Part shown: in pieces, positions 1-49,270 of the stretch
Layout of the letters: each line of letters opens with the position of its first letter
How positions within the stretch are numbered: the first letter of the stretch is position 1
Origin: Oscillospiraceae bacterium
GTDB lineage: Bacteria; Bacillota_A; Clostridia; Oscillospirales; Ruminococcaceae
Assembly: GCA_017523995.1 (NCBI GenBank)
Contig: JAFWUX010000229.1
Coordinates: 1-49,270 of the forward strand
Length of the DNA stretch: 49,270 nucleotides
Direction of reading: 5' to 3'
Position numbers and translations under genes: made by a program
Notes under the pieces: model-generated
Told to the model about the DNA's origin: nothing
Seen by the model: the letters and a program-made list of their open reading frames with translations, nothing else
The model's database searches: none

Positions 1-141
1 AGCTCCTAAAGCAGGGGAATTTCGCACTCTGCGGAGTGCGACCAAAGGGCGCCGCCCTTTGGAAACCTGCGAGCTTTTGAAAAAGCTCGACCAAAACTTT
101 TATTTCGGCTTCGCCGTGTGCGCCTTAAGTTGTTAGCATTG
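1..141. repeat. Hairpin-chain MITE-like element, right-hand part (copy A)
   Basis: From about base 21 this matches the right half of the complete copy at 40282-40555 and ends in the same terminal sequence CTTAAGTTGTTAGCATTG (124-141). It carries the same hairpins: one at 23-40, one built on CCAAAGGG/CCCTTTGG (41-61), and one built on CGAGCTTTT/AAAAGCTCG. The first 20 bases diverge from the other copies and the left end lies outside the window. No coding capacity. Confidence 0.85.
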
Positions 142-179
142 TCGGGAAGCATATCCCCGAGCCCCGTTTCTATATGGAA

Positions 180-229
180 AAAGAAATCCGCCGAATGAAC
201 GCTGCTGCGCGCATTCGGCGGATTTTTTC
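180..229 (-). terminator. Intrinsic terminator of the minus-strand pilus operon
   Basis: A 14-bp stem (184-197 with 212-225, AAATCCGCCGAATG) lies six bases beyond the stop of the last pilus-operon gene. It is followed by A/T-rich runs on both sides, so it could also work for plus-strand transcripts entering from the repeat. Confidence 0.85.
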
Positions 230-234
230 TTTTG

Positions 235-900
235 TTACATATCCTCTGCGGGGCCTGCATCCTGCTGCTCAGCACAGCGGACGGTCAGACGGTGGGAGCC
301 GTCATAGGTGCAGGTGTACAAGGAGAGATCCCAGTCGCTCTGAATCATGTAATCCACAGCGGTCGGTTCCACGATCTCAAGCTCGCCGACGAGATACCGG
401 CGGACGATGCCCGCGGCATCCGTGAACAGGATTTCATCTCCGATCTGCAGCTTTTGGCACTGCCCGAAGCTGCTGCGGTAATTATGCGCCGCAATGACCA
501 GATCCTGCGTTTCCGCGGAGCCGTAATAGCGGCAGGGCGCCTTGCGCAGGCGTACCATATCCCACGAATCCATGACCGGAAGCTCCAGCCCGAGCGTCGG
601 GAAGGTGAGGTAGCCGATGTAGCTGTAGCCGTCCATCGGGATTACGAATTCCTCTGCGACTTCATCGGAATCCGGTGCGACATATGCCTCGCCGAGCAGA
701 TAACGCTGATAGAGCGTGTTTTCCGGATTGCCGACCTGCTCTGCGATTTTTTCCTTGAGCTTCGGCAGATCGCACATGACCGATTCTGCCGCCTCCTGAC
801 TTTCGTTCTCATTCTGCCAGAGCAGCCAGCCGCATCCGCAGACCATTGCAAACCCTGCCAGCAGAATCAGAATGCCGAGCGTGATTTTAACCTTGCTCAT
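235..900 (-). CDS. Sortase, last gene of pilus operon 1
   Basis: 221-residue membrane-anchored transpeptidase. One N-terminal membrane segment (about 6-27) is followed by a sortase domain with the expected catalytic residues: His139 (AAHNY), Cys197 (SLYTCT) and Arg204 (SHRLTV). The length fits small class D/E-like or housekeeping sortases rather than class C, but the class is not certain. The start ATG at 900 lies 14 bp inside the end of the preceding minor-pilin gene, so the two are translationally coupled. Likely role: attaching pilin subunits carrying LPATG, LPQTG or LIQTG signals to peptidoglycan, dividing labour with the class C sortase two genes upstream. Identification as a sortase is firm; the substrate is inferred from context. 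Confidence 0.88.
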   Translation of the reverse strand: MSKVKITLGILILLAGFAMVCGCGWLLWQNENESQEAAESVMCDLPKLKEKIAEQVGNPENTLYQRYLLGEAYVAPDSDEVAEEFVIPMDGYSYIGYLTFPTLGLELPVMDSWDMVRLRKAPCRYYGSAETQDLVIAAHNYRSSFGQCQKLQIGDEILFTDAAGIVRRYLVGELEIVEPTAVDYMIQSDWDLSLYTCTYDGSHRLTVRCAEQQDAGPAEDM

Positions 901-1786
901 CCCGCTTCTTCCTTCCCGAGGAAATCAGCGCGGTGCCGATCAGCATCAGCAGCAGACCGCCGCCTGCAAGATAGGGAATGGGGCGGTTGTTCTGTCCGGT
1001 CTGGATCAGCGTCGCGGTGTTCGTCACTGTAAAGACCATGCCGTCCTTCTGATAGGTTGCGGTGTAGCCCTGCGGCACATTGACCTCTTTGATCATCCAG
1101 TCATCCGCATAGACGACGCAATCCCAGCGTGCGGACCAGTTGTTCTCCTCTGAGAGGGTCACGGTGTCATAGACCTTGTCACCGCGGAGAATCTGCACCT
1201 GCACATTCGCCGGACGCTTGCTGCCGTCATCGTTCCATGCCTTGCGCACCTTCAGTGCGGTGGAACGGTCAGCCGTGACCTTCGGGAGTGCGTTCGTCTG
1301 ATAGAAGATCTCGTCGCCGCTGACGCGCGGAAGTGTGACGAGGAACGGCTTGATTGCGGCGAATTCGCCGGTGTCGCCGTATTCCGATGCGAGATAGAGT
1401 CCCGCGCGGAGATTCTCGAACTTTGCAACGCCGTTGACATTGGTAAAGAGCGAGGTGCCCTTGATGTTCTGCTTCTGCGCATAGGCGTAGAGATCGCCTG
1501 CGAGCTTTGCGGATTCGAGGCGGTTCAGCGACAGGCCGCAGTTTGCAAAGGGCTCTGTCCATTCGTAGCGGAAACCTTCCTCTCCGACAATCGCGTTTGC
1601 AATCTGATAGATCATGACCTCTGCACCGGCTGCCTTCTGACCGTCTTCGGTGGTCAGCGTGACATTCAGTGTGCAGGGCTTTTGCGGATCAAACTCCGAG
1701 ATGCTTTCCGCAAAGACCGGCATTGTTGCCCCCGCTGCGATCATCAGAATGAGGCAAAACACAAATGCTTTCAATTGCTGTTTCAT
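887..1786 (-). CDS. Minor pilin / Cna_B-type surface protein with LIQTG sorting signal
   Basis: 299 residues. The N-terminal signal peptide ends near VFAES. The body has two beta-sandwich regions resembling SpaA/Cna_B pilin modules, the second starting near ALKVRKAWNDDG, a typical Cna_B opening. The C-terminus is a cell-wall sorting signal: LIQTG in place of LPXTG, a hydrophobic stretch, then an RKKR tail. The ATG at 1786 is chosen because AGGAGG lies just upstream; a longer reading to 1864 would lack this site and place the signal peptide internally. The start overlaps the stop of the class C sortase gene (ATGA). Role: basal or accessory pilus subunit, inferred from position and architecture. 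Confidence 0.85.
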   Translation of the reverse strand: MKQQLKAFVFCLILMIAAGATMPVFAESISEFDPQKPCTLNVTLTTEDGQKAAGAEVMIYQIANAIVGEEGFRYEWTEPFANCGLSLNRLESAKLAGDLYAYAQKQNIKGTSLFTNVNGVAKFENLRAGLYLASEYGDTGEFAAIKPFLVTLPRVSGDEIFYQTNALPKVTADRSTALKVRKAWNDDGSKRPANVQVQILRGDKVYDTVTLSEENNWSARWDCVVYADDWMIKEVNVPQGYTATYQKDGMVFTVTNTATLIQTGQNNRPIPYLAGGGLLLMLIGTALISSGRKKRDEQG

Positions 1787-2667
1787 GCCTTCTTTTTCTC
1801 CTCCTTTTTCCGTCTGCGCGCATTGCGCCACTTTCTGCGGTGTGTCAGCAGATAGATCATGCACACCGTGAACATCGGCGACGCAACGAGCGGCATCACG
1901 ATCAGCGGATCAACCCGGAACGCTTCGTTCGGGATGAAAATGCGCGGATCGTCTGCACTCTGGCGGATTCTGACGCCGCGGACGAGCAGCCTGTGCGTGT
2001 TGATGCCGTAGGGCGTGCAGGTCAGCAGGGTGCAGTAATCCTTTCCGGGTACAATTTGCAGGTCATCCGTTTCTGAGGGCAGGACAACCTTGATCTGATC
2101 GACCTGATAGATCAGTGTCTGCCGCAGAACCGTGATGGTGAATGTATCGCCGACCTCAAGCTTGTCGAGATCGGTAAAGAGCTTGGCACTCGGCAGGCCG
2201 CGGTGTCCGGAAAGGACACAGTGCGTGCTCGCGCCGCCGACAGGGAGACTGGTTCCCTCGAGATGTCCGACGCCGATCTGCAGGACAGTCGGGTCAACAC
2301 CGTGATACACGGGGAGCTGTACCCCGATTTTTCCGATATCAATATAGCCCATGACGCCGGTTCCGGTGACATCAAGTGCTGTTTCATAGCCGTTGACGCT
2401 GTCCGGCAGATAAAATGCGCTGCGGTCTCCGGCAAGTGCCTTGTTATAGGATTCCGCGACATGCATCATGCCTGCGATCGCTTCGTCCGAGGCGTTGTCA
2501 ATCGTTGAACTGTAGAGCGAGATCGCTCTGGAGGCGTGCTTTGCATTGACATAGCTGCTGACAGAAGGATATAGCAGCACGGACAGTCCAACGACAAACA
2601 TGACTACAATCACAATGTCAAGTATGTGATCGCGAATCAGCTTTTTCAGCTTTTTCAGTATTTTCAT
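1783..2667 (-). CDS. Class C (pilin-polymerising) sortase
   Basis: 294 residues with two membrane segments (about 14-33 and 254-275), the topology of class C sortases that build pilus shafts. Catalytic residues are visible: His155 (LSGHRG), Cys217 (TLLTCTPYG) and Arg226 (THRLLVRG). These are the class C signatures TLxTC and GxHRLLVRG. The Asp-Pro-aromatic lid triad usual in this class is not evident in the segment before the core. The ATG at 2667 has a GGGAG site upstream. It lies directly downstream of the LPATG backbone pilin, its probable substrate, and its stop overlaps the next gene by four bases. Confidence 0.93.
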   Translation of the reverse strand: MKILKKLKKLIRDHILDIVIVVMFVVGLSVLLYPSVSSYVNAKHASRAISLYSSTIDNASDEAIAGMMHVAESYNKALAGDRSAFYLPDSVNGYETALDVTGTGVMGYIDIGKIGVQLPVYHGVDPTVLQIGVGHLEGTSLPVGGASTHCVLSGHRGLPSAKLFTDLDKLEVGDTFTITVLRQTLIYQVDQIKVVLPSETDDLQIVPGKDYCTLLTCTPYGINTHRLLVRGVRIRQSADDPRIFIPNEAFRVDPLIVMPLVASPMFTVCMIYLLTHRRKWRNARRRKKEEKKKA

Positions 2668-2749
2668 TGGACTCTCCCTGCTGCGATGGTGCAGCGGAAG
2701 CATTGCGCTCCCGCTGCGTCCCTTCGCGTATGGTTTGGGTTTGGATCAA

Positions 2750-4603
2750 TTATTTTGCAGCGTTTCTCTTCTTCTTGGTGACGAACAGAACTGCTGCGCC
2801 GCCGATCAGCATAGAACCGACAACGTAGAAGATCACGGTGCCGATGCCGCCGGTTGCCGGAAGGATGATGCCCTTCTTGTTGGTGACTTCCTGTGTGATC
2901 ACAGTCCAGCCGTTGCCCGCGGTCGGGGTTGCGTCTGCGCCGTTGACCTTCCAGTTCGGAGCATCAAAGGTCGGCGTGCCGGTGATATTGACGGAATACT
3001 CGGAAGCGTCGATGTTGTAGCCCTTCGGAGCCTCGGATTCCTTGATGGTGTATTCGCCGTCGCCCAGACCGCTGAAGATGATGTAGCCTTCGGAATCGAC
3101 CGCAACCTCAAGGCCTGCTTCCTTATCGGAAACGGTGACTGCTGTGTTGTCAGTGGTGGTCAGCTTGTACTTGGTGTCTCCGTCATACTTGTCAGCGGTA
3201 TCTTCGGTCGGAGCGGTCTCGGTGTAGGAGCCGTTCTTCAGCTTGTAGTAGGTGCCTGCTGCGTCCTCAGTGAACGCGGAGGTCTCGGTGATCACCTTGT
3301 TCAGTGCTGTGCCGGAGATGGTGAACTTTGCGCCGGTCAGCGGCTTGCCGGTCTCATCGACCTTCTTGATGCGGATTGCGGTGGTGTAAACCTTGGTCTT
3401 TGCCTCCGGTGTCTTGCCGGTCGGCTCACCCGTACCCGGCTCATCGGGGTTACCCGGTGTGCCCGGCTCATCCGGTGTACCCGGTGTGCCCGGTGTACCT
3501 TCGTACTTGAAGTTCGGATCATTGGAGAAGGTCAGGTCCACAACGTTCGGGTTGCCTGCAACGGTGCGGTCGCAGTCATCATCGAGGATTGCGCTGTACT
3601 TGATTGCGATGGGATCGCCTGCGTGATCCTTGAACTTGTCATAGAAGCCCTTGAAGACGATCTTGACAGCGGTCATGCCGTTCTCGTCGATGTTTTCGGT
3701 TGCAGGATCATCTGCGGTAAGCTTCTCGGAAGTGACGGTGTAATCGGTATCCTTTGTCAGCGTGGTCTTACCGACGGTGATTTCGCTGACGCTCTGGAAC
3801 TCAAGACCCTTGCTCATCTTATCGTTGACGATGAAGAAGTACTTGTTGTAGCCAGCCATATCCGGAACTGCGGAATCGAGCTGATAGTTGATGACGTCGC
3901 CGATCGAAGCGGTGTCGCCCTTCTTCTTCGTGGTGCCGTCGAGGATGTTCTTGTCGATGCTCGGTACATCCGCCTTTGCGGTGACCGTGACATTGTTGAC
4001 GAGCTGGAGCATGAAGTCGCTGTATGCGCCGTTCTTGCCTGCCAGAGAACCAGCCTTATCCTTGACGAGGTAGTAGCCGGTTGCCAGCTCGCTGATGACG
4101 CCATCCTTGCTCTCAGCGTCCTTATTGATGGTGACTGCACCTGCGGGATTGTCCTTCAGCAGACCGTTGAACAGATCGGCGATTGCCTCTGCAAAGCCGG
4201 AGGTGCCGCTGTTGGCGCTGATGAATGCTGCAAACTGTGTTGCATCTGCCGGATTCTTCAGATCTGCCAGAGCAGCCTTGATCGGGTTGCCGTCCTTAAG
4301 TGCTGCAAGCGCATCTGCGATCTCAGCGGTATTGACATTTGCGCCCCACTTGATCTCGGTCATGACAGCCTTATCATCTGTCTTGTCTTCCTTCGTGCCG
4401 GTCAGAACGCCGGAGAAGATCTGATATGCCTCAAAGGTGTGCGCCTCATTATCCTTCTTGGTGATGGTAATGCTGTGCGCCTTATCGGTTGCGGACTGGG
4501 TATAGGTGGTTTCATCTGCCGCAAACGCGGAGAGACCGAACGATGTGGCTGCGAGAGACATCGCAGCGATGAACGACAAAACTCTAGTCTTTTTCACTTT
4601 CAA
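2750..4603 (-). CDS. LPATG backbone pilin with D2 isopeptide domain
   Basis: 617 residues, probable shaft subunit of pilus 1. Signal peptide 1-28 (SAFA/ADE). An N-terminal domain is followed by a fimbrial D2-type isopeptide domain (about 205-365), then a Pro/Gly/Glu linker of GTP-GTPDEPG repeats. Next is a C-terminal Cna_B-like domain with an E-box-like stretch (YTIKESEAPKGY), and LPATG at 581-585 with a hydrophobic segment and a KKKR tail. No ATG fits the start. The first codon is TTG at 4603 with AAAGGA four to five bases upstream; a GTG two codons later has better spacing and is equally possible. Flanked by the tip adhesin upstream and the class C sortase downstream. Confidence 0.92.
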   Translation of the reverse strand: MKVKKTRVLSFIAAMSLAATSFGLSAFAADETTYTQSATDKAHSITITKKDNEAHTFEAYQIFSGVLTGTKEDKTDDKAVMTEIKWGANVNTAEIADALAALKDGNPIKAALADLKNPADATQFAAFISANSGTSGFAEAIADLFNGLLKDNPAGAVTINKDAESKDGVISELATGYYLVKDKAGSLAGKNGAYSDFMLQLVNNVTVTAKADVPSIDKNILDGTTKKKGDTASIGDVINYQLDSAVPDMAGYNKYFFIVNDKMSKGLEFQSVSEITVGKTTLTKDTDYTVTSEKLTADDPATENIDENGMTAVKIVFKGFYDKFKDHAGDPIAIKYSAILDDDCDRTVAGNPNVVDLTFSNDPNFKYEGTPGTPGTPDEPGTPGNPDEPGTGEPTGKTPEAKTKVYTTAIRIKKVDETGKPLTGAKFTISGTALNKVITETSAFTEDAAGTYYKLKNGSYTETAPTEDTADKYDGDTKYKLTTTDNTAVTVSDKEAGLEVAVDSEGYIIFSGLGDGEYTIKESEAPKGYNIDASEYSVNITGTPTFDAPNWKVNGADATPTAGNGWTVITQEVTNKKGIILPATGGIGTVIFYVVGSMLIGGAAVLFVTKKKRNAAK

Positions 4604-4654
4604 TTTTCCTTTCTGTTTGAAGTTTCAGATTGATTTTACGGGGTTAAGCGCAGG

Positions 4655-7600
4655 TCAGGAGTCGCATTCGTCCTCCTTCCGTCTTCGGATCAGCGGCAGA
4701 ACAAATGCCGCGGAAATCAAAATCATGCCGCCTGCCAGATACGGCAGGGGACCGGTTCCGCCGGTCTGCGGGAGCTCATAGCCTTTGTAGTTGGTGAACT
4801 CGGCTTTTGAACGCGCCGGATCGACCGGGAAATTCTTGGGGTTTCCTGAACCGTCATCTTTCAAGAATGTCGGAACGGCAACGAGGAAGCCGGTATCTGT
4901 TGTCTTGGTGACTTCTACCTTTAAGTAGATTTCGGTTTCATCGTAGTTGTAGCCGTCACGCTGCGCAAGTTCAGGGATTCGTTCCTGCAGCTTGAAGTAA
5001 TACGTGCCCTTTGCGCCGAATCGCATACCGCTCAGCATTGCTTTGCCGGCAGCGTCGCAGGATGTGGACTCTGCGATAGCCACATTGTTTTCCATCTGCG
5101 TGGAATTCAGGGGCTCATCATTCAGGTCAATCACATCAAAGGTGAACTGCTCGTTTTTCAGTGTGCCGTTCAGCAGATGCTTTTCAATCGGGAGCTGCAG
5201 CACTGTAAACTCTGCCTTTGCCGTAAAGTCAAGGCCGTTATTCAGCGGGCACTTGTTCATCGCGTCCAGAACGTCCTGATGATCAAGCTTGAACAGAATG
5301 TTCGTCGGATCGTGATCCTTCAGATCATCATCCGAGCCGTCCCAGCTTGTGTCGGAACTCTGCAGTGAAAGCGTACCGTCCGGACTGATTACATAGGAAT
5401 ATTTTTCCTGCGGTTCCAGATGCATGTTGACATTGAACTCTGAGTGATCAGCGTCCATTGCATCATAGGTCTTTTTATTTGCCTTGCTGCTCAGGTTTGC
5501 GATCCACGCAGATGCCATTTCGTACTGTGTGTCGCCGGGAACGCCGAACTGTTCATAGTCGCCGAGCGGATAATTTGTATCCGGAACGGTGAGCCAGTTT
5601 CCGTCGTTGTCTTTCAGGATTTGCTTTCCGCTGGAATCGCGCGCCAGCGGATTTCCGTCAGCATCCAGGAAAACGGGCTTATAGTTGTTGTCATAATACA
5701 CGGTGCCGTCTGCATTACGCTGCAGCTTTGCAGCATAAAGCGGGTAATTGGAATCCGGCTTCGATGTGTAATGCTGAACAGGATTGCCGTTTGCATCATA
5801 GATGTATGCATCATTCACATACGTGATTGCTGCACGGTAAACCTTGACATCAATGATTGTTTTGCCGTTTTCGACATGTGTCGAGGAGATCGTATAGGTT
5901 CCGCCGTCTGCAATTTCCATATCAGCGTGATTCAATGTCTGACTGAATGCGGATGTGCCGGTGCGGTCCATGACCTTGACCCACATCTCATTGTTGCTGC
6001 CTGAGAATTTAAAATGGATCATGCCCGGATCGGTTCCGGTCACCGTAACTGCATGATGCGTACTTCCTGTAGACTGGGTAATCGCTGCAACATCACTGAC
6101 CGAACCGCCTTTACCGTCTTCAAATGTGTAGGTGAAAGAATCTCCGGCAGACGATGAATCCGTATAGAAGTCAAACGTATCGCCGACTCTGATGATATAC
6201 GGACGCTCCTTGGAATTCGGGACATAGCCGCCTTCGTTGTGCATGCCGAATCCCCACGGAAAATCGAGCGAGTAGGTGGTGCCGTCATAGCGGCCCAGCC
6301 ATTCACGGATTTGATTGACATCCTTGTATCCGTGTGCGGATTTTACCATGATTGCATTCGCCGGTATATCGGTGATTACAACATTGAAATCTTCACCGGT
6401 CGGGGAATGAATCCTTAATGTCGAACCGGCAGGCGTCGGGTAATTTGCGGTAAATGTTACTTCATTGTGATAATACGTTACCTCTACTTCCTCACCGGCG
6501 GCATTCTTTTCCTTCTTAACTGTTGAGTAATAGGTGTAATTCTTATCATTACCCCAGGTATGAACCTGACTGTCCTGATAGATATTCGGCATCAGGTATG
6601 CTTTTCCTGCACCGTTGTCCCAGCCGTCATACACCTTGAAATAAGTGTTCGGTGTCTCGGCATCTACTTTCAGCGTGATGGATTCGCCGACATGGAGATA
6701 GATTGTTTCACCGTTTGAATAGTTGCCTGCGGTTTTACCGGTTGAAGCCATGACATACACCGAGAAGGATTCTGCCTCGAACACGGCGCCGTCTGCGGTG
6801 ACGCTTGCACCGTTGACGAGTGCGCTTTCGCCTTCGTTATCAACGTGGACGAGTGTGTGTACGCCTTCGGCGAGCTGCTTTTCCTCCGGCAGTGTGATCT
6901 GCACGGAGACGGATTCGCCCGCAGCCGGTTCAATCTCCTCGCCCTCAGCGTTGTAGAACGAAATATCGACCGCAACCGCATCAAGAATCTGTGCGTTTTC
7001 GCCGTGCGCCTCGGATGCTGCCTGCATCGCATCGCTCTGCGGGACATCCGCTGCCTTCATGACCGTTCCCTCAGGGAAGACGCCTGCAGCAGCCTGCGCC
7101 GCAACGTGAATGCCGGATTCGGTATCGCCGCTGTAGTCAATCAGCATGACGCCTTCCGGCAGGTCCGTGACGTAGACATCTGCGGAGAGCACACCGAGCA
7201 TCTCGGAGCCGCCGCGCAGATACTGCTTTTCTGCAACACTGCCTTCGCAGTTGCCCTCGATGATTTTGAGTTCTGTGCCTTCCTCCGTCTCCTCTGTGCC
7301 GGTGACGATGCCGGTGCGGTCCGGTTCGCCGTCTGCATCTGTATCAAAGAAGACGATATCGCCTGCCTGTTCTTCGCCGCAGGGTTTGATCATATCCTGT
7401 TCGGTCAGGGTTTCGTACCATGCCCAGCAGCCGGAGCCGTAAGGAATCTCGGTTTTCTCGATCCCTGCATAATACATGCAGAAATACGTGAACATGGTGT
7501 TCCACTCACCGTAGGGATTGCCGTACCACGCGCCGTAGCGTGTGTATCCGGCGCGGCTTGTGCCGTCATCGGAGAGCAGCACCTCTGCGCTGCCTTCGGT

Positions 7601-7945
7601 GTAGCCCAGCTGAGAAGCTGCAATCGCCGCGATCCGCTGCTGCGGTGATTCGTCTGTGAATACCGGCAGGGCTGACTCCCAGTCCTCCGGTTCCTCTGCA
7701 ATGCCGGATCGCGCCGTTTCATCCGGTGGATCGGCATCGGTCTCTACGACGGGTTCTCCGGCTTCTGCCAGCTCTGCTGCCGGTACGGCTGTCTCATCCG
7801 AGATTGCCGTGCCGTTCCTGCGGAGCTGCCAGAAAACGCCGCCCGTCACCAGTACCGACAATGCTGTCATCAGCGCTTCAAACCGCAGTCTGCGTCTTCG
7901 CGCATCTGTGTATTGCCGGACCAGCCTTTCGACTCGTTTCCTCAC
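4655..7945 (-). CDS. Large LPQTG pilus tip adhesin with degenerate CHAP domain
   Basis: 1096 residues, GTG start with GAGGA seven bases upstream. A cytoplasmic arginine-rich N-terminus and a membrane/signal segment (about 23-40) lead to a CHAP/amidase-like domain (about 100-255). There the catalytic Cys position (usual W-C-x-M-F) is Asn149 in EWNTMF and the catalytic His position (usual D-H-V-G-I-V) is Arg210 in DRTGIV, so it cannot be an ordinary Cys-His hydrolase. A beta-rich stalk follows. The last domain (about 945-1050) resembles the streptococcal pilin isopeptide-linkage (FctA/Spy0128) fold, and LPQTG lies at 1058-1062 before a membrane segment and an RRRK tail. First pilin gene of the operon and largest subunit: likely the tip adhesin, by analogy to SpaA-type pili. 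Confidence 0.88.
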   Translation of the reverse strand: MRKRVERLVRQYTDARRRRLRFEALMTALSVLVTGGVFWQLRRNGTAISDETAVPAAELAEAGEPVVETDADPPDETARSGIAEEPEDWESALPVFTDESPQQRIAAIAASQLGYTEGSAEVLLSDDGTSRAGYTRYGAWYGNPYGEWNTMFTYFCMYYAGIEKTEIPYGSGCWAWYETLTEQDMIKPCGEEQAGDIVFFDTDADGEPDRTGIVTGTEETEEGTELKIIEGNCEGSVAEKQYLRGGSEMLGVLSADVYVTDLPEGVMLIDYSGDTESGIHVAAQAAAGVFPEGTVMKAADVPQSDAMQAASEAHGENAQILDAVAVDISFYNAEGEEIEPAAGESVSVQITLPEEKQLAEGVHTLVHVDNEGESALVNGASVTADGAVFEAESFSVYVMASTGKTAGNYSNGETIYLHVGESITLKVDAETPNTYFKVYDGWDNGAGKAYLMPNIYQDSQVHTWGNDKNYTYYSTVKKEKNAAGEEVEVTYYHNEVTFTANYPTPAGSTLRIHSPTGEDFNVVITDIPANAIMVKSAHGYKDVNQIREWLGRYDGTTYSLDFPWGFGMHNEGGYVPNSKERPYIIRVGDTFDFYTDSSSAGDSFTYTFEDGKGGSVSDVAAITQSTGSTHHAVTVTGTDPGMIHFKFSGSNNEMWVKVMDRTGTSAFSQTLNHADMEIADGGTYTISSTHVENGKTIIDVKVYRAAITYVNDAYIYDANGNPVQHYTSKPDSNYPLYAAKLQRNADGTVYYDNNYKPVFLDADGNPLARDSSGKQILKDNDGNWLTVPDTNYPLGDYEQFGVPGDTQYEMASAWIANLSSKANKKTYDAMDADHSEFNVNMHLEPQEKYSYVISPDGTLSLQSSDTSWDGSDDDLKDHDPTNILFKLDHQDVLDAMNKCPLNNGLDFTAKAEFTVLQLPIEKHLLNGTLKNEQFTFDVIDLNDEPLNSTQMENNVAIAESTSCDAAGKAMLSGMRFGAKGTYYFKLQERIPELAQRDGYNYDETEIYLKVEVTKTTDTGFLVAVPTFLKDDGSGNPKNFPVDPARSKAEFTNYKGYELPQTGGTGPLPYLAGGMILISAAFVLPLIRRRKEDECDS

Positions 7946-7974
7946 TCTGTGTTCCTCTTTTCCAGTCCGTTTCC

Positions 7975-8625
7975 TTATTCCGCCTGTTTCATCCGATGCG
8001 GCCAGAGTCTGAACACCTCCCGCCCGACCATCTGATCTTCTTCTACGCAGCCGATGACGGAACTTCGGCTGTCAACAGAAGTTTCCCTGTTGTCACCGAG
8101 GACGAAATACTGTCCTTCGGGGACATAATAGGGGAACTTGATGTCACATTCGCCCAGATTTTTCGCGGTTACATACGGCTCATCTAGGAGCTGATCGTTC
8201 ACGAAAACATCGCCGCTTTTATCCATGCGGACGACGTCTCCGGGCATGCCGATAATGCGCTTGATCAGCAGCTTGTTCTGCCACGAGAAGCAGCAGATAT
8301 CGCCGTGATCAAAATGTTTTGTCTGCACCAGAAGCAGAACATCATCCTCGCGGATCGAGGGCTCCATGCTGGAGCCGGTCACCTGAATCACCGGCAGATA
8401 GAGCGTCGAGATCAGGATTGCGATTGCCGCGATGACAATCAGAATAGAAAAAATCCGAACCGCAATCTTTTTGCGGTTCGCTTTGGCGTCCAGACCGTTC
8501 CGGACAGCCTCGACATCAGAGAGTGTTAAGTCTGTCAGCGGTTTGGAATTATCTTCCTTCATCAACTCACAGATGATGCCGATCAATTCGCTCTTGCTGA
8601 GATGCTGAAATTCTTTCCGATCCAT
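7975..8625 (-). CDS. Type I signal peptidase, pilus-operon linked
   Basis: 216 residues. It has a soluble N-terminal extension, a membrane segment (54-77) and an S26 catalytic domain facing outwards. All key residues are present: Ser86 in GSSMEP, Lys122 in IKRIIGMPGD, and the GDNR box at 177-180 followed by DSRSS. It is therefore expected to be active and to remove signal peptides from the co-transcribed pilins. The start at 8625 gives AAGAAGG seven bases upstream; an ATG two codons earlier at 8631 is possible. First gene of the operon, 30 bp before the adhesin. It contrasts with the inactive homologue at 16863-17498. Confidence 0.9.
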   Translation of the reverse strand: MDRKEFQHLSKSELIGIICELMKEDNSKPLTDLTLSDVEAVRNGLDAKANRKKIAVRIFSILIVIAAIAILISTLYLPVIQVTGSSMEPSIREDDVLLLVQTKHFDHGDICCFSWQNKLLIKRIIGMPGDVVRMDKSGDVFVNDQLLDEPYVTAKNLGECDIKFPYYVPEGQYFVLGDNRETSVDSRSSVIGCVEEDQMVGREVFRLWPHRMKQAE

Positions 8626-8671
8626 TGGCATCCCTTCTTTCCGCTCTAATCTGACATTTTTCTGCGTGCTT

Positions 8672-8700
8672 ACTATATTAATATTGTACATATTTGTCCA
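8672..8700 (-). promoter_or_regulatory. Probable sigma-A promoter of pilus operon 1
   Basis: Read on the minus strand: TGGACA (8695-8700), 17-base spacer, TATAGT (8672-8677). Transcription would begin near 8665, giving a leader of about 40 nt to the signal peptidase start. Confidence 0.65.
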
Positions 8701-8739
8701 TTTTCAATCAATGGAAAAAACGTAGATTTTGTTCATTTT

Positions 8740-8768
8740 TTGCAGATTGTGCTTAATATTGCTATAAT
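8740..8768 (+). promoter_or_regulatory. Possible plus-strand promoter facing a non-coding region
   Basis: TTGCAG (8740-8745), 17-base spacer, TATAAT (8763-8768). No plus-strand gene follows for about 1.1 kb, so it would produce the candidate RNA at 8775-8922. Confidence 0.4.
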
Positions 8769-8774
8769 AATATA

Positions 8775-8922
8775 CCATTTGTAATATCGCTGTACTGTGT
8801 AAAAGTCTCCGATTAGTTTATTTGTAACATATTCAACGCTAGTTGTATTGATTATGTTGAAAAGTAAAAAACAGCTGTGCGATATTGACAAATGGTCAAA
8901 AATCACACAGCTGCATTGTTTT
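8775..8922 (+). ncRNA. Candidate structured RNA between pilus operon 1 and the MerR gene
   Basis: The first bases expected to be transcribed (8775-8790) are complementary, apart from one bulged base, to 8879-8895, giving a closing stem of about 16 bp around some 90 nt. Beyond it an 8-bp stem (8872-8879 with 8906-8913) precedes TTGTTTTT. This is structure plus a promoter, not a recognised family; an inverted-repeat remnant is the alternative. Confidence 0.3.
8867..8915 (-). terminator. Terminator of the MerR-family gene
   Basis: On the minus strand a CAGCTGTG/CACAGCTG stem (8872-8879, 8906-8913) with an inner TGAC-CATT-TGTCA hairpin is followed directly by six T. Confidence 0.8.
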
Positions 8923-8927
8923 TAGCA

Positions 8928-9665
8928 TCATGCTAATGTTCTGTCACAGTAAATCGCGATCGCTGCCGATGCAAACGCTGCGGTTCCTTCGCCGCCGGCG
9001 CGGTCGATGTTCTCTGTGATCTCGCCGCCGCCTGCATACCACTTTCCGAGCCCTGCGAGAATCTTCACGGTGCAGTCATAGCAGTTTTCGGTGATGAAAT
9101 CCTGCAGGCGCTTTACCTGCCGCTGAACCTGCGGGTCATCCGGCGCAAGTCCGCGCATGCCGCCGAATTCTGTGAACAGCCGCATCAGATCTGCGGCGAG
9201 TTTTTCGTTTTCGGCGGGGGTGCGGTTTGCTTCCTTTTCCTGCTGCTGCCGGTATTCCGGTGTGCTGCCCCACTGCGCCTTCGCCTGCTCGGCGTATGCC
9301 TTGAGTTTTGATTGGTCAAATGCTGTAAAATCCATGTTTTTCACTCCTAACAGTTCGATTCCGCGGGCAAAGAGGATCAGATTTTCGAGACGCTCTTTTT
9401 TCAGCTCGAGCAGCTCGATCTGCTGCCGGAGTGCCTTGCTCCGGTCGAAATCCGGCGCCTCTAAAATCGCTTTGATCTCGCTGAGCGGAAACGCAAGCTC
9501 CCGGAACAGCAGGATCTGCTGCAAACGCTCGAGCGCTGCATCGTCATACAGCCGGTAGCCTGCCTGCGTTCGCTCCGCAGGGGGCAGCAGCCCGATCCTG
9601 TCATAATACTGCAGTGTGCGCACACTGATGCCGGTCAGCTCGCTGACTTCCTTCACGGTTTTCAT
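8928..9665 (-). CDS. MerR-family regulator, TipA type with ligand-binding C-terminal domain
   Basis: 245 residues. N-terminal MerR winged helix (1-70, with SVRTLQYYDRIGLL and QAGYRLYDD), a coiled-coil dimerisation helix (about 75-115), and a C-terminal TipAS-like domain (about 120-240) of the kind that binds thiopeptide or other multidrug ligands. ATG at 9665 with GGAGG seven bases upstream. TipA-type regulators activate their own promoter when ligand binds, and the upstream promoter here has exactly the elongated spacer such activators use. No efflux or resistance gene adjoins it: downstream on this strand is the pilus operon, separated by a terminator. The inducing ligand is unknown. Confidence 0.9.
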   Translation of the reverse strand: MKTVKEVSELTGISVRTLQYYDRIGLLPPAERTQAGYRLYDDAALERLQQILLFRELAFPLSEIKAILEAPDFDRSKALRQQIELLELKKERLENLILFARGIELLGVKNMDFTAFDQSKLKAYAEQAKAQWGSTPEYRQQQEKEANRTPAENEKLAADLMRLFTEFGGMRGLAPDDPQVQRQVKRLQDFITENCYDCTVKILAGLGKWYAGGGEITENIDRAGGEGTAAFASAAIAIYCDRTLA

Positions 9666-9690
9666 ATTGATCCCTCCTCCGCGTGATTTG

Positions 9691-9721
9691 AGTATACACT
9701 ATGACGCAGCGTCAGGGTCAA
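9691..9721 (-). promoter_or_regulatory. Autoregulated MerR-type promoter/operator
   Basis: Minus strand: TTGACC (9716-9721) and TATACT (9691-9696) are separated by 19 bases rather than 17, the hallmark of MerR-activated promoters. Inside the spacer is the perfect 13-bp palindrome TGACGCTGCGTCA. The dyad resembles operators of TipA/Mta-type regulators. Confidence 0.8.
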
Positions 9722-9799
9722 GTCCTTTTCGCATATTCGGCGAAATGCACAAATTTCGCTTTAATACACTGCGTATATGATATTAGTGTCTTTTTCCAC

Positions 9800-9828
9800 T
9801 TGACAAGTGTCCTTGAAATGTGTAAAAT
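9800..9828 (+). promoter_or_regulatory. Strong consensus promoter of the dockerin cysteine-hydrolase gene
   Basis: TTGACA (9800-9805), 17-base spacer, TAAAAT (9823-9828); start codon about 42 nt beyond the expected start of transcription. Confidence 0.75.
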
Positions 9829-9876
9829 AGTAATAGAATCTTTCTGCATCGCTGCTGTATTTTAGGAGGTATTCCG

Positions 9877-10599
9877 ATGAAACGCGCTGCATCTCTTTGG
9901 ATCTCAGTCCTCATGATTTTGATTTTATTGCCCGTTTTTCCGGCAAAGCATGCCGCTGCCGCTGATCTTTCTGAGACGGGTGTCCGCAGCGCGATGCTGG
10001 CTTTGAAAGCGCAGTATCCGGACGGCACGCGCTTTGACAACAGCGTGTACCGCTCGTGGAACGGCGGCATTTTCAGCGGCGGCTACGGCTGCGCAGGCTT
10101 TGCGTTCATGCTGAGCGATGCGGCATTCGGTTCGCTGCCTGCCCGTGAATATCACGATACAAATGCGATCCGCGTCGGCGATATCCTGCGGCTCAACAAC
10201 AACGGGCATTCGGTCATTGTGCTCTATGTCAATGCGAACAGCGTCACTGTTGCTGAGGGCAACATAAACGGCAAGGTGCTCTGGGGCAGGGAGGTTCCGT
10301 TCACGGAAATCCGCGGCGGAAAAATGGCCTATGCCCTGACGCGCTATCCGCAGTCCGCGGGCAAGGGTGATCTCAACGGCGATGCGCAGATTTCCGCGGA
10401 TGATGCGCAGATTGTCCTGCAGGCGTATGTGTATTCCATCAGCGGGCGCGCGCACGGGCTCTCGCAGGCGCAGTTCTCATTCGCTGATATCAACGGCAAC
10501 GGCAGGCTGGATGTTGAGGATGCGCAGAACATCCTGCGGTATTATGTCCTCAGCGTGGTTGCGCACCGCGCGGTTTCGTGGGCGGATCTTGTGCGGTAG
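9877..10599 (+). CDS. Secreted CHAP/NlpC-like cysteine hydrolase with type I dockerin
   Basis: 240 residues. The signal peptide (1-28) ends in AAAAD. The catalytic region (about 35-155) has a Cys72 in GGYGCAGFAF and a His111 in NNGHSVIVLY followed by AEGN, the Cys-His arrangement of CHAP/NlpC-P60 cell-wall amidases and peptidases. A dockerin follows (163-225), with two calcium-loop repeats: DLNGDAQISADDAQ and DINGNGRLDVEDAQ. The AGGAGG six bases before ATG fixes the start. It is expected to be docked to a cohesin scaffold outside the cell. The substrate could be peptidoglycan or a protein. Unlike the CHAP-like domain of the pilus adhesin at 4655-7945, its catalytic pair is intact. Confidence 0.8.
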   Translation: MKRAASLWISVLMILILLPVFPAKHAAAADLSETGVRSAMLALKAQYPDGTRFDNSVYRSWNGGIFSGGYGCAGFAFMLSDAAFGSLPAREYHDTNAIRVGDILRLNNNGHSVIVLYVNANSVTVAEGNINGKVLWGREVPFTEIRGGKMAYALTRYPQSAGKGDLNGDAQISADDAQIVLQAYVYSISGRAHGLSQAQFSFADINGNGRLDVEDAQNILRYYVLSVVAHRAVSWADLVR

Positions 10600-10892
10600 G
10601 CATGCGGGATGCTGTAATCCATGACGAAAGTGCCTCCGGCGGATTTATAATGAAAGACTCTGCAATATTGCCTCACAAACCGTTCGGAATCCCATTTTAA
10701 GATGCGATAGAAAAGCACGTACTATCTATTATTTTATAAAAGCGGGATTCCAAAGGGACAATGTCCCTTTGGCAGGGTATGGGGCGGAGCCCCATTATAA
10801 ATCATCGCGCAGCGATACATTATAAAGATACATTATAAAAAAGAAACCGCTGAAATCGGGCAGATATGCAGATTTCAGCGGTTTTGTTCTGT
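10600..10892. repeat. Gap with GGGATTC-hairpin-GGGGC intergenic module
   Basis: No gene seen. At 10744-10793 there is a module of GGGATTC, a CCAAAGGGACA/TGTCCCTTTGG hairpin, then GGGGCGGAGCCCC. Related modules recur at 34199-34252, 34380-34431 and 40673-40700. A minus-strand terminator occupies 10840-10884. Confidence 0.6.
10840..10884 (-). terminator. Terminator of the DUF3048 lipoprotein gene
   Basis: 14-bp perfect stem AAACCGCTGAAATC (10844-10857 with 10871-10884), followed on the minus strand by CTTTTTTAT. Confidence 0.85.
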
Positions 10893-12017
10893 TCAGTAGC
10901 GGATCGGCTTTTCTGCGCCGATGATGCCGATGTAGCTTTTGCCCGGGCTGACGGTCAGCTCTTCGCCGGATTCCTCGTACAGGCGGATCGGGGCGGTTTC
11001 TGCTTCCTTTGTCCATGTGATCGGCTTGATGCCGCCGTTTGCAGCGTAAAATCCTGTTCCGCCGGTGAGTGCAACATCCATGAGATAGCCGTCCTCGCGG
11101 GTGTGGATATCCGTTTGCAGGATGATGACATTCTCAAAGGCGAGCTGCGTGCCCGTGTGCAGATCCATATGCGGCGAGCCGGAATGCAGCTTTTTGTAGA
11201 CGCCTGCGGCTTCGTCATACTGGAATGTGCTGAAATAGGCGTTCGAGAAGTCGATGCGGATTTCCTTGGTCGGGGTCTGATCCGGCGAGAGGGGAATCTG
11301 CTCCGCTGCAAACTGGAACATCGGCTTGCGGTAATCGGGTTCGAGCTCCGTGCGGATGCCCTTTTTCGCGAGCATATCCGGCAGCGCCGAGCCTTTGAGA
11401 TATCCCGTGTGCTCGACTGCATAGGTCTTTCTTCTCGATTCATCGCGGAAATACAATGTGCCGGAATAATTGCCGCCGTCAAAGCGGTCGATGCCGGTGC
11501 GGAGCAGTGTCTCCTTTGCGATGGTCTGATCCATGCCCCAGTGGCAGTAGATCGCGTCCATGCCGAGACAGAGCAGCGGGTAATAATAGCGGCAGCTGCG
11601 GACAGAGCAGACATCGGGGACTGCGGTGTAATCGGCGTAGACTGCCATCATGCGCGTGATGCCTGCCTCGACGGGCAGCTCATAGATCACATCCGCTGCT
11701 GCAATGCCGTACTGCGGCAGCGAGGCGCGGACATTGTTGACCATGACCGCAACGGGGCGTTTGCCGACGGCGGCTGCGTTGAATCCGAGTTCGCCGGTCA
11801 GCGGGTTGCGCTCCGGAGAGAGCGTGGTGGCTGTTGTGACGGTGGTTTCTGCGGTTGTTGCAGTGGTTGCTTCTGTCGTCGTGACCGTGGTCGTGACGGC
11901 TGTCGTTTGCTGCGGTTCGCTGCTTTCGGATTCCGTTTTCCTGCCGCAGCAAGTCAGGAGCAGAAGAACGCCGAACAGCAGCGGGATCAGATCAATGCGT
12001 TTTGCCATGATACTCAT
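10893..12017 (-). CDS. DUF3048 (YerB-like) lipoprotein
   Basis: 374 residues. A lipoprotein signal peptide ends at LLTCCG (lipid-modified Cys) and a Thr-rich spacer (TTTVTTTEATTATT type) spans the cell wall. The DUF3048 domain (about 70-374) has the family motifs NPLTGE, RPVAVMVNN, DVIYELPVEAGITR and SVRSCR. The family is widespread in Firmicutes and poorly understood, so no reaction is assigned. The chosen ATG at 12017 has AAAGGA four bases upstream; the next ATG (12008) is the alternative. A strong promoter lies about 40 bp upstream and a terminator follows. Monocistronic. Confidence 0.88.
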   Translation of the reverse strand: MSIMAKRIDLIPLLFGVLLLLTCCGRKTESESSEPQQTTAVTTTVTTTEATTATTAETTVTTATTLSPERNPLTGELGFNAAAVGKRPVAVMVNNVRASLPQYGIAAADVIYELPVEAGITRMMAVYADYTAVPDVCSVRSCRYYYPLLCLGMDAIYCHWGMDQTIAKETLLRTGIDRFDGGNYSGTLYFRDESRRKTYAVEHTGYLKGSALPDMLAKKGIRTELEPDYRKPMFQFAAEQIPLSPDQTPTKEIRIDFSNAYFSTFQYDEAAGVYKKLHSGSPHMDLHTGTQLAFENVIILQTDIHTREDGYLMDVALTGGTGFYAANGGIKPITWTKEAETAPIRLYEESGEELTVSPGKSYIGIIGAEKPIRY

Positions 12018-12054
12018 TCTTTCCTTTGATTGCGGCGGGAGTTTCTTTTCTTTT

Positions 12055-12083
12055 ATTATAGCACATTCTTCTCTAAAACGCAA
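12055..12083 (-). promoter_or_regulatory. Promoter of the DUF3048 gene
   Basis: Minus strand: TTGCGT (12078-12083), 17-base spacer, TATAAT (12055-12060). Nearly the same 30-base string appears in the divergent promoter at 12323-12351. Confidence 0.75.
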
Positions 12084-12104
12084 CAGTGCAGAGGAAATTA
12101 TAAA

Positions 12105-12310
12105 TTAGAAATGAGAAATTAGAAATTGTGGTGCCGCCTGCGGCGGGATCAAAAAAATGATGGCGGGAAAGTTGACTGTGAGAAGTGAGGGGGAAGGAGA
12201 TAGGAGTTTGGAGATGCGGTATCTGCGGATGAATATATAAATCATGCGCGAAGCGCATACCGCAATTTCTCGTTCCTAATTTCTCATTTCTAATTTCACG
12301 AACTTTCTAA
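12105..12310. repeat. AAATTAGAAATGAG-type intergenic element with inverted ends
   Basis: The left end (about 12107-12130) is rich in ATTAGAAATGAGAAATTAG and is followed by GGTGCCGCCTGCGGCGG. The right end (about 12262-12310) has the inverted form (CTAATTTCTCATTTCTAATT). A second, one-sided copy with the same GGTGCCGCCTGCGGCGG core is at 44522-44645. No gene seen within it. Confidence 0.7.
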
Positions 12311-12322
12311 TTTCAAAAGCAG

Positions 12323-12351
12323 TTGCGTTTTATCGGAGAATGTGGTATACT
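12323..12351 (+). promoter_or_regulatory. Promoter of the queA operon
   Basis: TTGCGT (12323-12328), 17-base spacer, TATACT (12346-12351), about 40 bp before the first gene. Confidence 0.65.
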
Positions 12352-12392
12352 AAGGGGTAACAGTTATTTGAATCGGGAAAGGGGTATGCGCA

Positions 12393-12818
12393 ATGAAACT
12401 TCGATATGAATTTGATCTGACCGATGCAGAGAACACAAAGCGCAGCGGCGGCACAGATCTGCCGGGCGCGCTGCCGATTCTCGTGCGGGACTCCGGCGTG
12501 CTGGCGGGCGGCACCGGCTATCTCTATAAAGATACCGAGCCGCAGGCACAGCTCCGCCTTGCCGCCGCGGATGACCTCGGAATGTTCCTCGGCATCACCG
12601 CGGACGGCACGGAGTATCTCTCCTGCGGCGATGCGGATGATCTCGCCGAAACCGTCGCTGTCCGGGACGATGATCTGCTCGTTTCGCGCGGGCTGTTTAT
12701 TCCGGTCAGAACGGCGCTCTCTGCGATCCGCTACTTTGCAGAGAACGGTCAGCCCGATCCGGCGGTCAGATGGATCAAGCCGGAAGATCTGCCCGAGGAC
12801 GGCAATTATATCATCTGA
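12393..12818 (+). CDS. Hypothetical protein
   Basis: 141 residues, not recognised. It has no signal peptide or membrane segment. It is acidic and begins with MKLRYEFDLTDAEN. The C-terminal half (RYFAENGQPDPAVRWI) faintly recalls small Imm1-like proteins that end in a GxxPxxIxW pattern, but this is too weak to assign. The start follows AAAGGGG at an acceptable distance. It ends 22 bp before queA with no terminator between, so it is the first gene of the queA/ACT operon. Confidence 0.7.
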   Translation: MKLRYEFDLTDAENTKRSGGTDLPGALPILVRDSGVLAGGTGYLYKDTEPQAQLRLAAADDLGMFLGITADGTEYLSCGDADDLAETVAVRDDDLLVSRGLFIPVRTALSAIRYFAENGQPDPAVRWIKPEDLPEDGNYII

Positions 12819-12840
12819 ACAGAAGAAAGGATCCAGCCGA

Positions 12841-13878
12841 ATGCAAACGGATTTTACAAAAAGAAGCACATATTTCTACGATCTGCCGCAGGAGCTCATC
12901 GCGCAGACGCCGGTCGAGCCGCGGACGGCATCCCGGCTGCTGCATCTTGACCGCAGCTCCGGCGCAGTTTCGCATCATCACTTTTACGATCTGGGGCAGT
13001 TTCTGCGCAAGGGCGATCTGCTCGTTATGAACGATTCGCGCGTGCTGCCTGCGCGGCTTTACGGCGTCCGCGAGGATACCGGCAGCCCGATCGAATTCCT
13101 GCTGCTCAAGCCGACCGCCGAAAAGGTCTGGGAGATCATCTGCAAGCCGGCGAAGAAGGCAAAGCCCGGCAAGCGGTTCCGCTTCGGCGAAAAGCTCGCT
13201 GCCGAGGTGCTCGATGTCACCGAGGACGGCGGCAGACTCGTTCGCTTTGAATGCGAAGGCAATCTCTATGCGGTGCTTGACGAGATCGGGCAGATGCCGC
13301 TGCCGCCTTACATCACCGAGAAGCTGCAGGATAAAGAACGCTATCAGACTGTCTATGCGCGGGAGCTCGGCTCCTCTGCGGCACCGACTGCCGGTCTGCA
13401 TTTTACGCCGGAGCTGCTCGCCGATCTCAAAACGCAGGGGATTGACGAAGCCTTTGTCACGCTGCATGTCGGGCTCGGCACGTTCCGTCCGGTCAAGGAT
13501 GACGATATCCGCAACCATCACATGCACATCGAGCACTACACAATTCCGCAGGAAACTGCTGAGAAGATCCGGCAGACCAAGGCGAACGGCGGCAGAGTGA
13601 TCGCCGTCGGGACAACCTCCTGCCGCACGCTCGAGGGTGCTGCCGCGCAGTTCGGCGAGATTCGCGCCTGTGAGGGCGATACCGGCATTTTCATCTATCC
13701 GCCCTATGAGTTCAAGGTGATCGACGGGCTGATTACGAACTTCCATCTGCCCGAATCCACGCTGATCATGCTGGTTTCCGCGTTCGCGGGCTATGACCAC
13801 ACCATGCATGCCTATGCCGAAGCCGTGCAGGAGCGCTACAGGTTCTTCTCCTTCGGCGATGCCATGATCATTCTCTGA
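12841..13878 (+). CDS. queA: S-adenosylmethionine:tRNA ribosyltransferase-isomerase
   Basis: 345 residues, the usual length for QueA. It transfers and isomerises the ribose of S-adenosylmethionine onto 7-aminomethyl-7-deazaguanine at position 34 of tRNAs for Asp, Asn, His and Tyr, giving epoxyqueuosine; cytoplasmic. Family hallmarks are clear: YDLPQELIAQTP near the N-terminus, DLLVMNDSRVLPARL, then SSAAPTAGLHFTPELL, VTLHVGLGTFRPV, NHHMHIEHY and a C-terminal NFHLPESTLIMLVSAFAG. Start at 12841 after GAAAGGA. The usual partner tgt is not in the window. Confidence 0.97.
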   Translation: MQTDFTKRSTYFYDLPQELIAQTPVEPRTASRLLHLDRSSGAVSHHHFYDLGQFLRKGDLLVMNDSRVLPARLYGVREDTGSPIEFLLLKPTAEKVWEIICKPAKKAKPGKRFRFGEKLAAEVLDVTEDGGRLVRFECEGNLYAVLDEIGQMPLPPYITEKLQDKERYQTVYARELGSSAAPTAGLHFTPELLADLKTQGIDEAFVTLHVGLGTFRPVKDDDIRNHHMHIEHYTIPQETAEKIRQTKANGGRVIAVGTTSCRTLEGAAAQFGEIRACEGDTGIFIYPPYEFKVIDGLITNFHLPESTLIMLVSAFAGYDHTMHAYAEAVQERYRFFSFGDAMIIL

Positions 13879-13892
13879 AAGGGGCGGGGCAT

Positions 13893-14258
13893 ATGACACT
13901 CAAACGGCTGCCGGATGCGCTGACCGTCTGCAAGCTGCGGGATATCGCACAGATCGACCTTGCTGCGCCGTTTTATTTCATCGGCAGGACTGACGCGGAA
14001 CTGTCGCTTGTCTGCAGAACCTGCGATACGCCCGCGGAGACGCTTGCCCGCGAGGACGGCTGGCGCGGATTTGTGATCGAGGGCGAGCTGGATTTTTCGC
14101 TGATCGGAATTCTGGCGGAGATTTCCGGATTGCTCGCAAAAGAGAAAATCGGGATTTTTGCTGTATCTACGTACAATACCGACTATATCCTTGTGAAAGA
14201 GGAGAACTTTGAACGTGCTGCAAAGGCGCTTGCATGCGCAGGACATACTGTTCTGTAA
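13893..14258 (+). CDS. ACT-domain protein (CASTOR/ACT_7-like)
   Basis: 121 residues. The C-terminal half has the ACT-type pattern GELDFSLIGILAEISGLLAKEKIGIFAVSTYN split across two helices and strands, ending with DYILVKEENFERA. Small stand-alone proteins of this type are presumed to bind amino acids or other small ligands, and their role is not established. ATG at 13893 follows GGGGCGGGG only 14 bp after queA, so it is co-transcribed. A good terminator follows at 14269. Confidence 0.82.
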   Translation: MTLKRLPDALTVCKLRDIAQIDLAAPFYFIGRTDAELSLVCRTCDTPAETLAREDGWRGFVIEGELDFSLIGILAEISGLLAKEKIGIFAVSTYNTDYILVKEENFERAAKALACAGHTVL

Positions 14259-14268
14259 TGATGAAAAA

Positions 14269-14305
14269 CTGCGTGCTGTTGCTGTGAGCGGCACGCAGCT
14301 TTTTT
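14269..14305 (+). terminator. Terminator of the queA operon
   Basis: CTGCGTGC (14269-14276) pairs with GCACGCAG (14291-14298), followed by CTTTTTTC. Confidence 0.85.
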
Positions 14306-14382
14306 CTTTCGGCGCCTTGCACATGCGCGGTGTCCGGATTTCGATTTGACTTCGTCGATTTGTAAAAAAATATGCAATGTGC

Positions 14383-14411
14383 TTGATTTGAAAGCGTACA
14401 TGTGCTATAAT
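14383..14411 (+). promoter_or_regulatory. Promoter of the LytS-like two-component genes
   Basis: TTGATT (14383-14388), 17-base spacer, TATAAT (14406-14411). Confidence 0.7.
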
Positions 14412-14466
14412 ATGCGTAATAACATAGAAAAACAGTAAGATAACATATGAAGGGGCGAGCCGCTGT

Positions 14467-15834
14467 ATGACAGAACTTGTAAACAGAATCGGCGCTGCAC
14501 GCCTGATTCAGATTGCACTCGAGGTCTGGAACAGCCTGTTTCTTGTCATCATTGTGCTTCTGCTGCTGATTGACCGCGGCAGAAAGAGCAGCGCACGCTA
14601 CAGGCATTTGCCGAAGATTCCGCTGACACGCGAGCTGATCTTCCTTTGCAGCGCGATCTTCTTTTACAGTATGTTTGATGTGCTGTCCATCTGCTTCGAC
14701 GGCGTTGCAGAGAAGCGCGCTGCGGTCTGGAAGTACATCGGCGAATACGGCTTCTATCTGACGGGCTGGGTGCTGCTCGCGTTTTTCCTTTGGGTGCTGA
14801 AATCGCAGTTTATGCCGGATGTACAGGGAAAAACGCTCCGCAGGTGGCTGACCGGTCTGCAGATTCTGCAGCTGGTGAATCTGGTGCTGCTGGCACTTTC
14901 GCCTGCGCTGCACATCCTTTTTGTGATCGACGGGCAGAACCGCTATGCGCGCGGCAGATACTATTTTATATGGAACAGCATTGTCATTGTGACGCTGCTG
15001 AGCGCCGCCTGCATCTGCATTCTGTATCGGGACAGGCTCTCAAAATTCATGCGCAGATTATTTGCCGCAGTTGCCGCGGTGCAGATCACGGCGGCTGTCT
15101 GCAATTACTTTACCTATCAGATCAGCCTGCACTGCATCGGTGCGGCGGTCATTGCGCTGACGGCTTTCGTGCTCTATGAGATCAACCGCACGGAAATTAT
15201 CATGGACAGCATCTATCAGAATGAAAAGCTCAGTTCCGGTCTGATGCTTTCTCAGATTCAGCCGCATTTCATCCAGAATGCGCTGACTTCCATGATCTAT
15301 TTTGCGGACAAGGATGCCGCCAAGACCAAGGATGCGCTGATGCATTTTTCGCAGTATATGCGGCGGAATCTCGATATCAGCAGCATGTCTGAGCCGGTAC
15401 CCTTTTCCGAAGAACTGACACATGTCAAGACATACCTTGCGCTGGAACAGATGCGCTTCGAGGATGACCTGCAGGTTCAGTATGACATCGGTCCGACAGC
15501 GTTCATGCTGCCGCCGCTGACCGTTCAGCCGCTTGTTGAGAATGCCGTCAAGCACGGCATCATGCGCTCAGAGCGCGGCTGCGGCACGGTGACGCTCCGC
15601 ACCGCCGAGACCGCGGATGACTGGCAGATCAGCATTTCGGATGACGGCTGCGGCTTTGATCCGAAGCAGCTCGAAACGCTCGATCAGACGCACATCGGCA
15701 TCCGGAATGTGAAACGGCGGCTGGAACTGTTCTGCGGCGGCACGCTGCAGTTCACGAGCAGCCCCGGAAAGGGAACTGTCTGCACGGTCTCCATTCCGAA
15801 AGGGAGGGAACATAATGAGAATTCTGGCGATTGA
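14467..15834 (+). CDS. LytS/YesM-type sensor histidine kinase
   Basis: 455 residues. The N-terminal sensor has about seven membrane helices (from 12-35 to 222-238), a 7TM receptor-like arrangement without a large extracellular domain. The kinase core is of the His_kinase/HATPase type: phosphoacceptor His267 in QIQPHFIQNAL, N-box at LVENAVKHG (Asn359) and G-box SDDGCGFD. It should autophosphorylate and pass phosphate to the overlapping response regulator (20-bp overlap). The signal is unknown. ATG at 14467 after AAGGGG. Confidence 0.92.
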   Translation: MTELVNRIGAARLIQIALEVWNSLFLVIIVLLLLIDRGRKSSARYRHLPKIPLTRELIFLCSAIFFYSMFDVLSICFDGVAEKRAAVWKYIGEYGFYLTGWVLLAFFLWVLKSQFMPDVQGKTLRRWLTGLQILQLVNLVLLALSPALHILFVIDGQNRYARGRYYFIWNSIVIVTLLSAACICILYRDRLSKFMRRLFAAVAAVQITAAVCNYFTYQISLHCIGAAVIALTAFVLYEINRTEIIMDSIYQNEKLSSGLMLSQIQPHFIQNALTSMIYFADKDAAKTKDALMHFSQYMRRNLDISSMSEPVPFSEELTHVKTYLALEQMRFEDDLQVQYDIGPTAFMLPPLTVQPLVENAVKHGIMRSERGCGTVTLRTAETADDWQISISDDGCGFDPKQLETLDQTHIGIRNVKRRLELFCGGTLQFTSSPGKGTVCTVSIPKGREHNENSGD

Positions 15835-16618
15835 TGACGAACGTCCGGCACTGAATCTGCTGACGGACACGCTGAAGGAGCTTCTGCCCGATGCGGAAAT
15901 CACGGCGCTGCGTCATGCACAGGACTTCGATGCGCTCGAGAACAAAACGGAATTTGATGCCGCGTTCCTCGATATCGAGATCGGACAGGTCAACGGCATC
16001 CGGCTTGCACTGAAGATCAAGCAGGCGGCACCGCTGTGCAATATCATCTTTGTGACCGCGCATTCCAAATATGCGGCGGAATCCTTCGAGGCAAGACCGA
16101 GCGGATATGTCCTCAAGCCCTATACCAAAGAGGATATCCGGCGCGAGCTCAGCGATCTGCGGCATCCGGTTGCGGGCGCGGTGCCTTCCTCGGAGAAGCT
16201 GCGCGTTGTCACCTTCGGCAGCTTTATGGTCTACAACCGGCAGAACGAGCCGATGCACTTCACCCGCACGCTTTCCAAGGAGATTCTTGCATATCTGATC
16301 GACCAGTGCGGCTTTGCCGTCACGAGCAAGGACATCGCTGCCGATGTGCTCGAGGAGCAGTTCTTCGATGAGCGCGTTTCCAAGCGCGTCTCGAAGCTTG
16401 TCAATCTGCTGATTGAGGATCTCAATGCGGCGGGGTATCCCGGCGTTGTCATCAAGCAGAACCGGCAGCTCTCGATCAACCGCGCGCTCGTGGACTGCGA
16501 CCTCTACCGCACCTTTGAGGGCGATATGGAGGCTGTCAACTCGTTCCGCGGTGAATATCTGATTGACTATTCGTGGGCGGAGTTCAGCGATTCCGCTGAC
16601 AGAATCGGCAGGGCGTGA
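15815..16618 (+). CDS. Response regulator with SARP/BTAD-like DNA-binding domain
   Basis: 267 residues. The receiver domain (1-115) has acidic residues at the start (AIDDE), phosphoacceptor Asp53 in AAFLDIEIG, a Thr/Ser at FVTAHS and the Lys in YVLKPYTKED. The output domain (about 128-225) starts VVTFGSFMVY and resembles the winged helix of SARP/OmpR-type activators; the C-terminal piece (VDCDLYRTFEG... YSWAEF) resembles the start of a bacterial transcriptional activator (BTAD) domain. Pairing a LytS-like kinase with this output, instead of LytTR, is a recognised clostridial variant. Start has GGGAGGG upstream. The FCT-type pilus locus follows, separated by two terminators, so regulation of the pilus is only a possibility. 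Confidence 0.88.
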   Translation: MRILAIDDERPALNLLTDTLKELLPDAEITALRHAQDFDALENKTEFDAAFLDIEIGQVNGIRLALKIKQAAPLCNIIFVTAHSKYAAESFEARPSGYVLKPYTKEDIRRELSDLRHPVAGAVPSSEKLRVVTFGSFMVYNRQNEPMHFTRTLSKEILAYLIDQCGFAVTSKDIAADVLEEQFFDERVSKRVSKLVNLLIEDLNAAGYPGVVIKQNRQLSINRALVDCDLYRTFEGDMEAVNSFRGEYLIDYSWAEFSDSADRIGRA

Positions 16619-16675
16619 GAAAGCAGTATCACTGCGCGAACCGTCAGCCCCCCTTGTTTATCCTGTAATTGAACG

Positions 16676-16765
16676 AAGCCGCTCCGATTGGCGATGATCG
16701 GGGCGGCTTTTGATATCGTATGATACCGCTGGAACCGGCATTTTGCCCGTTTCAGCGGTTTTTTG
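16676..16765 (+). terminator. Two consecutive intrinsic terminators
   Basis: First hairpin AAGCCGCTCCGAT / ATCGGGGCGGCTTTT (16676-16711). Second hairpin TACCGCTGGAAC / GTTTCAGCGGTTTTTT (16724-16765). They isolate the two-component genes from the pilus locus. Confidence 0.8.
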
Positions 16766-16798
16766 ATACTTCACCCTTTGGGGGCGAAGTGGCTGTGC

Positions 16799-16862
16799 TA
16801 TAATATTAGATATATCAATCATACGCTTCTAATTATAGATGTTCGCGGAGGAGGTGCAGCGC
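16799..16862 (+). promoter_or_regulatory. Promoter -10 box and ribosome-binding site of pilus locus 2
   Basis: TATAAT at 16799-16804 lacks a good -35 partner, which suggests an activator-dependent promoter. GGAGGAGG (16847-16854) lies eight bases before a TTG at 16863 and decides that start over the upstream in-frame ATG at 16839, which would place the ribosome-binding site inside the gene. Confidence 0.6.
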
Positions 16863-17498
16863 TTGGCAGAAGAACAAAAACCGGCAGAGACAGCCGTAAC
16901 CGGACAGGATACTGCTTCTCCGGAGCCGGAAACAACCGCACAGCCGGCGGAAACGCCCGAAGCGGAACAGCCGGAACAGAAACCGGAAAAGCCGAAGAAA
17001 AAACGCTCCCCGATGGGGCCGATTCAGAGCTTTTTCCTCAATGCGCTGCTGATCGTCACGGCAGTCTGGCTGCTGGCGGGATTTGTGTTCGGTTTTGCGA
17101 CTGCGCCGAACAGCGATATGGCGCCGAACATCAAATTCGGAGACCTGCTGCTTTACTATCAGCTCAGCCGCGATTATGCCGCGCAGGATGTTGTTGTCCT
17201 GCGGAAGAATGATACAACCTATGTCGGCAGAATCGTTGCGAAAGGCGGCGATACCGTTGAGATCACCGACAGCGAACAGCTTGTCATCAACGGCGACACC
17301 ATGATCGAACCGAATGTCTATGGCTCCACGCCGCGCTATGAAGGCTTTGTGACCTATCCGCTGACGCTGGGCGAGGATGAATATTTTGTGCTGGTCGATG
17401 CACGGACCGGCGGCGAGGACAGCCGCTATTACGGCGCGGTCTCCGGCACGGAGCTCTGCGGCAAGGTCATCACCCTGCTGCGGCGAAATCACTTGTAA
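16863..17498 (+). CDS. SipA-like pseudo-signal peptidase (pilus assembly factor)
   Basis: 211 residues from a TTG start. An acidic Pro/Glu/Gln-rich cytoplasmic tail (1-50), one membrane helix (about 54-78) and an extracellular S26 signal-peptidase fold. The catalytic Ser that precedes Met in SxSMxP is Asp85 (PNSDMAP), the catalytic Lys of KRIxGxPGD is Gly122 (YVGRIVAKGGD), and the GDNR box is reduced to VDAR. The same two substitutions, Ser to Asp and Lys to Gly, are known in Streptococcus pyogenes SipA, which is not a peptidase but is required for FCT pilus polymerisation. The next gene is a class B sortase, as in FCT loci. A chaperone role in pilus assembly is therefore the best inference. 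Confidence 0.85.
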   Translation: MAEEQKPAETAVTGQDTASPEPETTAQPAETPEAEQPEQKPEKPKKKRSPMGPIQSFFLNALLIVTAVWLLAGFVFGFATAPNSDMAPNIKFGDLLLYYQLSRDYAAQDVVVLRKNDTTYVGRIVAKGGDTVEITDSEQLVINGDTMIEPNVYGSTPRYEGFVTYPLTLGEDEYFVLVDARTGGEDSRYYGAVSGTELCGKVITLLRRNHL

Positions 17499-17528
17499 TA
17501 CAATGCCGCGGCGGGAGGTGAGGCAGCT

Positions 17529-18761
17529 TTGAAGATTGCAGAGCAGATCGCAAGGATCGCCAATAAAATCCTGATGATCTGTACCATCGGCGCTGCATTG
17601 CTGCTGTTTGTGTTCAGCATGTATGTGCTCTACGATACGTTCTACACCAACCGGAACGCCTTTACCTCATACGATCTGCTGCAGTACCGCCCGAAGGCGA
17701 CGGCGGCTGCGGAGGACGGCAAGGAGAGCTTTGCAGAGCTGCAGCGCATCAATCCCGATACCGTCGGGTGGCTGGAGTTCTACGATACGAATATCAGCTA
17801 TCCGGTTGTGCAGGGCAGGGACGATCTCGAATATGCCGGCAAGGATATCTACGGCTACAATTCGCTGACCGGCTCGATCTATCTGGCGAGCGAGAACGAA
17901 AGCGATTTCAATGACTGGTATAACCTGATCTACGGACATCACATGGATAACGGCGCGATGTTCGGAGATATTGATAAATACCGTGATCCGGATTACTTCT
18001 ACACCCACCAGAAGGGCATTTTGCAGACGCCGGACGGCAACTATGAGCTGACCGTCATCGCGTGTGTGGTCACGGATTCCTATGAGAGTATCATCTACAG
18101 TGTGGCTTCCAAGGATATTTCGCAGTATCCGGAGCTGCATGACTACATCGAAAACAATTCGCTGCAGTTCGATGCGGAGCATGACCGCAGAGAGCTCGGC
18201 GAGAATACAAAGCTCCTTGCATTCTCAACCTGTGAGGGCGCAAGTACAAACGGCAGAATCGTGCTCTTTGCAGATGCCGTGCCGTATACCGGCGAGATCG
18301 AACGCCCCGAACCGGAGCCCGAACCGCCCGTCATTCTGAAGGCGATCGGACATCTTTCGGAGGAGCAGCACTGGGCGTTTCTCAATCTCGTCTGTGCGCT
18401 GCTGACGGTTCTGATCCTGCTGCCGCTGTTCTTCCTGCGGCGGAAATACCGGCAGATGCGCTATGCAAAGCGCAAAGCAAAGGAGCTCGATGAAGAACCG
18501 TCTGCGGAGAAAATCTGCAAAGACCTGCGGAAGTTTGTCCGCAAAATGCGCGTCGGCGTGATACTGGAGCTGCTGCTCGCAGCGGCGGCTGTCATCGTAT
18601 TTCTGCTGACGGAAAACATCATGAAGCCGGTTGTGATCCGCGACTCGTGGACATGGCTGATGCTTCTGATTGCATATCTTGCACTGCTGGCGGATTTCAT
18701 CTGTTTCCGCTATCGGGGCAGACGGCCGGAGGAACCGGCGGAACAATCCAGGGAAAACTAA
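17529..18761 (+). CDS. Class B pilus sortase with C-terminal membrane extension
   Basis: 410 residues, TTG start behind GGGAGGTGAGG. One N-terminal membrane helix (16-35) and a class B sortase domain (about 65-255): VGWLEF and YPVVQG, His137 in YGHHM, Cys235 in FSTCEG, Arg243 in NGRIVLF. After a PEPEPEP linker come three more predicted membrane helices (about 283-303, 342-361, 375-393) with a charged loop between, roughly doubling the usual class B length. In FCT-type loci such a class B enzyme polymerises pilins with (V/E)PTG-like signals; the two following surface proteins end in APTGV and SPTGV, matching this. The function of the extra membrane part is unknown. Confidence 0.9.
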   Translation: MKIAEQIARIANKILMICTIGAALLLFVFSMYVLYDTFYTNRNAFTSYDLLQYRPKATAAAEDGKESFAELQRINPDTVGWLEFYDTNISYPVVQGRDDLEYAGKDIYGYNSLTGSIYLASENESDFNDWYNLIYGHHMDNGAMFGDIDKYRDPDYFYTHQKGILQTPDGNYELTVIACVVTDSYESIIYSVASKDISQYPELHDYIENNSLQFDAEHDRRELGENTKLLAFSTCEGASTNGRIVLFADAVPYTGEIERPEPEPEPPVILKAIGHLSEEQHWAFLNLVCALLTVLILLPLFFLRRKYRQMRYAKRKAKELDEEPSAEKICKDLRKFVRKMRVGVILELLLAAAAVIVFLLTENIMKPVVIRDSWTWLMLLIAYLALLADFICFRYRGRRPEEPAEQSREN

Positions 18762-18781
18762 TCAGAAAGGAGGCGTTCAGA

Positions 18782-21700
18782 ATGCGGATGTTGAAGCGAA
18801 TTGCAGCGCTGCTGCTTGCAATCCTCTCGCTCGTGCTGTTCTGCTTCGGCGCGATGCCGGTTTCGGCAGCGGATGTGTCGGAGCTGCAGCGCACGGCGGC
18901 GGAGCTTTATACGGATGAAACGTATTCTGAGCCGCTCCTGACTGATACCGAAATTACCGTTTCCGGCGTGCTGCCGGCGCATGCAGTGGTCAAGGGCTAT
19001 CCCGTCAGCTACAGCATTGACGGCATGAAGACCATTGCAGCCTATGATCTGACGATCTTTGAAGAAGACGGCGAAACAGTCTATGAGCCGGACGGCAGAG
19101 CCGTTCAGGTCACCTTTACCATGCCGGAGCTCGCAGATGCGGAGAACAAGTCGCTTGCTGTCTACCACATCGGCGAGGAGGGCGCTGAGGAGGAAATCGC
19201 AGAAATCAGCGCAGAGGCAGGCAGCGTCTCCTTTGAGGCGGAGCACTTCTCTGTTTATGTCATCTCCGAGCACGAGGGCTTGACGCCGGATGTGCAGCGT
19301 GTGGAGTTCCACTTTTTAACGGAAGGAACGAAACAAAAGAATCCGGAGGGGGAAGAAGAAGACAGCCCTGTTTTCCAATCCCAGCCGTTTGTGTTCCGCA
19401 CAAAGGGACACCAGGGCGATGGACTCATGACGCAGACCTCTCAGATTCTGCTGGACGGCGAAGCACTTGAAATGATTGAGAACCCGCCGAACCACACAAG
19501 AGAGGACGGCTCGCTTGCCTATTTCTACGGCTGGTATATCATCACGCCGGAGGAAGAACAGCCTGCAGACGGCAATACCCTGCGGTATCAGTGGATGGCT
19601 GATCCGGAGGAGATTGCATTTGAGCAGCCCATCACAATTGCAGATGACGGCTGGACCATGAACGGCATTTCGCATGACCTTAAACCGGATGCGGACGGCT
19701 GCACGCATGTCTACCTTGCTCCGCTGTTTTCGGATTATCACTTTCTCAATTTCCATATGCGTATGCGCGGCACCGAAAGCGACACGGATACACTGCTGAC
19801 GCGCAGTCTGCTTGCATTCGGAAACGATCATAAGGTAGAAGCGCGCATCGGCAATATCACCGCGCCGAGCCCCGATGTCAATCATCTGGTGTTCATCGGC
19901 TGGGAATATTACAGTGCCGAGTATGACGAATGGAAGCAGGAACTGACAGTTGACAATTCCGGCGCGGAGAAGGTATCGCCTGCAGGCAAAGACGGCTACT
20001 ATATCACGCTGCAAGAGGCGGATATGGACGAGGACAACAATATCGACCTCTATCCGCTCTTTGTGGAGGCTCGCTGGCTCTCTCTGAATACAATCCTTGA
20101 CGGTGCGACCTATGCTGCACCGCAGTATCTGCTGACAAATGACTACGAGGGGCTCGGTACTTCGGTTTCGCAGCTGCCTGTCAGCAAGCGGAACGGTTAC
20201 CGGTTTGCTGGCTGGTATTCTGCGCCAGCGAGCGATCCGAATGCAGTGATGATCGCGGATGAAACGGGCCGGATCGTTTCGGGCCCTGTGAACTTCAGAG
20301 ATGACCCGCAGCGCGTCTATGAGGTCTCGAACGGTGAACTCCGCGCCTATAAAATGGCTCAGGATGCCACGGATACCAAGATTCAGCTCTATGCCCACTG
20401 GGTTGAGGAGCCGGATTCCCGATATACGGTGATCGTCTGGGCGCAGAAGATTACGGACGATAAGGACGCTGCAAAAGCGGACAGAACTTATGACTATGTA
20501 ACCTCGAAAGAGATTGAATCTCGTTCCGGCAGAACGCTTGCAGAGATTCTGAGCAGCAACGAACTGCGGCCTTTTCTGTCATTCAATTCAACCAGTCCGG
20601 ATAAAATGGAGCTGGTTCAGAAAGGTTTTGAGTTGCGCAGTGACAGTCCGGTCATGAGCACTGCGACGGTTTCCGGCGATCGCAAGACCGTGATCAATAT
20701 TTATTATGACCGCGATCTGATCACGCTGAATTATTATCTGTACCGTACAGACGGCTTTGAAGCACTGCCGGATACGGACGTTTCGACTTCGCCGCAGTAC
20801 GGAGCGGTCGGTGACCAGATGGTTGAACTGGTGCGCACTGAACTGCAGGATCAGACTTTGTGGACGCCGGAGTATACCTATACACCGACAGATGACACAA
20901 CAGGAACGCAGTATGGTGCGGTGAACGGGCAGTATGCGGAACTGACGGAACAGACGAGGACAGTTGATTCGTATTATTGGACTTTTATTAGATACAATAC
21001 TACTTATAATCTGGCAAATCGTGATGATAAAAATTTCTATTTTGAAGATCATAGCGCATCAGGTTATACACTTGACAATCCGCCTCCGCTAAATGATACA
21101 ACACCATATTACGCAAGATGGAGTAATACTAGATATTATGAGTTAACAAGAAATACAACCACGACAACCGAAACCTACTGGACAACACCGGACGGAACTG
21201 AGTACACCGATACGCGCTACACACGCTCGAACGGCGGCAGCTACTATACAGGCAACCGCTATTCTGAGAACAACGGTGTGTTCAGAAGAACCACAGATGA
21301 AAATGTGACGCCGCTTTACGGTCTGGATGATAACGGGAATTATGTCAAGCTGACAAAGAGCACCGGCAGCGTTTACAAATGGTATTACACCGAGGTGGTT
21401 AATAACGTTTCAACGGAAAAAGAATATACCAGAACACGGTATAAGAGCGTCAGCGGCAATTATGCATGGAGACTGTATCGGCAGTTTCAGGGCCTGTACG
21501 GTCAGACTTTGGTGTCCAATGGTTATAAATGGCCGGAAGATTATGACTGGCATGAGGGGTATGATGATTGGTATAATGTAGCTACCGGAACGCGCACAAC
21601 ATTTATGGACGCATTTCTTCCGACTGATGATCAGAAGAATCTGAAGTTTTACGGCGGTGATTTGACAAACGGAAAAGTTGTCAATTTCTATAAGGAAGGA

Positions 21701-24700
21701 ATGACATCCGGCGACTATCCCAGTAATCCGACAAATACAGTTAATACAAGCAGGAACGGATCATTCAATATTTCGGATAAATATACCGGATTCACTGCGT
21801 ATCAGTATAAAGTGGATAACGGCAGCTGGACAAATGTTCCGGCTAAGAACGGTCAGTATTATGGCAGTGCTGTCAGCTATGATACGAAACTCGAAATCCG
21901 CTTCTCCCGTAATCCTTACATCCTCGATTTCGACATCAACTATCCGGACAAATCCGACCTTACATTCGAGTCCGGCACAGAACTGGAGTCGCTTGATTCC
22001 GAGACGCTGCTCTTTGAAGAATCGCTTTCCAAGTTTGGCCCTGACGGCGCGAAGTATCATGACCTGAAAAACAATGCGCCGGATCATTACACCTTTGCAG
22101 GCTGGTACGAGGACAAGGCGGGCACGGTGCCGTTCAACTTTGACGCCACGATGCCTGCCGGCAACAAGATTCTTTATGCAAAATGGGAGCCGGAGGAGTT
22201 TCTGGTCAAGATTGATCCGAACGGCGCGGAAATCGACCACATCAATCACAATGTCCAGGATTATCTGGAGCAGATCTATGACAATGAGACGATTCCTGCG
22301 GATTCTGTTTCGATTCCGACATTCAATCCGGCACGCTATACCGGTCATGATACGGATCATTCCACATATTTCCACATTGATTATGATGAGGAAATCTCAA
22401 AATACGAGGATCTCACACCGCCGAAATATATCCCGATCAGTGATGTGACGGCGGAGGGACTCGAGCCGGATCATGTTTTCTATTATGTCAACATTCAGCA
22501 CGATGAAGATGCCGAGGGCAGAAGCCTTCCGAACGATCTGCACAATGCGCTGTTCCTCACGGAGGACGAGGTCAGAAGTTATTATGACTTCCACATGGCT
22601 GTGCTGAAAGAGTACAAGAAAAAGGACCCCAAAAAATATGAAAAAGCAAGAGATGACCTCGATTTTGAGCTCTGGAAGCATCTCTATGTAAGCACGCAGA
22701 AATACGGCAGAATTTCTGAGGTCAGCGATGCCAATACAGCGTACGAGCTGCGTGAATGGTATCAGGTGCAGGAGGACGGCTCTGTTTCAGCGGTGCAGTA
22801 TGATTTTTCTGCGCCGGTGAAGAACGATGTGACGCTGCGCGCTGTCTGGCAGCTCAACGGCGGCTATACGATCGCCTACGTTCCGCTTTACCGGATCGGT
22901 GACGTGGAGATCAACGGCGAGATGGATCAGTGGACTGATCCGGATATCCGCTCCGGTCTGGCAATCAACAACAACTACGCGGAAAAGGCATCTGCGACGG
23001 TTCTCCGTCAGCCGGTTGATCTGACTGCAAACGGCGATCCGATCCGTGACAGAGAATATATCTTCCGCGGCTGGCAGGTTGTCATGAGCCGTGACGGAAA
23101 CTATATCCCGATGGAACCCGGTAAGTATTATCAGCCGGGCGAGCAGTTCACGATCGAAACCAAGTATGCGAGCAGCGATAATATCATTATCATGCAGGCG
23201 GTCTATGAGCGGCAGGATAATGCATATTGCCGCCCTGAGGTCGCAAACCTTAAGCTGGATGCTTCGGAGAGCAGCGGCGGATATATCTCAGAGCTGAACA
23301 ACAATGCCGCAATGACCGGTAATACACCGATTGCGTGGACATCGTGGTATGATTCTGAGTCTGTCGGCAATGCAGCTGCTGTTCCGGAGGAAAATCAGCT
23401 CTGGTTCGGCGACATGCAGTCGAATGCTGCGGTTCACCTGTATCAGTATGCGACTGACAAGTACTATAAGTCCGAGCCGTGGCCGTCGGGCAGCTATTTT
23501 GCAAACAGAAACGGCGATATGCTGCTCGGCTTTGACACAATCGAAAACGAGGGCGACTTCATCGCGGATTATGCGGCTGACTCGGTCATCTCCGTGCAGC
23601 GGCAAGATGCGGTGACACTCTATGCGGTCTGGGAGCCGACGGTTTACATCAACTTCCGGAACGAGACCGGCAAGCCTGTCACATTTGCTCTGAATGCTGA
23701 GGATACGCAGACGCTCTATGTTGTCAACGAGGCTGTCAGTGTCTATGACCGCGAAAAGGTGCAGGATCTGAGCAATATCACCGTTGATCCGAATGAAACG
23801 CTCCGCCTTGCAATTCCTTACGGCGCGGAGAAGCACATCACCATCAACGGCAAAAATGAGCTCGGCGTCGGCTATGTGCTGGAGACATTCAGTGAAATTC
23901 CGGAGGGCGCGGAAAATCCGCCGCCGGAGCACGAGCATCTGTTTACCGATAACGGCGCAGAGTTCGAGTATACGGAGCAGCTCATCAAAAACCAAAAAGG
24001 CATGACGATTGTTTTCAAACAGGAAAAACGCGAATGCGCACTGATTCTGGACGATCCGAAGCCGCTCGGCAGAGACACCGGTACGCATGAGTTTGACTTT
24101 AACGAACTGGAACTCCCGACGGATTTTGAACTGCGTGAAACCCGCGCGAAGATCGGCTACATTTTCAAGGGCTGGTCATGGGAAAAGGGTGCGACTGAAC
24201 CGGATTTTGTTGTGAATGCAACCACAATCAAGCACCTGAATCTGCAGGCACTGTTTGCAGCTGCACCTCCGGACGATGTGCACTACGAAACGCTCCAAGA
24301 CACGCATCAGAAAGTTGCATATCTCTATGCGGTCTGGGAGGTCAATAAAAAGGCGGGCATCGTCGATATCTATAAGGATGTTCCGGCGCCCGGCGATCAG
24401 GCACAGACTTTTGATTTCATGCTGAAGCTGAATCTCAAATATAATGTTGAAAACGGTTCAACGCAGGAAATTGACCCATCGGTTCATGTCAGCGTTTCTC
24501 ATGGCGGATACATTCATGTTGTGCATGAGAATGACAAAGGCGGAGACGGAAAATACGGTTATGACCGCAGCAGAATTCAGGTTTATGACGGCGAAGGCAA
24601 TCTGACGGATGAAAAGCTGCTGGAATGCAGGGCAAATACAACAGGAAACTTTAACGTTACCGATTATCGAATGACTGTTTCCGAGCAGGAAGACGCGCAT

Positions 24701-25615
24701 TATCAGACAACCTCTGCAATTCTGGAATCAACGGAAAACGCCGGATTTCCGGTCGGAACACAGCAGAATGAGATCTATTGGACGGATGCAAATGCAGGCG
24801 GCACTGCAGTCTTCACGAACACGCGCAAAACAACGGATTTCACTGTGGAGAAAGTTGCTGTTGATCCGGAAAACAAGTATCCCGGCAGAGAATACCGCTT
24901 CCGTGCGGAGCTGCTCGATCAGAAACCGGATTATGACTACACACTGCCGAATCCGGAATTTGCACTGCATACCGGTGAAGACTATACCTTTAAGGATATT
25001 CCGGTCGGTGCAAATCTGAAGATTACCGAACTGGACAGCGGTGATTACAAAACAGTCATCCTTGCGGAGAACGGCACAGACGATACTGACACCGATGCGC
25101 GCAGCTACACCTGCACGGTGCCGGAAAACGGCGAAAGCGTGACGTTTACAAACACACTCAAAGACATCAAGGTTGAGATCTACAGCTGGGATCTGGAGAC
25201 GAATGAACGCTTCACCAGTGCCAGCTACCGGATTTCCGGTGTGGACGGCGCATTGTATCCGGCAGCAGGCAGCGGCCTGATCTATGCAAAGGATCCGATG
25301 TACTACGGTACCTACACTGTGGAGCAGACATGGTGCACGGATACTTATCAGCAGATCGCAGAGCCGATCACCATCACGATCAGCGATGATTCCGGAGACA
25401 ATCCGGTTTCCGTCGATCACGATGCAACTGTCAGAGTTGAGGACGGCATCTATAAGATTTACATTCTCAATCAGAAAAAGACAGTCGCACCGACCGGCGT
25501 CACACAGAATACAGCAGCTGCAGCAATGCTGGCGGTTCTTTCCGGCACGCTGTGCGCAGTCTGCGTGATGCTCAACCGGCGGCGGAGGGAGGTGGACAGC
25601 GATGACATGCTGTAA
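18782..25615 (+). CDS. Giant InlB-repeat adhesin with APTG sorting signal
   Basis: 2277 residues; the ATG at 18782 follows AAAGGAGG. Signal peptide about 1-31 (PVSAAD). The N-terminal domain (about 35-175) ends in EAEHFSVYVI and is related to a segment of the LPQTG adhesin (EAESFSVYVM). A long stalk holds repeated InlB/Listeria-Bacteroides-type modules (patterns such as F-AGWYED-KAGT...ILYAKWEP), interrupted by Tyr/Thr-rich repeats (QYGAVNGQYAELTEQ, TRYTRSNGGSYYTGNRY). The C-terminus has at least two pilin-like isopeptide-type domains (from KAGIVDIYKDV and TTDFTVEKVAV), then VAPTGV (2235-2240), a hydrophobic segment and an RRRR tail. Probably the tip or accessory subunit of pilus 2. Codon use changes locally around 20.98-21.16 kb. 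Confidence 0.92.
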   Translation: MRMLKRIAALLLAILSLVLFCFGAMPVSAADVSELQRTAAELYTDETYSEPLLTDTEITVSGVLPAHAVVKGYPVSYSIDGMKTIAAYDLTIFEEDGETVYEPDGRAVQVTFTMPELADAENKSLAVYHIGEEGAEEEIAEISAEAGSVSFEAEHFSVYVISEHEGLTPDVQRVEFHFLTEGTKQKNPEGEEEDSPVFQSQPFVFRTKGHQGDGLMTQTSQILLDGEALEMIENPPNHTREDGSLAYFYGWYIITPEEEQPADGNTLRYQWMADPEEIAFEQPITIADDGWTMNGISHDLKPDADGCTHVYLAPLFSDYHFLNFHMRMRGTESDTDTLLTRSLLAFGNDHKVEARIGNITAPSPDVNHLVFIGWEYYSAEYDEWKQELTVDNSGAEKVSPAGKDGYYITLQEADMDEDNNIDLYPLFVEARWLSLNTILDGATYAAPQYLLTNDYEGLGTSVSQLPVSKRNGYRFAGWYSAPASDPNAVMIADETGRIVSGPVNFRDDPQRVYEVSNGELRAYKMAQDATDTKIQLYAHWVEEPDSRYTVIVWAQKITDDKDAAKADRTYDYVTSKEIESRSGRTLAEILSSNELRPFLSFNSTSPDKMELVQKGFELRSDSPVMSTATVSGDRKTVINIYYDRDLITLNYYLYRTDGFEALPDTDVSTSPQYGAVGDQMVELVRTELQDQTLWTPEYTYTPTDDTTGTQYGAVNGQYAELTEQTRTVDSYYWTFIRYNTTYNLANRDDKNFYFEDHSASGYTLDNPPPLNDTTPYYARWSNTRYYELTRNTTTTTETYWTTPDGTEYTDTRYTRSNGGSYYTGNRYSENNGVFRRTTDENVTPLYGLDDNGNYVKLTKSTGSVYKWYYTEVVNNVSTEKEYTRTRYKSVSGNYAWRLYRQFQGLYGQTLVSNGYKWPEDYDWHEGYDDWYNVATGTRTTFMDAFLPTDDQKNLKFYGGDLTNGKVVNFYKEGMTSGDYPSNPTNTVNTSRNGSFNISDKYTGFTAYQYKVDNGSWTNVPAKNGQYYGSAVSYDTKLEIRFSRNPYILDFDINYPDKSDLTFESGTELESLDSETLLFEESLSKFGPDGAKYHDLKNNAPDHYTFAGWYEDKAGTVPFNFDATMPAGNKILYAKWEPEEFLVKIDPNGAEIDHINHNVQDYLEQIYDNETIPADSVSIPTFNPARYTGHDTDHSTYFHIDYDEEISKYEDLTPPKYIPISDVTAEGLEPDHVFYYVNIQHDEDAEGRSLPNDLHNALFLTEDEVRSYYDFHMAVLKEYKKKDPKKYEKARDDLDFELWKHLYVSTQKYGRISEVSDANTAYELREWYQVQEDGSVSAVQYDFSAPVKNDVTLRAVWQLNGGYTIAYVPLYRIGDVEINGEMDQWTDPDIRSGLAINNNYAEKASATVLRQPVDLTANGDPIRDREYIFRGWQVVMSRDGNYIPMEPGKYYQPGEQFTIETKYASSDNIIIMQAVYERQDNAYCRPEVANLKLDASESSGGYISELNNNAAMTGNTPIAWTSWYDSESVGNAAAVPEENQLWFGDMQSNAAVHLYQYATDKYYKSEPWPSGSYFANRNGDMLLGFDTIENEGDFIADYAADSVISVQRQDAVTLYAVWEPTVYINFRNETGKPVTFALNAEDTQTLYVVNEAVSVYDREKVQDLSNITVDPNETLRLAIPYGAEKHITINGKNELGVGYVLETFSEIPEGAENPPPEHEHLFTDNGAEFEYTEQLIKNQKGMTIVFKQEKRECALILDDPKPLGRDTGTHEFDFNELELPTDFELRETRAKIGYIFKGWSWEKGATEPDFVVNATTIKHLNLQALFAAAPPDDVHYETLQDTHQKVAYLYAVWEVNKKAGIVDIYKDVPAPGDQAQTFDFMLKLNLKYNVENGSTQEIDPSVHVSVSHGGYIHVVHENDKGGDGKYGYDRSRIQVYDGEGNLTDEKLLECRANTTGNFNVTDYRMTVSEQEDAHYQTTSAILESTENAGFPVGTQQNEIYWTDANAGGTAVFTNTRKTTDFTVEKVAVDPENKYPGREYRFRAELLDQKPDYDYTLPNPEFALHTGEDYTFKDIPVGANLKITELDSGDYKTVILAENGTDDTDTDARSYTCTVPENGESVTFTNTLKDIKVEIYSWDLETNERFTSASYRISGVDGALYPAAGSGLIYAKDPMYYGTYTVEQTWCTDTYQQIAEPITITISDDSGDNPVSVDHDATVRVEDGIYKIYILNQKKTVAPTGVTQNTAAAAMLAVLSGTLCAVCVMLNRRRREVDSDDML

Positions 25616-25756
25616 ACTGCACTCCAAAGCGAACAGGGCACGTGCCCGCACGAGGAGCCGTGATAAGCCGCCTTAGCGGAAAACACGATCCGAATTTATA
25701 CGTATCAAAGGGGCTCTGCCCTGATTGGAAACAAGATTGTGAAAGGAATGAAAATC
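25616..25756 (+). other. Hairpin-rich intercistronic spacer before the backbone pilin
   Basis: A 141-nt gap in an otherwise tightly packed operon. It contains GGGCACGTGCCC, a CACG/CGTG stem and GGGGCTCTGCCC, without a T-run. This is compatible with RNA processing or stabilisation that raises backbone pilin over the giant adhesin; no promoter is evident. Confidence 0.4.
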
Positions 25757-27088
25757 ATGAAAAAGAGAACTATGTTTACAATGATGACCGCCGCTGCTAT
25801 CACCGCGGCGATGATGAGCAGCACGATGAGTGCTTCCGCAGCAAGTATGGCAGATGCAACCAAAGGCGTGCTGACGGTTGACGCAAATACGACTGAGCCT
25901 AACAAGCTGACCTTTACAAAGGACATCGTGATCCACAATGAGAAGGCTGATGCAACAGTTTACGGTCCGGCTATCACCTATACCTATGAAATCGCAAAGG
26001 CAGCAGGCGGTGCAACCGTGAAAGACAGCGCGGGAAATGTTGCAGTTGTGAAGCAGGGCGTTGAAAACGGCGTCACATTTACAACCAATAAGAATAAGGC
26101 GGTGTTCGCGAATACCGAGACCTTCACAATGTCCGACGGAAAGTATGTGGCTTCTAAGGAGCTTGAACTGAACATTGATCTTACTCAGTTTACAAGTGCC
26201 GGTATTTATCGCTATGAGATCTCTGAAAGCACGGATGAAGATGCGATTACAGACGCAAGCATCTACAGAGATGAGAAGTATTCTGACAAAAGATATCTGG
26301 ATGTTTATATCCGCAACACAACGGACGGCAAGCTGGAAGTTTACGGCTATGTGATGTTCCACGATGGAGCGAACACAAGTTTCGACGGAAGTGTCAGCAC
26401 GAACGGAAATACTGAGAAAAAGACCGACGGTTATGATGCATCGGATGACAGCGGTTCGGGCACAGGCACGCAGGACGTCGGCGATATGGCTGACCACTAC
26501 TACACCTACAACTATGAGCTCGAAAAGGTTGTTGCAGGTGCGCTCGGCGATAAGGCACATCCGTTCCCGTTTGAAATTACTACGGCAGGTTATGCTGCAA
26601 ACTACAAAGTCGAAACCACCGGTACGCCTGTTTCGGGCGTGACTAATGGCGCTGCAACAGTGGGTCAGAAAGTTGAAGTAAAACTGGCGAACGGACAGAA
26701 CATCACGCTGATCGGTCTTCCGGCTGATGTAAAGATTTCGACGAAGGAAACAAACGATACTGCTGACACCTACAAGGTAGAAGCTGTAACACCTGCGATT
26801 GAAGAGACCAGCAAGCCGGCAAACCAGACAGCAAGTTTTGAGGAGAAAAAACTGACGACCTACGCTGCTGAAATGGAGAAAGAAACAAGAGAGGCGCCGA
26901 AGAGAAATAATACGGATTTTGGCGCGGCAGCTGCTAAGAACACCTTTACCAACACGCTGGATTCGATCTCCCCGACAGGTGTTGTGATGATGGTTGCACC
27001 GTATGCGATCATGCTGGCAGCAGCAGGCTTCTTTATCCTCGTCTTCCTGAAGAACCGCCGCAAGGATGAAAGCGCCGGCACAATCTGA
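25757..27088 (+). CDS. FctA-like backbone pilin with SPTG sorting signal
   Basis: 443 residues; the ATG at 25757 is preferred because AAAGGA lies about nine bases upstream. Signal peptide about 1-30 (SASAAS). Two beta-sandwich domains follow: the first (about 40-210) opens with LTFTKDIVI and contains IYRYEISEST, and the second (from HYYTYNYELEKVVAG) resembles the FctA/Spy0128 isopeptide-linkage fold. Sorting signal SPTGV (405-409), then MMVAPYAIMLAAAGFF and a KNRRK tail. This (x)PTG-V...AP layout is typical of FCT-type backbone pilins polymerised by class B sortases. It is the probable shaft subunit of pilus 2, downstream of the SipA-like protein and sortase. Confidence 0.9.
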   Translation: MKKRTMFTMMTAAAITAAMMSSTMSASAASMADATKGVLTVDANTTEPNKLTFTKDIVIHNEKADATVYGPAITYTYEIAKAAGGATVKDSAGNVAVVKQGVENGVTFTTNKNKAVFANTETFTMSDGKYVASKELELNIDLTQFTSAGIYRYEISESTDEDAITDASIYRDEKYSDKRYLDVYIRNTTDGKLEVYGYVMFHDGANTSFDGSVSTNGNTEKKTDGYDASDDSGSGTGTQDVGDMADHYYTYNYELEKVVAGALGDKAHPFPFEITTAGYAANYKVETTGTPVSGVTNGAATVGQKVEVKLANGQNITLIGLPADVKISTKETNDTADTYKVEAVTPAIEETSKPANQTASFEEKKLTTYAAEMEKETREAPKRNNTDFGAAAAKNTFTNTLDSISPTGVVMMVAPYAIMLAAAGFFILVFLKNRRKDESAGTI

Positions 27089-27145
27089 TCTGCGCTGAGC
27101 ATCCGTTCCCGCATGGGGGAATACAGAGAAATATGGTGAGAGAAT

Positions 27146-27370
27146 ATGTCAAGATTTCATGCAAGAAACATCTATATCGTGCAATTCCTTCATACGCAGG
27201 CGAGCAGGGAGAATCCGCTTTCAGCAAGCCGGATCTCGGAACTGCTGGAATCCCGGAATATTCATTGTGATGTCCCGACGGTGATCTCGGATATCGACCT
27301 GATGCAGCGTGCAGGCGTCGGAATCACGAGCAGTGCGCAGGATTCTATGAGCTTCTATATGGAGCGGTAA
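27146..27370 (+). CDS. Small winged-helix protein (WYL-regulator N-terminus-like)
   Basis: 74 residues. The sequence pattern ENPLSASRISELLESR then VPTVISDIDLM is that of the DeoR/WYL-type N-terminal helix-turn-helix, where the second helix leads into T-V-x-x-D-I. The ligand-binding WYL part is absent. It starts 57 bp after the pilin stop with no T-run terminator between and ends just before one, so it is probably the last gene of pilus locus 2 and may regulate it. It could instead be a remnant of a longer regulator. Confidence 0.65.
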   Translation: MSRFHARNIYIVQFLHTQASRENPLSASRISELLESRNIHCDVPTVISDIDLMQRAGVGITSSAQDSMSFYMER

Positions 27371-27382
27371 TTCCATCAAACA

Positions 27383-27422
27383 AAAGCGGTCAGCCGACCC
27401 CAAAACTGGCTGGCCGCTTTTT
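27383..27422 (+). terminator. Terminator of pilus locus 2
   Basis: AAAGCGGTCAGCC pairs with GGCTGGCCGCTTTTT, with T-tail at 27418-27422. Confidence 0.85.
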
Positions 27423-27564
27423 CCTTAAGAAATCGTAAGACAAGTGGACAATGTGCATAAAAACTGGACAAAGCGCATCGGGCGTTTTGCGGAATCATTG
27501 AGATTATGCGGAATTTGTTGCAAGTTGCACAAAAATGAAACGCAAGATTCTTCTAAAAAGCATC

Positions 27565-27594
27565 TTGAAAGTTCCTCCGGAATCATGTTATAAT
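27565..27594 (+). promoter_or_regulatory. Promoter of the AraC-family gene
   Basis: TTGAAA (27565-27570), 18-base spacer, TATAAT (27589-27594). The rest of the 27423-27664 gap shows no gene. Confidence 0.65.
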
Positions 27595-27665
27595 AAACGT
27601 GATGATAGTTAAAATCGCAGAATCCTGCATTTTTGCCGGATTTCTTGCCGAAAGGAGGAACCTCA

Positions 27666-28529
27666 ATGCCGCAGAATTACAATGACCATGTGCCGAATCC
27701 GCTGGATACGCGCATTATGAAAACGCCGAGTGCCGTTGCACGGCGTGCATTCTTCTATCTGCAGGAGTGCGGACATCTCAAAGCAGGGGACAGTCACCAT
27801 ACCAGCAGACAGAATCTGCAGTCCTTCCTGTTTGCAGTTGTGCTGGACGGAAAGGGCAGCCTCAATTATGAAGGTCAGCGCTATCAGCTGGAAAGCGGTG
27901 ACTGTTTCTTCATCGACTGCCGCGCTGCACATTCCTATCAGAGCGATGCAAAGAATCCGTGGGAGCTGCTTTGGGTGCACTTCAACGGATGTACCAGTGA
28001 GGAGTATTATAAGCTGTTCCTGACACAGCAGCAGGTCGTGTTCCATCCGGTTTCCGCGATGAAATTCGTCTCGCTGCTGCAGGAGCTGATGCGCCTGAAT
28101 GCAGAGACCTATGCCGATACCGAGGTGCTGACATCGGGGCTGATCGTCAATCTGCTGACGATGCTCCTGACTGTCAACAGCATCTCCGAGGAGAGCGACA
28201 GCGCTTTGCAGGTCAAGCTGAAAACTGTCCTTGCGCATATCGACGCCAACTTCACAACCGATATCCGGCTTGATGATCTGGCGCAGCGCTTTGATATCAG
28301 TAAATATTATCTGACGCGCGAGTTCAAGCGCGCTTACGGCGAAACGATCTTCCAGCACATTATCGGGCTGCGCATCAATTACGCCAAGCGCCTGCTCCGG
28401 TTTACGGATAAATCCGTTGAGGAGATTTCAGCACTCTGCGGGTTCAATGACCAGAGCTACTTCTCCAAGCAGTTCAAGAAGGCGGAGAACGTCACATGTC
28501 TTGCGTTCCGCCGCCGCTGGAGAGACTGA
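27666..28529 (+). CDS. AraC-family transcriptional regulator with cupin sensor
   Basis: 287 residues. N-terminal cupin-like sensor (about 35-140; YQLESGDCFFIDCRAAHSY) and C-terminal double helix-turn-helix (about 185-285; FDISKYYLTREFKRAYG, then EISALCGFNDQSYFSKQFKK). ATG at 27666 has AAAGGAGG upstream. Such regulators usually sense a sugar and control a nearby transport or hydrolase operon; the ABC transporter at 30.5 kb is a plausible but unproven target. The gene ends only 9 bp before the dpaA remnant begins, so one rearrangement breakpoint lies at its 3' end. The final residues (AFRRRWRD) look like a natural AraC terminus. Confidence 0.9.
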   Translation: MPQNYNDHVPNPLDTRIMKTPSAVARRAFFYLQECGHLKAGDSHHTSRQNLQSFLFAVVLDGKGSLNYEGQRYQLESGDCFFIDCRAAHSYQSDAKNPWELLWVHFNGCTSEEYYKLFLTQQQVVFHPVSAMKFVSLLQELMRLNAETYADTEVLTSGLIVNLLTMLLTVNSISEESDSALQVKLKTVLAHIDANFTTDIRLDDLAQRFDISKYYLTREFKRAYGETIFQHIIGLRINYAKRLLRFTDKSVEEISALCGFNDQSYFSKQFKKAENVTCLAFRRRWRD

Positions 28530-28537
28530 ACGGATAA

Positions 28538-28735
28538 CCGGTTTCCGCTCGGCGCCTTTGGCGGAGCGAAGGCGAAGGCTGCCGGACGGTTCCGATGTCT
28601 GCGCTGGATGCCGTGCTGGGCGAATATCCGCTGATGATCAATACCGTTCCGGCGATGCTGCTGGATGCGCACCGGCTGCGGCTGGTGCATCCGAAGGCAC
28701 TCGTGCTCGATCTGGCTTCAAAACCAGGCGGGGAT
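28538..28735 (+). pseudogene. dpaA: dpaA (dipicolinate synthase subunit A) internal fragment
   Basis: An open frame from 28538 without a proper start reads VSARRLWRSEGEGCRTVPMS, then LMINTVPAMLL and VLDLASKPGG. These are the NAD-fold motifs INTVP and DLASxPGG typical of the C-terminal half of SpoVFA/DpaA, which together with DpaB makes the spore compound dipicolinic acid. Everything before about the ARR motif (around 160 residues in the family) is missing. The frame leaves the family sequence exactly after PGG at 28733; the continuation VDFEAASALGI is found at 35196. Confidence 0.85.
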
Positions 28736-28782
28736 GACGCCGGAGTCACTTTGAAACGCCGAAGCAGAGAGGCGGTGACCGT

Positions 28783-29550
28783 ATGAAGGACAAATGGACT
28801 GCATGCTGGGTCACGGGGCTTTTTGCGCTTGCGGCGATCGGCGTGATCGGCATGATCCTCTCAAAGCCGCGCACAAAACTGGAAATCAGCGTGAAGGCGG
28901 AGACATCCGCTGCCGCAGTGACCGCACCTGAAACTGCGGTCACTTCTGCATACACAGATGCATCTGCGGCGCGCACAACACAAACAACCACCGCCGCTGC
29001 AGAAACACATCCGCCTGCCGAAACTGCACCGCCGGAGCGGAATCTCAACCGCGCATCGGCGGAAGATCTCAAGCGTGTCTCCGGCATCGGGGATGTGCTG
29101 GCAGAGGCGATCATATCCGCAAGGGATGCACGCGGCGGGTTTACATCGCGGCTGCAGCTTTGTGCGGTCAGCGGGATCGGTGAAAATCTGACGGAGCGCA
29201 TCATGGCGGAATTTGAGATTCCGGATGAGGTGTTCCCTGATGAAGCGCCGCCGGAACCGGACAGATTGCCGGAGCCGGATCAGGAACCTGCGGAATCTGA
29301 AGCGGTATACTATATAAATGTATACGATGCGAATGCAGTGACGCGCGAGGAGCTGCTGACGCTCCCCGATATGACCGAAGAAAAGGCGGATGCGATCCTG
29401 AAGCTGCGCGGGGCGCTGGGCGGATTTCGCGGCATCTATGAGATTGCGTTTGCGGAGGGCATCTCCGGCGAATACTTTGAGTATGTGCTCCGGGCGCATC
29501 TCTATGTCGAGGGCGATCCGCATTCCATTGCCCGACCTGCGGAACCATAA
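28783..29550 (+). CDS. ComEA-like membrane protein with two helix-hairpin-helix regions
   Basis: 255 residues. A membrane anchor (8-27) and a Thr/Ala-rich spacer (about 40-85) are followed by two HhH regions. The first starts LNRASAEDLKRVSGIGDVLA and contains VSGIGENL; the second starts INVYDANAVTREELLTLPDM and contains GALGGFRGIYEI. ComEA binds incoming DNA outside the membrane in competent cells; this protein has the anchor and HhH DNA-binding units but a duplicated, diverged second unit. No comEC or other competence gene is nearby. It lies inside the segment that separates the dpaA halves. Terminator follows at 29567. Confidence 0.82.
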   Translation: MKDKWTACWVTGLFALAAIGVIGMILSKPRTKLEISVKAETSAAAVTAPETAVTSAYTDASAARTTQTTTAAAETHPPAETAPPERNLNRASAEDLKRVSGIGDVLAEAIISARDARGGFTSRLQLCAVSGIGENLTERIMAEFEIPDEVFPDEAPPEPDRLPEPDQEPAESEAVYYINVYDANAVTREELLTLPDMTEEKADAILKLRGALGGFRGIYEIAFAEGISGEYFEYVLRAHLYVEGDPHSIARPAEP

Positions 29551-29566
29551 ATTTCCATACAAATGA

Positions 29567-29605
29567 AAAGCCGCTGAAATGAGCAAGTTTCAGCGGCTTT
29601 GTTTC
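29567..29605 (+). terminator. Convergent terminator after the ComEA-like gene
   Basis: AAAGCCGCTGAAA (29567-29579) pairs with TTTCAGCGGCTTT (29588-29600). It can serve the minus-strand gene at 29629 as well. Confidence 0.85.
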
Positions 29606-29628
29606 TATACAGGCTTCGGCGGGATACC

Positions 29629-29949
29629 TCAGCACATGCGCGAATCAGCGGCGGGGTAGAAGTCTTCGCCCTCGATTCTGCCGAACTGCCATGCATGCGC
29701 CTTGCTCGGACGGGTCGCGGCGCCGCCGACCGGCAGATCGCAGACCAGATGCAGCGAGGGATCCATCTCGCAGAGCTCGCCGACGCTCAGGACGATTGCG
29801 TCTTCCTCGGTGTGGCTGTCGCCGCAGATGAACTCCCATGTGTTGTCATTGAAATGATGACAGACGAGCGTGATATCGCCGCCCTCAAGAACATGCGTGC
29901 AGGTCAGGACAAGCAGGTCGGGACGCTCGCTGAACGGATAGTGTGCCAT
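29629..29949 (-). CDS. Small DUF2185-like protein
   Basis: 106 residues. The ATG at 29949 is fixed by AAAGGAG upstream; longer readings run through the promoter. The sequence pattern (VCHHFNDNTWEFICGD, EMDPSLHLVCDLPVGGAATR, then a W) resembles DUF2185-type proteins, which include immunity proteins of polymorphic toxins. No toxin gene adjoins it. Soluble and acidic. Family assignment is tentative and function unknown. Confidence 0.7.
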   Translation of the reverse strand: MAHYPFSERPDLLVLTCTHVLEGGDITLVCHHFNDNTWEFICGDSHTEEDAIVLSVGELCEMDPSLHLVCDLPVGGAATRPSKAHAWQFGRIEGEDFYPAADSRMC

Positions 29950-29982
29950 AAAAATCTCCTTTCGGTTGCTTCTGATACTATC

Positions 29983-30011
29983 ATGATACAGGAAAATGCC
30001 GGAAAAATCAA
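29983..30011 (-). promoter_or_regulatory. Promoter of the DUF2185-like gene
   Basis: Minus strand TTGATT (30006-30011), 17-base spacer, TATCAT (29983-29988). Confidence 0.6.
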
Positions 30012-30271
30012 GCGGGAATGTGATAAAACGGTGAAACTTTGCCCGATCTGCCGGAAAAATCACGATCTGAAAACCCAAAATTACCGGAAACCGCCTGAGA
30101 GCGTGATATTTGAAACGCCATTTTGTAAGAAAAGAGCCCGTTTTTTGTAACCGAAATGTAACAAACTCGAAAAAAACGGTTGCAAAAAAGAAAAGCTGTA
30201 CAAAACAAGTACAGTCTGGTTGTCTAATATGCACATTACAAACAAATAAGGTGACGAATTGATGATTCCCA

Positions 30272-30300
30272 TTGACTTTTCGGGCGATTTCGTGTATATT
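30272..30300 (+). promoter_or_regulatory. Promoter of the carbohydrate ABC transporter
   Basis: TTGACT (30272-30277), 17-base spacer, TATATT (30295-30300). The gap 30012-30271 upstream shows no gene. Confidence 0.7.
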
Positions 30301-30305
30301 ACAAG

Positions 30306-30523
30306 TATAAAAACGAGGCAAAGGCAACGGTCTCTGACGGAAGCCTGACACCAGATGAAATCAGAACCTGAACCTTGTTTGGAGGAAGCCAACTCAATCA
30401 ATGAGCCGCGCTTCCAGGCTGCGCAAAACGCAGCGAGAATCACACCCGCCTGAGACGGGTACACATTTTCTGGCGCTGCGAACGCAGCAAATTTTCGCAG
30501 CAAAATGAAGGAGGAAACTTACA
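30306..30523 (+). promoter_or_regulatory. Long structured leader of the ABC transporter mRNA
   Basis: About 218 nt of untranslated leader. It contains GCTGCG twice (30418, 30475) and CGCAGC three times (30429, 30483, 30496), so several hairpins compete. The longest local one, GCTGCGAA with TTCGCAGC (30475-30482/30494-30501), ends just before the AAGGAGG ribosome-binding site. An ACCCG/CGGGT hairpin lies at 30453-30470. No known riboswitch class recognised. Confidence 0.45.
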
Positions 30524-31969
30524 ATGAACAAGCTTAAGAAGTCCCTTGCTCTGATTGCTACTCTGGCAATCGCATCCACCGCTTTCTATGCATGCGGTGA
30601 TTCTTCCAGCGAGACTGGTACCACTGAGTCCAGCGCAACTGAGTCTTCCGAAGAGTCCTCTGAGGAGTCTTCTGAGGAGTCCGCTGAGGAGTCTTCTGAA
30701 GAGTCTACTGAGGAGTCCGCTGCTTCCGGCGAGAACACCGTTCCGGAGACTGGCGACAAGCTCTCCATTCTCTGCTGGACCGGCGACGACGTCGAGAAGA
30801 TGATCGAGAACTTCACCGATAACACCGATTACACCGCAGACCAGATTGAGTATGTCAACGTTGGTTCCAAGGGCGGCGAGGCTCGTGAGCAGTATGCAAA
30901 CTACTTCGCAGGTGACGAGGATGTTGACCTCTTCGTTCTCGAGGCTGACTGGATCCTGGACTACATCAACAACGATGACTACACCGCTCCGCTTTCCAAC
31001 CTCGGCTTCTCCGAGTCTGATTTCGATGGCTGCTATGATTACACCGTTTCGATCGGTACTGATAAGAACGGCGTTCTGAAGGCTGCTTCCTGGCAGGCAA
31101 CTCCGGGCGGCTATGTTTACAGAACCGACCTCGCTGAGGAGTACCTCGGTGCAAAGACTCCGGATGAGATGCAGGAGTTTGTTAAGGACTGGGATACCTT
31201 CACTGCAACTGCTAAGAAGCTGCAGGATGACGGTCACAAGATCGCTATGGCTGATACCCTCGGCGGTATGTGGCAGGTTTGGCAGTACAACCGCTCCAAC
31301 GCATGGCTCGATGCAGACAACAAGCTCGTCGTTGACGATTACTGCAAGACCTACGCAGATCTCGCTAAGGAGTACTATGAGAATGGCTATGTAACCAAGG
31401 AAGATCAGTGGTCTGACGGCTGGTACGCAATCGGCCAGGATGATTCCACCATGGGTTACTTCTTCTGCACTTGGTGCCTCGGTAAGGGCTCTATGCTCTC
31501 CAACGCTGAAGGCGGCGAGGGCGGCAAGACCTACGGCAAGTACAACATCACTGCTGGTCCGTCCGACTGGGCATGGGGCGGCTCTTGGCTGGCTCTCTCC
31601 CCGAAGTGCGACAACGGCCAGATCGCTCACGACTTCATCAACTACTTCACCGTTGATGCTTCCACTGCTAAGGACTACGCTCTGTTCAAGTCCGAGTTCG
31701 TTAACAATCCGGATGCTATGAAGGCAATTGTTGACGAGGGCTCCAACAAGAACGATCTCCTCGGCGGCCAGGATCAGTTCTCTGTTCTGTATGAGTCTGC
31801 AGCTAACATCGACATGGATGGCAAGATCACTGCATTCGACAGCCAGATCAAGGACGCTTTCAACACCGCTGTTACCAAGTATGCTAAGGGCGACATCGCA
31901 TCTTACGATGAAATGATCACCGAGTTCAAGAAGGAAGCAGCTAAGATCGAGGGTATCACCGTCGAGTAA
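30524..31969 (+). CDS. Sugar ABC transporter substrate-binding lipoprotein
   Basis: 481 residues. Lipoprotein signal with lipobox FYAC (Cys24), then a Ser/Glu spacer (29-66) built from SSEE repeats, then a family 1-type extracellular solute-binding domain with many aromatic residues near the binding cleft (GMWQVWQYN, WAWGGSWLAL). It delivers a carbohydrate, probably an oligosaccharide, to the two permeases that follow. Codon use is strongly shifted (many GCT, TCT, GTT, AAG) compared with neighbours, as in very highly expressed genes. The partner ATPase is absent, as is common when one shared MsmX-like ATPase serves several importers. Confidence 0.93.
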   Translation: MNKLKKSLALIATLAIASTAFYACGDSSSETGTTESSATESSEESSEESSEESAEESSEESTEESAASGENTVPETGDKLSILCWTGDDVEKMIENFTDNTDYTADQIEYVNVGSKGGEAREQYANYFAGDEDVDLFVLEADWILDYINNDDYTAPLSNLGFSESDFDGCYDYTVSIGTDKNGVLKAASWQATPGGYVYRTDLAEEYLGAKTPDEMQEFVKDWDTFTATAKKLQDDGHKIAMADTLGGMWQVWQYNRSNAWLDADNKLVVDDYCKTYADLAKEYYENGYVTKEDQWSDGWYAIGQDDSTMGYFFCTWCLGKGSMLSNAEGGEGGKTYGKYNITAGPSDWAWGGSWLALSPKCDNGQIAHDFINYFTVDASTAKDYALFKSEFVNNPDAMKAIVDEGSNKNDLLGGQDQFSVLYESAANIDMDGKITAFDSQIKDAFNTAVTKYAKGDIASYDEMITEFKKEAAKIEGITVE

Positions 31970-32037
31970 TTTGTCCGAACGGACATTCAGACATTTCCAC
32001 AGATAATCTCGAATATGCCTGAAAAATAGCATAACCG

Positions 32038-32083
32038 AATATTTGCCTATTGGGCCATCTGTGCCCAATAGGCGAATATTTTA
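32038..32083 (+). terminator. Intercistronic hairpin between binding protein and permeases
   Basis: 17-bp stem (32038-32054 with 32064-32080) ending in ATTTTA. It is likely a partial terminator or 3'-end stabiliser that keeps binding-protein mRNA in excess of permease mRNA. Confidence 0.75.
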
Positions 32084-32130
32084 TCTGTATCTGGAATTTT
32101 TACTAATTTTTTCTTGAAAGGGTGTGCTGA

Positions 32131-33150
32131 ATGGCTACAGCTGCACAAAGACGGATCAAATCCGTCAGCTACGCGAAGTACGGCTATATGTTCATCCTGC
32201 CGTTCTTTGTCGTATACTTCATCTTCAGTTTCTGGCCGCTGATCCAGACCTTTATTCTGGCATTCAGCGAAAACGGTACCAGAACCCCGGCAATTATCGG
32301 TTTTGATAACTTCAAGACCATTCTCGCTAAGCCTGCCGAGAGTGACTTCAAAGCCCTCGGTATCCATGAGTCCTTCTGGAACGGTATGAAGAATACCCTC
32401 ATCATCTGGTTCGGTAACTTCATTCCGCAGATCGCACTCTCTCTCCTGCTCGCAGTCTGGTTTACGGATCTGCGTGTCAAAATGCCCGGCAAGGGCTTCT
32501 TCAAAGTCGTCATGTACATGCCGAATATCATTACGGCAGCATCGGTTGCAGGTCTGTTCCTGTCTCTGTTCGGCGACTCCTCTTACAGCGTGATCAACAC
32601 GCTGCTTCGCTCCGGTCAGGAGCCGTGGAAGATCATCACAAGCTGCTGGCCTTCCCGTATCTTAGTTATGTTTATTCAGGTCTGGATGTGGTTCGGCAAC
32701 ACCATGATCATGCTGATGTCCGGTATTCAGGGTATCAACGAGTCCCTCTTTGAGGCGGCTGAGATCGACGGTGCGAACTCGACTCAGACTTTCTGGCGCA
32801 TCACTTTCCCGCTCCTCAAGACCATCATGGTCTACACACTGCTGACTTCCATGATCGGTGGTCTCCAGATGTTCGATATCCCGTATATGCTCCATACCGG
32901 TAACGTTGTCAACGATTACATCAAGACGGTTGCTGTCTTCATCTATGAGATGTTCCACGGCAACTTCGCGAAGCCTTCGTTCGGTTACTCCGGTGCGGCA
33001 TCTGTCATTCTGTTTATCATCACCTCGATCCTCGGCGCACTGGTCTTCTATGTCCAGCGTGATAAGGACGCAATCGAGAAGAGAAAGAAGCAGAAGCAGG
33101 CTGCCAAGGAGTGGAAGCGTAAGCAGAAAGGAGGCGGATTCAGCATATGA
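32131..33150 (+). CDS. ABC sugar transporter permease (MalF/UgpA-like)
   Basis: 339 residues, six predicted membrane helices starting at about 18-45. The cytoplasmic EAA loop that contacts the ATPase is at about 208 (EAAEIDGANSTQTFWRI). A long basic C-terminal tail (KKQKQAAKEWKRKQKG) is unusual but fits a cytoplasmic end. Start after GAAAGGG. Its last four bases overlap the start of the second permease (ATGA). Confidence 0.93.
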   Translation: MATAAQRRIKSVSYAKYGYMFILPFFVVYFIFSFWPLIQTFILAFSENGTRTPAIIGFDNFKTILAKPAESDFKALGIHESFWNGMKNTLIIWFGNFIPQIALSLLLAVWFTDLRVKMPGKGFFKVVMYMPNIITAASVAGLFLSLFGDSSYSVINTLLRSGQEPWKIITSCWPSRILVMFIQVWMWFGNTMIMLMSGIQGINESLFEAAEIDGANSTQTFWRITFPLLKTIMVYTLLTSMIGGLQMFDIPYMLHTGNVVNDYIKTVAVFIYEMFHGNFAKPSFGYSGAASVILFIITSILGALVFYVQRDKDAIEKRKKQKQAAKEWKRKQKGGGFSI

Positions 33151-34037
33151 GCAGAGTAAGATATGATTCCGATAAGGGCGGCTATCAGGCGCATGTCATG
33201 GTGAAGTCGATCGCGATCTATATTGTGCTGATCCTGCTGACTCTTATGTGCCTGATTCCGATCTGGATCCTCGTTGTCAACTCGACCCGTCTGCACAATG
33301 ATATCATCAGCGGCGTGTCCCTGATCCCGAGAACCCACCTGATCGACAATATCAAAACGCTGAAAACCAATTCGCTTTATAACAAGTTCTTCGCGCCGCT
33401 GATCGGTATGAAGAACTCCCTGATCGTCGCAGGCTGCTGCTGCGCCCTGACGGTCTTCTTCTCCGGCATGACCGCTTACGGTCTGGTTGTTTACGATTTC
33501 AAGCTCAAGGGTCCGGCTTTCGTATTCATCCTCGCTGTTATGATGGTTCCGACGCAGGTTACTGCTGTTGGTTTCATGAGAATGTTGATTCAGATGCATC
33601 TGCTTGACAGCTACATCCCGCTCATCATTCCTTCCATCGCGGCGCCGGCAATCGTATTCTTCATGCGCCAATATATGCTGTCTTCGTTCCCGCTCGATAT
33701 CATCGAGGCGGCTCGAATCGACGGCTCCAACGAATTCCGTACCTTCCTGACAATCTCCATTCCGATGATGAAGCCGGCGTTTGCTGTTCAGGCAATCTTC
33801 GCTTTCATCCAGAAGTGGAACGATTACTACAACCAGTCCATCGTCCTTGTCTCCGGTAAGAAGAACCAGCTGACAATGCCGATGATGGTTCAGAAGGTTA
33901 TCGCGATTGACCGTAACGCAGACTACGGCGCAAACTACGCCGCAATCTTCCTTTCGATCATTCCGGTTGTTGTGATCTATATTATCCTTTCCAAGTTCAT
34001 CATCGGCGGTGTTGCTGCCGGCGGTGTCAAGGAGTAA
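33147..34037 (+). CDS. ABC sugar transporter permease (MalG/UgpE-like)
   Basis: 296 residues, six predicted membrane helices. EAA loop at about 187 (EAARIDGSNEFRTFLTI). It pairs with the preceding permease to form the channel. GGAGGCGG lies just before the ATG inside the end of the upstream gene. A strong terminator follows at 34065, so no ATPase gene belongs to this operon. Confidence 0.93.
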   Translation: MSRVRYDSDKGGYQAHVMVKSIAIYIVLILLTLMCLIPIWILVVNSTRLHNDIISGVSLIPRTHLIDNIKTLKTNSLYNKFFAPLIGMKNSLIVAGCCCALTVFFSGMTAYGLVVYDFKLKGPAFVFILAVMMVPTQVTAVGFMRMLIQMHLLDSYIPLIIPSIAAPAIVFFMRQYMLSSFPLDIIEAARIDGSNEFRTFLTISIPMMKPAFAVQAIFAFIQKWNDYYNQSIVLVSGKKNQLTMPMMVQKVIAIDRNADYGANYAAIFLSIIPVVVIYIILSKFIIGGVAAGGVKE

Positions 34038-34064
34038 TATCGGTTACACCTGAATTCACCAGCA

Positions 34065-34097
34065 AAACACAGCACCTTCGGGTGCTGTGTTTCCTTT
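34065..34097 (+). terminator. Terminator of the ABC transporter operon
   Basis: AAACACAGCACC (34065-34076), TTCG tetraloop, GGTGCTGTGTTT (34081-34092), then CCTTTT. Confidence 0.9.
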
Positions 34098-34100
34098 TAT

Positions 34101-34445
34101 AAGGTACTATTAACAGGAAAAAAGATTCCAATGGATGCTATTATTTGTTAAGAAATTGCGTGCGTAAAATGAGACGTTGACTCTTAATATAGCTAAAATG
34201 GGATTCTTAAGGGATAGTATCCCTTAAGCGGGGTTTGGGGCAGAGCCCCAGTCGGTAGAACCGACCTCCTTTTTGCTAAAGGTACTATTAACAAGAAAAA
34301 AGATTCCAATGGATGCTATTATTTGTTAAGAAATTGCGTGCGTAAAATGAGACGTTGACTCTTTAATATAGCTAAAATGGGATTCTTAAGGGATAGTATC
34401 CCTTAAGCGGGAGTTTGAGGGCGGAGCCCTCATTCTAAATCCGTC
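34101..34445. repeat. Tandem duplication of a 178-bp hairpin-bearing unit
   Basis: Two direct copies (34101-34278, 34279-34445). The first 125 or so bases are almost identical (one substitution, one inserted T), and each contains TTAAGGGATA/TATCCCTTAA. The second hairpin differs between copies but still pairs: TGGGGC/GCCCCA in one, TGAGGGC/GCCCTCA in the other. No gene seen in the gap. Confidence 0.9.
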
Positions 34446-34474
34446 GGAGACACATCTAAACCAGTGAGGTGCAT

Positions 34475-35200
34475 ATGAGAGATTTTGACGCGGCGCTGAA
34501 AGCGGCGGAACGGGATATGGGCGGCAAGGGCATCGGGACGATCGGTGAGAAAACACTTCACCTTGCGCTCAAATATTATTTTGCACCTGATCCGGAAACA
34601 CATGAGCGGCCGGTCGGGGGCTTTATCGCTGATGCGGTCACGGAGGACGGCGTCATCGAAATTCAGACGCGCAACCTGAGCAGGCTGAGACCGAAGCTAG
34701 ATGCGTTTCTGCCGGTTTGTCCTGTGACAGTTGTGCATCCGCTGGCTGACCCGAAATGGGTGTGCCGCGTGGACGAAAACGGCGAGATTCTGTTCAAGCG
34801 CAAATCGCCGAAGCACGAATCGCCGCTGACGGCAATGCGGGAGTTTTATTCGCTCCGTGACTACTATGCCAATCCGAATTTCCAGATCTGTATCTGCACG
34901 GTGGAACTGACCGAGTTCGTTGTCAGAACCGGCGGGCGAAAGCGGCTCAAGCTCGACCGCGTCCCGATGACGCTGCGGGCGGAACAATATTTTCGCTGCG
35001 GTGCCGATTTCGCTGCACTGCTCCCGCCGATCCATGAGCCGTTTACGGTTCCTGAACTGACGGAAGCACTCCATGCGCCGAAGATGCAGGTGCGGATGTT
35101 TGTCAGTATTCTTGTGCGCTTCGGAATCCTCGCAGAAGCTGGAAAATCAGGGCGCATGAAGCTCTGGGCGCGAACTGACCCCGACAGCATCCGGGGTTGA
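34475..35200 (+). CDS. Conserved hypothetical protein, nuclease-like core plus winged helix
   Basis: 241 residues, function not recognised. The N-terminal two-thirds contains GEKTLHLALKYYF, then GGFIADAVTEDGVIEIQTR. The D...E-x-Q spacing resembles a PD-(D/E)XK-type nuclease core with Gln in place of Lys; this is inference. The C-terminal part (about 190-235) looks like a winged helix (FTVPELTEALHAPKMQVRMF). GAGG lies five bases before ATG 34475, and a GTG two codons earlier is possible. The last codons (SIRG) are made from dpaA-derived bases, so the original terminus may have been altered by the rearrangement. Confidence 0.7.
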   Translation: MRDFDAALKAAERDMGGKGIGTIGEKTLHLALKYYFAPDPETHERPVGGFIADAVTEDGVIEIQTRNLSRLRPKLDAFLPVCPVTVVHPLADPKWVCRVDENGEILFKRKSPKHESPLTAMREFYSLRDYYANPNFQICICTVELTEFVVRTGGRKRLKLDRVPMTLRAEQYFRCGADFAALLPPIHEPFTVPELTEALHAPKMQVRMFVSILVRFGILAEAGKSGRMKLWARTDPDSIRG

Positions 35201-35345
35201 TTTTGAAGCCGCATCCGCGCTCGGGATTCAGGTGATCTGGGCACTCTCGCTGCCGGGCAAGACGGCGCCTGTCTCTGCGGGAAAAATCGTTGCACAGACG
35301 ATCTCCGAAATCTTTGCAGAGGAAGGGGGCGGCGGCGATGGCTGA
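35193..35345 (+). pseudogene. dpaA: dpaA 3'-terminal fragment
   Basis: The frame GVDFEAASALGIQVI, then SLPGKTAPVSAGKI, is the C-terminus of DpaA/SpoVFA (family pattern LPGxxAPxTAG). It continues exactly where the fragment at 28538-28735 stops. Its TGA at 35343 overlaps the dpaB start by eight bases, the normal dpaA-dpaB coupling. It has no start of its own and its first codons overlap the end of the preceding hypothetical gene. Confidence 0.88.
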
Positions 35346-35919
35346 TCTGCACGGTGTCCGCCTCGGATTCGCGGTCTGCGGCTCCTTCTGCAATGCGGCG
35401 AATGCGCTCCGCACAGCACAGGATTGTGCTGCCTGCGGCGCGGAACTGCTCCCGATTGTCTCGGAGCATTTTGCCGGAATCAAAACGCGGTTCGGTGCGC
35501 CCGAAACCTTCCTCGAGCCGCTTGCCGCGCTCGGGAACGGCAGGCTCATCCAGTCGATCTGTGAGGCGGAACCGATCGGACCGAAAAATCTCACCGACGC
35601 GCTGCTAGTCTGCCCGTGTACCGGCAATCTGCTGGGAAAGCTCGCCGCCGGAATCACCGACAACACCGTGACGATGGCGGTCAAATCGCATCTGCGGGGC
35701 GGCAAGCCGGTGATCCTCTGCATCGCAACAAACGACGGTCTGGCAGCCTCGGCGCGCAATCTCGGGGATCTGCTGAACCGCCGTCATTATTATTTTGTGC
35801 CGTTCGGGCAGGATGATCCGCGGAAGAAGCCGACATCTCTTGTCGCGGATTTTGCGCAGGCGCCTGAGACGGTTGCTGCGGCTTTGCAGGGCACGCAGAT
35901 TCAGCCGGTGCTCATCTGA
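35338..35919 (+). CDS. dpaB: Dipicolinate synthase subunit B
   Basis: 193 residues, full length for DpaB/SpoVFB, a flavoprotein-like subunit that works with DpaA to oxidise dihydrodipicolinate to dipicolinic acid during sporulation. Motifs: LGFAVCGSFC near the N-terminus, then ALLVCPCTGNLLGKLA, DNTVTMAVKSHLR, PVILCIATNDGLA and YYFVPFGQDDP. ATG at 35338 follows AGGAAGGGGG. Its partner gene dpaA is broken immediately upstream, so dipicolinate synthesis from this locus should not work unless dpaA is restored or encoded elsewhere. Confidence 0.93.
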   Translation: MADLHGVRLGFAVCGSFCNAANALRTAQDCAACGAELLPIVSEHFAGIKTRFGAPETFLEPLAALGNGRLIQSICEAEPIGPKNLTDALLVCPCTGNLLGKLAAGITDNTVTMAVKSHLRGGKPVILCIATNDGLAASARNLGDLLNRRHYYFVPFGQDDPRKKPTSLVADFAQAPETVAAALQGTQIQPVLI

Positions 35920-35923
35920 CAGA

Positions 35924-35970
35924 AAAGCCGCGATATGCAAACAGCTTGCATATCGCGGCTTTGTGCTTTT
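35924..35970. terminator. Bidirectional terminator between dpaB and the CE12 esterase
   Basis: 17-bp perfect stem AAAGCCGCGATATGCAA (35924-35940 with 35946-35962), with a T-run at 35966-35972 on the plus strand. Confidence 0.9.
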
Positions 35971-35980
35971 TTATCGGGGA

Positions 35981-38932
35981 TTATTTGACATGCTTTGCAA
36001 GATCAATGCCCATGCCCTTGATGCCGTTGCAGATGATGCCTGCGACAACATTTGCGCCGGTCTCGGTGAAGTGCGTGAAGTCTGTGCCGCCGTTGTAGCC
36101 GCCCATGTAGTAGCCCTTGACGGTGTTATAATCGCGCTTGTTGAAGTCATTGGTCATGGCGGTGCCAAGATCGAAATACGGGATGTTGTACTTCTTTGCG
36201 AGCGCGGAGCATGCGGAGTCGATGTTGCGGTAGCCGACCTTGAACGGCTGCGACTGGTTCTTGATCGAGAGCGTCGGGCTCATGAGGATCGGGGTCGCGC
36301 CCTTTTCAATCGCGCCCTTGATGTAGAAGGTCATGTAGTACTCAAAGGAGCCGTTTGTCGGGTTATTGACATTGCCGCAGACCGGTGCATAGCGCTCCGG
36401 CTGTGTGGAGGCGCCGTCATTGATGCCGAAGTCTACGAGGAGATAGTCGCCCGGCTTGATCTCATTCAGGATGGTTGTGAGTCTGCCGTTGTCATAGAAA
36501 CTCTTGGAGCTTCTGCCCGCGATTGCGCGGTTTACAACGGTGACGCTGTCATCAAAGTAGTTCTGGAGGTAATAGCCCCAGCCCTGCTGCGGCGCGTAGC
36601 TTGCGTTGTAGGACTGTGCCGTGGAATCCGCTGCCACATAGAGCACCGGCTTATCCGATGTCGGACCCTGCTGCTGTGCCGAGGAAGGATCATACGGCTC
36701 TGCGATCGGTTCATCGGTGTAGGTGAGCTTGAGATAGTCGAGGTTCGGGCCGCCCTCTGTGGTGTTGGATTTCAGCGTGATGTAGTTGATGCCAGCTGCG
36801 AGCGGCAGAACAAGTGCGCGCTCCTCCCATGTTGTCCATGCGCCGGTGGAAAGGAAGCTCTGCTTCCAGACCAGCTCCTGTCCGCTGACGGAGATCGTCA
36901 TATCGCGGTCATTTGCGGAGCCGTTTGCGACATTGAAGGTGCAGAGGTAATTGCCCTTGCTGCCGACATTGACTGCAAATGTCACGGCGGACTGGTTGTT
37001 GTTCTCGAGGTTGAGGTACTCCTTATACTTGTAGCCTGCGTTGGTCTGCTCAGGGAAGCCCTGTGTGATTTTCTGCTCTGTTGCGGCATATTTCGGATCG
37101 GCAAACGCGGTTTCCTTGCCGAGCAGATAATCGGTGAGGAGGCGGATATCGTCGGCATCTGCCTTGAGGTCGCCGTTGAGATCCGCTGCCTGATTGAGGT
37201 TGTAGCTTTCGTTCTTTGTCAGGATGACCTGCTTTGCTGCCGAGAGGTCTGCTGCCGTGATCACGCCGTCGCCGTCGAGATCACCCTGCATGCGGGGCAG
37301 GGCGGAGGGCAGCTCAATCGACCACTTCTGATTGTCGGTGCGGTCGTTCTCCCATTCGATTGCGTCGCCCTTTTCATCGTGCGAACCGCCCCAGATGCCG
37401 ACATAGCTCTTGAAATCGGTTGCTGCGGTCGCAATATGATAGTAGTCGCCGTCCTTGATGAGCTTGAAGACCTGCGCGGCGGTGCCGGATTTCTCGTAGA
37501 TCTCCATTGTGGTGCCGTTGTCTTTTTTGCCGCCGGTGACATCCAGCAGATAGCTTTCGCCGCCGTTCAGCATCGAGTAGATGTAGTATTCGCCTTCGTT
37601 AGCGGCGGAGACGAGCTTCCAGAGATTCTTCTCGGAGGGCGTCGAATCGGCGCTCTGGGAGACGTTCGTGCCGTTTGCTGCAACGCCGTCCTCAACGGTG
37701 AGATACATGCCGGATTCGAGGTTGCGGAACATCATCTGTGTGCCGTCGCTGAAGATTTCGCCGGACGGTGCAACAGCAGGGCTTCCTGCGTTGATCGCCT
37801 CTGCCATGAACTGCGCGAGCACCGTTGCGCCCTTGCGGTTCGGGTGCAGGCCGTCATCGAGATACATGGAGTTGACCTCATCGACGCTCTTGGTCAGGCA
37901 GTAGTTCTGCCAGAGGTTGAACAGATCGACCACTTCGATGTTCAGCGCTGCGCCGACTCTGTCGAGCGCGGTGCCGTACCATCTGCCGCCGAGCAGCGGA
38001 TTGCGCTGGCAGTCGCCGTTTCTGCCCTGCTGCTTGACGAGGATCACGCGCATGCCCTTTGCCATTGCGCGCTTTGCCATGTCGGTGATGATCTCCTCAT
38101 ACTGCGATTCGGTTGTGTTGTTCTTGGAGTTGGTATCGTTGATGCCGATCGAAATGACGTAGATATCGCCGGGCTGACCGTTCTTCTCGATGACCGTGAA
38201 CTGACCGGCATCCATGAAGCCTCTTGCATACTGACCGGATGCCGCCATGTTCATGACCTGCCACTGCTTGGTGTCGATGAAATCGGGGAGCATCTGTGCC
38301 CAGCCTGCCTGCGAGGACGAATTCAGCGGATAGTAGTTGCAGACGGTGGAGTCGCCGCAGACCCAGATTGTCGGGTTTGTTTTGGCGGTTGCGGAGATCT
38401 GCTTGATCTCCAGTGCTGCGATGGAGAACGGATAGCCGTCCTTGCCCGCGCACGCGCAGATATTGAGCTGACCGTCTGAGACAGGAACCTGCAGCGTGTG
38501 GTATGCGCCGTTTCCGGTCATGTTGACGATCTGCAGCATCTTCTCGATGCCGATGCTTGTGCGCGTGGTGTTGCCCAGCCAGACCGAGACCTGATAGAGT
38601 CCGTTCGGGACATCGGCGCAGAAGGTGTAATTGCCGGTGGCGGATGCATTCTTGAACTGCACGGCATCGCTCAAAGCTCCTGAGCCGGAGGCTGCGACAT
38701 TCGCAACGCTTGTGCCGGAGGAGAAGCCGTAGCCGCGGCTTGCGTTGTAGCCGTCTGAGGCGGAGACACCTGTATAGCCGCTTGCCGCGCCGTTTCCGCC
38801 GAAGTCAAACTTCCAGTAGGTGTTTGCCGCGGATGCCGTCATGGTGCCGGCAGGCATTGCACTGAGGCAGGTGAGCGCCGCTGCAGCGGAGGTGAACGCT
38901 GCGGTCAGCTTCCGGATTGTTTTTGTTTTCAT
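35981..38932 (-). CDS. CE12-CBM13-dockerin-CBM35-CE12 pectin acetylesterase
   Basis: 983 residues, secreted cellulosomal enzyme. Signal peptide about 1-36. A beta-rich N-terminal module (38-180). First SGNH/CE12 esterase (about 186-385: GDST with Ser195, GIND with Asn265, DGLHP with Asp360/His363). Ricin-like CBM13 (about 395-540). Type I dockerin (550-605: DLDGDGVITAADL, DLNGDLKADADD). CBM35-like module (about 615-740). Second CE12 domain (about 762-980: ADST with Ser770, GIND with Asn838, DFTH with Asp951/His954). CE12 enzymes remove acetyl groups from rhamnogalacturonan or xylan. The same domain order is known from Clostridium thermocellum. Start after AAAGGGGG; well-formed promoter upstream. 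Confidence 0.93.
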   Translation of the reverse strand: MKTKTIRKLTAAFTSAAAALTCLSAMPAGTMTASAANTYWKFDFGGNGAASGYTGVSASDGYNASRGYGFSSGTSVANVAASGSGALSDAVQFKNASATGNYTFCADVPNGLYQVSVWLGNTTRTSIGIEKMLQIVNMTGNGAYHTLQVPVSDGQLNICACAGKDGYPFSIAALEIKQISATAKTNPTIWVCGDSTVCNYYPLNSSSQAGWAQMLPDFIDTKQWQVMNMAASGQYARGFMDAGQFTVIEKNGQPGDIYVISIGINDTNSKNNTTESQYEEIITDMAKRAMAKGMRVILVKQQGRNGDCQRNPLLGGRWYGTALDRVGAALNIEVVDLFNLWQNYCLTKSVDEVNSMYLDDGLHPNRKGATVLAQFMAEAINAGSPAVAPSGEIFSDGTQMMFRNLESGMYLTVEDGVAANGTNVSQSADSTPSEKNLWKLVSAANEGEYYIYSMLNGGESYLLDVTGGKKDNGTTMEIYEKSGTAAQVFKLIKDGDYYHIATAATDFKSYVGIWGGSHDEKGDAIEWENDRTDNQKWSIELPSALPRMQGDLDGDGVITAADLSAAKQVILTKNESYNLNQAADLNGDLKADADDIRLLTDYLLGKETAFADPKYAATEQKITQGFPEQTNAGYKYKEYLNLENNNQSAVTFAVNVGSKGNYLCTFNVANGSANDRDMTISVSGQELVWKQSFLSTGAWTTWEERALVLPLAAGINYITLKSNTTEGGPNLDYLKLTYTDEPIAEPYDPSSAQQQGPTSDKPVLYVAADSTAQSYNASYAPQQGWGYYLQNYFDDSVTVVNRAIAGRSSKSFYDNGRLTTILNEIKPGDYLLVDFGINDGASTQPERYAPVCGNVNNPTNGSFEYYMTFYIKGAIEKGATPILMSPTLSIKNQSQPFKVGYRNIDSACSALAKKYNIPYFDLGTAMTNDFNKRDYNTVKGYYMGGYNGGTDFTHFTETGANVVAGIICNGIKGMGIDLAKHVK

Positions 38933-38995
38933 AATGAAGATTCCCCCTTTGTGTAAACCGGTGTGATACTTAACATATCACATTATCCTGATTGT

Positions 38996-39024
38996 ATCAT
39001 ACCATAATTAAAAGAAAGTGTCAA
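38996..39024 (-). promoter_or_regulatory. Promoter of the CE12 esterase gene
   Basis: Minus strand TTGACA (39019-39024), 17-base spacer, TATGAT (38996-39001). Confidence 0.75.
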
Positions 39025-39188
39025 GTTAAAAGCACAACGCTGCGCGAAAATAACAAGAAAATAATACAATCATACATTTCTTAAAAAATATAGTGATGTT
39101 GATGAGCGTTCATAAAAATATTGCTGAGAATTCACAATTTGTTCATTTGGCATTCAGGTTTAATTTATGTTTATCCGTTATAATATGT

Positions 39189-39288
39189 ACAAGGTTTTAC
39201 GAAACCTTGTTTCAAATCCCCCAATCCCCCTATGTTTTGTTGATTTCACTTCTCCTTGCAGCTATGTGGCAACTGTCACATAGTTTTT
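39189..39288 (+). ncRNA. Candidate C-rich trans-acting small RNA
   Basis: TATAAT (39179-39184; weak -35) would start transcription at about 39190, exactly at a 9-bp hairpin ACAAGGTTT-TACG-AAACCTTGT (39189-39210) with a UNCG-type loop. An unpaired stretch with two C5 runs follows (39218-39230), then ACTTCTCCTT, complementary to ribosome-binding sites. CTATGTG/CACATAG (39262-39268/39277-39283) with TTTTT then ends the RNA. Layout resembles C-rich Gram-positive regulatory RNAs such as RsaE; no family match is claimed. Confidence 0.5.
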
Positions 39289-39356
39289 CTTTTGTCCGCA
39301 GACCGTCCGAACGGGTGTATCCCTTCGGGCGTTTTTTATGCGCAACAGCGGGTTGC

Positions 39357-39385
39357 TTGACCGCTGACGGCTGATATGCTATAAT
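39357..39385 (+). promoter_or_regulatory. Promoter of the XRE/zinc-ribbon regulator
   Basis: TTGACC (39357-39362), 17-base spacer, TATAAT (39380-39385). A GC-rich hairpin with TTTTTT at about 39305-39337 precedes it and probably insulates it. Confidence 0.75.
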
Positions 39386-39408
39386 ACAGACAAGGGAGGG
39401 ATTCTGAT

Positions 39409-40173
39409 ATGGAAACAAAGGAAATACTGCACAATCTTCGCACCGGACACGGTCTTTCGCAGGATGCACTCGCCGAAAAGGTCTTCGTGACGCGGCAGGC
39501 GGTCTCGCGCTGGGAGACCGGCGAAACAGTCCCCGGAACAGAGACGCTGAAGCTGCTCTCGAAGCTGTTTGATGTCTCGATCAACACGCTGCTGGGCGCG
39601 CCGCAGAAGCTCATCTGTCAGTGCTGCGGCATGCCGCTTGAGGATGCACAGATCAGCCGCGAGAAGGACGGCTCGATGAATGAGCACTATTGCAGATGGT
39701 GCTATTCGGAAGGCGTTTTTATGTACAGCAATATGGATGATCTGATCGACGTCTGTGTGAAAAACATGGCAAACGATGAACATCCCGCGGCGGAGGTGCG
39801 TGCCTATCTGCAGCAGATTCTTCCGCAGCTCGATTACTGGAAACGCTATGAGGAGCTCGGCGACAACGGCGAATTTGATGCATTCAAGCAGACTTTGATC
39901 GCCGAGATCAACGCGATGCAGATTGCGGGCATGCCGAAGCTCGAAAAGCTGAATGCGCTGGTCGGCAGCTATGTCAATCTGCCCTACAGACTGCCGAACG
40001 GTGCGGAGGTCAGGTTCCTTGATGACAACGTGACCTATCTCGGCAACCAGCTGCAGAGCGAATTCGGCGGAGACCGCTGCTTCGGCGTGGTTGCTGGCAT
40101 GGATTTTATCCTTGTCTGCACCTATGACAAAAACGGCGAAAATCCGGAGCTTGTCCGCTATCAGAAACGCTGA
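39409..40173 (+). CDS. XRE-family regulator with zinc ribbon and unknown C-terminal domain
   Basis: 254 residues. HTH_3 domain (1-62: GLSQDALAEKVFVTRQAVSRWE). Putative zinc-ribbon domain (about 66-110: CQCCGMPL and CRWCYSEG, two CxxC pairs) followed by a helical region (to about 180). A C-terminal domain (about 185-254) resembles small DUF3788/GyrI-like folds only loosely and is left unassigned. Firmicutes combine these first two domains in one-component regulators that may sense metal or redox state. GGGAGGG before ATG 39409. Hairpin GCCGTCCCAA/TTGGGACGGC after the stop (40208-40235) is the likely terminator. Confidence 0.85.
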   Translation: METKEILHNLRTGHGLSQDALAEKVFVTRQAVSRWETGETVPGTETLKLLSKLFDVSINTLLGAPQKLICQCCGMPLEDAQISREKDGSMNEHYCRWCYSEGVFMYSNMDDLIDVCVKNMANDEHPAAEVRAYLQQILPQLDYWKRYEELGDNGEFDAFKQTLIAEINAMQIAGMPKLEKLNALVGSYVNLPYRLPNGAEVRFLDDNVTYLGNQLQSEFGGDRCFGVVAGMDFILVCTYDKNGENPELVRYQKR

Positions 40174-40204
40174 ACCATATATTGCGCTGGATTCCGCACA
40201 AAAT

Positions 40205-40240
40205 AAAGCCGTCCCAATTGGTTTGTTGGGACGGCTCAGC
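40205..40240 (+). terminator. Probable terminator of the XRE gene
   Basis: 10-bp perfect stem (40208-40217 with 40226-40235) 34 bp after the stop; only a weak T-tract, so efficiency is uncertain. Confidence 0.5.
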
Positions 40241-40281
40241 TTGTAGATATAGTGATCTATAATGGGGACTCCGTCCCCAAA

Positions 40282-40555
40282 CAATGCTAACAACTTAAGC
40301 AGTTGCATCAGCCGGTGAATTGCTTTGCAATTCACTTAGGGGCGCCCTCTATCGCAGGGCGCCCCTCTCCGAAAAACGATCCACCGGATCGTTTTATCGG
40401 ATTCACCCCTGCGGAGCTCCTTGCGCAGTGGCATTTCGCACTCTGCGGAGTGCGACCAAAGGGCGCCGCCCTTTGGAAACCTGCGAGCTTTTGAAAAAGC
40501 TCGACCAAAACTTTTATTTCGGCTTCGCCGTGTGCGCCTTAAGTTGTTAGCATTG
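40282..40555. mobile_element. Complete 274-bp hairpin-chain MITE-like element (copy B)
   Basis: Perfect 18-bp terminal inverted repeats, CAATGCTAACAACTTAAG at the left and its complement at the right, flanked by a 10-bp direct repeat CGTCCCCAAA (40272-40281 and 40556-40565). It contains no transposase. The interior is a chain of at least six hairpins, including GTGAATTGC/GCAATTCAC, GGGGCGCCCT/AGGGCGCCCC, AAAACGATCC/GGATCGTTTT, CGCACTC/GAGTGCG and CCAAAGGG/CCCTTTGG. It sits inside an older GGGG-rich intergenic repeat. Partial copies occur at 1-141 and 49086-49270. Confidence 0.88.
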
Positions 40556-40616
40556 CGTCCCCAAACCCCTGCCGGGGATATTATCCCCAGACCCCATGAT
40601 TATATATGGATATCAG

Positions 40617-40700
40617 AAAGCCGCTCCAATTAACGCTGATTGGAGCGGCTTCATCCTGTTTTATCATAAACATGGGATTCCAAAGGGGCAGTGACCCTTT
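40617..40700 (-). terminator. Hairpin downstream of the GGDEF gene plus GGGATTC module
   Basis: AAAGCCGCTCCAAT pairs with ATTGGAGCGGCTT (40617-40651), probable terminator of the minus-strand gene though T-poor. The short module GGGATTCCAAAGGGGCAGTG at 40673 belongs to the repeat family also seen at 10744. Confidence 0.5.
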
Positions 40701-40708
40701 GTCTGTTG

Positions 40709-42637
40709 TTATGATTCCTTTGCCTTGTGCGCGGCTTTGTCAGCGTACATGCGGTCATCTGCGATGCGGAACAGCTCATCTAAATCGGGCGCCGGAGCTG
40801 CCGCTGCGGCATGGAACCCGATGCTCGCCGCGACCTGATAAGGCTTTGCAGCGCTGCGGTTATACTGCTCCATATATTCCGCGAACTGCCGCCGGAACTG
40901 CTCTGCACGGATATCCGTCAGCGATTTGGGCACAAATCCGCCGACTGCAAACTCATCGCCGCCGAACCGCGCACAGATTTCATGCGCGCCCGTACATGCT
41001 TCGAGTGCCTTTGCAATCGTGCAGATTGCGCTGTCGCCCTCCTGATGTCCGAAGCGATCATTGATCTGCTTCAATCCGTCCAGATCGACCGAGATCACAA
41101 ATGCGCAGAGCTCCTGCTCCGTCTGCATGGCGGCTGCATTCCGGAATTCGCGGTAAAATCCGCGCCGGTTGTAAAGCCCGGTCAGATAATCGTGGACATA
41201 GAGCTTTTCAAGCTCCGAATTCGCATGCTCCAGCGCACGGTTGATCGAACGGATCTGCATCTGCCCGTGGAATGTGCCGAACGAGGCGTTCATCGCGTTC
41301 ATAAAGGCGTGCATTTTCTCGTATTCGTCCACGGTGATTTCCGGCTGGAAGACGCAGTAGCCGAGGGTCAGGTCGATGAAGTGCAGCGCACAGACAATAA
41401 TCGGCTCCTCATGGTTCAGCATCGTATCCAGATGCGGGATCAGCTGCTTGCGCGGGATTGTGCAGGGCTCAGGCTGATACCAGAAGTACCGCTGGAAGAT
41501 CACATCGACATTTTCGCTGTAGGCGGATTCCAGATGGTGATGCGCACCGAATGCCGGTGCGTTGAAGATATCCTCATTGATCGCAAAGACACTGGTCGGA
41601 AAGACGAATTTGTCGCTGAGAATCGCGGGCAGGTTCTGCACCGATTCCATGCGCGCAATTGCGGATTGCACCGAGCACATCATCTCCTGCCGCTGTGCCG
41701 AGAGCCGCAGGCTGTCATACATTTCCTGCGCGGCGTCATTGATGTTGTAATAGGAGACAGGCTTGCATCCGCAGGACTGCGAACGGATCAGCGAGAAGCC
41801 GATCACATTCTTTGCGGGGACAACCTCGCCTTTTATCATGGATTCGATCGCGTGGATAAGCCTGCTGCCCATCGTTTCGTAATCCTGCCGGCAGGTTGTC
41901 AGGTGCGGGATGTGATAGCGCGACTGCAGGATGCAGTCGAAGCCGGTGACGATGCAGTCCTCGGGGACGCGGCAGCCGTGCTTCTGCAGATAGGTGCTGA
42001 CAGCGATTGCCATGCTGTCATTTGCGCAGATGATCGCATCCGGATAGGGACGCTCCTCCTCCTCGAACCACTCGCGCATGACATCCAGTGCGGGTGCATC
42101 CCAGAAGCAGCCGTAGCCGATGAGACTGTCATCATAATACATGCCGCGTTCGGTCAGCGCCTTGCGGAATGCCGCGACGCGCTGGTCGGAATACTGATTA
42201 TTCCGGACACCTGCCATCATCAGCAGGGATTTGGCATGGTGATCATCTATGACATGTGCGCAGAGACGCTCGAATACATCTGTATAGGAAAACGTAAAGC
42301 AGGTGCAGCCGGCGACCTCCTTGTCGATCGTGATGACCGGCACCTTGTGCAGACGGCAGCGCTCAATGATCGTATCGACAATCGGATCATTGAACAGGAA
42401 ATGCGGAAACATGATCATTGCCGAAAGCGAATCATACGGAATCAGCTGGAATACGCTGCGTTCGCCGTCATCATTCGGATTCCCTCTGTCAAAAAGGTCC
42501 GTGCAGCTGTTGAAGATCAGCAGCCGGAATCCGTGCGCAACAGCATAGCGGTTCAGCGCTTTGATAAACGCGAACCGGTCTTCCATTTGTATGGTTGAGA
42601 GACATATGCCGATCAGTTTTTCAGTTGTATCTGCCAT
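40709..42637 (-). CDS. LacI-type sensor coupled to GGDEF diguanylate cyclase
   Basis: 642 residues, cytoplasmic (no membrane segment). The N-terminal part (about 5-290) is a LacI/periplasmic-binding-protein-like ligand domain (LIGICLSTIQM, PDAIICANDSMAIAVS, IVTGFDC) without a DNA-binding helix. A middle region of unknown fold starts at SCGCKP and leads through a helical linker to a GGDEF domain (about 475-642) with intact GGDEF at 559-563 and DYLTGLYNRRGF at its start. It should make cyclic di-GMP in response to a small ligand, perhaps a sugar. GGAGGTG before ATG. It has its own promoter, downstream of an HD-GYP gene. Confidence 0.9.
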   Translation of the reverse strand: MADTTEKLIGICLSTIQMEDRFAFIKALNRYAVAHGFRLLIFNSCTDLFDRGNPNDDGERSVFQLIPYDSLSAMIMFPHFLFNDPIVDTIIERCRLHKVPVITIDKEVAGCTCFTFSYTDVFERLCAHVIDDHHAKSLLMMAGVRNNQYSDQRVAAFRKALTERGMYYDDSLIGYGCFWDAPALDVMREWFEEEERPYPDAIICANDSMAIAVSTYLQKHGCRVPEDCIVTGFDCILQSRYHIPHLTTCRQDYETMGSRLIHAIESMIKGEVVPAKNVIGFSLIRSQSCGCKPVSYYNINDAAQEMYDSLRLSAQRQEMMCSVQSAIARMESVQNLPAILSDKFVFPTSVFAINEDIFNAPAFGAHHHLESAYSENVDVIFQRYFWYQPEPCTIPRKQLIPHLDTMLNHEEPIIVCALHFIDLTLGYCVFQPEITVDEYEKMHAFMNAMNASFGTFHGQMQIRSINRALEHANSELEKLYVHDYLTGLYNRRGFYREFRNAAAMQTEQELCAFVISVDLDGLKQINDRFGHQEGDSAICTIAKALEACTGAHEICARFGGDEFAVGGFVPKSLTDIRAEQFRRQFAEYMEQYNRSAAKPYQVAASIGFHAAAAAPAPDLDELFRIADDRMYADKAAHKAKES

Positions 42638-42670
42638 AACGTTTCACCTCCTGCCGGTACTGTCACTATT

Positions 42671-42699
42671 ATTTTACCATAAATTGTGCTGAAAATCAA
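42671..42699 (-). promoter_or_regulatory. Promoter of the GGDEF gene
   Basis: Minus strand TTGATT (42694-42699), 17-base spacer, TAAAAT (42671-42676). Confidence 0.7.
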
Positions 42700-42744
42700 T
42701 ATATTTTTGTGACGAATTTCTGAAATTTGAGCGGGTGAGGTGTA

Positions 42745-44442
42745 TTACATGCCGCCTTCCTGCTCCATCTCGAGATAGAGCGCGGCAAGCTCCTCCCGGC
42801 AGCAGAGGAATTCTCTGCCGAGCACCGGATCAAAGAGTGTGCCGAGCGACTGTTCCATGATCGCAAACGCCTTGTCATAGGAATAGGCTTCCTTATAGCA
42901 GCGTTTGCTGACGAGCGCGTCAAAGACATCCGCGAGCGCCATGATCCGCGCTTCTACAGGGATATCCTCGCCTGCGCGATGCTCCGGATAGCCGGTGCCG
43001 TCATAGTGCTCATGGTGGAAGTTTGCGATATTGACCGCGATGCGCACGAAGTCCTCATCATCGACCTCGCGCAGAACCTTGCGCAGAATCTTTGCGCCCT
43101 CTGCCGGATGCTTCTGCATCTCGGCGTATTCCGCATCGGTGAACTTATCGGGCTTGCGCAGAATCTGATCATCGACAGCGATTTTGCCGAGATCATGCAT
43201 CGGGGCTGCCTTTGTCACATTGTGCAGAAAGCGCTGCGTGAAGCCATATTGCTCCATGATCTCCGGATTCTCCCGCAGATGCCGCGCAAACACGCGCACG
43301 ACAAGGCTTGTCCGGTTGATGTGTCCGCCGGTACTGTTGTCGCGGCTTTCAACCACGCTTGCAAGTCCCGTGATGATCGAATTCTGCACCTTGCGGATGT
43401 GCTCGGTCTTTTCCTCGACGGCGATCTGCAGGCGGCTGTTGTAGCTGTTGAGCAGCCGGACGTATTTCTGCTGCTCGGTGTCATCCTCAAGCAGCAGCCC
43501 GTAACCGACGAGGGCATCCTTTTTGCGGATCTCGGTCAGCTTGCGCTCAAAAGCCTCCTCGCCCATCTCAAAGTGCGTGGTGTTTGCCGTGAACAGCGTA
43601 TAAAGCTCATCGGGGATGCGCTCATTGCGGCGGAGCTTGCGCAGTGCCGGAAACAGCGCCTTTGCATGCTCGTTCGCATCGAGATAGCCGTACTGATAAT
43701 CGGTGATGATATAGGGGTTGACCATCTGATTGAAGACCCACTCGTGACCGGAATCCGTGACGCCGAAGAAGCCGTCGGTCAGCATGCTGATGACCACGGA
43801 AAGCAGCGAGAGCGAGCAGAAGATCGGCATCAGCTCGAGATCGGGCTTGACCGCCTCCTCCAGCACGAGCGCTGCCGCCACGATAAACTGTGCGCCCGTC
43901 AGCCGGAACAGATTGATGCGCTCTGCGGGGAGCTTGTTCCGGTGCATCTGGATGATCGAATAGACCATGCCGGCGCAGAGAATCGCGAGCAGGGCGATAT
44001 TGCGCGTGAAGTACAGCGGAGACTGCTCCGCGATGTGTGCCGTGAAAATATGGAATGTATCATGCCGGACGAAATAATAATGCCCGATGCAGAGCTCACG
44101 CATTTTCTCGTTCCAGTGGATTACAACCACGGCACATTCAAAGCACGCCCAGCAGTAAAGCGGCAGCTTCGGAATCTTTATGCGCAGATACGCAATCAGG
44201 AATGTGATGAAGAAATAATAGAAGATTGCGTTTCCGAGATACTCAAACCGGACTGCCATCGAAGCTTCTGCTTCGGTCTGTGCGGTCTCCATCAGCAGTG
44301 TGCCGATGTTCATGACAAGGCAGCCGAGACTCGTCAGGAGCAGGCGGATGCTGCTGTCGCTCTGCTGCTTCTGGACAAGCAGTGCGACAATTCCGGCAAG
44401 CGGGATCACAATCGCCAGCACCTCAATCGTCAATATCAACAT
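42745..44442 (-). CDS. 7TM sensor HD-GYP cyclic di-GMP phosphodiesterase
   Basis: 565 residues. About seven N-terminal membrane helices (1-235, 7TM receptor-type sensor), a PAS-like or linker region (about 240-350), then an HD-GYP domain (about 360-545). The HD pair is at 416-417 (MHDLGKIAVDD), HHEHYDGTGYP ends in the GYP signature (484-486), and ADVFDAL is present. It should degrade cyclic di-GMP, opposing the adjacent cyclase. AAAGGAGG upstream of the start. Confidence 0.92.
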   Translation of the reverse strand: MLILTIEVLAIVIPLAGIVALLVQKQQSDSSIRLLLTSLGCLVMNIGTLLMETAQTEAEASMAVRFEYLGNAIFYYFFITFLIAYLRIKIPKLPLYCWACFECAVVVIHWNEKMRELCIGHYYFVRHDTFHIFTAHIAEQSPLYFTRNIALLAILCAGMVYSIIQMHRNKLPAERINLFRLTGAQFIVAAALVLEEAVKPDLELMPIFCSLSLLSVVISMLTDGFFGVTDSGHEWVFNQMVNPYIITDYQYGYLDANEHAKALFPALRKLRRNERIPDELYTLFTANTTHFEMGEEAFERKLTEIRKKDALVGYGLLLEDDTEQQKYVRLLNSYNSRLQIAVEEKTEHIRKVQNSIITGLASVVESRDNSTGGHINRTSLVVRVFARHLRENPEIMEQYGFTQRFLHNVTKAAPMHDLGKIAVDDQILRKPDKFTDAEYAEMQKHPAEGAKILRKVLREVDDEDFVRIAVNIANFHHEHYDGTGYPEHRAGEDIPVEARIMALADVFDALVSKRCYKEAYSYDKAFAIMEQSLGTLFDPVLGREFLCCREELAALYLEMEQEGGM

Positions 44443-44487
44443 ATCTGCGCCTCCTTTCTGATATCACAAAAATCTCTTACATATACT

Positions 44488-44516
44488 ATTATATCATATT
44501 CTTGTAAAAAGCACAA
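44488..44516 (-). promoter_or_regulatory. Promoter of the HD-GYP gene
   Basis: Minus strand TTGTGC (44511-44516), 17-base spacer, TATAAT (44488-44493). Confidence 0.65.
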
Positions 44517-44521
44517 TGGAA

Positions 44522-44645
44522 ACGAGAGAAAAATTAGAAATGAGAAACGTCATAAAAATAGAAATGAGAAATTAGAAATGAGAAATTGCGGTGCCGCCTG
44601 CGGCGGCGGATTTGAAATAGTGAGAAAGTGAGAAGTGAGGAGTGA
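44522..44645. repeat. AAATTAGAAATGAG-type repeat, one-sided copy
   Basis: AGAAATGAGAAATTAGAAATG is followed by the shared core GGTGCCGCCTGCGGCGG (about 44590-44606), then TGAGAAGTGAGG, in the same order as at 12105-12190. The inverted right end is missing. Confidence 0.7.
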
Positions 44646-44669
44646 GGAGATGTGGTGCCCGTGCCCGCC

Positions 44670-44698
44670 TTGACTTTCGGGGGCGGGCGTGATATAAT
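44670..44698 (+). promoter_or_regulatory. Promoter of nadA
   Basis: TTGACT (44670-44675), 17-base spacer, TATAAT (44693-44698); leader of about 40 nt with a small CCGG/CCGG hairpin. Confidence 0.75.
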
Positions 44699-44745
44699 AA
44701 ATGCAGCCGGTTTTTTACCGGAATCCGATTGCAGGAGGTACCGTT

Positions 44746-45663
44746 ATGACGACCTATGAATTGCAGCAGGAGATCATCCGGCTGAAAAAGGAAAAGAATA
44801 TCTGCATTCTCGTTCACGCCTACCAGTCACACGATATCTGGGAGGTCGCGGATTACATCGGCGATTCCTTCGGTCTGACGCAGCAGGCGGCAGCATCCGA
44901 TGCGGAAACTGTCATCATGTGCGGCGTACAGTTTATGGCGGAGACCGTCAAGATGCTCTCGCCGCAGAAGCGCGTGCTGCTCTCGAATCCGGATGCGGGC
45001 TGCCCGATGGCAGAGCAGATGGATAAGGACATGATTCTGCAGCTGAAGGAGCAGATGCCCGATTACAAGGTCGTTGCCTATATCAACACGACCTCGGAGC
45101 TCAAAACCGTCTGCGATGTCTGCGTGACATCCTCGTCGGCGGTCAAGATCATCAAGGCGATGCCGGAGCAGAAGATTCTGTTCATTCCGGACTGCAACCT
45201 CGGCGACTGGGTAAAGAAGCAGGTTCCCGAAAAGCAGATCGAGCTCGTGCACGGCGGATGTCCGACACATGTCCGCATTACTGCTGCCGAAGTGAAAGCT
45301 GCAAGAGCGGCGCATCCTGAGGCGCTGCTGCTGGTGCATCCGGAATGCCGTCCGGAGGTCACTGCGCTTGCCGATTACGCAGGCAGCACAACCGGCATTA
45401 TGTCCTATGCTGAAAAGAGCGATGCCAAGGAATTCATCATCGGCACAGAGAACAGCATCGTGCAGCACCTGCAGATGAAATGTCCGGACAAACGGTTCTA
45501 TCCGCTCTCGAAGGACTGCGTCTGCCACAACATGAAGCTGACAACGCTCGGCGATGTCTATGACTGCGTCTGCGGCAGAGGCGGCAAGGAAATCCACATG
45601 GATGCAGACCTCATTGCAGATGCCCGCCGCAGCATTGATGCCATGCTCGCATACGGCGGCTGA
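44746..45663 (+). CDS. nadA: Quinolinate synthase
   Basis: 305 residues. It condenses iminoaspartate with dihydroxyacetone phosphate to quinolinate in NAD synthesis, using a 4Fe-4S cluster. Motifs: LVHAYQSHDIWEVADYIGDS near the start, MCGVQFMAETVKML (first cluster Cys), NTTSELKTVCDVCVTSSSA, FIPDCNLG, GGCPTHVRI (second Cys) and KDCVCHNMKLTTL (third Cys). AGGAGG before ATG 44746 fixes the start. nadB and nadC, the usual neighbours, are not here, so nadA is monocistronic with its own promoter and terminator. Confidence 0.95.
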   Translation: MTTYELQQEIIRLKKEKNICILVHAYQSHDIWEVADYIGDSFGLTQQAAASDAETVIMCGVQFMAETVKMLSPQKRVLLSNPDAGCPMAEQMDKDMILQLKEQMPDYKVVAYINTTSELKTVCDVCVTSSSAVKIIKAMPEQKILFIPDCNLGDWVKKQVPEKQIELVHGGCPTHVRITAAEVKAARAAHPEALLLVHPECRPEVTALADYAGSTTGIMSYAEKSDAKEFIIGTENSIVQHLQMKCPDKRFYPLSKDCVCHNMKLTTLGDVYDCVCGRGGKEIHMDADLIADARRSIDAMLAYGG

Positions 45664-45689
45664 TTCCGCTGACCAATCGCAATATCTGA

Positions 45690-45725
45690 ACACCGCCTGT
45701 ATTGGATACGGGCGGTGTTTTTTTC
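45690..45725 (+). terminator. Terminator of nadA
   Basis: ACACCGCC pairs with GGCGGTGT across 45690-45718, followed by a run of seven or more T. Confidence 0.88.
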
Positions 45726-45784
45726 ACTGTGCGCGGGAAATCTGCGGCGGATCATCCGGACAGACCGTACAATCGGCATACGAT

Positions 45785-45922
45785 ACAGACAACTTTTCCG
45801 GAATTCACCGCAAAAAGTGACAAAACAATACAACTTTTACCGCAAAAAATCATCATCCTCTGCACTTTATCCATAAATTCTGAGAATCGTGTATTGAAGT
45901 TGGTATATGATTTTGCTATAAT
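45785..45922 (+). promoter_or_regulatory. Promoter and possible operator region of the GH30 xylanase
   Basis: TTGAAG (45894-45899), 17-base spacer, TATAAT (45917-45922). Upstream, ACAACTTTT...ACCGCAAAAA occurs twice about 40 bp apart (45789-45817 and 45830-45849), which could be regulator sites. No gene in the 354-bp gap. Confidence 0.6.
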
Positions 45923-46017
45923 AAAAATGACACCGTATGTACATGTTTCGGCGGACATCATCCGGAACAGCCATTACATGGACAGGCCCTGACCTGTCCC
46001 GAAAAAAGGGGATTTCT

Positions 46018-48849
46018 ATGAAACAGAAAACAAAGAAAATGCTCGCAGCGGCAGTCAGCAGTGTTGTGCTGATGACCGGTGCGGCAGCAGTTGTGCCGCA
46101 GAGCGCGGCGGCTGCAGGGGATTGCGTGATTGATTCCAGTACAACTTATCAGACAATCCGCGGCTTCGGCGGTATCAACCTGCCGGAGTGGATCACGCAG
46201 GGCGACATGACCGATGCGCAGGTGCAAAAGGCATTCGGCAACGGTCCGGATGAACTGGGATTTACCATCCTGCGAATTTATGTCAGTGATGACAGCAATG
46301 CGTGGAAAACGGCTGTCCCGACTGCCAAGCGTGCACAGGCACTCGGCGCGACCGTCTTCGCATCCCCGTGGAACCCGCCTGCCGCAATCCGCAACAACAT
46401 CAACCAGAACAACGGCAAGTATCAGCTCAAGAGTGACAAGTGGGCTGAATACGCACAGCACCTGAACAGCTATGTCAAGTATATCGAGGGGCAGGGCATC
46501 GACCTGTATTCCGTCTCCGTGCAGAATGAGCCGGACTACGCGCATGACTGGACCTACTGGAGCGCAAACGATGTCGCGAGCTTCATCGCAAAATACGGCG
46601 CGGCTGTCAAGCAGGGCACAAAGGCAAAACTGATGTCCGCAGAGAGCTTCCAGTATCAGAAGCAGATCTACAATGCGATCCTCGGGAATCAGGATGCCAT
46701 GAAGAATGTCGATCTGTTCGGCACGCATTTCTACGGCACACAGCGCAACGGAATGGACTTCCCGCAGCTGGAGAACTGCGGCAAGGAAATCTGGATGACT
46801 GAGGTCTATGTCCCGAACAGCGACGCGGATTCTTCGGATATCTGGTCGCAGGCGATTCAGGTCTCTGAGAATATGCACAACGGTCTTGTTGTCGGCAACA
46901 TGAGCGCTTATGTCTGGTGGTACATCCGCCGCAGCTACGGCCCGATGAAGGAAAACGGCCAGATCTCCAAGCGCGGCTACAACATGGCACAGTTCTCCAA
47001 GTGGGTGCGCCCGGGCGCAGTCCGCATCGGCGCAACCGAGCAGCCGAATAACAATGTTCTCGTTTCCGCATACAAGAACACCGACGGCAATATCGCGATT
47101 GTTGCGATCAACAAGGGCAGCAGCGCTGTCAACCAGTCGTTTGCGTTTGGCGCAGGCGAGGAGATCAGCGGCATCGAAGCATACCGCACCTCCGCAAGCG
47201 AGAATATCAAGTCTGTCGGCGCAAGCGGCAGCGGCACAAGCTTCACCGCTTCGCTCCCTGCAAGCTCCGTCACAACCTTTGTTGTCAGCACCGGCGAGGC
47301 AGAGCCCGATCCGGACGGCTACCTTGCACACTATACCTTTGAAAAGAGCACGGACGGCTTTACCGGCAGAGGCAGCGCCTCCGTCGAGGCTTCGACCTCT
47401 GAGCACTACGCAGGCGACCGCTCGCTCGCATGCACGGGCAGAGAATCCGCATGGAACGGCGCAGTCCACACACTGGGCGCTTCGATGTGCAAGCCGGGTG
47501 AGGAGTACAGCTTCAGCGCGGCGGTCAAGTATAACTCCGGCGCGGCAAGCGATACTTATCACTTCACGCTGCAGTATACGGATTCAGAGGGCGTCACCCA
47601 GTATGACAAGATCGCGACGGAGACGATCCCGAAGGGCGACTGGGTTCAGCTTTCCAACCCGAACTATAAGATTCCGGCAGGCGCCTCCAATATGCAGATC
47701 TACATCGAGACGGATGACAGCACCAGCAGCTTCTTCGTCGATGAAGTCATCATCGCACCGAAGGGCACCGAGATCGACGGTCCGAAGGCTGTTGTGGTAA
47801 AGCTCGGCGACCTCGACGGCGACGGTGCAATCACCTCCGCTGATCTCGCGATCGCAAAGAACGGCGTTCTCAAGGCATTCGCAAGCGATAAGATCAAAAC
47901 CGCTGCGGATATCAACGGCGACGGCACTGTTGACAAGACCGATATCGGCTGGTATGTCGATTATCTGCTCGGCAAGACCACGGGCTTTCTCGAGCGCGTG
48001 ACCCCGCCTGAACCCGAAAAGACCCCGATGCGCACCATCTCGGAGTACACCGCTGCGGTCAAGGATTCGGTTGTCATGACCGAGCCGCAGAGCTCCTGGG
48101 AGAAAAAGGCCGGCGTCACCTATCCGCAGATCACAAAGGAACAGTATTTCTCCAAAAAGGCAAACAAGAACAAGAATTACAACATTATGCTACCGGCAAA
48201 TTATGACGAGAGCAAGAAGTATCCGGTTCTCTATCTGCTGCACGGCTTCTTCGAGAATGAGGACCGCATGATCCTCACCGGCAACAATCCGCCGATCCCG
48301 ACACCGCAGATCATCACGAATGCAATCGCTGAGGGCGCTGCAAAGGAAATGATCGTTGTTGTGCCGCAGGTCTTCACGCACCCGACAAAGGCGGGCGCAA
48401 CCGATTTCGGTGATTATGAATCCAGCGTCGGCTATGATAACTTTGTCGATGACATCGTTGACAGCCTGATGCCGCATATCGAAAGCAAGTACAGCGTTGC
48501 AACCGGCAGAGAGAACACCGCAGTCACGGGCTTCTCCATGGGCGGCAGAGAGTCGCTCCGCATCGGCATGAAGTATCCGGATAAGTTCGGTTATGTCGGC
48601 GCGATCTGCCCGGCTCCGGGTGTTGACGGCGACTGGACCTTCGGCGGCGAGGAAAAAGCACCGTCTCTGATTCTGCTGACAGCAGGCGACAATGACCAGA
48701 CGGTCGGCTCCACCCCGAGCGGCTACCACAATTCGATGACGCAGAAGAACACACCGCATATCTGGAATTATGTGAAGGGCGGCTACCACGGCGACAACTG
48801 CATCCGCGCAAATGTCTACAACTTTGTCCGCCTGATTTTCAAGGCATAA
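46018..48849 (+). CDS. GH30 glucuronoxylanase - CBM22 - dockerin - CE1 feruloyl esterase
   Basis: 943 residues, secreted cellulosomal enzyme. Signal peptide about 1-33. GH30 subfamily 8 xylanase (34-424): acid/base Glu171 in SVQNEP, nucleophile Glu262 in WMTEVY, and WWYIRRSYGP, whose Arg in this subfamily recognises the glucuronic acid side chain. CBM22 (about 433-583). Type I dockerin (597-652: DLDGDGAITSADL, DINGDGTVDKTD). C-terminal CE1 esterase (about 700-943) with Ser840 in GFSMGG, an acidic residue near 891-893 and His924. It would cut glucuronoxylan and release ferulate or acetyl groups. ATG at 46018 after AAAAAAGGGG. Confidence 0.95.
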   Translation: MKQKTKKMLAAAVSSVVLMTGAAAVVPQSAAAAGDCVIDSSTTYQTIRGFGGINLPEWITQGDMTDAQVQKAFGNGPDELGFTILRIYVSDDSNAWKTAVPTAKRAQALGATVFASPWNPPAAIRNNINQNNGKYQLKSDKWAEYAQHLNSYVKYIEGQGIDLYSVSVQNEPDYAHDWTYWSANDVASFIAKYGAAVKQGTKAKLMSAESFQYQKQIYNAILGNQDAMKNVDLFGTHFYGTQRNGMDFPQLENCGKEIWMTEVYVPNSDADSSDIWSQAIQVSENMHNGLVVGNMSAYVWWYIRRSYGPMKENGQISKRGYNMAQFSKWVRPGAVRIGATEQPNNNVLVSAYKNTDGNIAIVAINKGSSAVNQSFAFGAGEEISGIEAYRTSASENIKSVGASGSGTSFTASLPASSVTTFVVSTGEAEPDPDGYLAHYTFEKSTDGFTGRGSASVEASTSEHYAGDRSLACTGRESAWNGAVHTLGASMCKPGEEYSFSAAVKYNSGAASDTYHFTLQYTDSEGVTQYDKIATETIPKGDWVQLSNPNYKIPAGASNMQIYIETDDSTSSFFVDEVIIAPKGTEIDGPKAVVVKLGDLDGDGAITSADLAIAKNGVLKAFASDKIKTAADINGDGTVDKTDIGWYVDYLLGKTTGFLERVTPPEPEKTPMRTISEYTAAVKDSVVMTEPQSSWEKKAGVTYPQITKEQYFSKKANKNKNYNIMLPANYDESKKYPVLYLLHGFFENEDRMILTGNNPPIPTPQIITNAIAEGAAKEMIVVVPQVFTHPTKAGATDFGDYESSVGYDNFVDDIVDSLMPHIESKYSVATGRENTAVTGFSMGGRESLRIGMKYPDKFGYVGAICPAPGVDGDWTFGGEEKAPSLILLTAGDNDQTVGSTPSGYHNSMTQKNTPHIWNYVKGGYHGDNCIRANVYNFVRLIFKA

Positions 48850-48928
48850 GAAGTTATAGTGTGATTCCGGATTGTCAAAATGAGCAATCAAATCCGGTGT
48901 CCCGCGCGCGGGATATGTAATTATGAGA

Positions 48929-48966
48929 AAAGCCGCTCCTGTTTTCGCTGACAGGAGCGGCTTTGT
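48929..48966 (+). terminator. Terminator of the GH30 gene
   Basis: AAAGCCGCTCCTGT (48929-48942) pairs with ACAGGAGCGGCTTT (48951-48964). Confidence 0.85.
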
Positions 48967-48984
48967 TCTGTTTCAGTATAAATA

Positions 48985-49085
48985 TGGGGGCTGGAGTACG
49001 AGTGAATAATGAATAGAGAAAAGTGAAAAGTGAATAACAAAATGGGGTCTGGGGTCAATGACCCCAGCGAGGGGTTTGGGGGCGA
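48985..49085. repeat. AT-rich and GGGG-rich intergenic repeats
   Basis: GAATAATGAATAGAG / AAAAGTGAATAAC recalls the AAATTAGAAATGAG family. It is followed by GGGGTC...GACCCC and GAGGGGTTTGGGGG, the type of sequence into which copy B of the MITE-like element inserted. Confidence 0.5.
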
Positions 49086-49270
49086 CAATGTTAACAACTT
49101 AAGCAGTTGCATCAGCCGGTGAATTGCTTTGCAATTCACTTAGGGGCGCCCTCTATCGCAGGGCGCCCCTCTCCGAAAAACGATCCACCGGATCGTTTTA
49201 TCGGATTCACCCCTGCGAAGCTCTTGACGCTGGGGAGTTTCGCTCTCTGCGGAGAGCGACCAAAGGGCGC
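49086..49270. mobile_element. Hairpin-chain MITE-like element, left part (copy C)
   Basis: Starts CAATGTTAACAACTTAAG, one base different from the copy B terminus, and follows the same hairpin order until the window ends. The hairpin at 49241-49258 reads CGCTCTC/GAGAGCG where copies A and B read CGCACTC/GAGTGCG, a compensatory A-T to T-A swap. Confidence 0.85.

Follow-up and report, generated by a model that had tools for sequence, protein, structure and literature searches.

The sporulation gene dpaA, which encodes dipicolinate synthase subunit A, is stored as two or three pieces across a Ruminococcus-like genus of gut bacteria, sampled here as 30 genomes. This split is real, genus-wide and not decay, and I consider it likely, at a probability of roughly 0.87, that the germ-line pieces are assembled by site-specific recombination in the mother cell at sporulation. 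The window, by which I mean the whole stretch of 49,270 nucleotides that was analysed, holds two of these pieces, M and C (Table 1). The third, piece N, corresponds to DpaA residues 1 to about 192.

Two breaks in one gene

Pieces M and C are separated by break 2, at which two copies of CGGGG lie 6463 bp apart. The original prediction held that a 6463-bp segment splits dpaA here and that its exact removal at the common CGGGG restores the frame, and both statements proved correct on the window sequence: positions 28595-28783 match positions 204-252 of the PRK08306 profile (dipicolinate synthase subunit A; E 3.5e-12), positions 35193-35345 match profile positions 248-291 (E 2.1e-13), and the frame is intact after M and C are joined. 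The segment ends in inverted repeats, of which the window's copies pair at 12 of 17 positions. Furthermore, each of the 22 relatives with both M and C read has them split at the identical codon, and thus break 2 is beyond chance.

The dpaA N-terminus had been described as missing, and a second break had been postulated on that account. The N-terminus is indeed absent from the 49,270-nt window, and piece M starts at a second recombination-like boundary (28538-28574, break 1) that is conserved in relatives and whose other half lies there on another contig. In the 18 genomes in which the arms were paired and compared, the partner arm of break 1 adjoins piece N. In 22 of the genus's genomes, piece N is on a separate contig, at least 260 kb from M in genome G018; the genes flanking it vary between species, and in relatives it runs into unrelated tails. 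The genome from which the window comes presumably holds a piece N as well. One simple excision restoring dpaA is rejected because piece N is on another contig.

Table 1. Features of the split dpaA locus, in window coordinates.
Feature	Position	Strand	Basis or remark
Break 1 inverted arm (CCGGTTTCCGCTC...) adjoining piece M	28538..28560	+	Boundary conserved in relatives
Break 1 core GCGGAGCGAAGGCG	28561..28574	+	In relatives, piece N ends in a similar sequence
dpaA piece M (about residues 186-245)	28562..28733	+	PRK08306 match; alignment to intact DpaA; frame kept
Outer half-site GGCTTCAAAA within piece M	28714..28723	+	10/10 positions match inverse half-site of piece C
Break 2 core CGGGG, left copy	28729..28733	+	Window sequence
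Break 2 left inverted arm GATGACGCCGGAGTCAC	28733..28749	+	Arm comparison
ComEA-like helix-hairpin-helix protein	28783..29550	+	PF12836; TIGR01259 under its cut-off
Small conserved protein	29629..29952	-	No Pfam match; conserved
Putative substrate-binding protein of transporter	30524..31969	+	Named by position and lipoprotein-like start; no strong family match
ABC permease	32131..33150	+	PF00528
ABC permease	33147..34037	+	PF00528
Conserved protein, no NCBIfam/Pfam match	34469..35200	+	Stop codon inside piece C; conserved in relatives
Break 2 right inverted arm, minus-strand reading GATGCTGTCGGGGTCAG	35175..35191	-	Arm comparison
Break 2 core CGGGG, right copy	35192..35196	+	Window sequence
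dpaA piece C including stop codon	35193..35345	+	PRK08306 match
Outer half-site TTTTGAAGCC within piece C	35201..35210	+	Dyad comparison with piece M half-site
dpaB, dipicolinate synthase subunit B, intact	35338..35919	+	PRK08305 225.9 bits, cut-off 156; E 3.4e-67

The segment between M and C

NCBIfam and Pfam profile searches found no recombinase, phage, transfer or integrase gene in the 6.46-kb segment, in line with the earlier remark that no recombinase is visible there; conserved serine recombinases are encoded elsewhere in the relatives' genomes. Across relatives the cargo between M and C is usually the same one, about 6 kb with a transporter. In G008 the usual cargo is on the M side and piece C lies on a different contig. 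The DNA searched showed the segment at no other site, and no member of the genus in which M adjoins C. The ends of the segment resemble recombinase attachment sites, as in prophages, and might suggest an ordinary mobile element or prophage remnant that landed in dpaA by chance. This is most improbable for a segment that lacks recombinase, phage and transfer genes and occupies the same site in 22 of the 22 relatives read, in a gene whose other break has co-varying arms of its own.

Matched arms

At both breaks the arms co-vary species by species, even when they lie on different contigs. Own pairs at break 1 score 13.56 of 18 against 11.82 of 18 for swapped pairs (18 genomes), and at break 2, where the arm register was taken from a slide control, 12.83 of 17 against 10.89 of 17 (22 genomes and the window); at neither break was any of 50000 shuffles as good. 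With one row per clade, 2 of 50000 shuffles were as good at break 1 and none of 50000 at break 2. The own arms of G004, G016 and G017 rank poorly at break 1; those of G004 also do so at break 2, where the window's pair comes only 8th of 23. The restored break 2 site is, in addition, a dyad in coding sequence, with 8-10 of 10 positions in 21 of 23 cases, while outgroups score a mean of 5.4 at these positions (maximum 7, n=14); own half-site pairs exceed swapped pairs (29 of 50000 shuffles). A coding dyad is absent at break 1, where own pairs score 5.94 and swapped pairs 6.04. Both breaks have paired inverted-repeat attachment sites, as sporulation intervening elements do.

The arms are inverse complements, and RNA could therefore pair through them as well, so that transcripts might be brought together and spliced in trans or in cis. 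I regard such joining at the RNA level as very unlikely. The arm mismatches show no G-U excess (14 of G-U type against 10 other transitions at break 1, 21 against 25 at break 2), a serine recombinase tracks break 1, and the break 2 dyad sits in coding DNA. Furthermore, the window has no Rfam match at gathering scores, and dpaB lacks a promoter of its own of the type found on piece N.

Frames, selection and promoters

In every one of the 18 genomes tested, N, M and C joined at the common cores form an uninterrupted DpaA frame of 288-296 residues. Amino-acid changes are fewer than silent changes in all pieces when close genome pairs are compared, indicating purifying selection; the median pN/pS is 0.58 for M, which is short and changes faster, versus 0.30 for C. 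A sigma-K-type promoter motif is present on piece N in 20 of 21 genomes, plus 4 of 4 further genomes, and on C-dpaB in none of 24. G004 and G010 have weak sigma-K/E matches only. The genes spoVFA and spoVFB are assigned to the SigK regulon in an excerpt of PMC11536998. SpoIVA is present in 25 of 26 genomes, and was not found in G016.

A complete second dpaA, which the original prediction had named as a finding that would tell against it, was absent from the 23 relatives searched. Fragments that never adjoin in related strains had been the other such finding, and in the assembled DNA examined the pieces are indeed always apart; this agrees with a germ-line state, but it leaves the joining itself unobserved. 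No joined form was seen: of 4635 protein matches, the best 120 include no member of the three-piece clade, and viral contigs gave no match to the joined-site patterns.

The prediction had offered two options, the stepwise death of dpaA or a larger programmed rearrangement; the open frames, the purifying selection and the paired, co-varying arms support the latter and not the former. If old insertions or rearrangements had broken dpaA and the fragments were decaying relics, the lack of a joined form among protein matches and viral contigs would be expected, as would the faster change of piece M. However, such decay is highly unlikely in view of the 18 open frames, the preponderance of silent changes, the co-variation of the arms, the promoter motif kept on N and the retention of SpoIVA. 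It is likewise extremely unlikely that N, M and C are made as separate peptides that assemble into a working enzyme. By a loose rule, some in-frame start is possible in 21 of 24 C pieces and 7 of 20 M pieces, but these possible starts are at varying places, are lacking in 13 of 20 M pieces and are missing from both M and C of the window. Moreover, the N pieces end in unrelated tails, and selection on matching DNA arms would be left unexplained.

Candidate recombinases

Serine recombinase C, which is encoded elsewhere, is found in all 23 genomes that have break 1 and in none of the 3 that lack it, a correlation limited by shared ancestry. The one C and three D proteins scanned all contain a resolvase (PF00239), a recombinase (PF07508) and a zinc-ribbon domain (PF13408) in that order, and C and D are large serine recombinases. 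No directionality factor came to light alongside them. Recombinase C probably acts at break 1. Recombinase D as the sole break 2 enzyme is not accepted because G010, G012, G015 and G022 all have break 2 without it. Proteins of about 733 and 574 aa with PF07508 were dropped as too patchy among the matches listed. A sigma-K-like core motif is not in excess upstream of C or D (5 of 20 versus 4.4 in shuffles; 7 of 20 versus 4.9).

Proposed assembly and comparison with known systems

In the proposed scheme, the germ line would keep dpaA as separate pieces, and serine recombinases would act on the paired sites of each break in the mother cell during sporulation. In the window, excision between the two CGGGG cores would take out the 6463-bp segment, and piece M would be joined, by deletion or inversion, to a piece N elsewhere in the genome. 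N, M, C and dpaB would then be assembled into one transcription unit under the promoter on piece N, and dipicolinic acid could be made. The mother-cell chromosome would be lost afterwards, and the spore would keep the split form. I infer that recombination takes place, as well as its timing and its compartment.

According to excerpts of PMC4191935, PMC6957869 and PMC10747680, vfbin splits spoVFB (dipicolinate synthase subunit B) in Bacillus weihenstephanensis KBAB4, and an excerpt of PMC5595907 reports expression of its serine recombinase at the sporulation phase. It resembles the present case as an intervening element in a mother-cell-expressed gene of the same enzyme complex. It differs in being one element, in subunit B, with phage-related genes, whereas here subunit A has two breaks, one piece far away, a segment without a recombinase and a split conserved over the genus. 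For skin, in sigK of Bacillus subtilis and Clostridioides difficile, and for SPbeta, in spsM of B. subtilis, mother-cell excision restores a sporulation gene, as is proposed here; at the SPbeta sites, the core and the inverted repeats each measure 16 bp (excerpt of PMC4191935). Unlike the dpaA segment, these elements are prophages or prophage-like, carry their recombinase and make one break per gene. An excerpt of PMC5595907 describes gin in gerE (Bacillus cereus ATCC10987) as not phage-derived, excised in sporulation and having a 9-bp joint consensus. It resembles the dpaA split in its non-phage origin, sporulation excision and short joint consensus, but is 28.6 kb long, carries three recombinase genes and occurs in some strains only. 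The heterocyst elements in nifD, fdxN and hupL of Anabaena are programmed gene assembly in a terminal cell, like the present proposal, but use other enzymes than the dpaA candidates. Heterocyst recombinases are encoded on their elements. The scrambled genes of ciliates also undergo programmed assembly, in the somatic genome and by other machinery.

At the level of sequence, the dpaA split resembles sporulation intervening elements in interrupting a sporulation gene of the mother cell and in leaving an intact frame once it is excised exactly at short cores; the serine recombinase that such an element carries is not on the 6.46-kb segment. Somewhat less firmly than the assembly itself, I lean towards seeing here a scrambled bacterial gene, with three pieces, one of them hundreds of kb away, recombinases domesticated by the host and working in trans, programmed loss or inversion of a very large part of the mother-cell chromosome, sites co-evolving over the lifetime of the genus, and an enzyme sequence bent for site symmetry (G019). 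Searches of the open-licence PubMed Central literature brought up no paper describing a split dpaA/spoVFA or such a split in Ruminococcus.

Known programmed assembly of sporulation genes involves single insertions that carry their own recombinase, whereas two joins, one of them over at least 260 kb in G018, appear necessary for this one gene throughout the genus, with the enzymes encoded elsewhere. If true, splits of this kind can settle into development as a stable trait passed on vertically, and the genus-wide series offers a natural set of matched recombinases and sites. Finally, fragmented sporulation genes in metagenome bins call for caution, as they may be working genes.

The split in the window

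The original prediction held that two pieces of dpaA (dipicolinate synthase subunit A), a middle piece M and a piece C that bears the stop codon, could be joined at a shared CGGGG after removal of 6463 bp, and both the core and the spacing were borne out when the sequence was checked. The segment between M and C (break 2) yielded neither a recombinase gene nor a phage gene.

Features at the dpaA locus in the window
Feature	Position	Remark
AraC-type regulator gene	27633-28529	just upstream of M, likewise in most relatives, though N pieces lie elsewhere
dpaA piece M	28562-28733	
CGGGG core, M side	28729-28733	
Segment contents (cargo)		ComEA-like protein; small unknown protein, opposite strand; putative binding protein; two ABC permeases; conserved unknown protein
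Two near-identical direct copies	34101-34411	between permease and unknown gene; blocks of 85 and 49 nt, 99-100%, 178-179 bp apart; resemble a dispersed repeat
Last cargo gene	34469-35200	3' end inside piece C and therefore overlapping the recombination site
CGGGG core, C side	35192-35196	
dpaA piece C	35193-35345	
dpaB	35338-35919	intact, follows piece C

Conservation of break 2

Eighty of 288 dpaB-relative loci were kept, and the closest 23 (L001-L022 and L024) are from metagenome-assembled genomes of Ruminococcus sp., Oscillospiraceae, Clostridia or Clostridiales bacteria. I infer from similarity that the window belongs with them (its dpaB is 93% identical to that of L001). Everything beyond the window contents (the N piece, recombinases, promoter motif and sporulation genes) comes from the relatives' genomes.

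Piece C lies upstream of dpaB in all 23 close loci, and in 19 that contig also bears M together with the same cargo genes, identically ordered; among these, L024 gave no match for the small protein and the M match of L013 is weak. Of the other four, the contigs of L002, L012 and L022 start within the segment, and in L008 piece C sits in a different context. No dpaA-length frame adjoins dpaB in any of the 23. M and C end at one identical codon in 22 of 22 relatives with both read, including those with M on another contig. A family sample of 297 genomes gave a dpaA match in 220; among the matches listed, only G011, G014 and G018, all of this genus, break at residue 193-199, and nearly all others extend to residue 242-245.

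In G008, M with its usual cargo (L247) and C (L008) are on separate contigs; here break 2 has become longer while its end arms persist. G009 holds a second copy of M and cargo in the same bin (L251, L252), perhaps strain variation or duplicate assembly.

A distant N-terminal piece

M starts near residue 187 in most members, behind a conserved GGTTTCC boundary, so GGAAACC was expected at the far side of this break (break 1) and was searched for in the window before any N end was known. Querying with the L010 N+M protein placed residues 1 to ~192, piece N, on a separate contig; GGAAAC is exact on 12 of 18 paired N ends and present as variants on the other six. Within the genus 26 of 30 genomes matched: N and M are on different contigs in 22 and joined in three (G010, G012, G015), and in G007 M alone was found. 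G002, G210, G321 and G322 gave no match, piece C nevertheless being present in G002. If each genome is one chromosome, the contig ends put a minimum of 260 kb between N and M in G018 and of 153 kb in G021; where bins are fragmented this minimum is small (6.6 kb for G005). The gene neighbourhood of N varies between species. Four further genomes have break-1 boundaries on both sides, with the N side degenerate in G317 and the core altered in G318; their C pieces were absent from the contigs examined.

Three pieces kept as one gene

Joining at the cores gives a single open frame of 288-296 residues in all 18 genomes with three pieces. In the six close pairs listed, N, M and C all show more silent than amino-acid change (0.23 versus 0.07 for M of G006/G023). 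Upstream of N, 20 of 21 genomes carry AC-N15-18-CATANNNT (shuffles, 0.77) and 18 of 21 the stricter CATANNNTA form of this sigma-K-like promoter motif; N has it also in 4/4 further genomes. It was found on C-dpaB in 0/24 and for M in 5/20, always 196-200 bp upstream, at the AraC gene position. Thus dpaB, too, seems to lack a promoter of this type until the pieces join. The sigma-K promoter is described as two-part with a 14-16 nt gap (PMC517825).

SpoIVA was found in 25 of 26 genomes, the exception being G016, and strong sigma-K/E-type matches in 20 of 22, G004 and G010 having weak ones only. Within the top 120 of 4635 proteins matching joined DpaA, the clade is represented by N-only sequences and, among 11 that were read, by four N+M sequences; the proteins in that set whose match spans 95% or more of the query share just 42-50% identity with it and hence come from other groups. 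Viral contigs contained nothing that matched the joined-site patterns. Failure to see the joined form is weak evidence because mother-cell DNA is transient.

Recombination-like sites

The segment is bounded at break 2 by ~17-bp inverted repeats next to a G-rich core; break 1 has longer arms around a shared core resembling GCGGAGCGAAGGCG. Own arms scored above swapped arms at break 1 (13.56 versus 11.82 of 18; 18 genomes) and break 2 (12.83 versus 10.89 of 17; 22 genomes and the window), with 0/50000 shuffles for each; with one row per clade the shuffles gave 2/50000 (10 rows) and 0/50000 (13 rows). Among the 23 break-2 pairs that of the window comes 8th, and fits are poor in G004, G016 and G017 at break 1 and G004 at break 2. 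Paired changes occur at break 2 in G013 (CTTCGGAGACA on both ends) and at break 1 in G022 (AATGTGACGAGCGGAAACCG on both contigs).

The restored break-2 sequence is itself a dyad within coding DNA (mean 8.74/10; 8-10 in 21 of 23, the exceptions being G008 with 5 and G022 with 6), and outgroup dpaA at this position averages 5.4 with a maximum of 7 (14 genes placeable by script). No coding dyad was found at break 1. In G019 both dyad halves have altered together, with SAPGGVDAEAA (L019) replacing the conserved SKPGGVDFEAA; both changes preserve the DNA dyad, as if the site constrained the enzyme's sequence.

Candidate recombinases and interpretation

Two serine recombinases encoded outside the segment, each with resolvase, recombinase and zinc-ribbon domains, were compared with the breaks, correlations that shared ancestry may inflate; some bins are small, so that absence is weaker than presence. 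Recombinase C (~485 aa) fits break 1: all 23 genomes with that break have it, as does G002, and no ortholog was found in G010, G012, G015, G210, G321 or G322. Recombinase D (~388 aa), found in 21 of these 23 and not in G022, G318, G010, G012 or G015, fits break 2 only in part. By eye, D adjoins a gene resembling an rRNA methyltransferase in 3 of 4 loci viewed. Serine recombinases of ~420-436 aa, 33-37% identical to recombinase C, occur on L245 (G022), L287 (G318) and L288 (G319), and for G022 and G318, where D is missing, such a protein might be the break-2 enzyme. In G017 a sigK-like gene is divided between two contigs (L254, L255), and a serine recombinase of 579 aa lies 1.1 kb from one of the parts, a skin-like case within the same genus.

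The frames, the sites, the promoter pattern and the match with the recombinase all find one explanation in site-specific DNA recombination, inferred to occur during sporulation. Joining of the pieces by RNA splicing would account for the arms, but is very improbable: it leaves the recombinase match and the break-2 coding dyad unaccounted for, and arm mismatches show no G-U bias. By DNA recombination, dpaA assembly would work like skin, SPbeta, vfbin and gin; however, those elements carry their own recombinase, which the dpaA segment does not, and the dpaA split goes beyond them in having a second, very distant break.
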